Position numbers and translations under genes: made by a program. Of a stretch of DNA of 64,000 nt, positions 1-64,000 are shown piece by piece. The DNA is taken from the NCBI RefSeq assembly GCF_030863805.1, contig NZ_CP132957.1:558001-622000 (forward strand). The letters run 5' to 3'. The stretch is from Kineothrix sp. MB12-C1. Its GTDB lineage: Bacteria > Bacillota > Clostridia > Lachnospirales > Lachnospiraceae. Below the pieces are notes generated by a model, which had not been told where the DNA came from, searched no databases, and worked only from the letters and a program-made list of their open reading frames with translations. Position 1 is the first letter of the stretch. Each line of letters begins with the position of its first letter.

Positions 1-942
1 TTCAATACGTTCTTTTTGCTCTTTTAATGCCGTCTTCCCCAAATTGGATATGTATTCCACAGGAAATCCCAATCCAGATGCGCATACGATGTTCGCAGTA
101 CCATTGTTTCCTATAAAAATATTTTCAGGATTCCCCACTGCCTTTATAATTTCCTGTTCATCAATGTGATTCCCCTTTTGATTAATCATTCCTATATGAG
201 CAACAATCTTATCATTATTAATAGGAAGGAAAATGTTTTTTGCAGTCAATGTATTAACCATCTCTTGTGTGGAAATCTTTTTATCTGCCTCTTCTTGCTT
301 ACTCACTTTGTTATCGGAGCGCATAGAAATTATAAAAGCACCATTGTCTGACAGCATTTTCAATTTTTCAGAATCATCAAAATTAGAAGTAGCCGATGAT
401 GAATCATCTGAGAAAAATGCATCTAACATATTTACAAGGTTATAATTAATTTTATCCAACTCATCAGAATACTCATTGTTCACAAACATAATGGCTCCCA
501 TTTCTTGGATTTCCATTAACTCCTTGGCTGTATTGTACGCGTTTAGTCGTTTTTGAATTGCTTCATCGGCTCTTGGCATCATAAGAGCAGCACAAACTAT
601 TTTATTGGGTAATGCGCTTACTATATTCGCAATATGTGGAATCGAACCTGATCCGGTAGTCCCACCGCCAGTTGCAACAAGTAAAATTACCTTTTCTTTT
701 ATTTCACTTATTTTTTTGATGATGTCTTTATTGTTCTTTAATGCTTCAAAGGCTAATTCTCTATCACCAGCTAAACCATCGTATCCTTCTAAAACTAGTA
801 CATTTTTGGCATTTAACAATGTTTTATTATCTTGCTTTGAACCATTAATAAGGTACGAACTATAGTTTTTCTGCTGAAGACTATGCGCTACATTTTCACC
901 ACCCAATCCGATACCTATTACAAATACATCATTTTTAATCAT
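1..942 (-). CDS. tubZ: TubZ/FtsZ-like tubulin-family GTPase (3' end off window)
   Basis: The frame is open for 314 codons from an ATG at 942 to the window edge, with GGAGG about ten bases upstream, so only the N-terminal part is seen. The protein starts with a Rossmann-like strand and loop (VIGIGLGGEN, residues 8-17) and carries a glycine-rich tubulin signature GGGTTGSGS at residues 92-100, one residue longer than the usual GGGTGSG. NNEYSDELD near residue 155 sits where the catalytic T7 loop is expected. The gene is preceded by a small winged-helix gene that overlaps it by 8 bases, the order of tubR-tubZ (type III) plasmid partition operons of Bacillus plasmids and clostridial phage c-st. The role in segregating the element is inferred. 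A phage-type or other divergent FtsZ homologue is the alternative. Confidence 0.75.
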   Translation of the reverse strand, partial: MIKNDVFVIGIGLGGENVAHSLQQKNYSSYLINGSKQDNKTLLNAKNVLVLEGYDGLAGDRELAFEALKNNKDIIKKISEIKEKVILLVATGGGTTGSGSIPHIANIVSALPNKIVCAALMMPRADEAIQKRLNAYNTAKELMEIQEMGAIMFVNNEYSDELDKINYNLVNMLDAFFSDDSSSATSNFDDSEKLKMLSDNGAFIISMRSDNKVSKQEEADKKISTQEMVNTLTAKNIFLPINNDKIVAHIGMINQKGNHIDEQEIIKAVGNPENIFIGNNGTANIVCASGLGFPVEYISNLGKTALKEQKERIE

Positions 943-1192
943 TTTCTGTTCCTCCGTTTTCTATAAGTTTAATCGCTCTTGGTAATAGGTAGAAAGTATC
1001 CGCATTTGTAGATTTACAACCTCTTGCCACATAGTTACGTTCGCATAAGTTCATCATTTTACGATATGTGGTTGGTCTGGATGTGCTTGTAACGCTCATA
1101 ATCTCTTGTAGCGTCATACTTTCAAAATAACTTACGCAATTTTTCTTTTTCAGAAGTTTCATAATTACGTAATCTAATCTGTTTAATTCCAT
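935..1192 (-). CDS. tubR: Small winged-helix DNA-binding protein, TubR-like
   Basis: An 85-residue protein read from ATG 1192, which has GGAAGGAG at a good distance; the longer frame to 1258 lacks a ribosome site. It begins MELNRLDYVIMKLL and holds a probable helix-turn-helix around residues 26-50 (MTLQEIMSVTSTSRPTTY), then a wing-like segment. Its stop overlaps the start of the tubulin-like gene, implying translational coupling. TubR proteins are small winged-helix factors that bind centromere repeats (tubC) and hook them to TubZ filaments. The assignment rests mainly on gene order and size; the sequence alone only says HTH regulator. Confidence 0.6.
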   Translation of the reverse strand: MELNRLDYVIMKLLKKKNCVSYFESMTLQEIMSVTSTSRPTTYRKMMNLCERNYVARGCKSTNADTFYLLPRAIKLIENGGTEND

Positions 1193-1528
1193 TTTTACTC
1201 CTTCCTTGTAGGATATTTGTGCTTTATTGAACTGTACTTGTATTACAATTATTCTCAATTATTATTTACCAGTTCACGAAAATTCAAAAATTATAGGCAT
1301 CTCTGCCTTTTACCTCTCAATTATATTAAGCATATATAGAACTCATGTTCTTGTCAATGAAAACATCAAACGTATGTTTGTTTTTTTCTCTATCTCATAA
1401 AAATTTCTATACAATTAATAGGTCTGCTGTCTGTGCCGATTTGAGATTATTATAAGGAAACGATGAGATATAACGAACACCTTATCATTGTTTTTATTTA
1501 AAGTTTCCTTTTATATAGAAGAAACTCT

Positions 1529-1690
1529 ATTACATTGATTTTGGATTAGTGTTTACCTCCCTTTAATTTTTTGTATTTGATTGCCTCCAATAATGTAATA
1601 TTACATTATAGTCAAGCATTTTTGTAATATTTATTACATTATTTAAATTTGACTTTTTGCAGAACTTTGTAATATAATTGTATTATTACA
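1529..1690. promoter_or_regulatory. Cluster of TGTAAT/ATTACA operator or centromere-like sites
   Basis: Seven half-sites lie between the TubR-like gene and the divergent Xre gene. One is a perfect 20-base palindrome at 1590-1609 centred on TGTAATATTACA; one is TGTAAT-N4-ATTACA at 1623-1638; one is TGTAAT-N11-ATTACA at 1668-1690; a lone ATTACA is at 1529-1534. The third site overlaps the -10 box of the Xre gene, so autorepression is likely. The array could also be the tubC centromere bound by the TubR-like protein. The rest of 1259-1528 has only a GTTTCC/GGAAAC inverted pair and no gene. Confidence 0.65.
1649..1678 (+). promoter_or_regulatory. Promoter of the Xre-type gene
   Basis: TTGACT at 1649-1654 and TATAAT at 1673-1678 are separated by 18 bases and lie about 30 bases upstream of the ATG at 1712. 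The -10 box is embedded in a TGTAAT operator. Confidence 0.6.
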
Positions 1691-1711
1691 TTGTATTAAA
1701 GGGGTGAGCTT

Positions 1712-2854
1712 ATGTTGAATGAAAAAATAAAACTAAATGATAATATAAGATCTTTTATTAGGAAGGAAAGGATTGACAAAAATCTAATTACTAGTGACTT
1801 ATCAGAAGCTATTGGAAAAACTCAAGGTTGGTTATCTCAACTCGAAAATGGGCGAACAGTTAATATAACAAGAGCGGATTTTATTAATTTAATTTCAAAA
1901 ATTCATAATATCGCTAATTCTGAAGCCGAACTATATATTGAGAATTATCTTAATAAAGAGCGTGAAAAAAATTCTTTTCAGCCCAATTTTAAAAGGAAAC
2001 TATTTAAAGCAGAACTATTGAAACAGGTAAACCATTCAAAATATAAAATTAATGAATTAGAAGAAAAGAACTCTATAGAATCTGGTACGTTGCAAGAACT
2101 ATGTCGGAATAACCAAAATATTAAACCAGAAGAACGGTATAGAATTGCATTTAATGTTTTTACTACACTTGACTATATTAATCCAAAATGCATGGATACA
2201 TTTCTCTCCATGTTAGGAATACCTGTTCCTGAAGAAGCAAAAATTTATTCTTTTGATGACATTAATCAATGCTACAAGATAGATTCTGGTTTTCTCGTTA
2301 ATTGGGAGTGTAACAATTGGGGCGAATATTTAGATTATCATGAATGGGAATTACAAACATCTATAAATCAAATGGAAAATCAAGCTGATGAAACGGAATA
2401 TAGATTAAACGAAATAGAAAAGAAAAATGTCGAAATAAAAGAATACCCGTTCAAGCGAAAAAAGGAACTTAAAGATAAATTAACCGAGTCTTTTTCTATT
2501 TTATATAAAATTATTGACAACATTGATATTAACGATTATGAAAAAACTTTAAATTCCGAAAGATATCTTGAAACTCTTATAGGATTACTTACAGATAGTG
2601 ATGGAATGAAGATTTTTAGGTTATTATTTAAATATCCTATTCATAAGCTTGATCCTAAAAGTTTAAAAGATATATGTGAATTAATAGACAGTAAATTAGA
2701 TTATGAATATCATGTTCATATAAAAGAAGATGAAATTAAAGAAGCCACTTCTATAGATGATTTGTTAGAAGATTATTCCTTTTTAGCCTGTCGATATAAA
2801 CCGGAATTTTGGGGCGAATTAAATGAAATGATTGATTTCACCAAAGAGCAATAA
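1712..2854 (+). CDS. Large Xre-family HTH protein of unknown function
   Basis: A 380-residue protein with GGGGTGAG before the ATG. Residues about 10-75 form a Cro/C1-type helix-turn-helix (DLSEAIGKTQGWLSQLENGR, then a recognition-like region). The rest is not a family I recognise; residues about 220-265 are charged and probably coiled coil, and several WG/W-rich bits (NWECNNWGEYLDYHEW) stand near residue 200. The gene points away from the partition pair and has operators over its own promoter, suggesting an autoregulated control protein of the element. Large Xre proteins of this type can act in copy control, transfer control or immunity; nothing here decides between these. Confidence 0.75.
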   Translation: MLNEKIKLNDNIRSFIRKERIDKNLITSDLSEAIGKTQGWLSQLENGRTVNITRADFINLISKIHNIANSEAELYIENYLNKEREKNSFQPNFKRKLFKAELLKQVNHSKYKINELEEKNSIESGTLQELCRNNQNIKPEERYRIAFNVFTTLDYINPKCMDTFLSMLGIPVPEEAKIYSFDDINQCYKIDSGFLVNWECNNWGEYLDYHEWELQTSINQMENQADETEYRLNEIEKKNVEIKEYPFKRKKELKDKLTESFSILYKIIDNIDINDYEKTLNSERYLETLIGLLTDSDGMKIFRLLFKYPIHKLDPKSLKDICELIDSKLDYEYHVHIKEDEIKEATSIDDLLEDYSFLACRYKPEFWGELNEMIDFTKEQ

Positions 2855-2930
2855 ATAATAATTGTCTCTCTTTTCATTATTTATATCAACATGGTATGCA
2901 TTAATATAGAAGCAACGTGTCAAAACACCC

Positions 2931-2950
2931 CTGTGTCAAATTTGACACAG
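2931..2950. repeat. Perfect 20-base palindrome
   Basis: CTGTGTCAAATTTGACACAG is exactly self-complementary. It lies 77 bases after the Xre gene in the space between two convergent genes and has no T-tract, so it looks more like a protein-binding site than a terminator. Confidence 0.6.
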
Positions 2951-2955
2951 CCCCT

Positions 2956-3106
2956 AAATAGGGCATTCACTAGATTTTTTTAGTGTCTGTCCTATTTTTA
3001 TGTCGTTATTGGATTTTGCATGAGAGCTGGTGATGTTTTAAAGTACACGTCTGTAGGGAGGACGAAATTCCGTCCCCCTAATTACATTTCCCCACTTCTG
3101 GGGAAA
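2956..3106. terminator. Series of three hairpins between convergent genes
   Basis: Three stem-loops follow one another: AAATAGG/CCTATTT with an inner CACTA/TAGTG (2956-2997, then TT), GGACG/CGTCC (3056-3078) and TTTCCCC/GGGGAAA (3087-3106). They separate the plus-strand Xre gene from the minus-strand gene ending at 3123 and probably stop transcription from both sides. The T-tracts are weak, so this is tentative. Confidence 0.4.
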
Positions 3107-3122
3107 ATCTTAAGTGCTTACA

Positions 3123-4244
3123 TTATTTATTATTACCAGAATAAAACTTTCCTAAAATTTTGTCATCTGCTCTAAGTGTAGGATCAATCCAATCTGCTTT
3201 GTTTCGCGCCCACTCTATCCACTCTGGATCTGTTTCTAAAGATGAGTTTTCTAGTATGTGAACAAAATTTCGAATAGAATTTGCTCTTTCAAAATTATCT
3301 ACGAATTTCATTAGTTCATCAAATTTGGCAACTTCCTTATCATATATCTCTTTTTCTAATTTTCTCTTATAGATTATAGCTTCTTCTTTCTCCTGCTGTT
3401 CCTTCTTCTCTATACTTTTTATTTTATATACTTGAGATATTATAACCATATTTAAAAATATATCACCTAATGAATCCTCTAGTTTCTCTTCTAAAGTATC
3501 ACTTTTGCGGTAGCAATTATCTAGAACAAACGATAAATTGCCATTGAATAAGTAGGAAAACTTTCTACCTATGTTTAAATGCGCTATATCGTCTGCCTTA
3601 GGAACATAATCCACTTTTTCCTTTAGTTCAAAGATATCAAATTTCACACTTTCATCTTGTACTCTAAATGTACCATCTTCACTTAATGATCCTCCCATCT
3701 TTTTCACTGCATCAAGCAATGCATCAATGATGTGACAGGCTCTCGAAACATTTTCGTTCGAAACAACTCCCGCTATAATCGGAGGCATTTCTGAATGACT
3801 ATAATATCTATATTTATGCCTATAATCACTTGGTTTTGTATTTTTCCCGTTGTTGGATTCATGCGTTTTATTCCAGATAATTATTTTTTCCTTAATTTGC
3901 CGTACTTCTTCGCAACGATAATTACTGCTAATCTTCAATTTATTAGCAATATCAAATACAAATATCCTCTCATTCTCATCTAGAAATAGGAAGGTTTCAT
4001 CAGCAATCTTCACTAAATTATTATCATTTACTTGTGGCAATGGCTCCTTAAAAATGTCTACATCATATTTAAGCTTATTCCAGTAGGATGAACTTGGCTT
4101 TGGTACATTTAGATTTTTACATAATTTAGTTAAAAAAGACGTTGATACTTCATAGCGTTTTGCCAATTGAGTGGTCGGAGTAGCCCACACTTCTTCATAT
4201 AATCTTTCTCTATTATATAGGTGTATAATTTTAAAATAGTCCAT
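3123..4244 (-). CDS. HTH-containing protein of unknown function
   Basis: A 373-residue protein with GGGAG six bases before the ATG. Residues about 10-58 match a recurring N-terminal module of uncharacterised bacterial proteins: RERLYEEVW, then an HTH-like part (TQLAKRYEVSTSFLTKLC) and NVPKPSSSYWNKL. The remainder is mixed alpha/beta and ends in a lysine- and glutamate-rich helix (about residues 285-330). It is the last gene of a six-gene minus-strand run, 73 bases after the HExxH gene. I cannot name a function; the N-terminal part suggests DNA binding. Confidence 0.7.
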   Translation of the reverse strand: MDYFKIIHLYNRERLYEEVWATPTTQLAKRYEVSTSFLTKLCKNLNVPKPSSSYWNKLKYDVDIFKEPLPQVNDNNLVKIADETFLFLDENERIFVFDIANKLKISSNYRCEEVRQIKEKIIIWNKTHESNNGKNTKPSDYRHKYRYYSHSEMPPIIAGVVSNENVSRACHIIDALLDAVKKMGGSLSEDGTFRVQDESVKFDIFELKEKVDYVPKADDIAHLNIGRKFSYLFNGNLSFVLDNCYRKSDTLEEKLEDSLGDIFLNMVIISQVYKIKSIEKKEQQEKEEAIIYKRKLEKEIYDKEVAKFDELMKFVDNFERANSIRNFVHILENSSLETDPEWIEWARNKADWIDPTLRADDKILGKFYSGNNK

Positions 4245-4317
4245 AAATCTCCCTTGATTGGTTCAAATGAACTCAACAACACTGTGACTAACAAATAGTT
4301 TTTTATTGTATCATGAA

Positions 4318-5064
4318 TTATTTATATATTCTTATAAATAGTCTATAGTATTTATCTAATATTTCAAATAAACTAAATAGAGTTACAACGTCATCAAATA
4401 AATCTTTGCTCTCCAAATCCTTAAGTTCTTTGTCTAACTCATTGATAAATTGTTTTACCAGTTGATTGTTGATCTTGTATAGATATTCTTTTCTAACTTC
4501 TGGACTATGTGTTCTTGCCAAAAAATACGATAATAGCTTTACTAAATAAAAGAAATTATTTTTACAATAATTTTCATACCGCTTATACATATTACATGCC
4601 CATGAAATCTTTACAAATGTATCACATAATTTCGTGTCGTTAACGTCCTCAAATGAGAATGTACGTTTTTCAACAATATATTCTGTCCAAAATAATGAAG
4701 GTAAATAATATTTTATGTTTTTATTATAAAATGCATTATTATAAAGTTTAGGCATTACTACCATATCTGTAATGTGATTCATTTCATGGAAAATAGTTCT
4801 TTTGAAGATTTTATAATCATTGTTACTATACAAAGAAGACACATTGTACGTGGTTAATAAATCAGGTATTCTTGAAGAAATAATAATTTTACTAGAACCA
4901 AGTATTTTCCCATCAGAAATACTTAACATTTCGTTTTTGTCAACCAATTCTATCTCTTCTAATGTGCCTAATTTCAACTGTGACCCATATACAGTTAGAA
5001 TTTGTTCGACAATTTCATTTATAAATCTATGGTAATCTTTGTTATATAAGCAATATACTTTCAA
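4318..5064 (-). CDS. Putative metalloprotease-like protein with HExxH
   Basis: A 248-residue protein. The first codon is TTG at 5064, chosen because GGAAGGA stands six bases upstream. FHEMNH at residues 92-97 gives the zincin motif H93-E94-x-x-H97, set in a helix (KIFKRTIFHEMNHITDM). A third ligand is not obvious. The rest is lysine- and leucine-rich helix. Peptidases of this kind next to HTH genes can cleave repressors, as ImmA/IrrE does, but overall similarity to that family is not clear. It lies between the HEPN-like gene and the HTH gene in the same run. Confidence 0.6.
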   Translation of the reverse strand: MKVYCLYNKDYHRFINEIVEQILTVYGSQLKLGTLEEIELVDKNEMLSISDGKILGSSKIIISSRIPDLLTTYNVSSLYSNNDYKIFKRTIFHEMNHITDMVVMPKLYNNAFYNKNIKYYLPSLFWTEYIVEKRTFSFEDVNDTKLCDTFVKISWACNMYKRYENYCKNNFFYLVKLLSYFLARTHSPEVRKEYLYKINNQLVKQFINELDKELKDLESKDLFDDVVTLFSLFEILDKYYRLFIRIYK

Positions 5065-5113
5065 CTAATATCCTTCCTTTATGTATGAAATTATCCTTTC
5101 ATCCCCTTAAAAA

Positions 5114-5719
5114 TCAATCTATGCTAAATATAGCAATGAATTTTTTCCTTATTTCTTGATTATTCTCATCTTTTAACAATGTAATATACCTATTAAAATC
5201 TAACTGAATTGCATTCAAAAAGAGAAGGGGGTTTATTTTTATAGTATCGTTAAAATTTATTGCTAAATCAAATTTATAGTCAATTAATATTTGATTTCCA
5301 ACCATACCATTATGAAATAATCCACACCTTGCGTTTCTATAAAGATTTTTTATTAAATTATCTTCTGTATCTATATCCGTAAAAATTTCTTTAAACCCAT
5401 CACAAAAAAATTGTTCACTGTGTCTGTTGCTAGACATCCCCATTTTATATTGCTGTACACCTTCGATATAAGAAAATAATATCATAAGTGCAACAAATCC
5501 ATTATTAATAGTATTGTTATTCATATCTTTATCAATTAGTTCAGAAGCAACATCTAAAAACCAACCATTAACCTCTCTTTCATAAATCAAAATCTTGTTA
5601 TTAGTTGTTAATGGATATAGTTGTTTGTCACCGTTTTGTTCATCTACTACGCAGGTAGGTGAATGTGCATAAATATAAGGTGCTACATATAATGGGGCAT
5701 TTGATAAACTTTTAGACAT
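5114..5719 (-). CDS. HEPN-like protein with an R-x4-H motif
   Basis: A 201-residue protein read from ATG 5719 (GAAAGAGG upstream); the frame extends further upstream but then overlaps the preceding gene. RNARCGLFHNGMV gives R131-x4-H136, the catalytic signature of HEPN ribonucleases, within a helical region (FVALMILFSYIEGVQQYKMG before it). Total length and helix content suit a stand-alone HEPN domain. HEPN proteins act as RNases in toxin-antitoxin and anti-phage systems; activity here is inferred. No classical MNT nucleotidyltransferase partner lies beside it; the neighbours are a ParB-like and an HExxH protein. Confidence 0.55.
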   Translation of the reverse strand: MSKSLSNAPLYVAPYIYAHSPTCVVDEQNGDKQLYPLTTNNKILIYEREVNGWFLDVASELIDKDMNNNTINNGFVALMILFSYIEGVQQYKMGMSSNRHSEQFFCDGFKEIFTDIDTEDNLIKNLYRNARCGLFHNGMVGNQILIDYKFDLAINFNDTIKINPLLFLNAIQLDFNRYITLLKDENNQEIRKKFIAIFSID

Positions 5720-5762
5720 ATTAAATCCTCTTTCTAATAATAAGCACGAAAACAGCATTTTA

Positions 5763-6149
5763 TTAATAATCATTATAGCTTTCACATGTACAAGTATAAT
5801 CATCTTCTTCTATATAAACTGAAATAGGAATTTTTAACTTAGAAGCCGCGCATATTCTATGTCGTCCATTTGTCACCCTAAATTTCTTGCACTTGAATTT
5901 ATCACACGGCACCAGGGAAATATAAATTTTAGATTCTTCATTTCTATCATAATACCCATCTCTAATAATTTTCTGCATTAAAACTTCACACTTACATTTT
6001 GTAACATAATCGACTCCATTTAGTAAGTTATCTTTATTTTTATCTGCAGGGCACGTTTTGGTAACCAAGCAATGACATTCGTCCTTAGAAAAAGGCAAAC
6101 AAAACTCATCATATATTGGAATATAACTCTCTATAAATTTTATACTCAT
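5763..6149 (-). CDS. Small cysteine-rich ParB/Srx-like protein
   Basis: A 128-residue protein with GGAG five bases before the ATG. VTNGRHRICAASKLKIPISV (residues 92-111) resembles the core of ParB/sulfiredoxin-fold domains (G-R-H-R followed by a helix and a strand). Unusually it has 11 cysteines, three of them in C-x-C pairs (CHC, CKC, CTC), which suggests bound zinc. There is no HTH as in chromosomal ParB, so a nuclease, nucleotide-binding or modification-related role is more likely than segregation. It sits between HhH-like and HEPN-like genes. Confidence 0.55.
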   Translation of the reverse strand: MSIKFIESYIPIYDEFCLPFSKDECHCLVTKTCPADKNKDNLLNGVDYVTKCKCEVLMQKIIRDGYYDRNEESKIYISLVPCDKFKCKKFRVTNGRHRICAASKLKIPISVYIEEDDYTCTCESYNDY

Positions 6150-6179
6150 ACACTCTCCTTTTGAAAACCAGAATTCATA

Positions 6180-6734
6180 TTAGTATTTCACCTTGTTACC
6201 TTTTTCTTTATCTCTCTGATATAATATATTATCAATTCGTTCAAAAGGAATACCCGGACAATTTTCAGTATTAAACTGCCAACACCTATTTATATAATCA
6301 AGATACAACTCAATATACTTTTTATCCTTATCTTTGGACGAATATATTGGATACTCGTTGCTGGTTAACTCTCGGTACGATCTTTGGTCTATTATTGGAA
6401 ATATATTGGGATAATAAAAGTGAAGAATCGTGCTAGCAACAGCTAGTTTTATACCTTTTGAAGAAAGCAAATCCTCTATAAGTTTATATACCGTTTTATC
6501 GTTTAGAACGTCACTTGGTTTATTTAAATATCCAATAGAATTTAACATTGATATGGTTTCTTCTGAGATATGTATGCTCCTATTAAGCTTCCACAAAACA
6601 ACTTCATTTATTGCATCTATGTTTTCAATAGTATTATCTTTGTCCATACTTAAGATTCTTGACTTAATATTTGTATCGTCTGCATATGTGTTTCTGCTTA
6701 ATATCTCCCAACATTCTTCCTCCGTTATCGTCAT
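6180..6734 (-). CDS. HhH-glycosylase-like protein of unknown function
   Basis: A 184-residue protein with GGGGG eight bases before the ATG. The middle part GIKLAVASTILHFYYPNIFPIIDQRSYREL (from about residue 94) resembles the helix-hairpin-helix and catalytic Asp region of DNA-glycosylase-like proteins (here D116), but the hairpin is degenerate and there is no iron-sulfur cluster. Proteins with this xAStiLhf..P..FPIID.R pattern are common and uncharacterised in accessory DNA. It starts 17 bases after the nuclease gene stop, so the two are probably cotranscribed. Confidence 0.55.
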   Translation of the reverse strand: MTITEEECWEILSRNTYADDTNIKSRILSMDKDNTIENIDAINEVVLWKLNRSIHISEETISMLNSIGYLNKPSDVLNDKTVYKLIEDLLSSKGIKLAVASTILHFYYPNIFPIIDQRSYRELTSNEYPIYSSKDKDKKYIELYLDYINRCWQFNTENCPGIPFERIDNILYQRDKEKGNKVKY

Positions 6735-6751
6735 ATCTCTTACCCCCGCTC

Positions 6752-7762
6752 TTACTCTCCAACCATTCCGTCACCGTCTCTATCATCCATATACTTATAT
6801 AACCAATGGTCAGAATAGATAGGCATCGCGTAACCGGCAGTTTCAGCCTCGGCAATAGTCACCTTTCCATTTCCATTAGTGTCTATTGATGATAAATCGT
6901 TTTCTTCCGTTGCGACAGGTGTTTCTTCAGTTTGTTCAGCAACAACACTTTCTTGTAATGCTGCATTGCTATCTGTTTCTGATGGTTCAGACGTTTCTTG
7001 ACTCAACCCAGCATTCACTTCATCAGGATTTAAATTATCAAAATCATCTACTATGCTTTCTCCATTGATCACATATTCAAAATGGTAATGTGAAGGAATT
7101 TGAGTTGTCGAATCGGGATATGTAATGGTAGCAACAAAATTTTCACAGCCACCTGCGTCACGAATAACTTTTTCCATATATGCTTGATCTCCATGCCTAT
7201 TCAACGTGCTGTTTTGTGGAGTAATATTATAGGCATTTGAGACTCCACCTAAGGAATCTGCTATCACATGCCCTTCGTCTAAATCTTCTTGCTCAGTTTT
7301 AAGTACTTTTGCTTCATTATTATAGTATCTACCGTCAGAGTTTACAGACTCTGTTGAATCATCTTGTAAAGTGATTTTATCGGCAATAACACCTATTAAC
7401 TGCCCATATTCATTTGTAAACGCCCAATACTCTCTATCTCCATACCCGACATTTACCGCAACATTGAGTTGTCTTTCTCCCGACAAATCACCACCATCGA
7501 CTTTTATGATTTTATATGGAACTCCGTTGTACTCTATTGTTTCATCATCTGTAGAAGATGCCTGATCTTCTATGTCTACATCATCTGTCTCAGGCAGCTC
7601 TTGCGCTGAATCTTCAACTGTTGAGCCAACTATGTTATTAACACTACTACCTATTGTATTACTTTCATCACTTTCACTTCTTTTACTTGCAAAAGAACCA
7701 ATTACAAGTAACACTATTAAAATGCTTATTATTTTTCCTTTGGATGTTTTCTTAACAGACAT
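6752..7762 (-). CDS. Membrane-anchored NUC/EndA-type nuclease with C-terminal calcium-binding repeats
   Basis: Start taken at ATG 7762 (336 residues), since AAGGAGG and AGGGG lie just upstream and the longer frame would place them inside the gene. Residues about 8-26 are a hydrophobic anchor or signal, followed by an acidic linker. The non-specific nuclease domain spans about 75-240: DEGHVIADSLGG holds the catalytic His (165) and NITPQNSTLNRHG the metal-binding Asn (188). Residues after 285 contain an EF-hand-like DTNGNGKVTIAEAE and an excalibur-like DRDGDGMVGE in which the usual last Cys is Gly. The protein probably acts outside the membrane on DNA. It heads the six-gene minus-strand run. 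Confidence 0.85.
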   Translation of the reverse strand: MSVKKTSKGKIISILIVLLVIGSFASKRSESDESNTIGSSVNNIVGSTVEDSAQELPETDDVDIEDQASSTDDETIEYNGVPYKIIKVDGGDLSGERQLNVAVNVGYGDREYWAFTNEYGQLIGVIADKITLQDDSTESVNSDGRYYNNEAKVLKTEQEDLDEGHVIADSLGGVSNAYNITPQNSTLNRHGDQAYMEKVIRDAGGCENFVATITYPDSTTQIPSHYHFEYVINGESIVDDFDNLNPDEVNAGLSQETSEPSETDSNAALQESVVAEQTEETPVATEENDLSSIDTNGNGKVTIAEAETAGYAMPIYSDHWLYKYMDDRDGDGMVGE

Positions 7763-7872
7763 TTCAGTTATTCCCCTTTCCTCCTTATGTTTATTGTTCA
7801 TATTTTATCACGAAACATATTATTCTTCTACAAAATATCGACAAACCCATGGTAAATTTCGACTTAACAATG

Positions 7873-7878
7873 TATAAT
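7873..7878 (+). promoter_or_regulatory. -10 box of the zinc-ribbon gene
   Basis: TATAAT stands 34 bases before the ATG at 7912; no good -35 box is seen. Confidence 0.4.
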
Positions 7879-7911
7879 TAAGTAAAATATTTTAAAAAAA
7901 GGGGAAATATT

Positions 7912-9051
7912 ATGGCACTTATCAAATGTCCCGAATGTGGGAAAGAAATTTCTGATCAAGTATCAATATGTCCACATTGCGGATATCCATTAAAAAAGAA
8001 AACAGGATTTGACTTAAAACATAAGAAAGTCGTTCTGTTAATAGGAATACTACTTTTAATTATTGCTACAATTTTTATATATTTTAAGTTCATGTACAGA
8101 GGTTCTTTCGACATATCTCAATCCAATAGTAATATTGAATTAGGAGCAAAAACAGATTTAATTAATTATTTGGAATATAACCCTGAAAATATTATAGAGG
8201 TAAATATAATCGGCGATAACGATTTTAATATAAACAAAATCGGGGATTACTCAGTCTTATTTAGCATAAAGAATAAAAAAGGATATATCGAAGAAATTCC
8301 TTTTCAATTTCACGTTGTTGATACAATTGCACCTAAATTATCTGTCAAGGGAGACATTGTATATTTACCAAAAGGAAATGAATACGATCCTAAAGATAAT
8401 ACAACGGTAAGCGACAAAGATGATTATTCTGTAGAAATTATCGGCAATTATAATTTAGACGAGACAGGTACTTATGATATTTTCTTCGTTGCAAAAGATA
8501 AAAGCGGGAATGTATCCGATAAGAAAAGCATGAAATTAGTTGTTGAAGATAGAGATAACTGTATTGTTAGAAATGTAAGGTTTGGCGATAGCTTAGAAAT
8601 AATTCAACGATATGAAGCAGCTAATTTTTTGGGCGAAGAATATGGGGATGATGGTAGTCATTATATTCAATACGAAGATGATGTTGAAGGTGAAAACGCT
8701 TTAATAACATATCTAACGAATAACAAAGATGAACTGTGTCAAGTTATGTTTACGTTTATCGAAAATCATACAGACTATTCACTTTATTTAAATTACTTTA
8801 ATAACGTATCAGAAAAAATTTCAAAAGAGTATGGTACTCCTGAAGTTATTAAAGCAAAAGGAAGTCTATACAATTATTGTGATTCAGAAGCGGATGCTCT
8901 AAATATCGGACAAGTAAAATATAGAAACACGTGGGAAACTAATGATGTATCTATTTATCTGTATCTAGCAAAGGATAATTATGAAATGAGCTTTGCTTTA
9001 CTTTATATTTCAAAAACAATAGAACAACCTGACGATTCTAAATTTAATTAG
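7912..9051 (+). CDS. Zinc-ribbon, single-pass membrane protein with Ig-like domains
   Basis: A 379-residue protein with AAAGGGGAAA before the ATG. An N-terminal zinc ribbon (CPECGK at 6-11, CPHCGY at 21-26) is followed by one membrane helix (about residues 38-60) and two bacterial Ig-like or DUF5011-like repeats (about 70-145 and 150-220; DETGTYDIFFVAKDKSGNVSD is typical). The last 160 residues are an unassigned, acidic domain. By topology the ribbon is cytoplasmic and the rest outside. It is divergent from the membrane nuclease across 149 bases, so both could share regulation. Function unknown. Confidence 0.75.
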   Translation: MALIKCPECGKEISDQVSICPHCGYPLKKKTGFDLKHKKVVLLIGILLLIIATIFIYFKFMYRGSFDISQSNSNIELGAKTDLINYLEYNPENIIEVNIIGDNDFNINKIGDYSVLFSIKNKKGYIEEIPFQFHVVDTIAPKLSVKGDIVYLPKGNEYDPKDNTTVSDKDDYSVEIIGNYNLDETGTYDIFFVAKDKSGNVSDKKSMKLVVEDRDNCIVRNVRFGDSLEIIQRYEAANFLGEEYGDDGSHYIQYEDDVEGENALITYLTNNKDELCQVMFTFIENHTDYSLYLNYFNNVSEKISKEYGTPEVIKAKGSLYNYCDSEADALNIGQVKYRNTWETNDVSIYLYLAKDNYEMSFALLYISKTIEQPDDSKFN

Positions 9052-9072
9052 GAATCTAAACTTTAGAAGAGA

Positions 9073-9104
9073 GGGACTGCTTAACATTCTCAGCAGCCCT
9101 TTTT
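9073..9104 (+). terminator. Rho-independent terminator
   Basis: GGG-A-CTGCT pairs with AGCAG-CCC around a ten-base loop and is followed by TTTTT, 22 bases after the zinc-ribbon gene stop. Confidence 0.75.
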
Positions 9105-9140
9105 CTGAGTCTGTGAACGTTGCTCTGTAAATAAGATTTT

Positions 9141-9185
9141 ACAAGGTCTTCTATGGTAAAATAAAAAATCATAGGAGACCTTGTA
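9141..9185. repeat. Inverted repeat at the left end of an IS256 remnant
   Basis: ACAAGGTCTTCTATG and CATAGGAGACCTTGT form a near-perfect foldback just before the transposase remnant. This matches the terminal-repeat region expected of an insertion sequence. Confidence 0.55.
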
Positions 9186-9187
9186 TT

Positions 9188-9373
9188 ATGGCAAGAGAAA
9201 AGAAACCAGTGCACAGAGTACAAATGACAGATGGAAAGCGAAACATCATTTAGCAGCTTCTACAGGAGTACGACATCCAGTCTACAGAATATCAAAATGC
9301 ACTTAAGAATCTGCTTGGCGGTACCATTAAAGAAATGATGGAATCGGAGATGGCAAAGGAGTGTCATAAGTAG
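9188..9373 (+). pseudogene. IS256-family transposase N-terminal remnant
   Basis: Reading from ATG 9188 gives an IS256-type N-terminus ending in LLGGTIKEMMESEMAKECH, with an in-frame TAG at 9251-9253 and a stop at 9371. The full gene is about 400 codons, so only the first 61 codons remain and they are interrupted. The catalytic DDE part is gone. Confidence 0.75.
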
Positions 9374-9379
9374 ATATTT

Positions 9380-9565
9380 TTATAACGTTATTTTATTCTT
9401 AAGATATTTGGTCAGGTAATTATTTAGATCTTCTTCCTTTACTAATATCTTTTTACCTATCGTTACTTTTGGAAAATCTTTTCGTTTTACTAATTTATAT
9501 GTATTGGTTTTACCTATTCTAAGAATACTTGCCACCTCTTGTATCGTTAATAATTTATCTATAAT
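9380..9565 (-). CDS. Excisionase-like HTH protein (MerR-type)
   Basis: About 60 codons are open: LLTIQEVASILRIGKTNTYK is a typical HTH_17/excisionase start, followed by FPKVTIGKKILVKEEDLNNYL. There is no ATG, GTG or TTG in frame; GAGGTGA lies upstream of ATT (9563-9565) and ATA, so the gene either starts at ATT or has lost its start codon. Xis-type proteins direct excision of integrated elements. No integrase is next to it, and it sits among remnants, so it may be decaying. Confidence 0.55.
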   Translation of the reverse strand: MIDKLLTIQEVASILRIGKTNTYKLVKRKDFPKVTIGKKILVKEEDLNNYLTKYLKNKITL

Positions 9566-9765
9566 ATATCACCTCAGTTCGTTTTTAGCAGTATTAACAC
9601 CTTTATTATCAATAAAATTTCTACCACCGTCAGTTTGGGGTCTATTGAAGGAGATAGAAAATTTCTCCTCCATCAATTCAAATCAAATTCTTCGAATATC
9701 TTATTACCTTTATTATCATGTCCATAAGTGAGAGAATCAAGTGGTAATTATTTCCGATTTAGGTC

Positions 9766-9781
9766 TCCCCAAAATTGGGGA
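9766..9781. repeat. Short hairpin
   Basis: TCCCC and GGGGA pair around AAAATT. The sequence lies just before the Rha remnant and has no T-tract. The 9566-9765 interval holds no gene that I can support. Confidence 0.35.
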
Positions 9782-9784
9782 CAC

Positions 9785-10053
9785 CTATTTAAAGAGACTG
9801 AATACGTTAATAATCAAAACAAACAAACGTACACAGAATTTTTAATAAATAGAGATGGATTTTCATTGTTAGCAATGGGATTTACTGGCAAGAATGCATT
9901 AGAATGGAAGTCAGATTAAAAGAACATAATTCCAAAGCATTACCAACTACATATAAAGAAGCGTTATTACAATTAATCAACGTAAATACATTAATAGTAT
10001 ATTGTTTCACGCAATCCGTCTTAATAAACGAACTCCGAACTTCGATTTTATAA
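9785..10053 (+). pseudogene. Broken Rha-family phage antirepressor
   Basis: The first frame reads YVNNQNKQTYTEFLINRDGF, then MGFTGKNALEWK, matching the conserved core of Rha proteins, and stops at 9917. The next conserved piece, EVRLKEHNSKALPTTYKEAL, is in another frame from ATG 9904. The segment that normally joins them (about 12 residues) is missing, so a deletion has broken the gene. It marks a phage contribution to this element. Confidence 0.65.
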
Positions 10054-10510
10054 TTATTATGTAAACCACAAAGTATATCATTTCCCCAGCAAAATAGGGC
10101 TATTCAGATACTTTTACTACGTTAAGAGCAATAATATCAACGTTTAACATTGAATCACCATAACCCTAGTAAAATAAAGGTTTACATAACAATATATACC
10201 CTATTGTTCCGAAGCAGATACCGAACATCATTTCTAGAAGTATTTTCTCTTATCATTTGTCAATTAATTTATCAATTCTAATTATTATGTAAACCAGCGT
10301 GAACCCTTATATCTACTGGACTTCTGGATATTTCCGACATATTCTATAATTCTAAAATAACTATATTTCGAATATGTACCGAACACCACTTAATTTTTAT
10401 TAAAATATCTAATTTAATTTATTTTTCTGATTCGTTTGAGACATAGGTATCTTAGTAAAACCAATGGTTTACATAACTATTATTGGTCTATAGTTTCGAA
10501 TTACGATAAA
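10028..10510. repeat. Non-coding region with interspersed direct and inverted repeats
   Basis: An 18-base sequence, TAATTATTATGTAAACCA, occurs exactly at 10051-10068 and 10279-10296. Its core is inverted as GGTTTACATAA at 10179-10189 and TGGTTTACATAA at 10465-10476, so two forward/reverse pairs of 139 and 198 bases follow each other. A second motif, TACCGAACA(T/C)CA preceded by TT(C/T)CGAA, occurs near 10208 and 10369. No coding frame is convincing. Possible roles are a replication or transfer origin, a recombination site or a structured RNA. Confidence 0.6.
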
Positions 10511-10548
10511 AAAGAGACTATACCGTAGCATAATCTCCTAATGAGAAT

Positions 10549-11310
10549 TTATTTCACTGTATTAACAATAATTCTATCGCTAGCATTATATATTTTACTA
10601 CCACCAAATATAAAATTAGAATGTTGAACGTTCCATAATGCTACATTACATTTTTTAGTATAAAAGGACAAATACCGGATTCCATTTATTGGGTATTCTT
10701 TGAGTGTCTCGGATATACTATTTGACAACAAATAATCATTATTCGCATGTCTAGGTATCGTCAAATATTCCTGTATAGCACTAAATCTTTCTCTAATGTC
10801 GCAGCTAAATCTTTCTGCAAAATCTTTTTTTTGTTTTTCTGTAAACGCATTGTCTAAGTCACTTCTGCTATATGCTGAAAAATCAAGTATATTAATCGGG
10901 CTTATAACCTTATATATGGCTACAGAGACATTATCTTCTCGTTCAGGTTTTACTTCACCTAACGTAGTATTGATATCCTCTGCAACATAAAGAACTTGCT
11001 CATGGTCTTTATTTAATCTTCCCGCTTTGCACTTTTCTTTTTTGGGCATCCATGAATTGACATCATCGAAGCCACCTGATAATTTATTGTTTATCATCGC
11101 GATTCCCTTGCCAGTATTGACATCTTCTTTAATGTTAATTATCCTCGCTCTATAGAATAATTGAGATTCTAAATTAACAGTATGCATACATGAAAATATA
11201 CTTCTATTCATATCTTTAATAGTTTCGTATGATCTTCCATTTTTAACACTGTCCTCATATTGAATATTAGTTAGCTTTGCCATTAGAATATGTCCAGCAT
11301 TCTTTTCCAT
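10549..11310 (-). CDS. RES-domain protein (putative NAD-degrading toxin family)
   Basis: A 253-residue protein with GAGG before the ATG. The RES signature residues are present: FYRARI (R54), TTLGEVKP (E119) and RYLSFY (S215), with GRLNKDHEQVLYVAED between them. RES toxins of the Xre-RES systems deplete NAD+. Usual RES toxins are shorter (about 150-230 residues) and follow an Xre antitoxin; here the upstream gene is a lipoprotein instead, 26 bases away. The toxin assignment follows from the family; the antitoxin is not identified, and the domain may serve another role. Confidence 0.7.
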   Translation of the reverse strand: MEKNAGHILMAKLTNIQYEDSVKNGRSYETIKDMNRSIFSCMHTVNLESQLFYRARIINIKEDVNTGKGIAMINNKLSGGFDDVNSWMPKKEKCKAGRLNKDHEQVLYVAEDINTTLGEVKPEREDNVSVAIYKVISPINILDFSAYSRSDLDNAFTEKQKKDFAERFSCDIRERFSAIQEYLTIPRHANNDYLLSNSISETLKEYPINGIRYLSFYTKKCNVALWNVQHSNFIFGGSKIYNASDRIIVNTVK

Positions 11311-11336
11311 ATATCCATCCTCACCTTCACTTATTC

Positions 11337-11909
11337 TTAATCCTCTGCATTAATAGCTATGATTTTCAATCCTTGAGACTGCATATTGTCATCCAGCAAT
11401 TCTCCGATCCACACTTCTCCATTCCCAAGCATTACCCCTTGCCAATTTGCAAAAAGATTCTCGCAAGACTCCGCTTCTAACGCTTCTTTATATTCCTCTC
11501 TCAACGCAATATCCGCTTGCGCAAGACTCTCTGCATCCACGTATTCTATGCCTTGAATCGTAATCGGATAAGCCGCCATCTCAGAAACTGCCTCCCAATC
11601 TTCACGCAAGATGGTTTCCTTTACCTCCGTTGCAAACGCTTCTACCTCTTGCTTTGACTTGGAAGTACATATGCTATAATAATCTACATCCTCTGAAGCA
11701 AGGCTTTCTTCTTCTGCTACGTTATTCTGACTATCCTCAAATTTTTCATCGGTTTCAGCTTCTAAATTCTCTTTCACTTCTTCATTAGTAATCAGATTCT
11801 CTTTCGATTCTTTTTGTGGTGCTATCGATGTGTTTTCTCCATTACCACACCCCATTAGTATCATGACAATAGATGTCGCTGCGAGTGCAAGTATATATCT
11901 TCTATACAT
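11337..11909 (-). CDS. Small lipoprotein of unknown function
   Basis: A 190-residue protein with a lipoprotein signal (MYRRYILALAATSIVMILMGC; Cys 21 follows L-M-G) and an acidic linker to about residue 75. The remaining domain (VEAFATEVKETILREDWEAV onward to VWIGELLDD and LKIIAIN) resembles NTF2-like or DUF4440-like small extracytoplasmic domains. It precedes the RES gene by 26 bases on the same strand. Role unknown. Confidence 0.7.
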   Translation of the reverse strand: MYRRYILALAATSIVMILMGCGNGENTSIAPQKESKENLITNEEVKENLEAETDEKFEDSQNNVAEEESLASEDVDYYSICTSKSKQEVEAFATEVKETILREDWEAVSEMAAYPITIQGIEYVDAESLAQADIALREEYKEALEAESCENLFANWQGVMLGNGEVWIGELLDDNMQSQGLKIIAINAED

Positions 11910-11996
11910 AATTAATCTCTTCTCCTTTTATTACCTATACTAATTTAGATTTTTTATTCGTGTTTCTTCTATATAATAAGATAAGTTACTATCCCG

Positions 11997-12599
11997 TTAT
12001 CCGTTCTCTACTATTTTCAGATACTTATATATAGAATTTCTACTGAGATCTGATAGCCTTGAAAATTCAGATAAGTTTATATTCCTATTTGTAAACTGAG
12101 GATAATATCTGAAAAAGGATTGTGGTATATCGTCTGTAGTAGTTTTTCTCCGTCCAATCACTTTTCCTTTAGCTTTAGCGTTTACCATACCGGACTTTAT
12201 TCTTTGTATAGTGATTTCTCGTTCCATCTGAGAAAAAACAGACATCATTCGTAACATCCCCATTGTCATAGGATCAATTTCATTTCCCGTACAATCCACA
12301 ACAAAACCACCAACAACAAGTTTAATATGATTGTCTTCAACAAATTCCAATATTTCACATAATTGTTTAGTAGAACGTGATAACCGGCTTACTTCTGTAC
12401 ACGCAATAGTGTCACCCGTCTTTACTGTTTCAAGAAGCTGCATTAACTTCTCTCTGTCCTCATGTGATCCAGATTCATATTCCCAAAAGATATTATTCTC
12501 TTTAATACCCATAGTAACTAATTCTCTTTTTTGTCTGCCTATGTCCTGCTTATCTTCATTGGTACTTGCTCTTGCATATCCATATTCCAAAATCATCAC
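11997..12599 (-). CDS. Serine recombinase, resolvase/invertase family
   Basis: About 200 residues. The catalytic domain shows YARASTNEDKQ (nucleophile Ser), GDTIACTEVSRLSRS and SQMEREITIQRIKSG, ending in a short C-terminal HTH (NLSEFSRLSDLSRNSIYKYL). Starts GTG 12599, ATG 12596 and TTG 12590 are all in frame; the TTG has the best-placed GAGGTG. Proteins of this size resolve or invert DNA rather than integrate large elements. It could resolve dimers of this element. Confidence 0.9.
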   Translation of the reverse strand: MMILEYGYARASTNEDKQDIGRQKRELVTMGIKENNIFWEYESGSHEDREKLMQLLETVKTGDTIACTEVSRLSRSTKQLCEILEFVEDNHIKLVVGGFVVDCTGNEIDPMTMGMLRMMSVFSQMEREITIQRIKSGMVNAKAKGKVIGRRKTTTDDIPQSFFRYYPQFTNRNINLSEFSRLSDLSRNSIYKYLKIVENG

Positions 12600-12750
12600 C
12601 TCTTCACTTTTATCTGCAAACCTATAAATATAAAAATCAGGAGATTTTCCACTCTAACCATAATAATTGTTAAAGAAAAGGTGCTAAATATTTCTTGAGC
12701 AAAAAATCCACAATCAGCCATCAAATACCTTTAAATTTTCTCATTCTTTC

Positions 12751-12784
12751 GTTGTTCATGATTTCAAGTGTTTTCTTGAACAAC
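12751..12784. terminator. Hairpin after the small Xre gene
   Basis: GTTGTTCA and TGAACAAC pair 15 bases beyond the end of the small Xre gene. An inner TTCAAG/CTTGAA can form as well. The T-tract is weak. Confidence 0.4.
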
Positions 12785-12798
12785 ATTTATCACTGCTT

Positions 12799-13119
12799 TT
12801 ATTTCTCGTCCCTGAATCTGCTTTCATAGGATAATTCAGACTTTAAGTCTACTTTCCATTCAATTAAATCCTGCGGTTGACACTGTAGAAGTTGACAAAT
12901 ATCTTCGATGGTTTTTGTGCTTACATCACACATAAAATCTTTTCCGTCATGATCCTCTTTGTATTTCTCCAACTTTTTTTCTATTTCTTCCATTGAATCG
13001 GCAGAGCACATTTTTAGCTTTGCAAGTGTTCCTTGAGGTATCAATGCTTTCTGTCGAATAGTATAGGTTGTAATACCCTTTTCTTTTAATTTTCTCATTA
13101 ATTTATTATAATTAACCAT
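12799..13119 (-). CDS. Small Xre-family regulator (YozG-like)
   Basis: Start taken at ATG 13119 (106 residues), since GGAG lies nine bases upstream; two earlier ATGs in frame are badly spaced. The protein begins MVNYNKLMRKLKEKGITTYT and ends its HTH with TIEDICQLLQCQPQDLIEW, typical of short Cro/C1 regulators. An insertion of about 20 residues (residues about 43-63) between helices is longer than usual. Upstream on the minus strand (13120-13244) is a promoter-sized gap. It may control the recombinase or neighbouring genes. Confidence 0.8.
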   Translation of the reverse strand: MVNYNKLMRKLKEKGITTYTIRQKALIPQGTLAKLKMCSADSMEEIEKKLEKYKEDHDGKDFMCDVSTKTIEDICQLLQCQPQDLIEWKVDLKSELSYESRFRDEK

Positions 13120-13244
13120 AAACATAAGCTCCATTCTATAATATACATTTATTTACGTGTATATTATAGCACTCCTTCCTTCTTTAATCAATCAGCAACA
13201 CAATTTACCAGTGCTAATACAATTTACTAGTACCGTCAGTATTC

Positions 13245-13766
13245 CTATATCATATCTTCCAAAAGTTTATGTATAATCTTCCATTTTAACCTATTCGCAT
13301 ATTTCCTTTCCATCTGATACAAAAAGATTTCTGTTATGCGCTCATGAAAATCTTCTGGAAGAATTGAACCCTTGAATTGATTACAGGCAAAACATGCAGC
13401 AGTAAGATTGTTTGCATTATCAGCGCCATTAATAGCAAGCGGTATAATATGATCTAGTGTCATTTCTTCAAACAATATTTTACGTCCGCATAACATACAA
13501 CGACCATTAGCTTCTTCATATATTTTTTTCCTTACTTCCATAGGATGTCTTTTTCGTCGTTTTTTCTTTTTCATAGAAGTTTCTTCATTCTCATCAGAAT
13601 GAATTACATAATAGTCCATACATTTCTTTGGTGCCTTTTCCTTCTGGATATTTGCATTTTCTGCTGTGCAGAAATTTTGTGCTTCTTTAATTTTTTTTAC
13701 TTTTTTAATCGCACCCGTCTTACTATATGCAACATAATATGCCCCGTTTGTTAGGTATATTGCCAT
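13245..13766 (-). CDS. HNH endonuclease
   Basis: 173 residues from ATG 13766 (GGTGA upstream). The first 70 residues are an unassigned alpha/beta part, then a very basic stretch (KKKKRRKRHP) and an HNH domain: CMLCGRKI, LDHIIPL, NANNLTAACFACNQFKG. The four cysteines bind a structural zinc and the His-Asn-His residues are present. Stand-alone HNH proteins of this kind are frequent in clostridial phages and conjugative elements. Confidence 0.85.
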   Translation of the reverse strand: MAIYLTNGAYYVAYSKTGAIKKVKKIKEAQNFCTAENANIQKEKAPKKCMDYYVIHSDENEETSMKKKKRRKRHPMEVRKKIYEEANGRCMLCGRKILFEEMTLDHIIPLAINGADNANNLTAACFACNQFKGSILPEDFHERITEIFLYQMERKYANRLKWKIIHKLLEDMI

Positions 13767-13874
13767 TTCTTTCACCGCCTTGCCTATTGTTATCCTTATA
13801 TTTTTAATTCTTTGAACATAGGGAAGATTGTTAGTTGTGACAACCTTCCCTATACCTTCAAGTGATTCAAATAA

Positions 13875-14018
13875 TTACTTCACTATATTCTTTGGTTTGT
13901 CCTCATACCATTTAACAGAGCCGCCCTTAAAGTTTGTTTTGGGCTGATAAATTGTAGCCCTTCCCATTCTTACTATTGCTTCGTTCTGCTTTTTAAACTC
14001 AATTGTTTGTCTTTTCAT
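13875..14018 (-). CDS. Small basic protein of unknown function
   Basis: 47 residues from ATG 14018, which has AGGAAGGTGG upstream; the frame extends upstream but then overlaps the preceding gene. Sequence runs MKRQTIEFKKQNEAIVRM to KWYEDKPKNIVK and is strongly basic. It lies 34 bases after the next minus-strand gene. No family recognised. Confidence 0.5.
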   Translation of the reverse strand: MKRQTIEFKKQNEAIVRMGRATIYQPKTNFKGGSVKWYEDKPKNIVK

Positions 14019-14052
14019 TTTTATTACCACCTTCCTAATCGCATGATTATTT

Positions 14053-14745
14053 TTATTTAATTTCATTCTCTTTCCACCATTTATCAGAAATCTTTTCCTC
14101 TGTACCTTCAATAATCGTAACTCCATAGGTGGTATTAATTACGACCTTATTACCTTGAACATAAGCGTATTTAATATCTTCGAAATTAAATACAGGACAA
14201 AATTCATTATCATTCTGTAACTTGCCCTCTGCATCCACGAAGATAATTAAATCGCCATCAATAGGAGAATCAAGTTCTAGTCTCAAAAGTTTTACCTTGG
14301 TATTATTAATATTTGCTTCATTTATTTGTATAACATTAAATATTTGATAATCCCACGATATTTTTTCAAAATCATCTCTTAGCATTTCCATTGTTTCTTT
14401 TATTGGTCTCTTATACTTAATGCTTTTATAGACTCCGTTATTGTCTACAATATAAATATAACGTTTGTTTCCAGTTTCTCTTATGTAAAAACAAGTGGTA
14501 TCCCATAAAATTCTGTCTAACACATTTCCCCCATCTTTGATTATTAAATGATCTTCCGTTTCTTCAAGAATCAAATCTTTTGTGATAGTTCTATCTAAAA
14601 ATTCATTTGTGTATTCAAAGTCAATAGTATTATCAATTTTCATTGATCTTTCAATACATGAGCTTATGTACCATAGTTCAGATATAAGTTCATCCATTTC
14701 CTTTAATTCCTTTTCTGTAAAGTTTATTACTTTTTGATTGACCAT
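14053..14745 (-). CDS. Hypothetical protein
   Basis: A 230-residue protein with a GGAGGA ribosome site before the ATG. The N-terminal 45 residues are helical, the rest predicted mostly beta (YIYIVDNNGVYKSIKYKR, DLIIFVDAEGKL, VVINTTYGVTIIEG). No membrane segment and no known motif. It stands in a minus-strand run of small genes between the HNH gene and the operator region. Confidence 0.6.
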   Translation of the reverse strand: MVNQKVINFTEKELKEMDELISELWYISSCIERSMKIDNTIDFEYTNEFLDRTITKDLILEETEDHLIIKDGGNVLDRILWDTTCFYIRETGNKRYIYIVDNNGVYKSIKYKRPIKETMEMLRDDFEKISWDYQIFNVIQINEANINNTKVKLLRLELDSPIDGDLIIFVDAEGKLQNDNEFCPVFNFEDIKYAYVQGNKVVINTTYGVTIIEGTEEKISDKWWKENEIK

Positions 14746-14852
14746 AATAATTGTCCTCCTGCGAATGTGTTTGATTTAATGGTTGCTATCCTCTGCCTTT
14801 ATATAGCGACTTGGAACGCTCATCGGTGGCATTATAGCTAGGGGATTACCCC

Positions 14853-15158
14853 CTATGCTTGATTGCCTTTGAGATAATTTAATCTCATTGACGGAGTTAC
14901 TTTTTGATACTTTTGGTACTCTTCTTCCCCATTCTTTTCTATAAATAATTCCTTATTGAACTTTGGACTTTCTACGCTGCAATATGAAATTGTTATGTCA
15001 TTTTCTTGGGAAAAGAGTTTTTCTCTACCTCGTTTTTTCATATAGGATTTTATTTCCGATTCCATATCTTCTATTTTCTTTTTCTGTTCCTTGGCTTCCT
15101 CTTTCATACTTTGAATCTCAAGTATTAAAATCTCGAACTCTGTCATTGTTTTACACAT
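14853..15158 (-). CDS. Small coiled-coil protein of phage/ICE type
   Basis: 101 residues from ATG 15158 with AAGGAG upstream. Residues about 10-45 form a coiled coil (MKEEAKEQKKKIEDMESEI); the C-terminal half (SYCSVESPKFNKELF to RLNYLKG) resembles small uncharacterised proteins beside nuclease or single-strand-binding genes in clostridial phages. It is the first gene leftward from the fourfold operator, so it is probably repressed together with the J-domain gene. Confidence 0.55.
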   Translation of the reverse strand: MCKTMTEFEILILEIQSMKEEAKEQKKKIEDMESEIKSYMKKRGREKLFSQENDITISYCSVESPKFNKELFIEKNGEEEYQKYQKVTPSMRLNYLKGNQA

Positions 15159-15321
15159 CTGCTTTCTCTCCTTCCTTATATTAGGAACTCTTGAATCATC
15201 TTCCTGACTATTGGTCTTGCATTGGCTCACTCACTAGGTATATGGTTTTCAAGTTTATAGCTTTTCAGGCTATTAGTTCCCGTTTATTCAGGTCTGTCTT
15301 GTTGACCTTGTAATGTAATTA

Positions 15322-15440
15322 TACACAATAATATGTGTATGGTCTATTGGCATTATACACAATATTGTGTGAATGTTTTTGTAAATTATATACACATTTT
15401 TTTGTGCATTAATCGTTGACTATGCACGTTTTTATGTGTA
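15322..15440. promoter_or_regulatory. Four tandem operators between divergent promoters
   Basis: Four inverted repeats fit TNCACA-N6-TGTGNA: 15322-15339, 15356-15373, 15391-15408 and 15423-15440, with starts 34, 35 and 32 bases apart, close to three helical turns. The second contains the perfect palindrome ACACAATATTGTGT. The fourth fills the spacer of the plus-strand promoter (TTGACT 15416-15421, TATAAT 15439-15444, 17 apart). Several sites also contain TATAAT on the minus strand. A regulator binding all four would shut both directions. Confidence 0.75.
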
Positions 15441-15490
15441 TAATAATCTTAACAACAAAATCAATCTATTAAATAAGGAGAACTTCCCAT

Positions 15491-16009
15491 ATGACAAATA
15501 CATATTTTAATAACGTAGGAACACTAGAAGAATTAAGGAAACAATATAAGGAATTATTAAAGCAGTACCACCCGGACAACCCAAACGGATCTACAGAAGC
15601 AACTCAAGAAATCAATGCAGAATATGATAAGCTATTCCAGATATTAAAGAATAAGCACGACAGCAAGACCGCAGACAGTGACAAGGGTAAATCTTCATAC
15701 GAAGATATGAAGTATGACTTTTCAGAGGATGAAAAGTTAAGAGAGATATTACAGAGTATCATTACTTTTGTAGGAATTAATATAGAGATTATAGGTTGCT
15801 GGATATGGATTGATGGCGATACTTACGCACATAAAGGCAGCTTAAAGGGTTTAGGTTTCAAATGGGCGAAAGAAAAAAAGAAGTGGTACTTCCACACAGA
15901 AGCATTTAGAAAGAAAAGTCATAAGACTTTGAGCATTAATGATATTAGAAACTATTATGGCAGTACAGAGGTAGAGACAGAAGGAAGAAAGCAGTTAAAG
16001 CAAGCGTAA
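15491..16009 (+). CDS. J-domain protein
   Basis: A 172-residue protein with AAGGAG before the ATG. The N-terminal 55 residues are a J domain: LRKQYKELLKQYHPDNPNG contains the HPD tripeptide that stimulates DnaK ATPase. The rest has no zinc or G/F region of true DnaJ; GFKWAKEKKKWYFHTEAF near residue 125 is a motif shared by accessory J-domain proteins of clostridial plasmids and conjugative elements. It is controlled by a strong promoter whose spacer is an operator. Role in replication or transfer is possible but not shown. Confidence 0.85.
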   Translation: MTNTYFNNVGTLEELRKQYKELLKQYHPDNPNGSTEATQEINAEYDKLFQILKNKHDSKTADSDKGKSSYEDMKYDFSEDEKLREILQSIITFVGINIEIIGCWIWIDGDTYAHKGSLKGLGFKWAKEKKKWYFHTEAFRKKSHKTLSINDIRNYYGSTEVETEGRKQLKQA

Positions 16010-16015
16010 AAAAAT

Positions 16016-16045
16016 AAGGTCGAGAGCGTTTAAACTCTTGACCTT
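16016..16045 (+). terminator. Rho-independent terminator
   Basis: AAGGTC-G-AGAG pairs with CTCT-T-GACCTT around an eight-base loop, followed by TTCTATT, seven bases after the J-domain gene. Confidence 0.8.
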
Positions 16046-16237
16046 TTCTATTACTTTTATTATGAGATTCTTAATGTATTTATTGGTGTAATCATTGGTG
16101 TTTTGAAACGTTTTAAGGGGTAAATTTGGATTGTTTGCGGTGTGGTGTAATCTTCTTAGGGTATAAGGAAAACGGCTTAATTTAAGCTTGATTTATGCAT
16201 ATATTGTAAGGATATAGAGCCGGTGCCAGGGTAAGGA

Positions 16238-16472
16238 GGGGGTAATTTACATTCTCTTTGGAAAGTCGGTTTGTCGAAAAGCCCCTAGTACATCTACTCA
16301 CACACCAAGTATATTTTTCAGCTCCATCGAACTTCATATACTAAATCATATTTTTAAATATATTTTTTATCTCCGCGCATTTACCAACTACATTTATGAT
16401 ATTACATTTGCGTCTTGATTTTTGCATATACACCATTGATTATAAAGGCATAGGGGGGATGATTTACAATCT
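16238..16472. repeat. Two G-rich tracts with the same flank
   Basis: GGGGGTAATTTACATTCT at 16238-16255 and GGGGGGATGATTTACAATCT at 16453-16472 are imperfect direct repeats 215 bases apart. The 16046-16522 interval holds no gene that I can support. The tracts are odd in this AT-rich context; no function is evident. Confidence 0.35.
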
Positions 16473-16522
16473 GAAATATTTAAGTACCTACTATATAAGG
16501 CTCACTATATAAAAATCAAAAT

Positions 16523-17575
16523 TTAATTATCTGGAATATCTTTTATAAATGTATTAAGAATATTATCATCTGTATATATATTATTTAAATCTAAACCGCA
16601 TGATTCTAGTATATCGTATTTGTTAATCAAATTATGATATCCTATCTCTTTTAAGATAATATTAGCTTTATTACATATCCATAAATATTTCTTTAGTAAC
16701 TTATTATCTTTTCCAAATTCTCGAAGATAGCGTGACAGTTGAAACCAAAGACCTTGAATTAAAAGTTCTAATACACTTTCTTCTGAATCATCTTTAATGC
16801 TATTTTCATCCTGAAATTGATTTGGATATCTATTAAGATATAAAAAATAACGAAAAGAATCTATATAATATTCATTATCAAAATCTTTACATATAGTAAC
16901 CAAATCAAAATCTTTTTCTTTACTAATCCATATATCAATTTCTGAGTTATCCACTATACCCTTATCATATAATGAGCCAAATAATAATTGTGGATTTAAT
17001 TGAAACATATTAAATTCATTAACATCTGCTGGGTCGTAAATTTTTCCATGTAAACTAACAGGATTTTGAGTTATATTTAATGTACACTCTAAACATTCAT
17101 TTATTAGTTCTGCATCAACAATAATACGAGGATAAATTGCACATGAATTCTCAATCTCATATGCTCTAATTAAGCCTTCTCCATAGATAAATTTATTTCC
17201 AGTATATACCATACCATTAACAATTGAGCCTCGTATTAGAACTCCATAAATAGTTAAAAATTGGCATTGTAATATAGTCAATATCCATATTAATTCTCTT
17301 AACTGTTCTATGAGTCCTTCTTTCGGATAATTAACACAAATAGCAAAATTATCTGAAAATGAATATACGTTCCATTTTGTTAAACTCTTTCTCTCGAATT
17401 TTTTTGTTCTATACACCTCTTGGGTTATTTCTTCAATCATTTCGATCAATTCATTTTCAGAGATATGTTTTGTTTTAACCATTTCCTTATAACCAAGAAT
17501 GTCAAAATAGGCAATTAATGACTTATTTAATTGCTTGCTTCTTTTTCTCTTTCTTTGTTTATCTTTATTAATCAT
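16523..17575 (-). CDS. Class III nucleotide cyclase-like protein
   Basis: 350 residues from ATG 17575 (GGGGTG upstream). IAYFDILGYKEMV places an Asp (25) as in the first metal site of class III cyclases; YSFSDNFAI gives a second Asp (75) where cyclases have GD; IRGSIVNGMVYTGNKFIYGEGLIRAYEIE (from residue 114) resembles the GIxxG...GdxVNxAaRLE end of the fold. The C-terminal 170 residues are helical and unassigned. Both metal Asps are kept, so activity is possible, but the family is divergent and may be inactive. No effector gene characteristic of Pycsar lies beside it. Confidence 0.5.
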   Translation of the reverse strand: MINKDKQRKRKRSKQLNKSLIAYFDILGYKEMVKTKHISENELIEMIEEITQEVYRTKKFERKSLTKWNVYSFSDNFAICVNYPKEGLIEQLRELIWILTILQCQFLTIYGVLIRGSIVNGMVYTGNKFIYGEGLIRAYEIENSCAIYPRIIVDAELINECLECTLNITQNPVSLHGKIYDPADVNEFNMFQLNPQLLFGSLYDKGIVDNSEIDIWISKEKDFDLVTICKDFDNEYYIDSFRYFLYLNRYPNQFQDENSIKDDSEESVLELLIQGLWFQLSRYLREFGKDNKLLKKYLWICNKANIILKEIGYHNLINKYDILESCGLDLNNIYTDDNILNTFIKDIPDN

Positions 17576-17685
17576 TATCACCCCTTCATAATTAGTATTT
17601 CATACATATAAGTGTATTTTTAAAATTATAACATTAAAGTATGACCGAATCTAGCACTAGAAGTAAACATAATTATAAAAAAAAT

Positions 17686-17721
17686 AAGGCATACCAGATA
17701 TTTTACTATCCGATATGCCTT
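17686..17721 (-). terminator. Terminator of the NUMOD4/HNH gene
   Basis: AAGGCATA and TATGCCTT pair around an inner stem; reading leftward the hairpin is followed by an A/T-rich run that contains TTTTTTTT on the minus strand. Confidence 0.75.
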
Positions 17722-17725
17722 GTAA

Positions 17726-18763
17726 TTAATATGGTTTCACTTCCACCTTCAGCAATGCTTCATAAATATGTTTTGGAACCTTATTCTTATATTTAGCAGC
17801 CATCAACAAGATATCTGCTTGTTTAAACTTTTTATATTCCTCAAAAGCTTCTTCCGGTGTGATCCAGTGTGATAACTGAATTATTTCATCATGCCCAAAT
17901 GGTTTGATTTCTCCATAATACATTTTCATACTTCCACTATACCTAACCCCAAGAGGTAAATTCATTTTTGAAGTTCTCCACTTAGATAATTTATGTTTCT
18001 TACAATTTGACAGCATGGTATTAAGTGTTTGAGGTATAATACAACATTTATCAGGAGCATATTCAGTATTATCAGGAAACAATAAATCCTTATCAACCGC
18101 CATGGATTCCCCATCACACTCATAGTAATTAGCATTATACCATTCGGCAAATGAGTTCTTGTCATTTAACCACTGTTCACACATTGTTGCCTTATCGTAA
18201 CACTCTCCTGCGTTACTTTCTTTTGTACGATAACAGCGAATGTATATACCATTCCATATAGAATAAGCAGTGTTACTTTTTAATGCGCTATATTGAACAT
18301 ATTCCTGTTGTCTTCCTAATTCCTCTACTAACAATATTTGTCTATCAAGACCAATGTATTCTTCATTATTAATCCAAATCAGGTTCTTACATTGGCAGTT
18401 ATTTTTATCTCTGTCTATATGCCATATTCTATTGTATTCATCAGACCTCTTTTCAAGAAAATGTTCAGCTACAATCTTGTCACAATTAGTATCTATTGTA
18501 TATGGTACTCTTTCGGCGGTATAAGCGGTCAATGTATAATGCGCATTACCCAATTTATGTATATAAAAATAGCCTCTAAGGTTATTTATCAATCTTCCAT
18601 AATTTGATATCCAGTAGTTATATGTATTATTGACTAATACAAATACTTCATCATTTGCAAGCAACTTAATATTAAATTTATTTGTATCAAGAACTCTTTT
18701 ATCCTCAATAGATAGATAATCTTTAAATGACTTTCTTTCTTCTATTTTTTGTTTACTTTTCAT
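17726..18763 (-). CDS. NUMOD4/HNH homing-type endonuclease
   Basis: A 345-residue protein. NYWISNYGRLIN (about 49-60) is a NUMOD4-type DNA-binding motif; IVAEHFLE followed by IWHIDRDKNNCQCKNLIWIN (113-132) is the HNH core; the C-terminal GVRYSGSMKMYYGEIKP is AP2-like. This architecture is that of free-standing phage homing endonucleases. It lies 150 bases from the cyclase-like gene and has its own terminator, so they are probably not one unit. Confidence 0.8.
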   Translation of the reverse strand: MKSKQKIEERKSFKDYLSIEDKRVLDTNKFNIKLLANDEVFVLVNNTYNYWISNYGRLINNLRGYFYIHKLGNAHYTLTAYTAERVPYTIDTNCDKIVAEHFLEKRSDEYNRIWHIDRDKNNCQCKNLIWINNEEYIGLDRQILLVEELGRQQEYVQYSALKSNTAYSIWNGIYIRCYRTKESNAGECYDKATMCEQWLNDKNSFAEWYNANYYECDGESMAVDKDLLFPDNTEYAPDKCCIIPQTLNTMLSNCKKHKLSKWRTSKMNLPLGVRYSGSMKMYYGEIKPFGHDEIIQLSHWITPEEAFEEYKKFKQADILLMAAKYKNKVPKHIYEALLKVEVKPY

Positions 18764-18804
18764 TTATATATTTGGATCTCCTTATTACAATCCAGAAGTT
18801 CAAT

Positions 18805-18855
18805 AATACTGCACTACAAATAGACCGCTACCATTACGATAGCAGTATTTTAAAT
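18805..18855. repeat. Long-loop inverted repeat
   Basis: AATACTGC and GCAGTATT enclose about 30 bases. The 18764-19020 stretch otherwise has no gene; the repeat may act as terminator for the small gene ending at 19021. Confidence 0.3.
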
Positions 18856-19020
18856 TCCACATTTCAACGCTTACTTTTATTCTTTATATATGGGAATATG
18901 CTGACTAGCACATAGAATCTGGCAATCCCAAAATGGTTAGCCAAAATTAGATTTACTCTTGAACTTCTGATACTGCCTTTCTTTTACTTATAATCTGCAC
19001 TTTTTAAAGTAACGCAATTG

Positions 19021-19197
19021 CTACAACGTCATATTGTCTTCTGACATATGTAGATCTTCATTAATTTCATCAATAGCAACTCTGACATGATTATTTACAA
19101 TTTCAGATAACCTTTCAAAGCCAAATTCTCCGTACAGTTCTAATAAATCCCGTAAATTATCTTCGCTGATAATAGCTACTCTATCCGTTAATTTCAA
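19021..19197 (-). CDS. Small acidic protein with TTG start
   Basis: 58 residues starting at TTG 19197, which is preceded by a perfect GAGGAGG. The stop of the HU-like gene overlaps the start, so translation is coupled. Sequence: LKLTDRVAIISEDNLRDLLE onward to HVRVAIDEINEDLHMSEDN; helical and acidic. No family recognised, but ribosome site and coupling argue that it is real. Confidence 0.6.
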   Translation of the reverse strand: MKLTDRVAIISEDNLRDLLELYGEFGFERLSEIVNNHVRVAIDEINEDLHMSEDNMTL

Positions 19198-19637
19198 TTT
19201 TCTTCCTCCTCTTTTTCCTTAATTTTTAATAGTCCTTGGTCAATTAAAAGATTTTTCTGCATTTGATTACACTTACAATTTTCTCCAAGTCCGGCAAATC
19301 CTGCTTCCATATTTTTCAAATACCTACGATTCATTTTTTGCTTCATTTCTGTATATCTTGTAAATTTTATTGTGGTATACGGATTATTCCCACCTTCATC
19401 ATTCATACTTGGTACATTATATGACATAGGGGTATGAACATGGGGCGTAAGTGAACCGATACCCGGCAGTCCTACTTTTTCTCCTTCTAATAATACATTT
19501 TCACACTCTTCGAAATACATATTTAAAACATCTCGTATCACATCCGTTTTGTATATACAGTCTGATCTATCATAGACTTTTGAAGCCATAGTTCGTATGT
19601 TCAAAGGCTTTTTATATTTTGTTACTGTTTCATCCAT
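19194..19637 (-). CDS. HU/IHF-like DNA-binding protein
   Basis: A 147-residue protein with AGGAGGAATC before the ATG. YKTDVIRDVLNMYFEECENVLLEGEKVGLPGIGSLTP (29-65) matches the N-terminal dimerisation part and the start of the arms of HU/IHF-type proteins. The tail after residue 110 is longer than in chromosomal HU (90 residues) and highly charged. Phage and element-borne HU variants often aid recombination or packaging. Confidence 0.75.
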   Translation of the reverse strand: MDETVTKYKKPLNIRTMASKVYDRSDCIYKTDVIRDVLNMYFEECENVLLEGEKVGLPGIGSLTPHVHTPMSYNVPSMNDEGGNNPYTTIKFTRYTEMKQKMNRRYLKNMEAGFAGLGENCKCNQMQKNLLIDQGLLKIKEKEEEEN

Positions 19638-19723
19638 TTACTTTGATTCCTCCTTTTTTAATTTATAATCAAATTACTATTTTATAATGCCATGCTTTAC
19701 ATATGTTTGATAATTTAAGGCAC

Positions 19724-19780
19724 TAAAATAAGCCTCACATACTCATATGTCTACAAGTACATGGGACTTATTTAGATGTC
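19724..19780. terminator. Imperfect hairpin near the element end
   Basis: AAATAAG and CTTATTT enclose an imperfect stem of about 17 bases per arm (12 of 17 pairing). It lies between the HU-like gene and the pyrE junction. The rest of 19638-19932 contains a tandem TTTACTACACCA repeat (about 19802-19830) but no gene. Confidence 0.4.
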
Positions 19781-19932
19781 CAAACCTTTTAATTTTTTCC
19801 CAATTTACTACACCATTTACTACACCATTTTTACACCAAATTATGATATTTTGCGATAAGTTACGATAAGATGCTATTTTAGCAATATAGCCAAACATGC
19901 CCAAAATCAAGCATTTACGCGATATTTAAGAC

Positions 19933-19986
19933 TTAGGAATTATGACTAACCATAAATTCAATAAATTCCTGCTTGTAGCTTTCCAT
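19933..19986 (-). pseudogene. pyrE: 5' remnant of pyrE (orotate phosphoribosyltransferase)
   Basis: From ATG 19986, with AGGAGG upstream, 17 codons read MESYKQEFIEFMVSHNS and stop. The first 13 residues match the N-terminus of Lachnospiraceae PyrE (typically MEQYKQEFIEFMV), after which the sequence changes to unrelated DNA. The remainder of pyrE, if still in the genome, would lie on the minus strand left of position 1. pyrF is nearby at 25082, which supports the identity. The break marks the right end of the mobile element. Confidence 0.65.
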
Positions 19987-20267
19987 CTTTTTAAAACCTC
20001 CTAATATTTACAGGCTTTTCACTTGCCTATTCTCTTGCGTCTACTATTTACATTATTTAAGTCAATCATTATTTTTTATTTTATTATAAAACATTACTCA
20101 AATCAACAACAATCATAACGATCATTTAAAAGTATGTCTCTCAAAACCATGAAGTGTATCATTGCTATCACCTGCTTATTGTCGCATTACACATTCTATG
20201 ATAAACTAAATCCACACTTAATATATCATTTTTCTAACAATAAGTTTATGATTTGGGGGACTTAATA

Positions 20268-20999
20268 ATGAAAGAAAATAAATATGATAATGAAGAATTT
20301 TTCAAGAAATATGGCGAGATGTATCGTTCCAAAGAAGGATTGAAGGGTGCCGGAGAATGGTCCGAACTGGAGAAAATTCTACCGGATTTCGCACAGAAGA
20401 ATGTTCTTGACCTGGGATGCGGCTATGGCTGGCACTGTAAATATGCCGCAGAACATGGTGCTACTCACGTACTCGGAACAGATATATCTGAGAAAATGTT
20501 GGAAAAAGCTAAGAAAATAAATACAGATGAGAAAATTGAATATTTTTGTCAGGCTATGGAGGATTTGAATTTCTCCGATGAAACATTTGATATCGTTCTT
20601 AGTTCATTGGCATTTCATTATATTAAGGACTTCGCACCTTTGGTATGCAATATAAGCCGATGGCTGAAGAAGGGCGGACAATTCGTCTTCTCCGTAGAAC
20701 ATCCTGTTTTCACTTCTTACGGCACACAGGATTGGTATTATGATAACGAAGGTTCTATCCTTCATTTTCCGGTGGATAACTATTACTATGAAGGGAAAAG
20801 GGAAACCTCATTTCTTGGAGAAAGAGTGACAAAATATCATCGTACCTTGACCACCTACTTAAACACACTCTTGCAAAATGGCTTTGAAATACAAAACATC
20901 ATCGAGCCGCAGCCTCCGGATAATATGATGAATATCCCCGGAATGAAGGAAGAAATGCGCCGCCCGATGATGCTGTTAGTATCTGCCGGTAAAAAATAA
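20268..20999 (+). CDS. Class I SAM-dependent methyltransferase
   Basis: 243 residues from ATG 20268, where GGGGG stands eight bases upstream; a TTG 15 bases earlier is less likely. VLDLGCGYGWHCKYAA is motif I, TDISEKMLEKA the acidic loop, and FDIVLSSLAFHYI motif IV, as in UbiE/Tam-type enzymes. The C-terminal EPQPP and RRPMMLLVSAGK are common in the small-molecule methyltransferases of Clostridia. Substrate unknown. It is the first gene right of the pyrE junction. Confidence 0.9.
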   Translation: MKENKYDNEEFFKKYGEMYRSKEGLKGAGEWSELEKILPDFAQKNVLDLGCGYGWHCKYAAEHGATHVLGTDISEKMLEKAKKINTDEKIEYFCQAMEDLNFSDETFDIVLSSLAFHYIKDFAPLVCNISRWLKKGGQFVFSVEHPVFTSYGTQDWYYDNEGSILHFPVDNYYYEGKRETSFLGERVTKYHRTLTTYLNTLLQNGFEIQNIIEPQPPDNMMNIPGMKEEMRRPMMLLVSAGKK

Positions 21000-21035
21000 C
21001 TTAAAACTAAAAATTAAAATAAATAGTGGTCTATC

Positions 21036-22061
21036 TTATTCGAGAGCAGTTCTCACCTCATCTATCATCTGAGAAGTCCCTGTAAAGCCCCCGGAAGATA
21101 AGTACCAGATATCGGAGGACAGATAGACAATACGCCCTTCCTTTGCGGCCTCTGTACTGTTTACCAAATCGTTGTCAAGGAGAGTTGCCGCACCCGCTGC
21201 ACCTTCGGTACCGATTGCCGCGCTTCTGTCAATAACGAAAAGAACATCTGGATTCTTTTCAGCGATGTATTCATAGCTCGCTTCCATTCCGTGTGTCGAT
21301 GCTTCTATGTTCTCATCCGCAGGAAGGAATCCGAAATCACTGTTAATCATACCGTAGCGGGAGCCTACACCATATACGCTAAAAGCACCGTCATTTGCCA
21401 GAAGAGTTAAGCTATTGAAGCCAGTCTGCTGCGCATCTGCTTTCAAAGCATCTGCTTTTGTTTTAATTTCGTCATATCCCTTCTGCAAATCATCTGCTTT
21501 ACCGGGGAAAATTTGTTTCAATATCTGAACATTCTGATCTATTTCATTAAAATAGTCCGCGCCTGGCATTGTTACATAGAGTGTCGGCGCGATTTGGCTT
21601 AGTTCCTCATAAGAACCGGAGAGACGCGCTGAAATAATAATCAACTCAGGAGCGTATTCATTCAACGCTTCGAAATCCGCTTCCTTCAAGGTACCGCCAT
21701 TCACATATGCATCCGACTGATAAACGGAAAGATATTCCGGCATCGTTCCCCCTTTTGCGAGGGCCCCTACTTCAATACCTACCGCATCGAGAATATCGAG
21801 GGTTCCAAAGTCCATAACTGCTATTCTCTCAGGATTTACCTTCACCTGTGTCTCCCCATACTCATGAGATATGGTCACAACCTCTTCTGAAGATGTTTCC
21901 TCCGAAGCCTCTTCTTCTACGTTTCCTTCAATAATTTCTTCTGATTCCACCTGCGCTTCTTCAGTACTTCCTTCTACAATGGATGGTTCCGCCTTTTGTC
22001 CGCAGGCACTTAATACTGCAGTTAATGTAAGACACATAGCTAAATAAATAATTCTTTTCAT
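21036..22061 (-). CDS. Siderophore-binding lipoprotein (FatB/YclQ family)
   Basis: A 341-residue lipoprotein: signal MKRIIYLAMCLTLTAVLSAC with lipobox LSAC, an acidic linker, then a helical-backbone binding fold starting at about residue 62 (VTISHEYGETQVKVNPERIAVMDFG split here by family-typical spacing). The stretch LDILDAVGIEV and PEYLSVYQSDAYVNGG match the YclQ/FatB group that binds catecholate siderophores such as petrobactin. It is the last gene of a four-gene operon in the order permease, permease, ATPase, binding protein, the same as yclNOPQ of Bacillus. Ligand inferred from family. Confidence 0.85.
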   Translation of the reverse strand: MKRIIYLAMCLTLTAVLSACGQKAEPSIVEGSTEEAQVESEEIIEGNVEEEASEETSSEEVVTISHEYGETQVKVNPERIAVMDFGTLDILDAVGIEVGALAKGGTMPEYLSVYQSDAYVNGGTLKEADFEALNEYAPELIIISARLSGSYEELSQIAPTLYVTMPGADYFNEIDQNVQILKQIFPGKADDLQKGYDEIKTKADALKADAQQTGFNSLTLLANDGAFSVYGVGSRYGMINSDFGFLPADENIEASTHGMEASYEYIAEKNPDVLFVIDRSAAIGTEGAAGAATLLDNDLVNSTEAAKEGRIVYLSSDIWYLSSGGFTGTSQMIDEVRTALE

Positions 22062-22099
22062 AAATTTATCCTCTCTTTTATGTATTATTTTATATTTCC

Positions 22100-22915
22100 T
22101 CAGGCATTTTGCCTGTGTACTCCTCTGGAATAATGCTTTCCTCTTCGATGGTGCTTCTTCTTATAATAAACGGATATTTTATCACCTTCGATGTCATATA
22201 CTTGGAAATCCATATTATATACGCTCTTTAACATCTTCGGGGTAATCACAGCATCCACCGTATCATTCACTCTTATTTTCCCGCCTTGAATAGCCAGAAT
22301 ACGATCGGAATAACAAGAAGCGAAGTTGATATCATGAATAACAATAACTACTGTCTTCTCCTTCTCCTGGCACAAACGCCGAAGCATGGACATAATCTCC
22401 ACACTATGCTTCATATCCAGATTGTTCAGCGGCTCGTCAAGGAAAATATAATCGGTATCCTGAGCTACTACCATGGCGATAAATGCCCGTTGCTGCTCGC
22501 CGCCTGATAACTCATCGATATACCGGTCCTTTAGAGGCACAAGCCCCATATACTGAATTGCTTCCTCCACAATCCTCTTATCCTCTGCCCTTAAGTTTCC
22601 TTTCGCATAGGGGTAACGTCCAAAAGAAACCAACTCTTTTACCGTAATGCGAAGATGCAGATTATTGTTCTGGCGAAGCACTGATATCTTTCTGGCAAGG
22701 GCACTCGTATCGTAATCCTTCACATCTTTTCCATCTACCAGAATGCGTCCGCCATCCGCCTTATTCATACGGGTGATAATTCCAAGAAGGGTACTCTTTC
22801 CGGCCCCGTTCGGTCCGATGAAGGCAGTAATACAGCCCTTTGGTATCTGCGTACTCACATCATCCAACACCTTATATTCCTCATAACTTTTACTCACATG
22901 TTCAATTTCAATCAT
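22100..22915 (-). CDS. Siderophore ABC transporter ATPase (YclP-like)
   Basis: A 271-residue ATPase: Walker A GPNGAGKST (34-42), Q-loop LRQNN, signature LSGGEQQR, Walker B DYIFLDEP and H-loop IHD. The unusual tail (KKKHHRRGKHYSRGVH) is rich in His and Arg. The start overlaps the stop of the upstream permease by four bases (ATGA). It powers import by the two FecCD-type permeases. Confidence 0.92.
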   Translation of the reverse strand: MIEIEHVSKSYEEYKVLDDVSTQIPKGCITAFIGPNGAGKSTLLGIITRMNKADGGRILVDGKDVKDYDTSALARKISVLRQNNNLHLRITVKELVSFGRYPYAKGNLRAEDKRIVEEAIQYMGLVPLKDRYIDELSGGEQQRAFIAMVVAQDTDYIFLDEPLNNLDMKHSVEIMSMLRRLCQEKEKTVVIVIHDINFASCYSDRILAIQGGKIRVNDTVDAVITPKMLKSVYNMDFQVYDIEGDKISVYYKKKHHRRGKHYSRGVHRQNA

Positions 22916-23880
22916 ACGCGACGCTCCTTTAATAATAATGCTATGAAATAGATACCTCCGGCAAAATTAGCCAGTACAGAAACGGTCGTATTAAAATGAA
23001 AGACCCGTTCCACCAAAAACTGTCCGCCCACTAAGGTAAGTATCGACAGCAGACAAGCTCCCAACGCCAGATACAAATGCCTGTAAGTCTTAAAAATCTG
23101 TCTGCTCACATTCACCACCATAATACCGAGAAATGTAATCGGACCTACCAGCGCTGTGCTGACTGCTACCATTAGAGAAATCAGGAGCAGATAAATAATA
23201 ACCGCCCGGTCATAGAAGATTCCCAAATTAATACTGTTCTCCCTTCCCAATGACATCACATCCAGTTTCTTGTGCGTATTTAGCATAAAAAGCAAGGACA
23301 GTCCAATTAATATAGCCGATATGGCAAGTAATGAGGTGTTGACATTATTGAAGCTGGCAAACATCTTCCCTTGTAAAATCGTATATTCATTAGGATCGAT
23401 CAATGTCTGCATAAATGATGATAAACTGGAGAAAAAGCTGCCGCAAATCATTCCCACTAATACGAGAAGGAAGATATTCTGCCCTGTCTTGCGAAATACC
23501 ACGATACAAAGCATGAGCGAGAATCCTGTCATTAACATAGTGCTTAGAGCAAAGTCTAAATACTTCCCTGTCATAATGAGCGTATCCGCACCGAGTACAA
23601 ACGCTACCAGCGACTGCATAAAAAGAAAGAGCGAATCCAGTCCCATCACACTAGGTGTCAATATACGGTTGTTCGTAATCGTCTGAAATACAAGGGAGGA
23701 AACAGCAATCGCACACCCTGTTAAGGAAATGGCGGCCACCTTAACAAGTCTTCTCGGGAGATTATAGCCAATATTGTTCTCTGTAAGCCCCCATGCCGTA
23801 AATAGGATCACCGCTCCTAAGGCTAGTACACTTAATACGGCGAAAGCTGTAATGATTCTCTTTTTAGCTGTCCGTTCCAC
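22912..23880 (-). CDS. Siderophore ABC transporter permease (FecCD, YclO-like)
   Basis: A 322-residue membrane protein of the FecCD family with about nine hydrophobic helices; GPITFLGIMVVNVSRQIF is the family's conserved cytoplasmic loop that contacts the ATPase. Start is GTG 23880 with GGAGGG upstream, overlapping the end of the first permease gene by 17 bases. The pair of permeases forms the channel. Confidence 0.9.
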   Translation of the reverse strand: MERTAKKRIITAFAVLSVLALGAVILFTAWGLTENNIGYNLPRRLVKVAAISLTGCAIAVSSLVFQTITNNRILTPSVMGLDSLFLFMQSLVAFVLGADTLIMTGKYLDFALSTMLMTGFSLMLCIVVFRKTGQNIFLLVLVGMICGSFFSSLSSFMQTLIDPNEYTILQGKMFASFNNVNTSLLAISAILIGLSLLFMLNTHKKLDVMSLGRENSINLGIFYDRAVIIYLLLISLMVAVSTALVGPITFLGIMVVNVSRQIFKTYRHLYLALGACLLSILTLVGGQFLVERVFHFNTTVSVLANFAGGIYFIALLLKERRV

Positions 23881-24859
23881 GCTGTACCCTCCTTTTTCCT
23901 GCCGACTTATTCCTTCCCAATATCAAGTATAGGAATATTGCACTGCCGATGGTGCCGGTCGTTACACTGATAGAAACTTCATAAGGATAGATCAGCACCC
24001 GCCCAAGCGTATCGCAGATCAGTAAAAATGAAGAACCTGCCAAGGCGATGTAGGGCAACGTCTTTTTGATATGGTCCCCCATATAAATACTCACAATATT
24101 GGGAATGATAACTCCGATAAAAGGAATCGTTCCTACCGTCACCACTACCGCAGCGCTCATCAATGAACAGAGAATTAATCCCAGACTTACCGTCAGCCGA
24201 TAATTCAACCCCAAGCTATGAGATACCGAATCTCCCATCCCCGCGATCGTAAAGCGGTCTGCATAGAAATAAATTAGCAAAAGGATAGGAATACCAAGTA
24301 ACAACAACTCATAACGCCCTGTAATAATTAGGGAGAAGCGTCCCTGCAGCCAAGAATCGATGTTTTGAATCAAATCGAACTGATATCCAATAAAGGTCGT
24401 AACAGAAGAAACAATTCCTCCGAACATCATTCCGATTATCGGAATAAATGCGCTATCCTTCATTCGAATCCGATTGATAATAAAAAGAAACATCCACGAG
24501 CCGCCAAGGGCAAAGGAAAAGGCTAAGAGCAGTTTTACCGCGATACTGGCTGAAGGTGTGAGCATAATTGCGGTCAGTATTCCTAACTTGGCAAAGTCCA
24601 AAGTTCCGGCTGTAGAAGGCGATACAAAGCGATTCCCGCTGATTTGCTGCATCACCACACCGGTAATCGACATTCCGGCTCCCACTACGATTACACTCAC
24701 AAGCCTTGGCCATCTACTGGCAAAAAACAGGTTTCGTTTTGCCTCGTCATGAAAGATATCACTAATAGTGAGATCACTCACACCGATGAACAAAGAGGAA
24801 GCAGCAAAAAGAACCAATAATAAAATGATAAAAATCTTTTTCCTTTTTACACTCTTCAC
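23864..24859 (-). CDS. Siderophore ABC transporter permease (FecCD, YclN-like)
   Basis: A 331-residue FecCD permease, first gene of the operon. GTG 24859 is the start, with AAGGAG eight bases upstream. Conserved pieces: RWPRLVSVIVVGAGMSITGVV and GTIPFIGVIIPNIVS. A Fur-like box lies about 110 bases upstream, consistent with iron repression. Confidence 0.9.
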   Translation of the reverse strand: MKSVKRKKIFIILLLVLFAASSLFIGVSDLTISDIFHDEAKRNLFFASRWPRLVSVIVVGAGMSITGVVMQQISGNRFVSPSTAGTLDFAKLGILTAIMLTPSASIAVKLLLAFSFALGGSWMFLFIINRIRMKDSAFIPIIGMMFGGIVSSVTTFIGYQFDLIQNIDSWLQGRFSLIITGRYELLLLGIPILLLIYFYADRFTIAGMGDSVSHSLGLNYRLTVSLGLILCSLMSAAVVVTVGTIPFIGVIIPNIVSIYMGDHIKKTLPYIALAGSSFLLICDTLGRVLIYPYEVSISVTTGTIGSAIFLYLILGRNKSAGKRRVQRGTDS

Positions 24860-24875
24860 AGCATCACTCCTTCAC

Positions 24876-24893
24876 AACTAACTTTTGTTAGTT
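24876..24893 (-). promoter_or_regulatory. Leader hairpin before the siderophore operon
   Basis: AACTAAC and GTTAGTT pair perfectly around a four-base loop immediately upstream of the ribosome site of the first gene. It could affect translation or mRNA stability. Confidence 0.45.
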
Positions 24894-24968
24894 ACCACTA
24901 ACGCTTGATTAAAAATAAATCCACCGGCAATGCCGATGAATCTATTGATTGAAAATAATTCCATTAAA

Positions 24969-24983
24969 TGAAAATGAATATCA
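24969..24983. promoter_or_regulatory. Fur-like box
   Basis: TGAAAATGAATATCA matches the 7-1-7 Fur consensus TGATAATNATTATCA at 12 of 14 positions. It overlaps a possible -35 (TTGATA on the minus strand) of the siderophore operon. Confidence 0.6.
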
Positions 24984-25081
24984 AAATCACTCAACAATGT
25001 TTGTATCTTACCAAATCATTTTTTCTTTGTCAACATCATTTTGAGGTTGTTTTATAATCTCGTTTTTAAATAGTCTTATAT

Positions 25082-26014
25082 TCATTTACTTCTTCCGGCT
25101 AATGCCGACGAGATATCTTCCCTCATAGCCTCTACTGCCGCACGAGAAGCTTCACCAAAGCTCTTCTCACCGAACTTCGCATATTTTTTTTCTTGATATG
25201 CCGCAATAATTCCCCTGGAGGAATTTACAATCGCTCCTAAACCGTCTTCGTTGAAAAAATGCACCAAATCGGCACCTTTTCCGCCTTGCGCACCATAGCC
25301 GGGTACAAGAATATAAGCTTTAGGCATGATCCTCCGAAGTACCTTGCCCATCTCAGGATAGGTGGCTCCTACAACCGCACCTACATAGCTGTAAGCATTA
25401 CCCATGTGCTCTTCGCCCCACTGTGCCACCTTCTCACCCACTATCTCGTACAGCGGTCTGCCGTCAATCAACCGATCCTGGAATTCCCCACTGCTTGGAT
25501 TAGAAGTCTTTACAAGTATAAAAATACCCTTATTTTCATCCTTACACACATCGATAAATGGCTTAATTCCATCCGAACCGAGATAAGGATTCACTGTAGC
25601 AAAATCTTCATCGAATCCGTAATAGGACTTGTTTCCCACTTGCACCTTGCCGAGATGCCCTACCGCATAGGCTTCCGAAGTGGAACCGATATCCCCCCTC
25701 TTAATATCTCCGATTACTACAAGGTCCTTCTCCTTACAATAATCCACCGTCTTTTTAAAGGCTTTCATTCCTTCGATACCGAACTGCTCATACATTGCAA
25801 TCTGCGGCTTTACTGCAGGGATCAAATCATATGTGTGATCGATAATCTCTTTATTGAACTGCCAGATAGCCTCAGCAGCACCTTCTAATGTCTCACCGAA
25901 TTCTTCATACGCCCGGCCCGTAACATGCTCCGGAATATACTTAAGCACCGGATCAAGTCCCACTACAATAGGGGCATTCGTTTTCTGAATCTTGGAAACC
26001 AACTTATTAATCAT
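25082..26014 (-). CDS. pyrF: Orotidine 5'-phosphate decarboxylase
   Basis: A 310-residue enzyme of the long (type 2) form, converting OMP to UMP in pyrimidine synthesis. VVGLDPVLKYIP at the start and DIKRGDIGSTS (from about residue 102), which contains the catalytic Lys and Asp residues, identify it. GGAGAG precedes the ATG. Other pyr genes are not adjacent except the pyrE remnant at 19986, separated by the siderophore operon. Probably cotranscribed with nothing downstream. Confidence 0.95.
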   Translation of the reverse strand: MINKLVSKIQKTNAPIVVGLDPVLKYIPEHVTGRAYEEFGETLEGAAEAIWQFNKEIIDHTYDLIPAVKPQIAMYEQFGIEGMKAFKKTVDYCKEKDLVVIGDIKRGDIGSTSEAYAVGHLGKVQVGNKSYYGFDEDFATVNPYLGSDGIKPFIDVCKDENKGIFILVKTSNPSSGEFQDRLIDGRPLYEIVGEKVAQWGEEHMGNAYSYVGAVVGATYPEMGKVLRRIMPKAYILVPGYGAQGGKGADLVHFFNEDGLGAIVNSSRGIIAAYQEKKYAKFGEKSFGEASRAAVEAMREDISSALAGRSK

Positions 26015-26079
26015 TTTTTCTCTCCTCTCATATCCAATAAAATTCGTAACTGTCAGTACACCACAGGAAAGGCGTTGTC

Positions 26080-26484
26080 CTATAGTTCAACGCCTTCTAA
26101 ATCCTTTAACACATATTGGTTATCGATATATTGAGCGAACTCATCCCTCGTAACCCATTCCCATTCCCCATACTCTTCGGATAGAAGAATATTATCCTCT
26201 TCATCCGTGCTTATGCTGCACAGATAGGCAATCCCCACACATTGGGAATCTCCCACCATCTGGGACCAGGTATATACCATACGGTCAATCTTACCTTCTA
26301 CAGATAAGAGCTCTCTGATTGCCCGAAGCACCGCATCATCCGGCGCTTCTCCGTAGTTTACTTCCGAATCCACGAATTCCCATATAAAGGGATCCGGAAT
26401 CCGGTCGTCCACCCAACGTTTGACAAGCAGATATTTATCCTCTTTCTTAATAATACCTTTCACTCTTAAATAAATACTTTCCAT
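26080..26484 (-). CDS. Nudix-fold protein with a degenerate Nudix box
   Basis: A 134-residue Nudix-like domain (YLRVKGIIKKEDKYLLVKR, then strands and WEWVTRDEF near the end). Where the box should read G-x5-E-x7-R-E-U-x-E-E-x-G-U it reads GEAPDDAVLRAIRELLSVEG, so the R-E pair is R-A, one of the two catalytic Glu is Leu and the Gly is shifted. Hydrolase activity is therefore doubtful; a ligand-sensing role is possible. It lies between pyrF and nrdD on the same strand. Confidence 0.75.
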   Translation of the reverse strand: MESIYLRVKGIIKKEDKYLLVKRWVDDRIPDPFIWEFVDSEVNYGEAPDDAVLRAIRELLSVEGKIDRMVYTWSQMVGDSQCVGIAYLCSISTDEEDNILLSEEYGEWEWVTRDEFAQYIDNQYVLKDLEGVEL

Positions 26485-26504
26485 AAAGCGCCTGCCCTCT
26501 CCTC

Positions 26505-28895
26505 CTATGCGATAACCATTGTGCGGTCATCCGCATATTTTTTAATATTTGATGCATTTACATATTTCTTATATTCATCCCCATTTGTTACAATTAAGGT
26601 AGGGGCTTGCATTACGCCATATCTGCCTGCCAGCTCTGCATTTTCTTCCGCATCGATAAGAACATATTTTTCTTCCTTCAGATAGTCCTTTGCCAACATA
26701 CAATTAGGGCAGGTTTTTGTGGTAAAAAGATATTTCACCGCCTCCGGCTTTTCTACTTTTACCGATGCTTCTTTCTCGTAGCCTGAAAGAGTAACCATTT
26801 GAGTAACCGGCTTTTTGGCTGTACTCTCTGCAACATGATATTCTGTTCGATTCGCATATTCCTGAAGCTTACCATCGTTCCAATTCTGTACCGGACGATA
26901 ATAACCTGTAATGCGGCTATAAATCTCTGTCGCCTTCTGACAGTGCGGACATACTTCCTGCTCTCCGGCAAGGTATCCATGCTCCTTGCATATGGAATAA
27001 GTGGGAGAAAGCGTATAATAGGGCAGCTTGTAATTATCAGCAACCGCTTTCACCAAATTCGCGGCCGCCTTCCAATCGGGGAGTTTCTCTCCCAGAAATG
27101 CGTGGAATACTGTACCTGAAGTATACAGTGTCTGCAAATCATCCTGAATATCCAAAGCATCGAAAACATCCACGGTATAGTCCACCGGAAGATGGGAAGA
27201 ATTCGTATAATATGGAGTGTCGCCTTGATACCCTGCTGTTTTAATAGCCGGCCATTTCTTTCTATCGTGCTTCGCCAGGCGATAAGTCGTACTTTCTGCC
27301 GGAGTCGCCTCTAAGTTATATAAGTCTCCGTATTTTTCCTGATAATCTGAGAGCCTTTCTCTCATATGGTTCAATACTTCTTTCGTGAATTCCTGCGTCT
27401 TCTCAGTGCTCATATCCGCACGAAGCCAATTAGCATTTAAGCCGACTTCATTCATTCCGATCAAACCGATGGTGGAGAAATGGTTCTCGAAGCTGCCCAG
27501 ATAGCGTTTCGTATAAGGGTATAGCCCCTCCTGAAGCAGTCTTGAAATCACACCCCGCTTTATCTTAAGGGAACGAGCTGAAATATCCATCATTCGATCC
27601 AGCCTTTTGTAGAACTCTTCCTTATTTGCAGAAAGATAAGCAATTCTCGGCATATTAATCGTAACAACACCAACACTTCCTGTGCTTTCACCCGATCCGA
27701 AAAAGCCACCCGTTTTCTTTCTAAGTTCCCTTAAATCCAGACGAAGACGGCAGCACATACTACGCACATCGCTCGGCTCCATGTCCGAATTAATATAATT
27801 GGAGAAATAAGGGGTTCCGTATTTAGCTGTCATTTCAAACAACAATTTATTATTCTCTGTATCGGACCAATCAAAGTCCCTTGTAATGGAATAGGTCGGT
27901 ATCGGATATTGGAACCCTCTGCCGTTGGCATCTCCTTCGATCATCGTTTCAATAAATGCCTTATTTATCATATCCATTTCTTCTTTACAGTCCTTGTATC
28001 TAAAGTCCATCTCCTTGCCGCCTACGATAGCAGGAAGTTCAGCTAAATCGCCGGGCACCGTCCAATCCAACGTAATATTAGAAAAAGGCGCTTGCGTTCC
28101 CCAACGGCTCGGTGTATTCACGCCATAAATAAACGCTTCGATGCATTTCTTCACCTCCGAATACGTCAACTTATCCACTTTGACAAAGGGAGCAAGGTAA
28201 GTATCAAAGGAGGAAAATGCCTGGGCACCTGCCCATTCGTTCTGCATAATACCAAGAAAATTCACCATCTGATTGCATAAAACGGACAAATGTGCTGCCG
28301 GAGCGGAGGTAATCTTGCCGGTGATGCCGCCTAACCCTTCCATAATCAGCTGCTTCAAAGACCAACCCGCACAATACCCTGTCAACATCGATAAATCATG
28401 AATATGGATGTCTGCATTTCTATGAGCTTCCGCGATTTCTTCATCATAAATCTCGGACAACCAGTAATTGGCCGTTACTGCACCGGAGTTACTTAAGATC
28501 AATCCGCCTACCGAATAAGTAACGGTAGAATTCTCTTTCACTCTCCAATCCTCTATCTTCACATAACTGTTAACCACATCTTTATAGTCGAGAATCGTGG
28601 ATTTCATGTTGCGCATCTTTTCTCTTTGCTTACGATAGAGAATAAATGCCTTGGCAGCCTCAGCGTATCCTGTCTGTTCCAACACTTTTTCTACGCTATC
28701 TTGAATATCTTCCACATCCACCTTATTCTCTTTCACTTTGCCTTGGAATTCCGAGGTCACACGAAGTGATAACAAATCGACGATATCATTATTGTACTGC
28801 ATGTCCGTAGCATTAAATGCTTTCATAATCGCATCGCTGATCTTCGTCAGCGTAAAATCCATCGTCTCCCCATTTCTCTTAATTACTTGAAACAT
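26505..28895 (-). CDS. nrdD: Anaerobic (class III) ribonucleoside-triphosphate reductase with fused C-terminal redoxin
   Basis: 796 residues from ATG 28895 with GGGAGGG upstream. Residues 1-95 are an ATP cone (FQVIKRNGETMDF), followed by the ten-stranded barrel. A zinc site (CKEHGYLAGEQEVCPHC) precedes the glycyl-radical loop RITGYY (Gly about 664). After residue 720 comes an extra domain with CPNC (729-732), DAEEN and QAPTLIV, a thioredoxin/glutaredoxin fold that is normally a separate protein. This suggests that electrons come from a built-in redoxin and not formate. The activase NrdG is not in the window. Confidence 0.93.
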   Translation of the reverse strand: MFQVIKRNGETMDFTLTKISDAIMKAFNATDMQYNNDIVDLLSLRVTSEFQGKVKENKVDVEDIQDSVEKVLEQTGYAEAAKAFILYRKQREKMRNMKSTILDYKDVVNSYVKIEDWRVKENSTVTYSVGGLILSNSGAVTANYWLSEIYDEEIAEAHRNADIHIHDLSMLTGYCAGWSLKQLIMEGLGGITGKITSAPAAHLSVLCNQMVNFLGIMQNEWAGAQAFSSFDTYLAPFVKVDKLTYSEVKKCIEAFIYGVNTPSRWGTQAPFSNITLDWTVPGDLAELPAIVGGKEMDFRYKDCKEEMDMINKAFIETMIEGDANGRGFQYPIPTYSITRDFDWSDTENNKLLFEMTAKYGTPYFSNYINSDMEPSDVRSMCCRLRLDLRELRKKTGGFFGSGESTGSVGVVTINMPRIAYLSANKEEFYKRLDRMMDISARSLKIKRGVISRLLQEGLYPYTKRYLGSFENHFSTIGLIGMNEVGLNANWLRADMSTEKTQEFTKEVLNHMRERLSDYQEKYGDLYNLEATPAESTTYRLAKHDRKKWPAIKTAGYQGDTPYYTNSSHLPVDYTVDVFDALDIQDDLQTLYTSGTVFHAFLGEKLPDWKAAANLVKAVADNYKLPYYTLSPTYSICKEHGYLAGEQEVCPHCQKATEIYSRITGYYRPVQNWNDGKLQEYANRTEYHVAESTAKKPVTQMVTLSGYEKEASVKVEKPEAVKYLFTTKTCPNCMLAKDYLKEEKYVLIDAEENAELAGRYGVMQAPTLIVTNGDEYKKYVNASNIKKYADDRTMVIA

Positions 28896-28995
28896 ATAAT
28901 TCCCTCCCTTATACATTATAAGCATCCTTACATGTGAGGATACCCCCTTTTGCTTTGTTTACTTACGTGAAATCCCGTAAGAACCAATTAGAGAA

Positions 28996-29024
28996 ATTGT
29001 AACATTCTACCAAAAAAAAGTCAA
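28996..29024 (-). promoter_or_regulatory. nrdD promoter
   Basis: On the minus strand TTGACT (29024-29019) and TACAAT (29001-28996) are 17 bases apart. The NrdR boxes lie immediately upstream of the -35. Confidence 0.7.
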
Positions 29025-29030
29025 CAAAAA

Positions 29031-29078
29031 ACACAAGATATTATGTTAACGTTTTTAAGCCAACACAACATCTTGTGT
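29031..29078. promoter_or_regulatory. Two NrdR boxes
   Basis: ACACAAGATATTATGT (29031-29046) and ACACAACATCTTGTGT (29063-29078) match the NrdR consensus ACACWATATATWGTGT, with starts 32 bases apart (three turns), the usual arrangement. The outer parts also pair as AACACAAGAT/ATCTTGTGTT with T-runs on both sides, so the same DNA may terminate transcription of the TPR lipoprotein gene. Confidence 0.75.
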
Positions 29079-29104
29079 TTTTTCTTTTTCTTTATATAGG
29101 GAAT

Positions 29105-30157
29105 CTATCTCGTTTTCAAGAAGGTATATTCCCTTACTGCTGATGCATCGTCAGGATAAGTGGATAAATAACTGTCCATAAGCACCGACGCCTTTTTGTA
29201 TTCACCAAGATATTCATAAGTAACAATTTCATTGAACTTCAGCGTCTGCATCATATCATTATTCTCAATATTCATCGCCGTCTGAAAAGCAGTCAGCGCT
29301 TCCCCGTAAGCACCCATTTCCATCTTGCAAAGCCCAAGCTGGTTATATACTTTGGCGTTCGTCTGATCGCCGGCAATATAACTGTTATATACACTTATCG
29401 CATAATTATTATCGCCCAATTCTTCATAGGTCTTCCCCAAGAGCAAAACGGCCTCATAACCTGCTGTCTTTCTTGCCTTTTCCAGATAGTTCCTCGCATT
29501 ATCATAGTCCTTCAAATAATAATACATTCTTCCGCGCTGAAAATCAGTCATAGACTTAGACTCACTTTCGAGTGCCGCTTGCAAGTACTCCTGTCCTATT
29601 TCCTTATAACCGTTTTCTTCTAGCACAAGATAAATATCGATTAACTGTGTATAATCCTCTTTTGCAAGAGAAATTGCTTTATCGAAGTCAGCCTTCGCCT
29701 TATCGAAATCCGAAGCAATCCTAAGACTTCCTCTCAGATAATACGCAGTCTTATCCTTAGGCAAAAGTGAAATAATGGAATCATAGGCCTTGATGCTTTT
29801 CCCTGTATCTCCTAACTTATAATAGGCGGTTGCCAAATAATAATTAATATCGTAATCAACTTTATCCACTTGGCCGTTACTGTGTCCAAGCGCCTTTTCA
29901 AAAGATGTCACCGCTTCTTCGTATTTAGTCAACCCCATATAGGCAAGTCCCTGCCCTCTATACAGCAGCCGCAAATCCTCACCATTTACCAGAGCCTTCT
30001 CAAAGCATTGCAGTGCGGTTTCATAATCCAGCGTCTCTATAGCTGCCATTCCCTCACCGATACTTACATTTTTATTCTTCTGTCCACAACCCGTAAATAA
30101 GACACATAATGCCGCTCCTAGTAAGATTGATATAAAAATTCTCTTCCGTTCCTTCAT
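29105..30157 (-). CDS. TPR-repeat lipoprotein
   Basis: 350 residues from ATG 30157; a longer frame runs into the foldback element upstream and is not used. Signal MKERKRIFISILLGAALCVLF ends in a lipobox (F-T-G-C). The rest consists of about eight tetratricopeptide repeats (for example AAIETLDYETALQCFEKAL, YYLATAYYKLGDTGKSI, YNQLGLCKMEMGAYGEAL). Such proteins are surface-anchored scaffolds. The ribosome site is weak. Confidence 0.85.
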   Translation of the reverse strand: MKERKRIFISILLGAALCVLFTGCGQKNKNVSIGEGMAAIETLDYETALQCFEKALVNGEDLRLLYRGQGLAYMGLTKYEEAVTSFEKALGHSNGQVDKVDYDINYYLATAYYKLGDTGKSIKAYDSIISLLPKDKTAYYLRGSLRIASDFDKAKADFDKAISLAKEDYTQLIDIYLVLEENGYKEIGQEYLQAALESESKSMTDFQRGRMYYYLKDYDNARNYLEKARKTAGYEAVLLLGKTYEELGDNNYAISVYNSYIAGDQTNAKVYNQLGLCKMEMGAYGEALTAFQTAMNIENNDMMQTLKFNEIVTYEYLGEYKKASVLMDSYLSTYPDDASAVREYTFLKTR

Positions 30158-30175
30158 GCGATAACGATACCTTTC

Positions 30176-30297
30176 GTTACTGTTCACACCTATGGTGTTC
30201 ACAGCAACAATATCGCACAAATTGCAATAAAAATGCCAAGATAAGGCGTTTGGCATTGCAATTTTGACTTCGCGGAATATTACCTGTGAACAGTAAC
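30176..30297. repeat. 122-base foldback element with 13-base terminal inverted repeats
   Basis: GTTACTGTTCACA at the left end and its exact reverse complement at the right end enclose nested inner repeats (AAATTGCAAT/ATTGCAATTT and ATGCCAA/TTGGCAT). It has no coding frame and lies in the upstream region of the TPR lipoprotein. A related end sequence recurs elsewhere in the window. Confidence 0.65.
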
Positions 30298-30417
30298 TGC
30301 CTTTCTTCTCTGTGTTGGTACCTTCTTATACTACTATATTTTTCTTCCTCCTACAACCCTTCTTAAGTCACAAACTTTTTTCGTAACAGTTCAGTACCCT
30401 CACAGTTTTTCTATCAA

Positions 30418-31029
30418 TTATTTCCCTTCCCATACAGATTCGTAGGGGGAAAATTCAAACCGAACGAAATATCCTCTATTATGATCACATACAGGACAGT
30501 TCTTGGGCGCCTCTGTACCTTCATACACATATCCGCAGTTCAAACAAAACCACGCTGTTTTTACATCGGATACAAATAACTTCTTCTCTTCCAAAAGCTG
30601 AGCGAGCCTTCCAAAACGATCTCCATGTATTTTCTCTATCTGCGCAATCATATGAAAGGACGCTGCTACTTGTGCAAAGCCTTCTTCCTTCGCCTTATCC
30701 CCAAAGGTCTTGTAAACTAAGTCATGTTCTTCGTATTCGTTATGCTGTGCCATACGGAGCAGCGTTGCCACGTCGTTCGAAATATCGATCGGGTAGGTAC
30801 CATCCACATGCAGATTATCTCCCGACAATTCCTTTAAATGTTTATAAAAAACTTCCGCATGCTCTTTTTCCTGGTTTGCCGTATACTCAAAAACTGCACT
30901 TACCACATAAAGATTCTCTTTCTTCGCTTGAGATGCCGCGAACGTATAACGGTTTCTCGCCTGGCTTTCTCCTGCAAATGCTCTCATCAAATTGTCTTTC
31001 GTCTCACTGTTCTTAAAATCTACTGCCAT
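30418..31029 (-). CDS. rbr: Rubrerythrin
   Basis: A 203-residue two-domain protein: a ferritin-like diiron domain (AGESQARNRY, EYTANQEKEHAEVF, EIEKIHGDR-type ligands) and a C-terminal rubredoxin domain with CLNC and CPVC. It reduces hydrogen peroxide in anaerobes. The variant 'TFAASQAKKEN' is typical of clostridial forms. Two copies of GTAACAGTTCAGT, at 30383 and 31052, lie on either side of the gene. Confidence 0.95.
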   Translation of the reverse strand: MAVDFKNSETKDNLMRAFAGESQARNRYTFAASQAKKENLYVVSAVFEYTANQEKEHAEVFYKHLKELSGDNLHVDGTYPIDISNDVATLLRMAQHNEYEEHDLVYKTFGDKAKEEGFAQVAASFHMIAQIEKIHGDRFGRLAQLLEEKKLFVSDVKTAWFCLNCGYVYEGTEAPKNCPVCDHNRGYFVRFEFSPYESVWEGK

Positions 31030-31118
31030 ATAATCACCATGCCCTTTCTTTGTAACAGTTCAGTTAGCCTTCTTTCCTTATCATTTAATCTTTTCCATTT
31101 TCTTCAACTTTATTCTTT

Positions 31119-31316
31119 TTAAAGGGCACCTCTTTTCCATTTACCAAACTGCAGCCATAACCACCAAAGAAGCAGTGCATTCGCTCCCGTCCATGCCAAT
31201 ACCTCTCCGTAAAATACCCCACTCTCTCCTATAAAATATGGCAATATCAGTGCACATCCACACCGCATCATAAGCTGTGCGTGTACTGTGCCAAGAGCAG
31301 TTCCGCCCACTGTAAT
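31119..31316 (-). pseudogene. C-terminal remnant of a MATE-type transporter
   Basis: 65 codons, with no start, read like the end of a MATE efflux protein: GTVHAQLMMRCGCALILP, YFIGESGVFYGEVLAW, then a final hydrophobic helix. A stop codon immediately precedes. The rest of the gene is absent. DNA from 31317 to 31572 has only unassigned fragments, including a plus-strand frame ending PKKHVFLK at 31482. Confidence 0.5.
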
Positions 31317-31572
31317 CTAACAAAAAGAAAAAATAGAGTACAATATTACAAAGCGAAGCGATAGTCATCGTACGGAAGAGGTGTCCGACTATTACCGAGA
31401 GCTCGTAAAATGGCAGATAACAGTTGGTAAAGGTTCGTTTTATCTTACTATCCGACCAAAGAAACATGTCTTTTTGAAGTGATTAAGCGGTAGGAAAAAG
31501 CCCTTGAACTTATGAATTTGGAAAATATTTTCGATGGTATTTATATAGGCTATCACAAAAAAGTTGCTCAAA

Positions 31573-31614
31573 ACGAAAATACGAGGTTCTCAATATCCTC
31601 GCATTTTCGTTTTT
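31573..31614. terminator. Bidirectional terminator-like hairpin
   Basis: ACGAAAAT-A-CGAGG pairs with CCTCG-C-ATTTTCGT around a ten-base loop, with TTTT after it on the plus strand and an A-rich flank on the other side. Confidence 0.65.
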
Positions 31615-31637
31615 ACTTATATAGATTTATAATTGCC

Positions 31638-31778
31638 TTAACTTCTTCTCCCTGAAAGCATTACACATAATGCATCCTTTCTTGTTACAATAACAGATGC
31701 TGCCGGATTACGATAAAACGAAAGATCATAAGCTCCACCTGGATTTGCTTCAAAAGAGTGTTTCCCTAGATGGTTACC
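31638..31778 (-). pseudogene. Unassigned C-terminal remnant
   Basis: 46 codons without a start read HSFEANPGGAYDLSFYRNPA and VIVTRKDALCVMLSGRRS before a stop; an in-frame TGA bounds them upstream. The sequence looks protein-like but I do not recognise the family. The space from 31779 to 31899 holds nothing else. Confidence 0.3.
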
Positions 31779-31899
31779 TCATTATATGTAAAATCAATAA
31801 CCAACTCTCCTAATGAACTACTTCAAACTTTTCCTTATATATCTATCAGTCCATTAAACTATTTCGATTTTTCAAATTGTATTTTACATATTTTATTAT

Positions 31900-32289
31900 C
31901 TACAATTTCTGGCAAAACTCAATTCGTTCATTATTTGGTCCAAGTATTGTAAAATACTTTACACCGTTATCCCAAAATGGCAGGAAACATATGTCCTTAT
32001 CTACAAATTCAACAGATAAACTTTTTATGTACTTATATACTTCTTCTATATCAGATACATCAAAACATATATGATTAATCGCTCCTGTTTTGTTAACAAT
32101 TGGCTCTTCATATACTTCAATGACTAAATTCTGTTGTTTAAGGAAACATACTCTTTGCTTATCATTTGCTGTTCGATACATAGCGTTCATTCCCATTTTC
32201 TCATAGAAAGAAACTGTATCTTCTAAATTTGCACAAGGTATACCGATATGCTGGATACCGTGTAAATACGGTTCTATTACAGTTGACAT
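31900..32289 (-). CDS. VOC (glyoxalase-fold) protein
   Basis: A 129-residue single-domain VOC protein: IQHIGIPCANLEDTVSFYEK at the start; likely metal ligands H (HIGIP), E (VIEVYE), H (INHICF) and E (RIEFCQ). It is the last gene of the GH32 sugar operon, 17 bases after the hydrolase gene. Such proteins in sugar operons may be epimerases or isomerases; the substrate cannot be read from the sequence. Confidence 0.85.
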   Translation of the reverse strand: MSTVIEPYLHGIQHIGIPCANLEDTVSFYEKMGMNAMYRTANDKQRVCFLKQQNLVIEVYEEPIVNKTGAINHICFDVSDIEEVYKYIKSLSVEFVDKDICFLPFWDNGVKYFTILGPNNERIEFCQKL

Positions 32290-32306
32290 CTCTGTTTTAC
32301 CTCGCC

Positions 32307-33701
32307 TTAATCTTTTTTCAAATTAGTTGAAATAAAACAATTCTTTACTTGAAGAGCTCCCTCTGAAGCAAATATTCCAAGTGCATCACCAGGTTTTGTA
32401 TATAATCTAGCATTCAAAGCAACTCCATCCACATAAATAGTCGCAATTGTATCATCCACAATCATGCGTATATTATAAGTCTTACCTGGCACTAATTCTA
32501 TTGGACGTTCTGAACCTTGGCTTAAATAAGTGAACCATGGCCAATTAGGATTTTTCTCACAGATATAGCGGTTTTCATTGCAATTAAAAATAAATTGATA
32601 AGACTGTTCTGTTTCTGGATTATCATAGCAGCGAACACCAAATGTACGAGTTCCTTCAGAAAATATGATATCTGCTTCAAAACTGAAAATGTCTCCGCAG
32701 TGTTCTTTTATAATCTTTTCACTCCTTGCATCTTTACTATCAATAAAAAAGTCTTCAATTTTCTCTCTATTTATAAATGCTTCCCATACTGTATCTGGTA
32801 TTTTTACTCCCAATGTTCCATCTGCACGCTGATATACCTCATGTGGAACAAAAGTTCCAGCCCACTCATAGTTCTTTTTATCATCGCAATCTTCTTTAGT
32901 GGCCACCCATCCAAATAATATACGATGTCCATTCAAGCAAAATGTTCTTCCGGCATAATATGATCTTCCGTCAAAAGCATCGTCTTTTGGTGCAATCCAT
33001 GGTCCATTTATGCTTTTGCTCATTCTATAGACCATTTTACTTCGATCACTATATTCTGTCACTACGTGATACCACCAATCTCCAATTTTGAAAAGATCAA
33101 CCATTTCGTGCATTACAAAAAGGTTTGGTGCCCAGAAATCACCCTCAAATTTCCACTCTTTCAAATCCTTTGAAGTGAATTTTACAGTACGTCCTGATTG
33201 TCTTGTTTTAGGTCCTTTCTTCCTAGCCCCTAATATTAGCATATATTGATCATTTTCTTCATCGCGTAAGACAAATGGATCCCTCCAATCATCTGGATCG
33301 TAACCCTCCTGTGGTGTAAATGTCAATTTATCCTGTGTTTTTGTCCAGTGAACTAAATCATCACTTACAGCATGCATTAAGACCTGGGACGCTTTTCCCA
33401 ACTTCGGATAATCTCTGTTGTATCCTGTATAAAAAGCATGATATTGCCCTTCGCCTTCAAATATACTACCTGCATATATGAACTGATCCTGTTCTTCATC
33501 CGTTCCACGTGGGATAGCAGTTCCCATATCTTTATAGTTTATAAAATCTGATGTTGTTGCGAGATCCCATCCAAAAGGTTCTCCAAAAGGACAAGGATTA
33601 CGATTATCTCTCTGATGAAAAAGGTAAAAATCATTGTCTTTACCATAAGGCATGCAATCTCCAAACCAAGTTTCAGGGAACTGATAAAATAATTTATTCA
33701 T
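32307..33701 (-). CDS. GH32-type beta-fructosidase-like glycosidase
   Basis: A 464-residue cytoplasmic enzyme. Residues 1-310 form a five-bladed propeller: FGDCMPYGKDNDFYLFHQRD supplies the probable nucleophile Asp (in place of WMNDPNG), DDWRDPFVL the RDP motif, and MHEMVDLF the acid/base Glu (in place of ECPDLF). The C-terminal part is a beta-sandwich (PGKTYNIRMIVDDTIATIYV). The diverged active-site words suggest a substrate other than plain sucrose, perhaps a fructoside or related glycoside. Encoded right after two sugar permeases. Confidence 0.8.
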   Translation of the reverse strand: MNKLFYQFPETWFGDCMPYGKDNDFYLFHQRDNRNPCPFGEPFGWDLATTSDFINYKDMGTAIPRGTDEEQDQFIYAGSIFEGEGQYHAFYTGYNRDYPKLGKASQVLMHAVSDDLVHWTKTQDKLTFTPQEGYDPDDWRDPFVLRDEENDQYMLILGARKKGPKTRQSGRTVKFTSKDLKEWKFEGDFWAPNLFVMHEMVDLFKIGDWWYHVVTEYSDRSKMVYRMSKSINGPWIAPKDDAFDGRSYYAGRTFCLNGHRILFGWVATKEDCDDKKNYEWAGTFVPHEVYQRADGTLGVKIPDTVWEAFINREKIEDFFIDSKDARSEKIIKEHCGDIFSFEADIIFSEGTRTFGVRCYDNPETEQSYQFIFNCNENRYICEKNPNWPWFTYLSQGSERPIELVPGKTYNIRMIVDDTIATIYVDGVALNARLYTKPGDALGIFASEGALQVKNCFISTNLKKD

Positions 33702-33732
33702 TTTGTATATCCTCCATATTTTGTGTATTTTA

Positions 33733-34572
33733 TTAACCTTTTACTGCACCAGCCGACATTCCTGCCAGCATTTTTTTACTACTAAAGAAATAGAATATAA
33801 ATACAGGTAGAACTGTAACAGTAATTGCTGCAAACGTTGCACCCCAATCCGTCAATCCCATGCTTCCTACATAATCATTTAATCCAAGGGTAATTGTCTT
33901 CATGTTTGTTGACCGAGTAAATGTATATGCATTAATGTATTCATTCCAGCAAAATACAGCTTGCATTGTTGCTACTGTAATAACCGAATTCAAAGACATC
34001 GGTATTACCATTTTAAAGAAACATCCCAATGGATTACATCCATCAATAATCGCTGCCTCTAATATCTCTTCTGGAAAAAACTTACTAAAAGAATAAAACA
34101 ATTGTATTGAATAAGATAAAGAAAATGCGATTTGAGGCAATATAATAGCTGCATAAGTATTAATCAATCCTAATTTATTAAAGATTGTAAACAAAGGAAT
34201 CAGCGCTACTTGCATTGGTAGCATTAGTCCAAGCAAAAAATAATTTAATAAAAACTTTTTACCTTTAAATTTAATTTTACTAAGTGCAAATCCTGCCATC
34301 AACGCAATTAGTAAAAGGGGTATTAACACACCTACTAATACACTTATGCTATTTTTAAAATACGTAAGCATATGGCTCTTGGTAAAAACAGTAATATAAT
34401 TCCCTATATAAAATGATGATGGCAATGCATATGCAGGAAGCTGTCTGAAATCATCAAGCGTTTTAAAGCTTGAAAACATTACATATACAAAGGGGTATAC
34501 CTGCATAACTACTAGAAGAATAATCAAGATCCACTTAACTACTGTTCCAAACGTAACCTTATTCTTTTTCAT
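33733..34572 (-). CDS. Carbohydrate ABC permease, MalG/MsmG type
   Basis: A 279-residue membrane protein with six helices and the EAA loop (EILEAAIIDGCNPLGCFFKMVIPM). It overlaps the upstream permease gene by four bases. With MsmF-type partner and binding protein it imports a sugar; the ATPase is not encoded here and is presumably a shared MsmX/MsmK. Confidence 0.93.
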   Translation of the reverse strand: MKKNKVTFGTVVKWILIILLVVMQVYPFVYVMFSSFKTLDDFRQLPAYALPSSFYIGNYITVFTKSHMLTYFKNSISVLVGVLIPLLLIALMAGFALSKIKFKGKKFLLNYFLLGLMLPMQVALIPLFTIFNKLGLINTYAAIILPQIAFSLSYSIQLFYSFSKFFPEEILEAAIIDGCNPLGCFFKMVIPMSLNSVITVATMQAVFCWNEYINAYTFTRSTNMKTITLGLNDYVGSMGLTDWGATFAAITVTVLPVFIFYFFSSKKMLAGMSAGAVKG

Positions 34573-35453
34573 TCTTCCTTCCCCTCTCCTGTTATTTTTC
34601 TAAACATAAGTCCAATTACCAGACATATGATAACAATCATAATCGCAACAGAACTTCCATATCCATACTTCATGCTGGCAAAGGCCTGTTTATACATATA
34701 TGTTGTCATCAATTCAGATGCATTACCTGGTCCGCCACGAGTCAATAAGTAAGAAAATTCAAAAGAACGCAATGAACCATTTAATACCAAAATGCAGTTA
34801 GCTATGATAACTGGTTTAATATAAGGCACTTTCACATACCAGTATTCCTTAATATGGTTCGCGCCATCTATACGCGCAGCCTCACTAAGTTCATCTGGAA
34901 CTCCAATTAATGCCGCATAAAATATGACCATATATAACCCCAGATATTTGTAACCTTCAACAAAAGCTGTTACATATAATGAAATATTCGGGTTCGATGT
35001 CCATTCCATTACCTTTAATGCAGGATTAAACATTGAGAGTAATTGATTAACAACCCCAGTTGGTGTTACTGATAATAATTTCAAGAAAATTTGGCAAATT
35101 GCGACGGAAGAAATAACAACTGGAACATAATACAATGTTTGTAGTGCTGTTCTTCCTTTTTTTACCCTACTAAGCAAAATAGCAAATAGTAAACCGCCAA
35201 ATACTTGAATCAACACATTGATTACTGTATAGATAAGAGTGTGCCAAACAGTCGATTTAAAAACTTTATCATTCGCTATAAGCTCTACGTAATTTTGCAA
35301 TCCGATAAAAGCTTTTGAGCCAACACCGCTCCAATCAAAAAAGCTATAATAACCTGCCCATATGATTGAAACAACAACAAAAAGTGTATAAATCAAAAAT
35401 GCAGGAAATATAAATAAAAATATAATTGATTTTTTTCCAAATGCTTTTTGCAT
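34569..35453 (-). CDS. Carbohydrate ABC permease, MalF/MsmF type
   Basis: 294 residues from ATG 35453 (GAGGT upstream); the frame extends upstream through the hairpin at 35470 and this part is not used. EAA loop: ELSEAARIDGANHIKEYWYV. Six membrane helices. Partner of the next gene. Confidence 0.93.
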   Translation of the reverse strand: MQKAFGKKSIIFLFIFPAFLIYTLFVVVSIIWAGYYSFFDWSGVGSKAFIGLQNYVELIANDKVFKSTVWHTLIYTVINVLIQVFGGLLFAILLSRVKKGRTALQTLYYVPVVISSVAICQIFLKLLSVTPTGVVNQLLSMFNPALKVMEWTSNPNISLYVTAFVEGYKYLGLYMVIFYAALIGVPDELSEAARIDGANHIKEYWYVKVPYIKPVIIANCILVLNGSLRSFEFSYLLTRGGPGNASELMTTYMYKQAFASMKYGYGSSVAIMIVIICLVIGLMFRKITGEGKEE

Positions 35454-35469
35454 AAGATACCTCTTTTGG

Positions 35470-35500
35470 GGAAAAGGCCGACATATTGCCGGTCTTTTCC
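35470..35500 (-). terminator. Intra-operon hairpin after the binding-protein gene
   Basis: GGAAAAG-x-CCG pairs with CGG-x-CTTTTCC around ATATT. Hairpins in this place commonly protect or partly terminate the message so that the binding protein is made in excess over permeases. Confidence 0.65.
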
Positions 35501-35528
35501 ATGATTTTATCATACAAACCTAAATCAT

Positions 35529-36869
35529 TTATTTAGTAACAAATGTATCGCAATTGCTAATAAATTCATCAGGAGTTATAATGCCTTGTGCCAATTTTTG
35601 TTGTTCATCCACAATCTTTGTCAATACTTCTGAATCAAGCTTATCATCCCAAGAAGTCCATGCCGTTTCAGCCGCTGAGAACATTGGCTGTGTATCGTAA
35701 TATAATTGTGAAAGTCCTTCAGGCAAATCTTCATTGAATGGGGAGAATATCTGCGCTTGAGTATAGCAAGCATCTGAGAAGTTCTCACACATATAGTCGA
35801 AAAAGTTTTGCATTGTATCATCATATGTAGCTTTATTAAATGCTTCTGCAAATCCTGCATGGATTGGTACATTTGTTGGCATATTCTCCATTCCTTCTGT
35901 ATCAGGAACAGGGAAGAATCCAAGTTTTCCTTCTTTATACATTTCATTCGCAAGGCCTATTTGCCCAGATCCTGAATAAAAGATTGCTCCTGTGCCTCCA
36001 AAGAATAAGTTACACGCTGATGTATAATCAACACTTGCAAATCCAGGTTCAAAATATCCTTTTGTACCTAAATCATGTAATAAATTGACTGCATATTTTG
36101 CTGAATCATTTGAACTAAATTTATCAGAACCCGCTTGATAATTTGTGATAAAGTCAGGGCCTGTAATTCTCCATGGAGAGAATGAAAGATAACGCATTAA
36201 CTGCCAAGCATCTGATCCTCCTACAACTAATGGAATTTCCCCAATGTCTGCAATCTTTTGACAAGCAGCTTCAAATTCTCCCCATGTTGCAGGTGCCTCT
36301 GTAATACCTGCTTCTTCAAATATATCTGTTCTATACATGAAATATTCACAGTATAAACCTTGTGGAAATAAGTAGATATTTCCGTCATCTGCATCTGTAA
36401 GGAAATCAACAATTGCACCATTCATTTTATCGTAGTATCCGTTTCTCTTTAATTCTGCCCCCACATCAACCAAAGCATCAATATCTTTACATGCTTTAGA
36501 AAGTGTTCCATTTGGGCATCCATAGATATCAGGAAGAGTATTACTATTGATATACATTTGAAGTTTTGTAAAATAATCTTGCATATCGTTTACTAGTTCA
36601 ATTTCATACTCAAGTCCGTTTTCTTCACAATAATTACTGAGCAAATAATTGAATACCTGGTATTGTTCTGTGGACTCTGTTCCTTTTAAAAGAGCTGTGA
36701 TTTTTGTTCTTTCTCCAGTACTTGCTGTACTGCTTGTTGTCTTTGTAGTACCCTCACTAGCATCCTGTTGTGTAGCTGTTTTGCTTTCTGTTTGCTGCCC
36801 GCATCCTGTTAAGACAGATGATGCCGTTACAACTGTTGCCAAAAACATTGCAATTAATTTCTTTTTCAT
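35529..36869 (-). CDS. Sugar-binding lipoprotein (family 1)
   Basis: A 446-residue extracellular binding protein: signal MKKKLIAMFLATVVTASSVL ending in lipobox L-T-G-C, a Ser/Thr linker, then a two-lobed fold (ITALLKGTESTEQYQVFNYL, LPDIYGCPNG, VGGSDAWQLMRYLSF). AAGGAGGA precedes the ATG. It presumably delivers the GH32 substrate to the permeases. Regulated by the kinase/regulator pair upstream. Confidence 0.93.
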   Translation of the reverse strand: MKKKLIAMFLATVVTASSVLTGCGQQTESKTATQQDASEGTTKTTSSTASTGERTKITALLKGTESTEQYQVFNYLLSNYCEENGLEYEIELVNDMQDYFTKLQMYINSNTLPDIYGCPNGTLSKACKDIDALVDVGAELKRNGYYDKMNGAIVDFLTDADDGNIYLFPQGLYCEYFMYRTDIFEEAGITEAPATWGEFEAACQKIADIGEIPLVVGGSDAWQLMRYLSFSPWRITGPDFITNYQAGSDKFSSNDSAKYAVNLLHDLGTKGYFEPGFASVDYTSACNLFFGGTGAIFYSGSGQIGLANEMYKEGKLGFFPVPDTEGMENMPTNVPIHAGFAEAFNKATYDDTMQNFFDYMCENFSDACYTQAQIFSPFNEDLPEGLSQLYYDTQPMFSAAETAWTSWDDKLDSEVLTKIVDEQQKLAQGIITPDEFISNCDTFVTK

Positions 36870-36953
36870 ATTAGTCCTCCTTGTTCTTTATAAAAGTTTT
36901 CTTAACTTCTATTAAAACTATAAAATTTTATTCATATAAAAGCAATAAAAAAA

Positions 36954-36992
36954 ACAGCAAAAAATGTGAAATACTTACACATTCCTTGCTGT
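36954..36992 (-). terminator. Terminator of the two-component genes
   Basis: ACAGCAA/TTGCTGT with inner ATGTG/CACAT, followed on the minus strand by eight T. It lies 75 bases beyond the regulator gene and upstream of the binding-protein gene. Confidence 0.85.
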
Positions 36993-37066
36993 AATATCTT
37001 ATTCTTTTGTATCAAATGCACAAATATTATATTTTGACTTGAATTTTATATTTTCATTCCTCTATT

Positions 37067-38671
37067 TTATATTCCTTTTCTGTATTCGTTAGGTGTTACC
37101 CCATATTTTTTCTTAAATGCCTGAATAAAATAACTGAAATCATTATACCCGACTCGCTCTGCAATTTCATAAAGTTTATATTTGTCTTCTACAATCATTT
37201 TTCTAGCGGCATCCATACGTAGACAAATAAGTAATTGTAAAAAACTTTGATTTGTATATCTCTTCAATATCCTGCTAACATACGTCTTACTCATATGAAA
37301 TTTATCCGCTACACAATCCAAAGTTAAATCCTCATTATAATTTTCATTTAAATAATCTAAAATGTGATTTACCGTATTTTGATATCTTTCATCAAAATTT
37401 TTATTATTCTGAGTTGTTAAAAGTGTAAAACCTTTTGTAAGATATTGGACGATTTCATTCACTGATTCGGCATTGCTAATCACCTTAATACCATCTTGTA
37501 AGAATAAATAATCATACTCTTCCTGTAATTTTCCTTTTATCCTACATAGAAATGGATATCTCATACATGCAACCAGCAAATCCAACGCCATATATTTGCA
37601 GTCGTTTAATTCCATGTCTTGTTCTCCAAACATTTCCTCTATATCCTTATTGGCTTCAAGCGTTTGTCCTGCGTAAATTTTTATAAATAATCTTTGTTTC
37701 TGACCTTGTGTGATTTCATGATTATGTCTTACCACATCATCTAAATCTTTATAAGAAACAATCGTGTTCTCTCCTAAGTAAACGCTCTGGCTACATGCCT
37801 GACACGCCTCTATATGCTTTTCATTTACCTTATAAACATCTGTTTCCACATTGCTAATACCAATACATATTTTGTAATGAATAACCTCATTGGCAACTTG
37901 TTTCAATTTTTCTGTTGCTACAATACTTTGGTCAACACAGTATTTTTCTGTATTGTCCCTTTGAAATAATAAAATGAAATTGAACTGAAGGTTCATATCA
38001 TCATATTCGCATAACACTTCCATGCAAAATTCACCTAATATTTCTACTCCTATGTTAAGAAATGCATACTGTTCTGGCCAAGCATCTTCTCTTCCTGAAT
38101 GAGCATTTTCTCTAGTAATAGCAATACAAATATACTTTTCTATATGAATATCTACTGTATTAGCACCATGTTCCAGCTCTTTTCGGGTTCGAATTCTACC
38201 ATGAAATAAATCATTTACAAACTTACTCCTAATATAAGGTAATTCCTTTTCAAAGCTTTTCTGTAGATCCATATAATATTTACTGATTTTTCGTTCTTCA
38301 TTTAGCTCACTGCACAATTTTTTTACTAAATCATCCAATTTCATAAAATTCATTGGTTTTAATAAATATTCTGAAATGCCTAGTCTTATTGCCTCTTGTG
38401 CAAATTCAAAATTATCATATCCCGTTAAAAGTACTATCTTCAATTTTTCCTTTATTTTTTTAGCCGCTGAAGCAAATTCAAGTCCATCCATCTCAGGCAT
38501 TTTAATATCTGTAAATACAATATCCGGCTCATATTCCTGCACTTTTTGAATTCCTTCTCTTCCATTTTGTGCAGTCGCAATTAATTCACACCCGTATTCA
38601 TTCCAAGGAAAAGATGATAATCCATCTAAAATAATATATTCATCATCAACAATCATTACTTTTATACTCAT
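37067..38671 (-). CDS. YesN-type response regulator (REC + AraC HTH)
   Basis: A 534-residue protein. Receiver domain 1-120 (VMIVDDEYIILDGL; phosphoacceptor Asp in DIVFTDIKMPEMDG; Lys in LLKPM). A long middle part of unassigned fold, then an AraC-type double HTH at 430-534 (FHMSKTYVSRILKRYTNQSF, RVGYNDFSYFIQAFKKKYGV). It begins one base after the kinase gene stop. It likely activates the adjacent sugar operon. Confidence 0.93.
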   Translation of the reverse strand: MSIKVMIVDDEYIILDGLSSFPWNEYGCELIATAQNGREGIQKVQEYEPDIVFTDIKMPEMDGLEFASAAKKIKEKLKIVLLTGYDNFEFAQEAIRLGISEYLLKPMNFMKLDDLVKKLCSELNEERKISKYYMDLQKSFEKELPYIRSKFVNDLFHGRIRTRKELEHGANTVDIHIEKYICIAITRENAHSGREDAWPEQYAFLNIGVEILGEFCMEVLCEYDDMNLQFNFILLFQRDNTEKYCVDQSIVATEKLKQVANEVIHYKICIGISNVETDVYKVNEKHIEACQACSQSVYLGENTIVSYKDLDDVVRHNHEITQGQKQRLFIKIYAGQTLEANKDIEEMFGEQDMELNDCKYMALDLLVACMRYPFLCRIKGKLQEEYDYLFLQDGIKVISNAESVNEIVQYLTKGFTLLTTQNNKNFDERYQNTVNHILDYLNENYNEDLTLDCVADKFHMSKTYVSRILKRYTNQSFLQLLICLRMDAARKMIVEDKYKLYEIAERVGYNDFSYFIQAFKKKYGVTPNEYRKGI

Positions 38672-38672
38672 A

Positions 38673-40466
38673 TTAGTTCCTCAACAAATCATTAAATTGT
38701 TTATAAAGTTTTTGTGGTTCCTGTATATAAGGAATATGCAAAATCACCGTAGTTCCCTCGCCTTCTTTGGAGCGTATAATTAGTCCATAAGAGTCTCCAT
38801 ACATGAATTTCAACCTCTTATGCACTGCATATAAACCCAAATTTGTATGTACCTCAGATTCTCCGGTTTCAGCAGTTATCGGTTCTTTAAGCAACTCAGA
38901 AATTTTTTCTTCTGACATTCCTATCCCCGTATCTTTTACTATAATATCTATACTTTCATTTTCACGTTTAACGCTTATATAAAGAAAATTTTTACTCTGT
39001 GTATTTTCTATTCCATGAATAATTGCGTTTTCAACAATTGGTTGTACAATTAGCTTCGGTACAGTTTGGTTTAGAAGCGAGTCATCAATGTCGTAAATCG
39101 TATCAAATCTATCTTTATATCGAACATGTTGAATATAAAGATAGTCTTTTACATAATTCAATTCCTGTTCTAATGTAATTATACTTTGCTTATTACTAAT
39201 ACTTGCTCTAATTAAATTACTAATCGCTGTTACCAAATTACATATTTCTATTTGTTTTTCTTTAAATGCCATCCAATTAATTGTATCTAGCGTATTATAT
39301 AAAAAATGGGGATTCATTTGTGACTGTAATGTCTTAAATTCCATTTCTTTATTTAGAATTTCACCTTGTGTTACCTTTTGCATCAGTTCATTAATATCTT
39401 TAATTGCTTTATTAAAAACTCTATTCATTTTTCCTATTTCATCCGCTCTATTTTCACATAAACGAACTTCAAAATCACCTTGTGCAAATCTTTCTAAAGC
39501 ATTAGCCGTATTCTCCAATGACGATACCAAACTTTGTGCAATTGCAATACTTACGCTAATTCCAATTATTATTGCAAATACAATCAATACTACTGCCAGA
39601 TTCCGAATTCCTGCCAAATCCTTCTTGATATACTCTAAGGGTATAAATCCCACTGTATCCCAACCAGTAATATTAGAATGTGTATATACCACAGTGCATT
39701 CACTACTGCCTTCTTCATATAAAAAATTTCCTTGTGAAGATGTTTCTCCTGACATCTTTGTAATAAGTGACTCTCCTACAACTCCACTGATTCTTTCCAT
39801 ATTAGCATCAAGAATCGCAATACTTCCATCATTACCGAAACTAATATTACTTGTCATTTTTTCAATATAGCTTCTCTTTAATCCAATCCGGATATAACCG
39901 ATTGGTTTATAGGTCTGTAAATCCTTGACCAATTTAATTATTTGAAGTGTATCTTCATCATTTTGATCATTAATCAACACCCACTTTCCTTTAGCGAGAT
40001 CGGCTTTTGCAAATAGTATATCTTCATTTGGTATTTCATGTTTATCAGACCATAACGATAGATAATAACTTGTTCCGTTTGCTCCATATAACTCCATATC
40101 ATTCATAGTTATACTTGAATATGCCTGTAACATTATTCTTCTTATTTGTTTATTTCTAGAATAGAATGAATCACTTTCAATGTTTGCTTCATTCGGAGGT
40201 GTATTCAATTCTTCCTGGATAGTCGGACTATCTGCCAGCACTTCCATTTTATTACTCATTAAGGTCATATAGCTATCTAAAGAATTGGAAAATTGCTCAA
40301 CAGTTTCCCTTGTTTGTTCTAATGAATGTTTTAAGATTATTTTAGCCGAATATGTATAAAATGCTACTACTAGTATTAAAACTAACAGAAGTAATATGAA
40401 TGAAAAGCCAATTATTAATTTTGTGCGAATATTAAAATCTCGAAATTTCTTAAGTATCGAAATCAC
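38673..40466 (-). CDS. YesM-type sensor histidine kinase
   Basis: A 597-residue membrane kinase: helix 1 at about 15-40, a large outside sensor domain (40-285, Cache-like), helix 2 at about 287-310, HAMP, His-kinase domain with QMNPHFLYNTLD (phosphorylated His) and a HATPase part (NAIIHGIEN, DTGIGMS). Pairs with the regulator that follows. Senses an extracellular sugar signal by analogy. Confidence 0.93.
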   Translation of the reverse strand: MISILKKFRDFNIRTKLIIGFSFILLLLVLILVVAFYTYSAKIILKHSLEQTRETVEQFSNSLDSYMTLMSNKMEVLADSPTIQEELNTPPNEANIESDSFYSRNKQIRRIMLQAYSSITMNDMELYGANGTSYYLSLWSDKHEIPNEDILFAKADLAKGKWVLINDQNDEDTLQIIKLVKDLQTYKPIGYIRIGLKRSYIEKMTSNISFGNDGSIAILDANMERISGVVGESLITKMSGETSSQGNFLYEEGSSECTVVYTHSNITGWDTVGFIPLEYIKKDLAGIRNLAVVLIVFAIIIGISVSIAIAQSLVSSLENTANALERFAQGDFEVRLCENRADEIGKMNRVFNKAIKDINELMQKVTQGEILNKEMEFKTLQSQMNPHFLYNTLDTINWMAFKEKQIEICNLVTAISNLIRASISNKQSIITLEQELNYVKDYLYIQHVRYKDRFDTIYDIDDSLLNQTVPKLIVQPIVENAIIHGIENTQSKNFLYISVKRENESIDIIVKDTGIGMSEEKISELLKEPITAETGESEVHTNLGLYAVHKRLKFMYGDSYGLIIRSKEGEGTTVILHIPYIQEPQKLYKQFNDLLRN

Positions 40467-40679
40467 AGAAATCCTCCTATCTATTTCTTAATACATCATA
40501 ATTCAATTCTAATACCATTAACGATCTCATTCCCTGTAAATACCCCATAAAACTCAAAACACGCATCTTAGATGTTATGTTTACTAATATATGAATATAA
40601 GCAGAGTTGCCTATCTCATAAAAAGATTATACCCTTGGTCAGGGGTTTTATCAATTAATATCCCCACAATTTTAGAATG

Positions 40680-40945
40680 TAGATCATCTCAGCTCCTGAG
40701 CAGGATTGTCGCCGGAACGCAAAGAAAGTGCTGGCAAAAAACGAGCACAAAGATAGAAAGATTAACAAATATCTAAAAGTGCCCCTTGTTGAATGCGCCT
40801 GGGTGGCTATAAGAAATAAAGAGAGCTATTTACATATATTAGAAGACTTTCAAGCGTATCAAAATTTAAGAAGCAATTATTATACTCACTTGAATGAAGA
40901 AAAGATTAAAGAAATAAAATCATTAAAAATCTCGGTTTTCAAGTG
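40680..40945 (+). pseudogene. IS110-family transposase remnant
   Basis: A frame without a proper start reads SPEQDCRRNAKKVLAKNEHK, then INKYLKVPLVECAWVAIRNK, matching the C-terminal transposase_20 region of IS110/IS116 proteins. After KESYL the match ends and a chimeric tail follows to a stop at 40944. The rest of 40467-41070 shows no gene. Confidence 0.55.
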
Positions 40946-40979
40946 ATAATACAATAGATTTGGGGGAGAGTTAGCGTAG

Positions 40980-41013
40980 AAAAAAGCCCACCAAAAATCC
41001 GGTAAGCTTTTTT
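40980..41013. terminator. Bidirectional terminator
   Basis: AAAAAAGC-x-ACC pairs with GGT-x-GCTTTTTT. It lies beyond the AraC/GyrI gene (minus strand) and after the IS110 remnant. Confidence 0.7.
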
Positions 41014-41070
41014 GTTGTATCATTTAAAGATAGCATAGAGATACATTTTCAGGGCAGCCCTTTACATTTA

Positions 41071-41931
41071 TTATTTACACTTTCTAATCGGAATCCATAT
41101 TTCGCTTAAATAGGTGGTGCTATCCATCTCTTCGCATGAATACCATTCCAGTTCCGGTGCCTCCACATGTTCATAGCCGGAACTGGGGAACCATTCCGTA
41201 TAGATTCTCTTCCATACACTCTGCTGTGATTCCGGAAGTTTACCCCGGCATTCGAATTTCACATATTCCTGCTCTTCAATTATAAGCTCAGTCATACCCT
41301 CTTCCGGCTTCTCCTCAGACTCTACTCCTATCATATAATTGAAATCCGTTCCTCTTGAATTATAGCACACTCCGTAACCTTCAGGCTTACCTTTTTTCGC
41401 TTTATCGGATAGCCTTGTCAGGCGTCCATCCTCCGCCACTTCATTCCACATCTTGGGAATTTCTTTGAAGTTCTCTCCGTTTACTGTAGAAATTGTTTTT
41501 TCAATGCCAAGTAATCTTAGTTTTTTCATTTTTTCAATGCGATATTTCATTTCATCCACTCCTTTGATTGTAATTTTGAAGGAAATTCTAGGATACAATG
41601 TGAGAACGGCACCTTGTTCCCTCGCGTCCTTCGGTGTAATTCCATGAAGGTTCTGGAAAGCTCTGGCAAAAGAAACTGGGGAATCATACCCGTATTTCAA
41701 TGAGATATCAAGCACACTCCCCCCTCCTTTTTGGAAATCCAGTGCCGCAAGGGTCAGCCTTCTCCTTCGGATATATTCTGCCAAGGGTACATCCGCAATG
41801 AAAGAAAACATTCTCTGAAAATTATAAGAAGAAATACAAGCTCTTCTGGCCGCTTCCACATAATCAATCTCTCCGGATAGATTGTTTTCAATATAATCTA
41901 AAGCAGCATTCATTTTCTCAAGCCATTCCAT
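41071..41931 (-). CDS. AraC-family regulator with GyrI-like effector domain
   Basis: 286 residues from ATG 41931 (GAGGAAAC upstream); the longer frame overlaps yaaA. Residues 1-110 are the AraC double HTH (AARRACISSYNFQRMFSF, SLKYGYDSPVSFARAFQNLHG). Residues 125-286 are a GyrI/BmrR-type small-molecule-binding domain (IEKMKKLRLLGIEK, PELEWYSCEEMDS). Such regulators respond to lipophilic drugs. Two tandem 14-base repeats lie just upstream of its ribosome site. Confidence 0.9.
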   Translation of the reverse strand: MEWLEKMNAALDYIENNLSGEIDYVEAARRACISSYNFQRMFSFIADVPLAEYIRRRRLTLAALDFQKGGGSVLDISLKYGYDSPVSFARAFQNLHGITPKDAREQGAVLTLYPRISFKITIKGVDEMKYRIEKMKKLRLLGIEKTISTVNGENFKEIPKMWNEVAEDGRLTRLSDKAKKGKPEGYGVCYNSRGTDFNYMIGVESEEKPEEGMTELIIEEQEYVKFECRGKLPESQQSVWKRIYTEWFPSSGYEHVEAPELEWYSCEEMDSTTYLSEIWIPIRKCK

Positions 41932-41944
41932 TTTTGTTTCCTCA

Positions 41945-41977
41945 TTTCCTGTTAACCGTTTCCTGTTAACGGTTAAC
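41945..41977. promoter_or_regulatory. Tandem repeats upstream of the AraC/GyrI gene
   Basis: TTTCCTGTTAACCG (41945-41958) and TTTCCTGTTAACGG (41959-41972) stand back to back and a third GTTAAC follows. Directly repeated half-sites suit binding by an AraC-type protein, so autoregulation is likely. Confidence 0.5.
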
Positions 41978-41999
41978 TGTTGATTGTTACAATACAATC

Positions 42000-42788
42000 T
42001 TAGGATATTTTTGATTTTAATTCGCAACTTTCTCTGTCCGAAAAAATATTTTTTACAAATATATAGGTCGTCTCATTAGATAATTCCTGTTGAAAAGAAT
42101 AGCCTAAGCGATTAAAATCTTTTATCCCTTCTATATATTTAATTTTTTTCTCTGCCATAAACCGTACCATTTCACCTCTTGCCATTTTTGCATAAGTTCC
42201 CTTTTCAATTACCTTCCCGTTTCGCATTTCTCCAAATACGCAAGTTACAAACATGGTGTCCTCTCTCAAATAAGGTGTGATACATTTGCTGTATTCTTTG
42301 GATGCCAGATTGAGAATACAATTATTCTCCGATAAGAGTTCCATCGCAAGGCTGTCCTTCCAGAAATGATACAAGGAATTAGTATGCCAATTCTTAAGAA
42401 CAGCCTGCATTTCTAAACGATAAGGCACAATGCCATCGGCTGCCCGAAGCAGTCCATAGAAGCCGGATAGTATGTATAAATGCTCCTTTATATATTCCCA
42501 TTGTTTATCATTGAAAACAGCCGGAGCCATATGCTGGTATTGCAATCCTTCGTAGCTTAGTACCGCAGGTGTCAGCATCTTTGTCAAGTCCATCGCTTCA
42601 AGGCGCTTTATATTTAAATCCGTAATAGAATCGTTACATTTCCATATTGCTTGTAATGTTTTTCTATCCTGCTTTTTTAAATGATCTTTCAATGATTCTG
42701 TCTGTTCCAGGAAAACTGGTAAAGTTTCATAAGGAAGTAAATCCTCTCGTACATTCATCTTCTTCGCCGGTGATATTATAACTTTCAT
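42000..42788 (-). CDS. yaaA: Peroxide stress protein YaaA (UPF0246)
   Basis: A 262-residue protein with the family start MKVIISPAKKMN and the conserved ILSGFYGLLRAADGI-P-YRLEM and NLASKEYSK segments. YaaA limits intracellular free iron during peroxide stress in E. coli and binds DNA. Only 2 bases separate it from the ACT gene upstream. Confidence 0.93.
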   Translation of the reverse strand: MKVIISPAKKMNVREDLLPYETLPVFLEQTESLKDHLKKQDRKTLQAIWKCNDSITDLNIKRLEAMDLTKMLTPAVLSYEGLQYQHMAPAVFNDKQWEYIKEHLYILSGFYGLLRAADGIVPYRLEMQAVLKNWHTNSLYHFWKDSLAMELLSENNCILNLASKEYSKCITPYLREDTMFVTCVFGEMRNGKVIEKGTYAKMARGEMVRFMAEKKIKYIEGIKDFNRLGYSFQQELSNETTYIFVKNIFSDRESCELKSKIS

Positions 42789-42790
42789 AA

Positions 42791-43180
42791 CTATTCCTTT
42801 ATCTCATAACCTTCCATTTCTAAAGCCTCTAGTGCTTTTCTGAAATTGTCTTCTTGTACTAGTATATAATCTGTATTATATGTGGAAATTGCAAAAATTC
42901 CAATCTCAGCTTTTGCCAAAATCCCCGATATTTCTGACAGGATTCCAATTAATGAAAAGTCAAGGATACCTTCTATCCGAAATGTCCTCCAGCCATCCTC
43001 TCTTGAGACCGTATTTGATGGAACAAACCGCGTATCACAAACTAGGGATAACTCTTCGTCGGTCTTACCTATAAAGCAATATTCATCTTCAAAATTTACC
43101 TCTTTTATATTTTCTAACTTGCATACGCTGAACGCCTTATCAATTATTTTTATTTCCACTTTTATTTCCTCACATTTCAT
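42791..43180 (-). CDS. ACT-domain protein (two ACT units)
   Basis: A 129-residue protein with two ACT-like halves. The second contains FSLIGILSEISGILAKAEI and IFAISTYNTDYILV, the typical amino-acid-binding part of ACT_7/CASTOR-like proteins. It probably senses an amino acid. Cotranscribed with yaaA. Confidence 0.85.
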   Translation of the reverse strand: MKCEEIKVEIKIIDKAFSVCKLENIKEVNFEDEYCFIGKTDEELSLVCDTRFVPSNTVSREDGWRTFRIEGILDFSLIGILSEISGILAKAEIGIFAISTYNTDYILVQEDNFRKALEALEMEGYEIKE

Positions 43181-43211
43181 TCGTTTTACATCTATGTAAC
43201 ACTATAACAAA

Positions 43212-43233
43212 GCCTCCGTTTGCATCCGGAGGC
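43212..43233 (-). terminator. Terminator of the GH43 gene
   Basis: GCCTCCG and CGGAGGC pair perfectly around an eight-base loop and are followed by TTTGTTAT on the minus strand. Confidence 0.8.
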
Positions 43234-43264
43234 ATTATTATCGTTCAGTTGTCTTCGTTCTACG

Positions 43265-44203
43265 TTATGATTCGAACTCACAGCCTTTGATTCTCTCATA
43301 TTCTTCCATCGTAATTTCCAACACAGTTCCATGCTTGAATCCATACGGAAAGGAAAATTGAGCATCCGCACGCTTAAAAACACCTTTGGAAATATCCTCG
43401 CACAAAAAAGGAACATACCCCTGTCCTTTTCCCGGAACCCCATAATAATCGAACATCAGGCACCATCTGCCATCTTCCAGACGAAACGCCGTAGGCGCTT
43501 CATACACTCCTGCCTGCAGCTTACTCATTTCTTCATCAAATGCATCCATCCTCTCAAAAGGACCTGTAGGACTTGTACTCTTTAGTAAGATAATGGTAGC
43601 GGGATTCTCCTCACTTTTCACAAATAAATAGTAAATGCCACTTTCCTCCACCATGCAGGAATCTATAACACCGCTATCCTCCTTGCGATACAAAAGCTCC
43701 GGAGCCGAAAATTCTTCAAAAGTCTTCGTCCTCGTATAATAAATCGCTTTTTCTCCATAGTTATTACATTCATGAGGAGAAGACCAGTGCAAAATATAAT
43801 CGCCGTTTTCTTTATCCCGAATAATATCCGGCGCCCAACGACATCCGAATTCAGCACCGCCCAGTGTAATCATCTTCTGCCATGACCAATGAATCAGATC
43901 CTGTGATTCCCACATAACAAGCTCTCTGCTGCCATTCCTGCCAATCTCATCCCAAGAATTATGATACTGATTAGGCATTCCATAAGCTAAACTTAAATCC
44001 GTCGCAACGATACGGAATTTCCCATCTTCTGTCCTTACGATTGTGAAGTCTCTCACTCCCTTGTCACCTTCATAACTCCAAAGTACCGGATTACCTCCAT
44101 TTACCTCTTTCCAATGAAACCCATCCTTACTTAATCCAAAATATACCTGCTCCCCATCCGGTGTCTTCTTCTCTTTAAAATGTACGAACAAATATGCTTT
44201 CAT
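43265..44203 (-). CDS. GH43-like glycosidase
   Basis: A 312-residue five-bladed propeller enzyme. GVRDFTIVRTEDGKF carries the first RDF Asp, CRWAPDIIRDKENGDYILHW the second blade motif, and VYEAPTAFRLEDGRW the putative acid Glu. No signal peptide, so it acts in the cytoplasm on short oligosaccharides, presumably arabinosides or xylosides. It stands alone between the alpha/beta hydrolase gene and the ACT gene. Confidence 0.8.
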   Translation of the reverse strand: MKAYLFVHFKEKKTPDGEQVYFGLSKDGFHWKEVNGGNPVLWSYEGDKGVRDFTIVRTEDGKFRIVATDLSLAYGMPNQYHNSWDEIGRNGSRELVMWESQDLIHWSWQKMITLGGAEFGCRWAPDIIRDKENGDYILHWSSPHECNNYGEKAIYYTRTKTFEEFSAPELLYRKEDSGVIDSCMVEESGIYYLFVKSEENPATIILLKSTSPTGPFERMDAFDEEMSKLQAGVYEAPTAFRLEDGRWCLMFDYYGVPGKGQGYVPFLCEDISKGVFKRADAQFSFPYGFKHGTVLEITMEEYERIKGCEFES

Positions 44204-44298
44204 CTAACTTCTCCTTTTACCATAAATTCTCAATTAATCAATTGTGAAACTCACCATTTTTCATAATTTCATACAATCTTTCTTATATTAAATACTAT

Positions 44299-45156
44299 TT
44301 ACCATAGTTTTCCATCAAGGTAATGTCTTAAAGCATCTGCAAACTCTTCTGGGCGCTCCTTCTGAGGCCAATGTTTACATCCTTCCATTAAATATATCTC
44401 ACAATCAGGAATTCTTCTGCTTGCATTAAGAGCATCTTTCAACGGAACTGCTTTGTCGAGCGTACCATGTATAAGCAGTGTAGGTAATTTTATTTCTTCA
44501 AGCCGTCCGGCCAAGTCTGTGATAAGTCCTGTTGGTGTTATCTCACTTCTCTGAAATGAGATAAAAGGTTTATCCGCACCGGGCTGTAACATAGTCTTAT
44601 GTATCTGCGAAACCAAATCATCCGTTACCTTCGATTTATCACCGAACAAGTTATATTCCAGCGATAACCTGGCAATGGATGGGGATTTGTTCGTCCATGT
44701 ATATAAATTGTCATTTATTTTAGAATGAACAAACCAATGAGTAAGACGGTGCCACGGTAATTTATCGAATACTCCCCAAGCATCGACCGGCACAAGAACC
44801 TTAATGAGTTCCGGATAAGTTAATGCCATATGTAAGCATATACCTCCGCCTAATGATAACCCTGTCAAGATAACAGGCCCTCCGAATTCTTCGATAATAC
44901 CCTTTACAATTTCCGTATAAAAAGATAATGTGTATTCACCATCTATTCGGTCGCTTTCTCCATATCCCGGCAAATCAGGCGCAATAACCCGATATTGATC
45001 CGACAATAATGGAATCACCTCAGCCCAGGAAAGCATTGCGGAATCCACACCTGCGCCATGCAATAACACGATAGTATCATCACCGCCACCTGCACAATAA
45101 CAGGTAATGCCTACTCCATTTATAGTTACATGCTTCTTTTCCATTTGGTCATTCAT
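44299..45156 (-). CDS. Alpha/beta hydrolase
   Basis: A 285-residue hydrolase: oxyanion strand VLLHGAG, nucleophile elbow GLSLGGG (Ser), acid Asp in HGTLDKAVP and His in GCKHWPQ. Cap helix region around 130-200. Substrate unknown; an esterase or C-C hydrolase. Preceded by the structured region at 45184. Confidence 0.9.
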   Translation of the reverse strand: MNDQMEKKHVTINGVGITCYCAGGGDDTIVLLHGAGVDSAMLSWAEVIPLLSDQYRVIAPDLPGYGESDRIDGEYTLSFYTEIVKGIIEEFGGPVILTGLSLGGGICLHMALTYPELIKVLVPVDAWGVFDKLPWHRLTHWFVHSKINDNLYTWTNKSPSIARLSLEYNLFGDKSKVTDDLVSQIHKTMLQPGADKPFISFQRSEITPTGLITDLAGRLEEIKLPTLLIHGTLDKAVPLKDALNASRRIPDCEIYLMEGCKHWPQKERPEEFADALRHYLDGKLW

Positions 45157-45183
45157 TCACATCACCTCCGCAATTATTTTCCT

Positions 45184-45300
45184 AAGAACAAAAGTGTGCT
45201 TCGCCCACTCTCGCAATTAAAACTTTTAGCCGCACAGCTTTTGTTCCGCGCGCGTAGCTGCGCATCAATCGGTTCTTTAATAGGAGCACTTTCCTAATTA
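45184..45300. repeat. Long inverted repeats downstream of an ABC operon
   Basis: GAACAAAAG (45187) pairs with CTTTTGTTC (45239); after it GTTCTTTAAT and ATTAAAGAAC form another stem. These stems follow the terminator at 45312-45342 of the upstream operon and could be part of a repeated foldback family or a small RNA. Confidence 0.4.
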
Positions 45301-45311
45301 AAGAACAAAAA

Positions 45312-45342
45312 ACGGTATAATCACCTATAATGATTATACCGT
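45312..45342 (-). terminator. Terminator of the ABC importer operon
   Basis: ACGGTATAATCA and TGATTATACCGT form a 12-base-pair stem and are followed on the minus strand by TTTTTTG. Confidence 0.85.
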
Positions 45343-45383
45343 CATCATACCAAAACTTCCAGAGAGATTTCATGATTATTTTG

Positions 45384-46178
45384 TTAAGCGAGAATTGCCT
45401 TATCATTGGCGAATTCCTCACCGGAAACGAGCTCAAACTGATGCATTAAATCTGCCACTGTAAGCTTCTTCTTTTCTTCTCCTGAAATATTTAAGATTAC
45501 TCTTCCGTCGTGCATCATAATTAAACGATTGCCATGAGCAATAGCATCTTTCATATTATGCGTCACCATAAGCGCCGTCAAATGATTCTCCTCGATAATC
45601 TGATCGGTTACACGGAGCACCTTTTCCGCTGTCTTAGGGTCGAGTGCCGCTGTATGCTCATCCAAAAGAAGTAAATTCGGCTGCTGTAAAGTTGCCATAA
45701 GCAAAGTCAACGCCTGACGCTGCCCACCCGATAGCAGACCGACTTTCGAAGTCATACGATCCTCAAGTCCTAAGTCGAGAATCTTTAGAAGCTCTCTATA
45801 TCTTTCTTTCTCTTTTCTCGTAATTCCCCATCCTAGCTTTCTGCTCTTTCCTCTGCGGGCCGCTAACGCAAGATTCTCCTGAATCTCCATGCTGGCAGCA
45901 GTTCCTGTCATAGGGTCTTGAAACACACGACCGAGAAAGCCTGCTCTCTTATGCTCAGGCAAACCGGTAATATTCTGTCCGTTTAATAAAATCGCACCTC
46001 TATCTACAGGCCATACTCCTGCAATCGCATTCAATGTGGTGGATTTCCCCGCACCATTTCCTCCGATAATCGTACAGAAATCGCCTTTATCCAAATGAAG
46101 ATCCACCCCGTTTAGAGCTGCTTTTTCATTAATGGTACCGAGGTTAAAGGTCTTATGAATATCTACAATATTTAACAT
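45384..46178 (-). CDS. ABC importer ATPase (TrpXYZ-like system)
   Basis: A 264-residue ATPase: Walker A GGNGAGKST, signature LLSGGQRQAL, Walker B LLLLDEHTAAL (Glu replaced by the position before His; the usual D-E is present as DEH), H-loop THN. Sits after the permease by three bases. Together with the next two genes it forms a YcjN/TrpX-type importer. Confidence 0.9.
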   Translation of the reverse strand: MLNIVDIHKTFNLGTINEKAALNGVDLHLDKGDFCTIIGGNGAGKSTTLNAIAGVWPVDRGAILLNGQNITGLPEHKRAGFLGRVFQDPMTGTAASMEIQENLALAARRGKSRKLGWGITRKEKERYRELLKILDLGLEDRMTSKVGLLSGGQRQALTLLMATLQQPNLLLLDEHTAALDPKTAEKVLRVTDQIIEENHLTALMVTHNMKDAIAHGNRLIMMHDGRVILNISGEEKKKLTVADLMHQFELVSGEEFANDKAILA

Positions 46179-46181
46179 CTG

Positions 46182-47150
46182 CTATTCCTCCTTATCCTTC
46201 CTGGCCTCAAGTGCTGACAGAGACGCTTTGGCAGTACGGGCAAAGGAATTCTTGCGCTTGCCCTGCAAATAAGGAACTGCCAGGAAAACAGCTACGATAA
46301 TTGCTGTAAATAGCTTTAAATCGTTGGAATTTAATTTCAGCCAAAGCACGATACCTACAACGACATAATAAATAATTCCACCCATAATGACAAATATGAG
46401 ACGCGCCGCAAAATTCAAGCGCTTTCTCAAAATACTTTCACCGAATACTTCACCGATAATAACCGCTGCAAGACCGATAACAATAGCACCGCGTCCCATA
46501 TTAATATCCGCGAATCCCTGATACTGTGCCATCAAACCGCCTGCCAGTCCCACAAGACCGTTTGACAATGCGAGGGCCACTACCTTCGTGAAATTAATAT
46601 TGATGCCGTTCGCCATACTCATGGCTGGATTACAGCCGGTAGCCCTTATGGAACTTCCCTGTTCCGTTCCGAAATACCAATATAACAGCGCTATTAAAGC
46701 CGCTGCAATCAAACCGCCGATTAAAATAGACTTTGGGATATTCATTAAGGAAACGAGCAGTTTGTATTTCTGAGCACTTAATGCCATATTAGCAGCCATT
46801 CCCATGATATGTAGATTCACTGAATACAACGCAATCTGCGTTAAAATTCCTGAAAGAATCGGTGGAATGCCAAGAACGGTATGAAGCATTCCAGTTGCAA
46901 GTCCTGCCAAAACCCCTGCTATCACTGCAATAAGCAGAGCTGCGGGAATCGGAACACCTGCCAAAGTTAACATAACGGTGACTGCTCCTCCTGTCGCAAA
47001 GGAACCGTCCACCGTCAAATCTGCAAAATCTAATAAACGAAACGTAATGTAAACGCCTAGCGCCATAATCCCCCAAATAATACCTTGTGCCACACTTCCA
47101 GGAAGGGCATTCAACAGATTCAAGGGATTAAGAGTAGCAAAGTAACTCAT
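46182..47150 (-). CDS. ABC importer permease (BPD_transp_2 type)
   Basis: A 322-residue membrane protein with about eight helices, of the branched-chain amino-acid/ribose permease fold. The motif ANGININFTKVVALALSNGLVGLAGG is typical of the group. Starts 107 bases after the binding-protein gene, the gap holding a strong hairpin. Confidence 0.9.
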   Translation of the reverse strand: MSYFATLNPLNLLNALPGSVAQGIIWGIMALGVYITFRLLDFADLTVDGSFATGGAVTVMLTLAGVPIPAALLIAVIAGVLAGLATGMLHTVLGIPPILSGILTQIALYSVNLHIMGMAANMALSAQKYKLLVSLMNIPKSILIGGLIAAALIALLYWYFGTEQGSSIRATGCNPAMSMANGININFTKVVALALSNGLVGLAGGLMAQYQGFADINMGRGAIVIGLAAVIIGEVFGESILRKRLNFAARLIFVIMGGIIYYVVVGIVLWLKLNSNDLKLFTAIIVAVFLAVPYLQGKRKNSFARTAKASLSALEARKDKEE

Positions 47151-47168
47151 TGTTATCCTCCTTACAAA

Positions 47169-47201
47169 GAAAGGGGTGTCTTATAGTCAGGCACCCCTTT
47201 C
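47169..47201 (-). terminator. Intra-operon hairpin after the binding-protein gene
   Basis: GAAAGGGGTG and CACCCCTTTC form a perfect 10-base-pair stem followed by TTTGT. As at 35470, it lies between binding-protein gene and permease gene. Confidence 0.75.
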
Positions 47202-47257
47202 AGTACTTTCATAATCATTTTGAAATTAATTTTCATTCTATCTTAATGTGATTTCCA

Positions 47258-48286
47258 TTACTCTACTTCGATTGCAGTATAGCTTTCGGGAATCTCAACG
47301 CCCAACTGCTGCGCACGATCTGCCATATACTTATATGTAATATTAGGAGAATACTGAACTTCCATGGCGGATACATCTGCACCGTTTACTAATACTTCAT
47401 AAGCCATTTCGCCGGTCGCATATCCCAAGTCATAGTAACTAATGGATAATGTAGCTACTCCACAACCTCTACAGATGCCTTCTTCTCCGGTTACAATCGG
47501 AATACCTGCCGGTTCTGCTATGTTGTTGATAGCTTCTGTACAGGATGCAGCAGTATTATCTGTGGGGATGAAGAGTATATCGCTGTTCGCGCAAGCGTTC
47601 TGTGTCACCGCAGCCACATCGTTTGAATCTGCAAAAGTGTATTCTGTACAGTTATATCCCATCTCCGTCAAATATCCTTGAATGGTTGCGGATTGATATT
47701 TGGAGTTCGGTTCTGCTGAGCAGTAAAGAATACCGATATTTTTCACATCAGGGAACAGTTCCTGAATCATCTCTGCCTGCTTATCAAGAGGCGCAAGATC
47801 AGCCGTACCCGATACATTCATTCCTGTTACACCGTTCCAATCATCGATGTCGAGTGCTGTCGCATAATCTGTAACAGAAGTGCCAAGAATCGGAATACTA
47901 TTCGTTGCCGATGCTGCCGCCTGCAATGCCGATGTCGCGTTCGTCATAATTAAGTCGTACTGGCTAGCTACGAACTGGTTCGCAATCGTTGCACAAGTAG
48001 CGGAATCACCTGCCGCATTCTGCTCATCGAATACAACCTGAGCCCCCAGCTTCTCAGTCAATGCGTCTTTAAATCCTTGAGTTGCAGCATCTAAAGCTTC
48101 GTGTTGTACTAATTGGCTAATACCTATCTGATATACTTCACCATCCGCTGCCTGCTCCTGAGCCGCATCTTCCGCCGGAGCCTGTTCGCTTCCGCTCCCT
48201 GCCGTGCTTGCAGCACTTCCGCTTCCACAAGCTACAAAGCTTGCCATAATAAATATAGACAATGTAAGTACAAGTAATTTCTTCAT
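47258..48286 (-). CDS. ABC substrate-binding lipoprotein (ABC_sub_bind/TrpX family)
   Basis: A 342-residue lipoprotein: MKKLLVLTLSIFIMASFVAC with lipobox V-A-C, Gly/Ser linker, then the ABC_sub_bind fold (YQIGISQLVQHEALDAATQG, GTSVTDYATALDIDDWNGVTG split at family positions, NIGILYCSAEPNS). The group includes predicted tryptophan and other importers; no T-box leader is present, so the ligand is open. A TTGACT-N16-TATAAT promoter lies upstream. Confidence 0.9.
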   Translation of the reverse strand: MKKLLVLTLSIFIMASFVACGSGSAASTAGSGSEQAPAEDAAQEQAADGEVYQIGISQLVQHEALDAATQGFKDALTEKLGAQVVFDEQNAAGDSATCATIANQFVASQYDLIMTNATSALQAAASATNSIPILGTSVTDYATALDIDDWNGVTGMNVSGTADLAPLDKQAEMIQELFPDVKNIGILYCSAEPNSKYQSATIQGYLTEMGYNCTEYTFADSNDVAAVTQNACANSDILFIPTDNTAASCTEAINNIAEPAGIPIVTGEEGICRGCGVATLSISYYDLGYATGEMAYEVLVNGADVSAMEVQYSPNITYKYMADRAQQLGVEIPESYTAIEVE

Positions 48287-48351
48287 AAACCTTCCTCCTC
48301 AAAATTAAATTAGCTGGTTTAACACATCAATGCGCTAAACTGCATGAGTGT

Positions 48352-48379
48352 ATTATAGCATTTCTATTGAGAAAGTCAA
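48352..48379 (-). promoter_or_regulatory. Promoter of the ABC importer operon
   Basis: On the minus strand TTGACT (48379-48374) and TATAAT (48357-48352) are 16 bases apart. A GTTTA/TAAAC hairpin lies in the short leader. Confidence 0.7.
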
Positions 48380-48452
48380 CTATTTTATAAATAAAGTTAA
48401 TTGAAAATAGGTCGATGCTAAGTACAACATAAGGGTATAATATCGCTAGAAT

Positions 48453-49352
48453 TCAAGCATGAGATATTAAAGGAAACATCTTTTTTTCCTCAGAAAATCT
48501 ACGTAACCCCTTTCCTTTCACGAATAATGTTGAATCTTCCTCCTTCAATACAGAAACCTCGAATCCATCCGTATACTCCGGAGTAAATCCCAACACAACT
48601 CTAGAAATCTTTTCGCCAAAAGACTGAATAACTTTCTCCATCTCCACCCCGGCTGCAGAGAAAATTCCATGCAACAAGAGCGTACCACCTTCACTTTCTG
48701 CCACCACATAGGTATCTATCTCTTCTATATAATAAACGCAGTCTTTCAAAAAAGAAGTTAGATAGAACATGAGCAGATTATCATTATCCATGCAAAAGGC
48801 ACCTACTGCCTTATATGTTCTCAGCCTCTCCAGAAAATTATTATAATCCTCAGTGGAGTCCATAGGAATTTTACAAGCCGTTTGGTTGCCGGTTATCGAT
48901 ACTTTCTTAGTATATTGATATTCTAACGCTGCTTCAAAACCAAACATCGGATAGAAATTTAACACGGAATCATTACCGAATAAATAAATGCCCTCCGTTC
49001 GTGTTTCGTATTCTTCAAAGATTCTCTCCAGCAGTTCCCGGATAAGCCCTTTATTTCTGTATGCTTCCTCTGTCATAATCGTTCCTAACTGAATCAAATA
49101 TCTTTTTACAGAACCGGAGCCCTCTTGAAAATACATATGATTGACAGAAACATTTGCAACGACTTTATCTCCGTGTACTATAGAATACGGAATGTATTTC
49201 TCACTCCAGAACCCATTCCGGTACCATGGTTCAAAATCGATGCCAAATGTCTTTTTCGCCAATTCAAAAAAAGATTTTCTTAACTCTTCTCTTCCTTTAT
49301 AATCTGACACTATTTCATATTCATTGTTCTCTATTCTTATATAATTCTGCAT
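48453..49352 (-). CDS. GNAT acetyltransferase-like protein
   Basis: 299 residues from ATG 49352 (AAGGAAG upstream); a longer frame overlaps the next gene. Residues about 40-150 form a GNAT fold ([20 protein letters not shown] gives the R-x-x-G-x-A-type acetyl-CoA loop; [13 protein letters not shown] the C-terminal part). The rest resembles the second, degenerate half of large two-domain GNATs. Substrate unknown. Confidence 0.8.
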
Positions 49353-49872
49353 AATCTTCCTTTTCCATAATGTAAACACTGCTTCCCAGTTTCCCGCCAT
49401 CGTATTGGGTAAAGCCTTCGGGAACATCCAGCAAAAAACGAAATCCTAATTTTTCTATTACCCTCTTTGACTGCAAGTTAGTCGAAGAATGAGAAATCAT
49501 CAGTCTGTTTATCTTCAAATTTTCAAAAGCATAGGTAATAGCTGCCCGCGCCGCCTCCAGTATGATTTGCTGTCCCCAATATTCCTCCGACAGCACATAC
49601 CCCAGTTCAAGATCGTAAGGAATTCCTCGTCTCGCAGTTCGATGAAGTCCTACGGAACCTATGACCTTATTGTTATCCTTCCACTCTATTGCCCACACAT
49701 CATTATTATCCTGAAACATCCGTATAATCGTTTCCGATTCCTCCACACTTTCATGTGGCTTCCATCCCGCCATTGGTCCAACTTTCGATCCGGATGCGTA
49801 AGAATACATATCTGCAGCATCCAAAAGAGACCATTCTCTTAAAATCATTCGCTTCGTTTCTAATCGTTCCAT
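49321..49872 (-). CDS. RimJ/RimL-type N-acetyltransferase
   Basis: A 183-residue [23 protein letters not shown] at the start and [22 protein letters not shown] in the acetyl-CoA loop, where the common GxG/A is Q-Q-I. Overlaps the next gene start by 32 bases. Probably acts on a protein amine or a small molecule. Confidence 0.85.
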
Positions 49873-49969
49873 AACAAATCCCCCTTGTTCTATGTAAAAT
49901 AATAAAGACTTTCCTGATATAGTAAAAAGACAAACACACTTTTAATTTATGTGATTGTCTTTTACTCTT

Positions 49970-51040
49970 CTATTGTAATAGTTCGGTTTCCGCGTATTCA
50001 GTATTTAATTTAATCCCCATTCCATTCTTAATATATGGTAGGTACTTTACATATACCGAATCCACATGACCAATTACATTTACCCTTTCATCCTGCGGTA
50101 AATCCTGCCTTGCTATTTCCATTTCCCCTTCATATCTTAAATACTTACTGTTAGAGATACAAATGCTTCCCTGCTTACGTTCAACACAGTTTTCCGGTTG
50201 AATTCTATTCTTTAACATACGTGACTCGGTAGAACGGAACACGAAGCTGCTAGAGTCAATGCGATCGTGATGAATCATATTAGAAATAAAATGATATTTT
50301 TCATTCAGTGTCGCTTTTATTTCTATCATATTCTGATTCAATACTTCTATATTCTTCCACGATTCTTTCGATATGTCAATATCCCCTATCATAACCATAT
50401 CACATTTTGCATCAAAATATAGTTCCAACATATTTAGCACAATATCATTCTTCGTAAGACGATGTTCCTCTACTGTAGGTAACCCCACAAACAATGGCCC
50501 TCTCATTGTCATATTTCCAGGCACAAAAGCCATCGTTTGAAGACCTTCCATCTTTAAGCTTTCATTTATCCCACGTACCCTTTCAATGGAAAGCCCCGTA
50601 TATTCTTTTGGATAATAATTGTGACAGGCAATGAATCTCGATAAATCAGCTTTAGCACTTTTCCACTCTTGTATCTCTTTTATAGTGACCGTAGAAGCGT
50701 TCACTACAATTTGAAATACCTTTGACAACCTCGCTATTTCTTCCGGTGAATATCCGTAGTCCAGCCTTATTGATGTAATTCCCCAGTTTTTTAATTCTTC
50801 TATCGTATTACAAGCCAGTTTTTTTACCGTCTCAGGGCTGGCGTCTGCAATCAGCTGTATTTCATACTCTTTACACTTTTCCAGAAGCCTTTTGGTCTCT
50901 ATTTCATAATTATCAACTTTTTCTTCCGGAATTTGTAAAGATGTAAATGCATAAGAAATCTTCGCCTCCTTTGCTTTCTTTAAGATTTCTATATTCATAT
51001 CCATGTTTGTGCCTAAATAAATGGAAATTCCTATTTTCAC
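49970..51040 (-). CDS. mupG: MupG-family 6-phospho-N-acetylmuramidase (DUF871)
   Basis: A 356-residue TIM-barrel protein of the former DUF871 family. MKIGISIYLGTNMDMNIEIL starts the barrel and RFIACHNYYPKEYTGLS is the family landmark. MupG of Staphylococcus cleaves MurNAc-6P-GlcNAc. It overlaps murQ by four bases, supporting the salvage assignment. Confidence 0.88.
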   Translation of the reverse strand: MKIGISIYLGTNMDMNIEILKKAKEAKISYAFTSLQIPEEKVDNYEIETKRLLEKCKEYEIQLIADASPETVKKLACNTIEELKNWGITSIRLDYGYSPEEIARLSKVFQIVVNASTVTIKEIQEWKSAKADLSRFIACHNYYPKEYTGLSIERVRGINESLKMEGLQTMAFVPGNMTMRGPLFVGLPTVEEHRLTKNDIVLNMLELYFDAKCDMVMIGDIDISKESWKNIEVLNQNMIEIKATLNEKYHFISNMIHHDRIDSSSFVFRSTESRMLKNRIQPENCVERKQGSICISNSKYLRYEGEMEIARQDLPQDERVNVIGHVDSVYVKYLPYIKNGMGIKLNTEYAETELLQ

Positions 51041-51942
51041 TCTTTATTCTCCCTTATTGCCTTACGGATACTTCCATGGGCGGACTTTAATATACTCATT
51101 GCTTCATCTGCAGGCTTATCCAATAGAAACATGGTTATTGCCAGTTTGGCACTCCCGTCTGCTTCTTTTAATAACCTCTTAGCAGTTTCTCTATCAGATG
51201 AAGTTGCGTTCATCACAATATTTTCCGTCCTGACTGCCAGTTTTTCATTAGTATTTTGCAAATCAACCATTAAATTTTCATATGCCTTTCCAATCTTAAC
51301 CATACTTCCTGTGGAAATCATATTCAGAATCATTTTTTGTGCGGTTCCCGCTTTTAATCTTGTAGAACCGGTCAATATCTCCGGACCGGTAACGGGTTCT
51401 ATTGCTATATCTGCCTCTTTTCCTATGATGGAATCTTTATTGCATGCTATAGCGGCTGTCTTACATCCTATACTTGATGCATATCTTAATCCATATAATA
51501 CATAAGGAGTCCTGCCGCTTGCGGACAATCCAATTACCATATCACTCGGCGATAGTCTATGTTCTTTTAAATCCGCTTCCGCAAGTGTTTTACTGTCCTC
51601 TGCTCCTTCTACCGCATGAAAAAGCGCTTCTCTTCCTCCTGCTATGATACCGGTCACCAATCCCTCTGACACCCCAAAGGTTGGCGGACATTCACTGGCG
51701 TCCAAAACTCCCAGACGCCCTGATGTTCCGGCACCAATATAAATCAGCCGTCCCTGCCCGCCGAGTGTTTCCGCAGCTATATCAATGGCATCCGCAATCT
51801 GTGGTATCACCGACCGGACCGCTTTTACCACATTTTCATCTTCTTTGTTTGCAGCCATAGCAATTTCCATAGAACTCATACTATCCAGATTCATTGTATC
51901 TATATTTCTTTTTTCTGTTGTATATATAGCCAAATTTATCAT
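51037..51942 (-). CDS. murQ: N-acetylmuramic acid 6-phosphate etherase
   Basis: A 301-residue SIS-domain enzyme that removes D-lactate from MurNAc-6P, giving GlcNAc-6P. GTSGRLGVLDASECPPTFG and GLSASGRTPYVL are diagnostic. Encoded between EIIA and MupG, with overlaps and gaps of only a few bases. Confidence 0.97.
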   Translation of the reverse strand: MINLAIYTTEKRNIDTMNLDSMSSMEIAMAANKEDENVVKAVRSVIPQIADAIDIAAETLGGQGRLIYIGAGTSGRLGVLDASECPPTFGVSEGLVTGIIAGGREALFHAVEGAEDSKTLAEADLKEHRLSPSDMVIGLSASGRTPYVLYGLRYASSIGCKTAAIACNKDSIIGKEADIAIEPVTGPEILTGSTRLKAGTAQKMILNMISTGSMVKIGKAYENLMVDLQNTNEKLAVRTENIVMNATSSDRETAKRLLKEADGSAKLAITMFLLDKPADEAMSILKSAHGSIRKAIRENKE

Positions 51943-51947
51943 TTCAT

Positions 51948-52286
51948 TTATACCTTTCCAATTATGCCTTTTTCTTGCAGAATCTTATATAATTCTATGA
52001 ATTCCTCTGCAAGAATTCCAAATGCTTCCGCACTCATTAATTGGTCTTCGGCATGCATCAAAAGCATTTGGTAACTTTCAACATCTAACTCTCCGGATGC
52101 TGATTTCTGTATCAATTCCATATGAACATGATGTCCTTCATTAAATTGAACTCTTCCGCACTTCATTAATTCATTTGATTTATCAATGTCTCCATGCCTA
52201 GCTTGTTCAATGGCTTCTATATAGCTGCTTCTGGCACTTCCGACATAAGAAATAATCTCAAATAGAATAGTTTCAAAGTTTTCCAT
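51948..52286 (-). CDS. PTS lactose/cellobiose-family IIA
   Basis: A 112-residue helical IIA of the lactose/cellobiose group: ILFEIISYVGSARSSYIEAIEQA and HVHMELIQ (phospho-His) followed by LMHAEDQLM. Five bases separate it from murQ. Confidence 0.93.
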   Translation of the reverse strand: MENFETILFEIISYVGSARSSYIEAIEQARHGDIDKSNELMKCGRVQFNEGHHVHMELIQKSASGELDVESYQMLLMHAEDQLMSAEAFGILAEEFIELYKILQEKGIIGKV

Positions 52287-52289
52287 CCT

Positions 52290-52592
52290 CTATTCCCCCA
52301 TAATCTGTCTGGCCTGCGTCAATGCACCTTTGCCGTCAATCATTCCATAGACCCGCATGTCTATTGCTTCAATTATTTTTTCAGGGTATTCCGCTTTCAG
52401 CTTATTAGACATATATTTTACCTGAGGTCCTAATAAAATAATATCTGCATCAGGAATTACTGCTGATGCATCCGCTATAGGATATGCATTTATATCACAT
52501 GAATAATTATCTGCTTTTGCAGCATCCCTCATTCGGGATACCAGCAGACTTGTCGACATTCCTGCCACACATACCAAAACAATCTTTTTCAT
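52290..52592 (-). CDS. PTS lactose/cellobiose-family IIB
   Basis: A 100-residue IIB: VLVCVAGMSTSLLVSRM contains the phosphorylated Cys (8) of the CxAGMSTSL loop. It passes phosphate from IIA to the incoming sugar at IIC. Confidence 0.95.
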   Translation of the reverse strand: MKKIVLVCVAGMSTSLLVSRMRDAAKADNYSCDINAYPIADASAVIPDADIILLGPQVKYMSNKLKAEYPEKIIEAIDMRVYGMIDGKGALTQARQIMGE

Positions 52593-52618
52593 ATTTCAAA
52601 CCTGCCTTTCTTTTTTCC

Positions 52619-53293
52619 TTACTCATTATCGATTAACGCTCCATGCATATATGCTTTTACAAGTCCATGGCCTCCTGCCTCAATCGCTCTTACCGTTGCC
52701 ATAGAATGATAATAGTCATAATATGGAACATCATTGACCTTACCATTAAAGATTTTATAATTCTGTAATCCCTCAAACCAGTTTTTCATCTTCGATTCAC
52801 TCAGACTCACATATACGGTTGGAGTAAATCCAGCCAAATCTTCACAATTCTCACCATAATAAAGCTGTATCGGATTTCCTTCAACATGAAGGATCCTTAC
52901 TGCTTGCGTTACTGCCTCATAAGTATAGTAGTGTCTGGGGTGCAATGTTCCGCGTGCATGAGTTATTACGCAATCTACTTTTTCTCTTCTTAAGTATTCC
53001 AATATTATTTTTGTAAATTCTTCCACCGCCGGTAATTCCGCCGATATATAATCCATGCTGAAGCTGTCACATCCCATAGCGGCCGCCGCACTTTTAATCT
53101 CATCGTTCAGCGCTTCCTCATATGCCTTCTTCTCTTCCTCCGTTGCTGTTGAATCTGTAAGGCGTCCTTTCGTTACATGTACAAATGTACAGGCAGCTCC
53201 CTGCTCAGCATATTTTATCATCATTGGCCCACCCATCAGTTCTGCATCCAATGGATGCGCACCGATGGAGACGATTCTATTGTATTTTGCCAT
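52619..53293 (-). CDS. PIG-L family protein lacking the usual catalytic Asp
   Basis: 224 residues from ATG 53293 (AGGAGG upstream). The LmbE/PIG-L fold is clear: VSIGAHPLDAELMGG at the start and HARGTLHPRHYYTYEA near 118. In active deacetylases the first motif reads HPDD, where the first Asp is the base and the second a zinc ligand; here it reads HPLD (Leu 15, Asp 16). The zinc ligands remain, the base does not. It sits in a cell-wall sugar operon, where deacetylation of an N-acetyl sugar would make sense, but the reaction is unproven. Confidence 0.85.
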   Translation of the reverse strand: MAKYNRIVSIGAHPLDAELMGGPMMIKYAEQGAACTFVHVTKGRLTDSTATEEEKKAYEEALNDEIKSAAAAMGCDSFSMDYISAELPAVEEFTKIILEYLRREKVDCVITHARGTLHPRHYYTYEAVTQAVRILHVEGNPIQLYYGENCEDLAGFTPTVYVSLSESKMKNWFEGLQNYKIFNGKVNDVPYYDYYHSMATVRAIEAGGHGLVKAYMHGALIDNE

Positions 53294-53306
53294 TCCCGTA
53301 TTCCTC

Positions 53307-54251
53307 CTATATATTTTTCCGGTAAAGTTGATATGTTCTATATACACTCATTCCGTGACGTTCATAGAACTTCATTGCTGCACCATGAGTCCATAGAAAA
53401 TATGCGTAAAAAATTCCTCTTTTCTGCATTTCTCTCATCTGTAAATCAAATAAAATTCCTCCGATTCCTTTTGAGCGAATAGATTCCTTTACTCCAATCG
53501 GTCCAAATCTCGCATCATTACCATCGATCTTCCGCATACAATATCCAATTACCTGGTCTTCTATATCTGTTGCAATTAAAATAGTATCTTCTGCTTCACC
53601 ATTACGAATTGCCTGTAAAATATTTCTTACCCAGCCGGCATCAAATTCCCTCTCAGCAAAATGCAATAATTTTTCCATATAGGAAAGCGAATATTTATTA
53701 AAACTTATTCCTTCTTCCTTCAACTGCTCTATCATATTTTGAGTTTTCTCTGGAATATTATAAGTAAATAAGTCTTTTTGCATGCTTACAGCATCCAATC
53801 CTCTTACATAGCCATTTCGTTCAAAGAAGGCCAGAGCCTTTTCATATTTCAAATCGACCCCTGGAGTAAAATAGTTCGGACTGTAGGCACATAGAGTAAT
53901 TTCTTTTACCTGTTCTTTTTTAAAGTGTTTTTCCACTTCATTTAACAACGCTTTTCCATATCCTTTTCCCTGATACTTAGTTCGCACGAACATAATACTG
54001 ATCCAGCCTCTGTTCTCCTCAAGACCTCGTGTTAAATATGGATATTTCCTTTTAATTCCTAAGCAAAATCCTATCACCTTATCCTTTACCAGTAAAACAA
54101 GAGCTAGACTAGAATCAAAATTTTCATCCATTAAAACCTGCTGCAAAAATCTGTCTTCGCTAATTGGATCAAAAATTAATGTCTCATTCCAACCAGAAAT
54201 AAGCTGCTCCATATATTCCTGCTTATATGGTTTTATTCGATATTCTTCCAT
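53307..54251 (-). CDS. Tandem GNAT acetyltransferase
   Basis: A 314-residue protein with two GNAT domains: the first with YQGKGYGKALL (about 102-112), the second with RSKGIGGILF (about 263-272). FGPIGVKE precedes the second loop. It overlaps the IIC gene by one base (TAATG), so it belongs to the PTS operon. It might acetylate the sugar or amine made by the neighbouring enzymes. Confidence 0.88.
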   Translation of the reverse strand: MEEYRIKPYKQEYMEQLISGWNETLIFDPISEDRFLQQVLMDENFDSSLALVLLVKDKVIGFCLGIKRKYPYLTRGLEENRGWISIMFVRTKYQGKGYGKALLNEVEKHFKKEQVKEITLCAYSPNYFTPGVDLKYEKALAFFERNGYVRGLDAVSMQKDLFTYNIPEKTQNMIEQLKEEGISFNKYSLSYMEKLLHFAEREFDAGWVRNILQAIRNGEAEDTILIATDIEDQVIGYCMRKIDGNDARFGPIGVKESIRSKGIGGILFDLQMREMQKRGIFYAYFLWTHGAAMKFYERHGMSVYRTYQLYRKNI

Positions 54252-55594
54252 TATTTTTCCCCGCCTTGTTCTACTTCGTACTGTTCTTCTTCTTTTAAAA
54301 TCTGTCTTTCCATTACTTTGAAGAAAGGTAGAAACATGAAGAAAATAATCGCAATATTTATTAAAGTAATGATTGGGGCTACAATATTAAATCCACTGCC
54401 GATAAAGGAAGCTAATGGAGCAGGCATAGTCCACACAGTCATTGCAATAACGGGAGGAGTGATTCCTAATACTCCAAGAATCGCATTAAAAATATAAAGC
54501 ACAGTAAATCCGAGTACCCACGGAACAAACATAAGCGGGTTTAACACGATTGGCAGTCCATACATAACCGGTTCTGCAATATTGAAAATAGTTCCCGGAA
54601 GAGATAATTTTCCTAATACTTTAAAACGTTTTACTTTACTCATGCAGCAAAGGAGTGCTATAGGAAATACAGAACATCTTACATAAAAATTAATCCATTG
54701 CTCTGTAAACATAAATGGTATGTCCTGATGCGCTGCAAATGCATTGATATTATCGGTTATCATAGCCGTCCAGATTGGCTGCATAACAGAAGAGACAATA
54801 TTCGATCCATGTAATCCTACAAACCAAAGAATTCTATCCAATACAAATCCAATTCCTTGTGCGATCGGCCCGCTTCCGCCTATTACCAGATATGCCGTAC
54901 CCTTATTTAACATACTCAGGAAATCAAAAGCTCCCAGACCTTGTCCAATCAAAGTACATAATATAATAACCGCACAAACCGGAATCATACCGGTGAATGC
55001 TGATGCTATCATCGGTGGTACTGATTCCGGCATCTTAATTGTAATCTTTCTTCCAATCAGGAACCTATAAATCTCTACTGCAAGAATACTAATCAATAAT
55101 CCTCCGAACAGACTCGGAGAACCCAATATATATGCCGGCCAGTCGAAATTTTCACTAAGCTTTGAAAAATCAATAAAGCTGAGGAATGCTACCATAGCTA
55201 CAACTGACGATGCTATCGACGTAACATTGGAATCTTTCTTGTTATAATACTCTCCAAGGAAGTAACCATTCAGCATAGCCGCAAGCAATGCCAGCAGATT
55301 AATTGTCACAAAAACAATTTGAAGAAGCCATGGCCTGCATGGGGTAATCACACTGTCAATCGCCTGAGCAACACCAGGCATGTTTAATCCGGTCCCCTCA
55401 GCGAACAATCCGCTTAAGTTTAAAATAAGAGTTGCAGTCGCACCTAATACCATATACGGCATTAATGTTATAAACGTTCTCTGTAACGCTTCAAGATACC
55501 GTACCTGTGACAACCTTAACAGGGGTGGTGCAATTTTTTGTTCGATAAAATCTGTGCTTTTTTCCAATACTGTTTTTTTTGCTTGTTTTTCCAT
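54251..55594 (-). CDS. PTS lactose/cellobiose-family IIC
   Basis: A 447-residue membrane transporter of the CelB type with about ten helices. VRYLEALQRTFITLMPYMVLGA and GTIFNIAEPVMYGLPIVLNP are family landmarks. First gene of the operon, with TTGAAA-N17-TATAAT upstream. The locus links it to MurNAc or MurNAc-GlcNAc uptake, although most MurNAc PTS permeases are of the glucose family. Confidence 0.93.
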   Translation of the reverse strand: MEKQAKKTVLEKSTDFIEQKIAPPLLRLSQVRYLEALQRTFITLMPYMVLGATATLILNLSGLFAEGTGLNMPGVAQAIDSVITPCRPWLLQIVFVTINLLALLAAMLNGYFLGEYYNKKDSNVTSIASSVVAMVAFLSFIDFSKLSENFDWPAYILGSPSLFGGLLISILAVEIYRFLIGRKITIKMPESVPPMIASAFTGMIPVCAVIILCTLIGQGLGAFDFLSMLNKGTAYLVIGGSGPIAQGIGFVLDRILWFVGLHGSNIVSSVMQPIWTAMITDNINAFAAHQDIPFMFTEQWINFYVRCSVFPIALLCCMSKVKRFKVLGKLSLPGTIFNIAEPVMYGLPIVLNPLMFVPWVLGFTVLYIFNAILGVLGITPPVIAMTVWTMPAPLASFIGSGFNIVAPIITLINIAIIFFMFLPFFKVMERQILKEEEQYEVEQGGEK

Positions 55595-55645
55595 TTGGAA
55601 TACCTTACCTTTCTAAAACCTTCCCTTTATTTTGTATTTGATATC

Positions 55646-55674
55646 ATTATATAACACTTTTCGTATGGTTTCAA
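55646..55674 (-). promoter_or_regulatory. Promoter of the PTS/MurQ operon
   Basis: On the minus strand TTGAAA (55674-55669) and TATAAT (55651-55646) are 17 bases apart. Confidence 0.7.
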
Positions 55675-55692
55675 TAATTTTCTCATTTTTTT

Positions 55693-55706
55693 TGGTAAAT
55701 TTACCA
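55693..55706. promoter_or_regulatory. Palindromic operator candidate for the RpiR regulator
   Basis: TGGTAAATTTACCA is a perfect 14-base palindrome placed 19 bases upstream of the -35 box of the PTS operon. The divergent RpiR gene makes it a candidate binding site. Confidence 0.5.
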
Positions 55707-55755
55707 CCTCCATTTTTGGGACGTATATAAATCTCACGAACGAGGAAGAAACTGG

Positions 55756-55890
55756 GTAACAGTTCAGACAGGTCTGCGCATTTGCTGCGCTGACCGTAAG
55801 AAAACGTAAATGCTGCTGGCAAAAATCCCATCGCCGTAGGCGATTCTCATGGATTTTTGCATGTAACAGTGAAGGTATCTGAACTGTTAC
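55756..55890. repeat. 135-base foldback element with 13-base terminal inverted repeats
   Basis: GTAACAGTTCAGA at the left and TCTGAACTGTTAC at the right are exact inverse copies. Inside, GCAAAAATCC/GGATTTTTGC encloses ATCGCC-GTA-GGCGAT. Same end family as 30176-30297. It lies between the PTS operon and the rpiR gene. Confidence 0.7.
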
Positions 55891-56019
55891 GAAACCGGTA
55901 ATAGCAAGAGGCATTCTCATTGAAAAAACAATGCATTAGATTTGATGATATGTTATAATTTTATAGGTAAATGTTGAATAGTTACTTTAACGGTTATAAT
56001 TATTATATGGAGAAAACAT

Positions 56020-56778
56020 ATGAACCCTATCGAATTAATAAATCTACATGAATCAGAATTCACAAAATCGGATGAGAAGATAAAAACATATGTCATTAAT
56101 AATCCGGACTATGTATCATCCTATTCTATTATTGATGTTGCCGCTAAAGCAGGTGTATCCAAATCTGCCTTGCTGCGTTTTTGTCAAAAGTTAGGCTATA
56201 ATGGATATTCCGAGTTTAAATATGAGGTTTCCAAATATCTCTTATCCGGTAATTTTAAAAACCCAACTGTTGTTAAATCTAATATGGATATTATCGAACA
56301 TTATTTGAATTGTATACAAAAGATTCCGGACTGCATAAGTGATGAGCGTTTTCTTGCCCTTGGCAATTATATTTCTAAGGCATCCCGCATACGAATTTTC
56401 GGTCTCCATGAAAGCGGCCTTGCTGCCACCTATTTTACCTATCGTCTGTCAGCTCTGGGAATTGATTCCGAAGCAATAATACATAGTGGTATCTTTAGTG
56501 AAAAAGCTTCTTTTTCCACTACTTCGGATTTTCACATTTTTATATCGGTATCAGGTACCACTGATTGTATCACCGAGGCCGCAAAAACTTCTTTTGATCG
56601 CGGTACTCCTTGTGCAATTATTACGCAGAACAGTAAGGCTAAATATTTCAATAAATATGATTGCTTTATGGCTATTCCTTCTCTTAACTTGGATAAAAAT
56701 CAATTGTTTCTTGATTCACAAGCTATTTTATTCATTACTATCGACTTAATTATTAACCAGCTATCAAAAATTCTCTAA
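56020..56778 (+). CDS. RpiR/MurR-family transcriptional regulator
   Basis: A 252-residue regulator: RpiR HTH at 1-75 (IDVAAKAGVSKSALLRFCQK) and a SIS sugar-phosphate domain (ASRIRIFGLHESGLAATYF, FISVSGTTDCITEAAKTSF). Divergent from the PTS/murQ operon, so it probably senses MurNAc-6P or GlcNAc-6P. AGAAAACAT region gives a weak ribosome site; TATAAT lies at 55995-56000. Confidence 0.92.
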   Translation: MNPIELINLHESEFTKSDEKIKTYVINNPDYVSSYSIIDVAAKAGVSKSALLRFCQKLGYNGYSEFKYEVSKYLLSGNFKNPTVVKSNMDIIEHYLNCIQKIPDCISDERFLALGNYISKASRIRIFGLHESGLAATYFTYRLSALGIDSEAIIHSGIFSEKASFSTTSDFHIFISVSGTTDCITEAAKTSFDRGTPCAIITQNSKAKYFNKYDCFMAIPSLNLDKNQLFLDSQAILFITIDLIINQLSKIL

Positions 56779-56800
56779 TCTTATATAAGGAGAAATCGTA

Positions 56801-56863
56801 ATGGAAAAAGGTCAAAATCAATTTTTCACTTGGATACTTAAACGTGTACAAGAGGGAAAATAA
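56801..56863 (+). CDS. Possible 20-residue peptide or gene remnant
   Basis: AAGGAG precedes an ATG and 20 codons (MEKGQNQFFTWILKRVQEGK) to a TAA. It could be the truncated start of a longer gene, since it ends abruptly in KEGK-like sequence. The only evidence is the ribosome site. Confidence 0.3.
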   Translation: MEKGQNQFFTWILKRVQEGK

Positions 56864-56954
56864 GATATAAACTCTCCTATACACGCACAACCCACGCTAA
56901 GCTTGCATATACACTATTAATGAGGTATTAATGCTCGCTTACGGGAGGATTACG

Positions 56955-57911
56955 ATGAATTATAATGTGAAACGAGGAGATATTGTTGTTTTCAAAGCAT
57001 CCGGTGATTGGTTGAGCAAGGCGATCGCTTGGTTTACTCAAACTGATGTGAGCCATGCTGCCATGGTTTACTCCGCAGACTCCATTATCGAAGTCGGTGC
57101 TCACGGCATCGGCGTTCATAAGATGGCGATTCTGGATGGCGATTCGGTCTATGTTATGCGGCTGCAATCAAACCCTAGTGCTGCACCGCTCATCCAATCG
57201 GCAGATGCCTATTTACAGGCTAAGGTCCGTTATGATTTTCCAGCTCTTCTTATTCTTGCCGGCTTACTCATCTATCGGCGGATCGTTCCTTCACTCCCCC
57301 TTATGAAGCTGGTGAATCTTATCTTATCCGCTGCTTGTGCTACTCTCGATAAAGCCCTGAATCGTATACTTCACCAAAGCGATGGTCCTTTTATGATCTG
57401 CTCACAACTCGTTTATCAGATTTATTACGATTGCGGCGAAAATTACCGTATCCAAATTGAAAATGGTGCTGTCTTCAATAGTCAACTGACCGCCGGTCCC
57501 GCTGATTCTATCTGCCTCGTAGATTTAGCAAAGGTGGGAAAGCGCACTCCTGCAGATATGTTTATGGCTTCTTCTGACGAAGTATCCGTATCTAATCAAG
57601 ATATGAAGGAATTCTATGAACTCCTATGCGCGTCGGAACAAAAAAATGATAAAGCTGCTCCGGATATTATCATTGCCTCTGTAGAAATGGACAAAACTTT
57701 AGCGCTCACAGTAAAATTCTTAGATCTACTGGAGCGCCTACTAGAAAGTGCACATTATGATATTCCTTTGGAAGCTTTGTTTGTCACACCCGGCGATCTG
57801 GTCTATCACGCCGTCAACTTGGAAAATGAAGGAACCATCGACTTGCAAAGAGTTCATTCTGTAAAAGATCTTATTTTATCCGCTACACCTTTTCCAAGCT
57901 GGCCCGAATGA
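56955..57911 (+). CDS. YiiX/YebB-like permuted papain-fold peptidase or amidase
   Basis: 318 residues from ATG 56955 (GGGAGG upstream). The first half has the NlpC/P60-like core of YiiX-type proteins: VKRGDIVVFKASG, then DVSHAAMVYS (His) and MICSQLVYQIYYDCG (Cys). The C-terminal 120 residues are unassigned. It overlaps the opposite YkgJ-like gene by 29 bases at its 3' end. Confidence 0.75.
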   Translation: MNYNVKRGDIVVFKASGDWLSKAIAWFTQTDVSHAAMVYSADSIIEVGAHGIGVHKMAILDGDSVYVMRLQSNPSAAPLIQSADAYLQAKVRYDFPALLILAGLLIYRRIVPSLPLMKLVNLILSAACATLDKALNRILHQSDGPFMICSQLVYQIYYDCGENYRIQIENGAVFNSQLTAGPADSICLVDLAKVGKRTPADMFMASSDEVSVSNQDMKEFYELLCASEQKNDKAAPDIIIASVEMDKTLALTVKFLDLLERLLESAHYDIPLEALFVTPGDLVYHAVNLENEGTIDLQRVHSVKDLILSATPFPSWPE

Positions 57912-58233
57912 TCTTTTCCTTTTCCTCATCTAAATCAGGAATCCGGGAAGTCATTTTATAAATATCCCTTCCGCATTCCTCCCACTCTTTTTTCTTCAGA
58001 TCACAAGCTTCCGCATTCAAACGGAAGAACTCCTCCTTATCCATTTGATCTTTCAGGAGTTCCTCATAATATCTTTCAATATCACAAAAGATCGGCCTTT
58101 CTTCATATATTCGGCAAAGCATCGTATCTAAATCGAGGTTTCTGCATATCCCATCCCCATCATGAAGATATGCAGTGACTTCACTTTTATTAAGTCCGAT
58201 ACAGCATAAACCACATTTATCACAGTTAAACAT
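57883..58233 (-). CDS. YkgJ-type zinc/iron-chelating Cys-cluster protein
   Basis: A 116-residue protein beginning MFNCDKCGLCC, with a second cluster MLCRIYEERPIFC, as in the YkgJ/CxxCxxCC family that binds metal. Convergent overlap of 29 bases with the YiiX-like gene. Function in the family is not known. Confidence 0.85.
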   Translation of the reverse strand: MFNCDKCGLCCIGLNKSEVTAYLHDGDGICRNLDLDTMLCRIYEERPIFCDIERYYEELLKDQMDKEEFFRLNAEACDLKKKEWEECGRDIYKMTSRIPDLDEEKEKIIRASLEKV

Positions 58234-58369
58234 AAAATTCCCCCTCCGTATTTGTCATATTTTTCTTAAAGTTAGCGTATCATGACACTTTTGTAAAGTC
58301 AATTATTATTCTGTCGAAGACTCGATACTTCTTGTCGAAACCCGTTATATTCTAAAATTCAATTCACTA

Positions 58370-61051
58370 TTACGTCTTTTTTAAATCCTGAATCTCTTCG
58401 ACCGTAGTCTTCGAAAGGGAATCAAAAAGATAATTCCTCTCCTTCGGCTGCTTGTCTGAATATTCCTGAGTTATTTTCTGATTGGCAGCCTCAACTTCTT
58501 CACGAAGTTCTCTTGCAGAAAGAAGTCCGCATCCTTGCCCCCTTATAATGATTTGCTCTAATCCATCTGAGGTGGCCACTGTTACCGGATATTTCTTTCC
58601 ATTTTCATGTGCGAATCTCTCAATATACATATCCGCGGTCTCCGCTTCCTTCGTATAAACTACATGAATATTGTGATACTTAAGAATCTCTGTATCATGG
58701 CCTTTGACCCGGTAGGCATCGAATACAACAATCAGATTGCACTTTCGAATCGCCTGATAATTACTGAGTATATCCAAGAGTTTACCTCTCGCTCCATCAA
58801 TATTCACCTCAGCTAATTCCTTTAAGTCCTCCCATGCAAATATTACATTATAGCCGTCTACCAGAAGATATTCTTCTTTCAGCTCCTGTTTTTTCCACGT
58901 TCGGATTACGGGCTCTGCCGATGGGGAAGATTTAATTTCCCGCCGTTTGCTGCTCATATGAAAACCACGCTTTTGCACATTACCGCTCTTCTTATTAGCA
59001 TAGAAGGTACGTTCTAAAATGGCGTCTACTTCCTCTGTACCAAGCCACTGTTCCTTGCTCTCTCTTGCCGCAAAAGATTGCATAATTTGTTCTTCTTCCT
59101 CTGTCCCATCCGATCGCAAAGTACGTACTTCCAGATGACTGTAGTCTTTGACCTTGTCCCAGCTTACTACGAATCCTGCACCATGGGCGCAGAATACAGA
59201 ACTTGTAGGATTGTTCACATCCTTCTCAGAATCATACCCGATTTGTTTCACTACTTCTTCCGCATTGTGACAATGTCCATAGCCACGCACTGTACAAAAC
59301 AACCTTCCGCAGCCTTTTGTATAAGCAATCACTTCTTTCAAATAATCTCGCATTGTAAGGACAGGTGCATGTCCCGTAAGGATACTCATCTCTCCCCGGG
59401 TCTGCGGCATCCGGAAGATTCCATGCATTCTCTCCACATCTGTCATAGCTCTTCCTATAAGTTTTTCCGGCACTTCTAAGCGAAAATCATAATAAGGCTC
59501 CAGCAATACGGACTTGGCTTCCTTTAATCCCTGACGAAGCGCCCGGTATGTAGCCTGCCTAAAATCGCCTCCTTCTGTATGCTTCTGATGTGCCCGTCCT
59601 GCAATCAGCGTAATTTTCATATCGGTAATTCCTGCCCCTGTCAGAACTCCTCTATGCTCTTTTTCTTCCAAATGGGTGAGCACCAGGCGCTGCCAGTTCC
59701 TGTCGAGGACATCTTCACTGCAATCTGTGGAAAAAACAAGGCCGCTTCCCGGCTCTGCCGGCTCTAAAAGAAGATGCACCTCTGCGTAATGCCTTAAAGG
59801 CTCAAAATGTCCGACTCCTACTACGCTGTTGTCTATCGTCTCTTTATATACAATATTTCCCGTATCGAATGTTACCGTAACTCCAAAGCGTTCCTGTATC
59901 AAGCTTTTTAGGATTTCTGTCTGCACTTCTCCCATAATCTTCGCCTGTATTTCCTGCAATACTTCATCAAAAGCAATATGAAGCTGCGGATCTTCTTCCT
60001 CTAATTGACGAAGTTTAGGCAGCATGACCGCCGTATCACACCCCGGCGGAAGTTCGATCCGGTATGTGAGCACAGGCTCTAATATTGGAGACAGAAAGTC
60101 TTTTTCGAATCCTAATCCTTCTCCCGGCTTGGTCTTACTAAGTCCGGTAACCGCACATATACTTCCCGCCGCTACCGTCTCTGTTGTTTTATACTTTTCA
60201 CCGGAATAAATACGAATCTGGTTAACCTTCTCCTCCCATACCTCTGCTTCACCACCGGACACCGCTTCTCTTGCCCGAAGACTTCCTCCTGTGATTTTCA
60301 TAAAGGTCAGCCTATTTCCTTGCTCATCTCTGGCAATCTTAAATATTCTCGCACCAAATAACTCTGAATAACTTTTATCTTTTACATGGATATTCATCCC
60401 ATGCAGAAACTCTTCCACTCCGGTAAACTTAAGCGCCGAACCGAAATAGCAGGGGAATATCTTACGCTCATAAATCAGTTGCTGTATTCTCTCTTCTCCT
60501 ACTCTTCCCGTCTCTAAAAATTGGTCGAGTGCTTCTTCCTCAGACATAGCCACTTGTTCATAAAAGGCTTCTGTTTCCCCTTCATCAAAGACTATGCAGC
60601 CTTCGTCCAGACGCTCCTTCAACTCTCCAATCAGCAAGTTTTTATCAGTACCGCTCTGATCCATTTTATTAATAAATAAAAAGACAGGAATTTCATACTT
60701 TTTCAAAAGCCGCCATAACGTCCTCGTATGCCCTTGTATCCCATCCGCTCCGCTAATTACAAGAATCGCATAATCCAGCACCCGGAGAGTTCTCTCCATT
60801 TCTGCTGAGAAATCCACATGTCCCGGTGTATCCACAAGTGTAATACGTCTATCTCCCAGTTCCAGAACCGCCTGTTTGGAGAAAATAGTAATACCTCTCT
60901 CCCGCTCCAAAGAATAGGTATCCAAAAAGGCATCTTTATTGTCCACTCTCCCTGGCTGTCTGATAATGCCGCTTTTATAAAGAAGAGCCTCCGATAAGGT
61001 CGTCTTTCCGGCATCCACATGTGCCAATATTCCAAATACCAATTCCTTCAT
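58370..61051 (-). CDS. TetM/TetO-like translational GTPase fused to a YacP/Rae1-type NYN ribonuclease domain
   Basis: 893 residues from ATG 61051. Residues 1 to about 650 align in length and motif order with ribosomal-protection proteins and EF-G: AHVDAGKT, RGITI, DTPGHVD, NKMD, LLEPYYDFRLEVPE. Residues 726-893 match YacP/Rae1: LLVDGYNVIFAW (D732), VVFDAYRVKG (D778), YTKEAETADMYIE (D807), VTVATSDGLEQ (D829) and LLSARELREEVE. All four acidic residues are kept. Rae1 of Bacillus cuts mRNA in the ribosomal A site, the same place where TetM-like GTPases bind. A basic linker joins the halves. Coupled A-site sensing and cutting is my inference. Confidence 0.88.
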   Translation of the reverse strand: MKELVFGILAHVDAGKTTLSEALLYKSGIIRQPGRVDNKDAFLDTYSLERERGITIFSKQAVLELGDRRITLVDTPGHVDFSAEMERTLRVLDYAILVISGADGIQGHTRTLWRLLKKYEIPVFLFINKMDQSGTDKNLLIGELKERLDEGCIVFDEGETEAFYEQVAMSEEEALDQFLETGRVGEERIQQLIYERKIFPCYFGSALKFTGVEEFLHGMNIHVKDKSYSELFGARIFKIARDEQGNRLTFMKITGGSLRAREAVSGGEAEVWEEKVNQIRIYSGEKYKTTETVAAGSICAVTGLSKTKPGEGLGFEKDFLSPILEPVLTYRIELPPGCDTAVMLPKLRQLEEEDPQLHIAFDEVLQEIQAKIMGEVQTEILKSLIQERFGVTVTFDTGNIVYKETIDNSVVGVGHFEPLRHYAEVHLLLEPAEPGSGLVFSTDCSEDVLDRNWQRLVLTHLEEKEHRGVLTGAGITDMKITLIAGRAHQKHTEGGDFRQATYRALRQGLKEAKSVLLEPYYDFRLEVPEKLIGRAMTDVERMHGIFRMPQTRGEMSILTGHAPVLTMRDYLKEVIAYTKGCGRLFCTVRGYGHCHNAEEVVKQIGYDSEKDVNNPTSSVFCAHGAGFVVSWDKVKDYSHLEVRTLRSDGTEEEEQIMQSFAARESKEQWLGTEEVDAILERTFYANKKSGNVQKRGFHMSSKRREIKSSPSAEPVIRTWKKQELKEEYLLVDGYNVIFAWEDLKELAEVNIDGARGKLLDILSNYQAIRKCNLIVVFDAYRVKGHDTEILKYHNIHVVYTKEAETADMYIERFAHENGKKYPVTVATSDGLEQIIIRGQGCGLLSARELREEVEAANQKITQEYSDKQPKERNYLFDSLSKTTVEEIQDLKKT

Positions 61052-61151
61052 TTTAATAATAATACCTTTCCAAAAAAATAAAAAGAACTTATATGCCACT
61101 TTATAGTAACATATAAGTCTCTTATTGTAAAAATAATGTAACTATAAAAGT

Positions 61152-61164
61152 ACTGAACAGTTAC
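61152..61164. repeat. Copy of the foldback-end motif
   Basis: ACTGAACAGTTAC matches the ends of the elements at 30176 and 55756. Another GTAAC lies 27 bases to its left. No full element is seen here. Confidence 0.4.
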
Positions 61165-61172
61165 AAAATACT

Positions 61173-62363
61173 TTAGCTTACATAATTATCAAAATAGCCC
61201 TGAACGAGAATAATCGGCGTTCCTTTATCTCCTGATCCACTCGTCAAATCACAGAGGGAACCGATTAAGTCGGTCAGCTTTCTAGGGGTCGTTCCCTGAG
61301 ATGCCATATCGCCCACCAAATCATCTTTTTTCTCTTTGATACGCTTCGTAATCGCTTCCTTCAGCGCTTCGCCGGACAAATCCTTAAAATCGTTATCTGC
61401 AAGATATTTTAACTTCACTTCGTTAGGCGTACCTTCTAGGCCGGGTGTACTTGCCGGAGATACACAAGGATCTGCCAACTCCCAAATCTTTCCTACCGGG
61501 TCTTTGAAAGCGCCATCGCCATAAACCATAACTTCCACATACTTTCCGGTTCTTTCCAGAATGTCTTTCTGAATATCCATAACCAAATCGGTACATTCAT
61601 TCGGGAATAGCTTAATGGTCTCTTCTGTGGATTTATTAGAACCGAGAAGTCCATACTGCTCATTATATCCGCTTCCATCGATGGAACTAACCAGAATTTC
61701 ATCCATTCCGCATACGATTTCTGCTCCGCATGCTTTTAAGATTTTCTTCGTGCGGAAACGGGTATGAATATCACAATTTAATACTTTCTTCGTATATCCG
61801 AGAATCTTTCTGCAATCGTTAGCGAAGATTACCTCCACTTCTGCTCCTGCTTCCTTAATCAGGTCGCTATAGTATTGCACATAATCGACCCCTGTAAAAG
61901 GATGCTTATTTTCTCCGAAAAGTTCTCTGTATTTTTCAAGGGTAAGCACATCGCTGTATGGATTGACACCTGCTTCATCCATCATATCGACAGATACCAG
62001 TTCGTTACCAACCTCATCGCTCGGGTAACTTAACATAAGTACGATCTTATCAGCTCCCTTGGCAATTCCCTTCAAACAAATGGAAAAACGATTTCTGGAT
62101 AAAATAGGGAAAATAACACCTATGGTCCCGCCTCCCAGTTTCGCTCTCACATCTTTTGCTATATGATCAGTAGAAGCATAATTGCCCTGCGCCCGCGCAA
62201 CGACTGATTCCGTTACGGCAATAACATCTCTGTCTCTAAGCCCGAAGCCTTCACTGTCCGCGGCCTCCAGAACACTGTCCGTTACAATTTTTACCAGGTC
62301 ATCCCCTTCTCTGATGATAGGGCAGCGAATCCCTCTAGATATCGTTCCTACTTTTCTCTCCAT
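61173..62363 (-). CDS. Coenzyme F420-0:L-glutamate ligase-like protein
   Basis: A 396-residue CofE-family protein: RDRDVIAVTESVVARAQG, LKGIAKGADKIVLML and VYGDGAFKDPVGKIWELADP. The family was named for F420 glutamylation, but most Clostridia do not make F420, so another substrate is likely. GAAGG precedes the ATG. Confidence 0.85.
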   Translation of the reverse strand: MERKVGTISRGIRCPIIREGDDLVKIVTDSVLEAADSEGFGLRDRDVIAVTESVVARAQGNYASTDHIAKDVRAKLGGGTIGVIFPILSRNRFSICLKGIAKGADKIVLMLSYPSDEVGNELVSVDMMDEAGVNPYSDVLTLEKYRELFGENKHPFTGVDYVQYYSDLIKEAGAEVEVIFANDCRKILGYTKKVLNCDIHTRFRTKKILKACGAEIVCGMDEILVSSIDGSGYNEQYGLLGSNKSTEETIKLFPNECTDLVMDIQKDILERTGKYVEVMVYGDGAFKDPVGKIWELADPCVSPASTPGLEGTPNEVKLKYLADNDFKDLSGEALKEAITKRIKEKKDDLVGDMASQGTTPRKLTDLIGSLCDLTSGSGDKGTPIILVQGYFDNYVS

Positions 62364-62500
62364 AGTGTCCCTTCTTTCCTATTCTCTCATCCTATCCGAC
62401 CCTTAGGCCGCATGCGATATATATTATACTAAAAAAAGATGATAAAGGAAAGGGTAATCTGCATTTTTACAGATGTTTTATAGATATTACAGTGTTGTTT

Positions 62501-62938
62501 TTAGTTAAGGACCTTTTCCACATAAATAATAGGGAACACTCCTGAATTCGATCGCTTCTCATAATCGGCTCTATATCCCAAAGCTTCATAGAATCCGACA
62601 GCCTCATCCCGGCTGGTGATTCCTATCTTCTTCACCTTGTATTCCTGGAGCCAATCCTCTGCCGCTTCTATCAGAAGTCTGCCAACGCCTTTCTTCCGAT
62701 ATTCTTCCAACACGCTGACTCTCTCTATCTTCGCCTCTTCGCCTTCCTCCAACAGATGAAGCCTGCAAGCCGCTACGGGATAAATATCGTCCAGAACAAG
62801 TACATATAAAGACTTTCCCGTATCCCCTTCATCGAACTCCTTATCAAGGGGAATTCCAAATCCCTTGACCATCGCCTGTATTCTCACATAATGGACGCCT
62901 GCAAGCTGCCAATACTCAGTCACTCTCACTGCCTTCAT
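62501..62938 (-). CDS. GNAT acetyltransferase
   Basis: 145 residues from ATG 62938 with AAGGAG upstream; the longer frame overlaps the next gene. EEYRKKGVGRLLIEAAEDWLQ is the acetyl-CoA loop, ISRDEAVGFYEALGYR-type C-terminus follows. Substrate unknown. 19 bases after the glutathione-transferase-like gene. Confidence 0.9.
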   Translation of the reverse strand: MKAVRVTEYWQLAGVHYVRIQAMVKGFGIPLDKEFDEGDTGKSLYVLVLDDIYPVAACRLHLLEEGEEAKIERVSVLEEYRKKGVGRLLIEAAEDWLQEYKVKKIGITSRDEAVGFYEALGYRADYEKRSNSGVFPIIYVEKVLN

Positions 62939-62957
62939 TTTACAGTCATTCTCCTTC

Positions 62958-63914
62958 TTACTGAAATTTCCTCGCATTTCTGTTATGGGGCTGCTTCCAA
63001 ACGGATAAGTCCGGTCCCTTAGGTACGATGCCGTAAGGATTGGTGGCAACAGCACACAAATGATAGTGTTTTTTGATCGCCTCAAAATCTGTCGTATTGC
63101 CGAAACCCGGCAAGCTGTATAAATCCCTCACATATCCCCATAAATTAGGGAAATCTGTCAACTTATTGCGGTTTGCCCAGAATCCATTATAGTAAGCTAC
63201 GTCGAATCTGGCTAAAGTTACATACAACCTGACATCCGATTCTGTAATGCAGTCTCCGAATAGATAACGGCTGTGTGAGAGCTTCTCTTCCAGCCAATCC
63301 AGCCTATCGAATACAAGGTGATATGCCTCCGCGTAGGCCTCTCTGCTTCTGGCAAATCCCGTCTTGTATACACCATTATTTATATCATGGAATAAAATAT
63401 CGTTCAGCTCATCGATTTCCTCGCGCAGCTCCTCCGGATATAAATCCGGTGCGCCGGGCTTATGGTATTTCTTCCATTCCACTTCCAGGTACCTGGTCAG
63501 ATTGAAGTAATCGTTATTTACTACCTTACCGGTCGGAAGATCTACCACGGCAGGTACCGTAAATCGCCCTTTATACTCAGGGTCCGTATTCAAATATGCT
63601 TCACTGATATACTTTATCTTAAGTACGGGATCCTCATCGTTTTCATCCAGAGTAAATGCCCAGTCCGTTCTGCCTACATCAGGGCGAAGCGGATCCACAG
63701 TTCCCAAACTGATAACATCCTCGAGGCCTAAAAGGTTTCGAACTATGACCGATCGATGAGCCCATGGGCACGCGGGTGACCACAGCAGCCGATATCGTCC
63801 CGCCTCTATCGGCAGCCTTCCTTCTCCGTCACCGAAGGGAGTGGTAAATCTATTCTTTTGACGCTCAAATTTTCCGTCCGTCTGTATTTCATCCGTTATA
63901 TATTTAGCCGACAT
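62958..63914 (-). CDS. Glutathionyl-hydroquinone reductase-like (YqjG/ECM4 family)
   Basis: A 318-residue GST-fold protein: LLWSPACPWAHRSVIVR holds the CPWAH motif, followed by FTVPAVVDLPTGKVVNNDY and a C-terminal helical domain (GDCITESDVRLYVTLARFD). Xi-class enzymes reduce glutathionyl-hydroquinones. Most Clostridia lack glutathione, so the thiol used here is uncertain. Confidence 0.9.
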   Translation of the reverse strand: MSAKYITDEIQTDGKFERQKNRFTTPFGDGEGRLPIEAGRYRLLWSPACPWAHRSVIVRNLLGLEDVISLGTVDPLRPDVGRTDWAFTLDENDEDPVLKIKYISEAYLNTDPEYKGRFTVPAVVDLPTGKVVNNDYFNLTRYLEVEWKKYHKPGAPDLYPEELREEIDELNDILFHDINNGVYKTGFARSREAYAEAYHLVFDRLDWLEEKLSHSRYLFGDCITESDVRLYVTLARFDVAYYNGFWANRNKLTDFPNLWGYVRDLYSLPGFGNTTDFEAIKKHYHLCAVATNPYGIVPKGPDLSVWKQPHNRNARKFQ

Positions 63915-63929
63915 TTTCTCCTCCTTTTC

Positions 63930-64000
63930 CTAAAACCTTGAAATCTCTTCCATGAAGCGATAATCTTCAGGGAGAAGAAATCCCTCCTGCTCCATCCATT
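63930..64000 (-). CDS. 3' end of an unassigned gene (5' end off window)
   Basis: Reading leftward from the window edge, 22 codons (WMEQEGFLLPEDYRFMEEISRF) run to a TAG at 63930-63932. The frame is open to the edge. The next gene begins 16 bases further. Too short to identify. Confidence 0.5.
   Translation of the reverse strand, partial: WMEQEGFLLPEDYRFMEEISRF

Follow-up and report, generated by a model that had tools for sequence, protein, structure and literature searches.

A TetM-related translational GTPase fused to a Rae1-type nuclease as a candidate ribosome-surveillance factor in Lachnospiraceae

Domain IV of the translational GTPases EF-G and TetM enters the ribosomal A site. The consulted sections of the Rae1 literature describe Rae1 (YacP) of Bacillus subtilis as a ribosomal A-site mRNA nuclease. 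A paper by Condon from 2018 on the distribution of Rae1 may already mention its fusion to a GTPase. The fusion architecture as such is already known: in its consulted part, Atkinson 2015 (PMC4342817) reports Tet-NYN fusions in ten clostridial species and suggests RNase-assisted resistance; apart from that study, our literature search, whose scope did not extend to the Rae1 papers Leroy 2017 and Condon 2018, surfaced no report of the fusion. Here we analyse a protein of the same architecture, a Tet/EF-G-like GTPase followed by a YacP-like NYN domain as in the Clostridiales fusions of Atkinson 2015, encoded in a 64,000-nucleotide stretch of the Kineothrix sp. MB12-C1 genome (the window). Whereas the consulted part of that study (PMC4342817) classes the fusions as Tet proteins, we find a GTPase signature in common with unfused relatives, a fusion that is widespread in the host's family and a free yacP gene that is missing from its usual place. 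What is new here is that the GTPase forms a subfamily apart, that free Rae1 seems to have been replaced and that the case for drug resistance is weak.

The fusion gene occupies 893 uninterrupted codons from an ATG at 61051 to the stop codon at 58370–58372 (Table 1); an alternative in-frame GTG at 61099 would lengthen the protein by 16 residues. An earlier note on this DNA had proposed that one protein combines an EF-G/TetM-type translational GTPase with a YacP/Rae1 NYN nuclease, and the single reading frame with its complete Pfam domains, all six of which exceed their gathering scores (NYN_YacP at residues 729–891), bears this out. Full-length fusions were also read in 42 fetched relatives, which makes chance or an assembly error unlikely. 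Two separate products were among the outcomes that, according to the note, would speak against it. We looked for a conserved internal start in 43 sequences and found none: only 5 of the 43 have, within the roughly 60 codons that precede the nuclease, a start codon accompanied by a Shine-Dalgarno-like site (ATG in two, GTG or TTG in three), and the single ATG in the pre-nuclease stretch of the query has no such site. On sequence grounds, separate GTPase and nuclease products are unlikely.

Table 1. Features of the fusion gene (window coordinates)
Feature	Position	Strand	Basis
Complete fusion gene, 893 aa	58370..61051	-	ORF reading, ATG start
G domain, residues 5-220	60392..61039	-	Pfam GTP_EFTU PF00009, E 5.5e-52; G motifs kept
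EF-G domain II, residues 234-308	60128..60352	-	Pfam EF-G_D2 PF22042
EF-G domain III, residues 325-395	59867..60079	-	Pfam EFG_III PF14492
EF-G domain IV, residues 399-513	59513..59857	-	Pfam EFG_IV PF03764
Domain IV segment GVGHFEPLRHYAEV, residues 412-425	59777..59818	-	Alignment of members, TetM, EF-G
Domain IV loop III region GRAHQKHTEGGDFR, residues 485-498	59558..59599	-	Alignment of members, TetM, EF-G
EF-G domain V, residues 515-596	59264..59509	-	Pfam EFG_C PF00679
C-terminal extension, residues 597-641	59129..59263	-	Alignment and structure comparison of the model
Linker, residues 642-727	58871..59128	-	Model and alignment; mostly predicted disordered, variable length
Short conserved linker helix, residues 672-682	59006..59038	-	Model and alignment
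YacP/Rae1-type NYN ribonuclease domain with short C-terminal tail, residues 728-893	58373..58870	-	Pfam, PDB match, conserved residues

An AlphaFold2 model (mean pLDDT 79.7, pTM 0.57) based on 26 aligned fusions contains two confident parts and between them a linker most of which, in segments 644–671 and 683–723, falls below pLDDT 50, which we read as a predicted lack of any fixed mutual orientation between GTPase and nuclease. Linker length ranges from 66 to 135 aa among 43 sequences, with a median of 78. A linker this long, variable and mostly disordered would suit two halves that act independently, the fusion just fixing their ratio or place with no functional hand-off; against such independence, the short helix within the linker is conserved (E674 in 26/26 sequences, I678 and T682 in 24/26 each).

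The GTPase motifs, all of which the earlier note had described as kept, are indeed present (AHVDAGKTT, RGIT, DTPGH and NKMD), and their positions are identical in 42 or 43 of the 43 fused proteins, except for the M of NKMD (41) and one A of the P-loop (35). Both Pfam and the structure comparison of the model (VIA-align, with rows covering the GTPase part) place the G domain and EF-G domains II to V in the EF2/EF-G superfamily. By sequence, the nearest solved relatives of the GTPase are TetO and TetM. The model aligns with TetM up to residue 633 and the best EF-G rows stop near residue 607; rows for archaeal EF-2 and Snu114 also reach 616–637 in the C-terminal extension. The protein shares the five-domain fold of EF-G, and a histidine found in all four EF-G-type proteins compared lines up with its H488, immediately ahead of the loop III signature; the protein differs from EF-G in its domain IV signature and its C-terminal extension, and the host genome has two separate EF-G-type genes besides the fusion.

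Comparison with unfused relatives revealed that the GTPase belongs to a subfamily of its own. Fifteen such relatives, 645–724 aa long, are 41–48% identical to the first 600 query residues, and all 15 also match sequence past residue 600. Across 43 fused and 15 unfused members, 28 positions reach a conservation of at least 95% with residues that the three canonical Tet and four EF-G-type comparators lack; 15 of these positions fall in domain IV. Thirteen domain IV residues are identical in 58/58 members (G412, L419, H421, E424, H460, H466, K490, H491, T492, G494, G495, R503 and R506). The first four of these lie in the segment GVGHFEPLRHYAEV and are not found in the TetM and EF-G types of the comparison, and K490, H491, T492, G494 and G495 lie in loop III (GRAHQKHTEGGDFR), where TetM and EF-G differ: the subfamily has HxKHTxGGDFR, as against YYSPVSTPADF in Tet and YHxVDSSEMAF in EF-G. 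In the C-terminal extension, Y606, C621 and G624 are likewise present in 58/58. In a quick tree, which came with a long-branch warning, a single clade (SH-aLRT 100) unites the 43 fused GTPases, and the unfused members lie outside it. By these comparisons the GTPase is a distant TetM relative and no canonical Tet protein, and its invariant domain IV residues raise the question of what it recognises in the decoding centre.

The published proposal (Atkinson 2015, PMC4342817, consulted in part) would make the protein a tetracycline ribosomal protection protein to whose resistance the added RNase contributes. The distant homology to TetM/TetO and the reach of the TetM alignment to residue 633 are in its favour, and the consulted part of PMC4750697 reports the Tet(M) mutants S508A and S508A P509A V510A as active, so that a departure from the Tet loop III is by itself compatible with tetracycline protection. 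On the other side, the GTPase scores 428 bits with the NCBIfam model tet_protect and 295 with tet_protect_M_W, below the curated cut-offs of 775 and 1100; it is about 30% identical to the three canonical Tet proteins, each of which exceeds a Tet cut-off; and, unlike TetM, TetO and TetW, it carries a nuclease and a different domain IV tip, the canonical loop III of the three Tet proteins being absent from the query, which reads AHQKHTEGGDF. Canonical Tet proteins above cut-off occur in 33 of 200 genomes of the host's family, and 31 of these 33 also carry the subfamily, so acquired Tet genes seem not to be superfluous beside it. Together with the wide, mostly single-copy distribution described below, the coexistence with Tet and the different tip make tetracycline protection unlikely as the main role, and we consider the resistance proposal as a whole quite improbable. 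For the same reasons of identity, score and loop III sequence, the further suggestion of the earlier note that the protein recognises a drug-bound ribosome finds little support.

The nuclease half covers positions 1–165 of the 166 of PF05991 (YacP NYN; 184 bits against a cut-off of 24.6), and its closest solved relative is B. subtilis YacP (5MQ8/5MQ9; E 4e-24, chain residues 4–137). NYN domain and conserved acidic residues are common to the fusion and Rae1/YacP of B. subtilis, which is a small free protein (181-residue PDB chain) whereas the nuclease of the fusion is the C-terminal domain of a GTPase. D732, N735, D778, D807, E811 and D829 are identical in all 43 fused and all 25 standalone YacP sequences aligned, and among them are the four acidic active-site-type residues D732, D778, D807 and D829; the earlier note had spoken of four acidic nuclease residues as kept. 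Residues of this type are catalytic; in the fusion they are putative active-site residues, conserved by alignment.

Standalone yacP has a characteristic location: of 33 distinct loci examined, 30 have it next to rlmB, sigH or both (the exceptions being L106, L108 and L110), and a strain table in the consulted part of PMC8266666 is consistent with rae1 adjoining sigH in B. subtilis. In the host genome, in which the fusion is the only YacP match, the order at this location is cysS, mrnC, rlmB, a GDSL-lipase protein and a sigma factor, and no yacP was found between rlmB and this sigma factor. The GDSL-lipase protein that fills the slot is 591 aa long (locus L117, 3584–5359, minus strand). Among 19 fusion genomes, none has a yacP match on the rlmB/sigma factor stretch, of which both flanks are visible in 15, and three genomes with standalone yacP show the gene inside the slot. 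Given this absence, the simplest reading of the gene order would be that free Rae1 was replaced by the fusion. In two of the 15 slot-empty fusion genomes (G317 and G371), another YacP match lies elsewhere. Two YacP matches are listed for G317, G371 and G404, and one genome of the class sample (G477) carries the fusion together with a standalone yacP in the old slot (loci L116 and L101); where fusion and standalone yacP share a genome, there could be a division of labour.

In a free NYN tree the fused sequences do not come together (two changes), with L094 and L099 grouping with standalone sequences of the class; a single fused NYN clade is not rejected (p-AU 0.62). We also considered whether the family's standalone genes arose when a fused ancestor split. 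The GTPases of the standalone genomes, seven in the tree plus L124, fall outside the fused clade, which argues against such a fission for the GTPase half; for the nuclease half it may still apply.

Some translational GTPases act on immature ribosomal subunits. Were the present GTPase likewise a ribosome assembly or maturation factor, its NYN domain might trim rRNA or tRNA precursors, and the adjacency of free yacP to mrnC and rlmB, as well as the proposal of a role for NYN domains in rRNA and tRNA maturation (cited in the consulted part of PMC4342817), would fit such a role. The description of B. subtilis Rae1 as attacking A-site mRNA, in the sections of the literature consulted, runs counter to it, and we think that the invariant domain IV residues fit contact with the decoding centre better than general assembly; a maturation role therefore seems very doubtful to us.

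The earlier note had called for a survey of the fusion across Clostridia; a small one had been published (Atkinson 2015), and we counted the family, class and phylum of the host in genome samples. In the Lachnospiraceae, YacP is present in 179 of 200 genomes, with one match in 175 of the 179, and 133 of 150 frames among the family YacP matches listed are of fusion length. The remaining 21 of the 200 genomes are without YacP, one of them recognised by the fact that neither match list contains it. YacP was found in 192 of 293 genomes of the class sample, in a mixture of fusion-length and short frames, and in 136 of 249 genomes of the phylum sample, where 16 matches lie in frames of fusion length, the sole measure by which phylum-sample fusions were judged, and 11 of the 16 are outside the host's class. 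Eighty named loci, the best 80 of 590 and thereby selected for long matches, align with both domains of the query, and none of their matches ends before residue 834; they include Lachnospiraceae, Oscillospiraceae, Anaerovorax, Fusibacter, Intestinimonas and others. A readable tip-bearing ORF is present in 76 of these 80; the tip pattern is exact in 73 of the 76, and 74 have both nuclease patterns; the other four have no readable tip-bearing ORF.

The protein matches 913 plasmid records, two of them over at least 80% of its length (Monoglobus and Agathobacter). The unfused GTPase subfamily occurs on plasmids of Ligilactobacillus salivarius, for example NC_007930.1 (H23) and NZ_CP117984.1 (H21 and H35). 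The L. salivarius members are annotated mostly as 'TetM/TetW/TetO/TetS family' and otherwise as 'translation factor GTPase family protein'; these labels on plasmid relatives agree with the warning of the earlier note that annotation as tetracycline resistance hides the nuclease. A tetracycline phenotype from the literature was also considered: the consulted part of the source gives intermediate sensitivity for an L. salivarius strain that has tet(M) and tet(L) calls, and this is not attributable to the subfamily gene.

The two halves are also linked where they are unfused. In the host's family, nine of ten genomes with standalone yacP carry the unfused GTPase, one (G082) in shortened form, and none of the 21 genomes without YacP has a subfamily GTPase, G178 having just a canonical Tet protein. 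Among the 179 YacP genomes of the family, two (G005 and G190) have no GTPase match at 1e-115, and a further seven have weak matches of 1e-122 to 1e-149 that may come from contig breaks or, in the case of G149, from a canonical Tet protein. Within the class, by counts made by eye, the GTPase is present in 13 of 58 standalone-YacP genomes among the matches listed (to about E 6e-48) as against 6 of 101 genomes without YacP (Fisher p 0.004), so each gene occurs without the other. An obligatory pairing of GTPase and YacP was therefore rejected as a general rule, being strong in the family and weak in the class; GTPase and nuclease thus go together in one lineage, yet each also occurs alone. The 6 of 101 YacP-less class genomes with an unfused GTPase and the 45 of the 58 listed standalone-YacP genomes without one again favour halves that act independently; the disappearance of free yacP from the usual slot of the checked fusion genomes and the co-occurrence of the unfused pair in the host's family do not, and on balance we regard mere co-location without a hand-off as rather unlikely.

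We consider it probable that the protein serves routine surveillance as a Rae1 A-site nuclease that carries its own GTPase for docking on the ribosome, tetracycline protection being absent or secondary. The host's Rae1 would be permanently tethered to its own translational GTPase, which would bind the factor site of ribosomes with an empty or stalled A site and probe that site with a domain IV tip of its own, different from that of TetM. The A site should not accommodate domain IV and the nuclease at once; GTP hydrolysis would therefore probably withdraw domain IV, after which the nuclease, on its linker of about 80 residues, could swing in and cut the mRNA; this order of GTPase and then nuclease is drawn from the geometry known from work on TetM, EF-G and Rae1. 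Truncated complexes would pass to rescue, for example by tmRNA, and the protein would chiefly be engaged in routine surveillance of ribosomes and in mRNA turnover. Several observations count for this explanation: the single YacP of the host genome with free yacP missing from its slot, the spread of mostly single-copy, fusion-length YacP frames in the family, the intact G motifs and acidic residues, the 13 invariant domain IV residues, the single fused clade, the family-level pairing when unfused, the two confident parts on a mostly disordered linker in the model, and the activity ascribed to Rae1 in B. subtilis. Others count against it: YacP is evidently dispensable in the 21 family genomes that lack it; the rRNA-maturation genes beside free yacP could point to rRNA over mRNA; the class-wide link between GTPase and YacP is loose and some YacP genomes of the family are poor in GTPase; and G317 and G371 have a second YacP.

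More tentatively, and with the chances somewhat against it, a wider proposal can be made: a separate class of translational GTPase, fused or unfused in Firmicutes, may be a dedicated ribosome-surveillance factor with its own A-site probe (the invariant HYAE and KHTxGGDFR), which in many Clostridia would have absorbed the cell's only A-site nuclease so that GTP hydrolysis would gate mRNA cleavage. If the surveillance reading holds, a common gene in gut Clostridia, possibly labelled tetracycline resistance in databases, would be a ribosome quality-control nuclease; false resistance calls could be removed, a GTP-gated A-site endonuclease would be offered for study, and the fate of Rae1 in genomes that have apparently lost the free gene would be explained.

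Directly upstream of the fusion ATG, on the minus strand at 61071–61124 of the window, lies a strong hairpin (-18.8 kcal/mol) followed by a T-run, which could terminate the upstream gene or act locally as an attenuator. We rejected a conserved TetM-like attenuator, since the same script placed a hairpin of -15 kcal/mol or lower within 110 nt of the start in 2 of 42 fused relatives (L071 and L096). A conserved operon partner was rejected as well, the top neighbour cluster occurring in just 8 of the best 80 named loci. In the window, the fusion gene is flanked on the same strand by an upstream gene of the F420-0:gamma-glutamyl ligase family (61173–62363; PF01996, E 6.2e-57) and a downstream gene for a small protein with a putative zinc- or iron-chelating CxxCxxCC domain (57883–58233).
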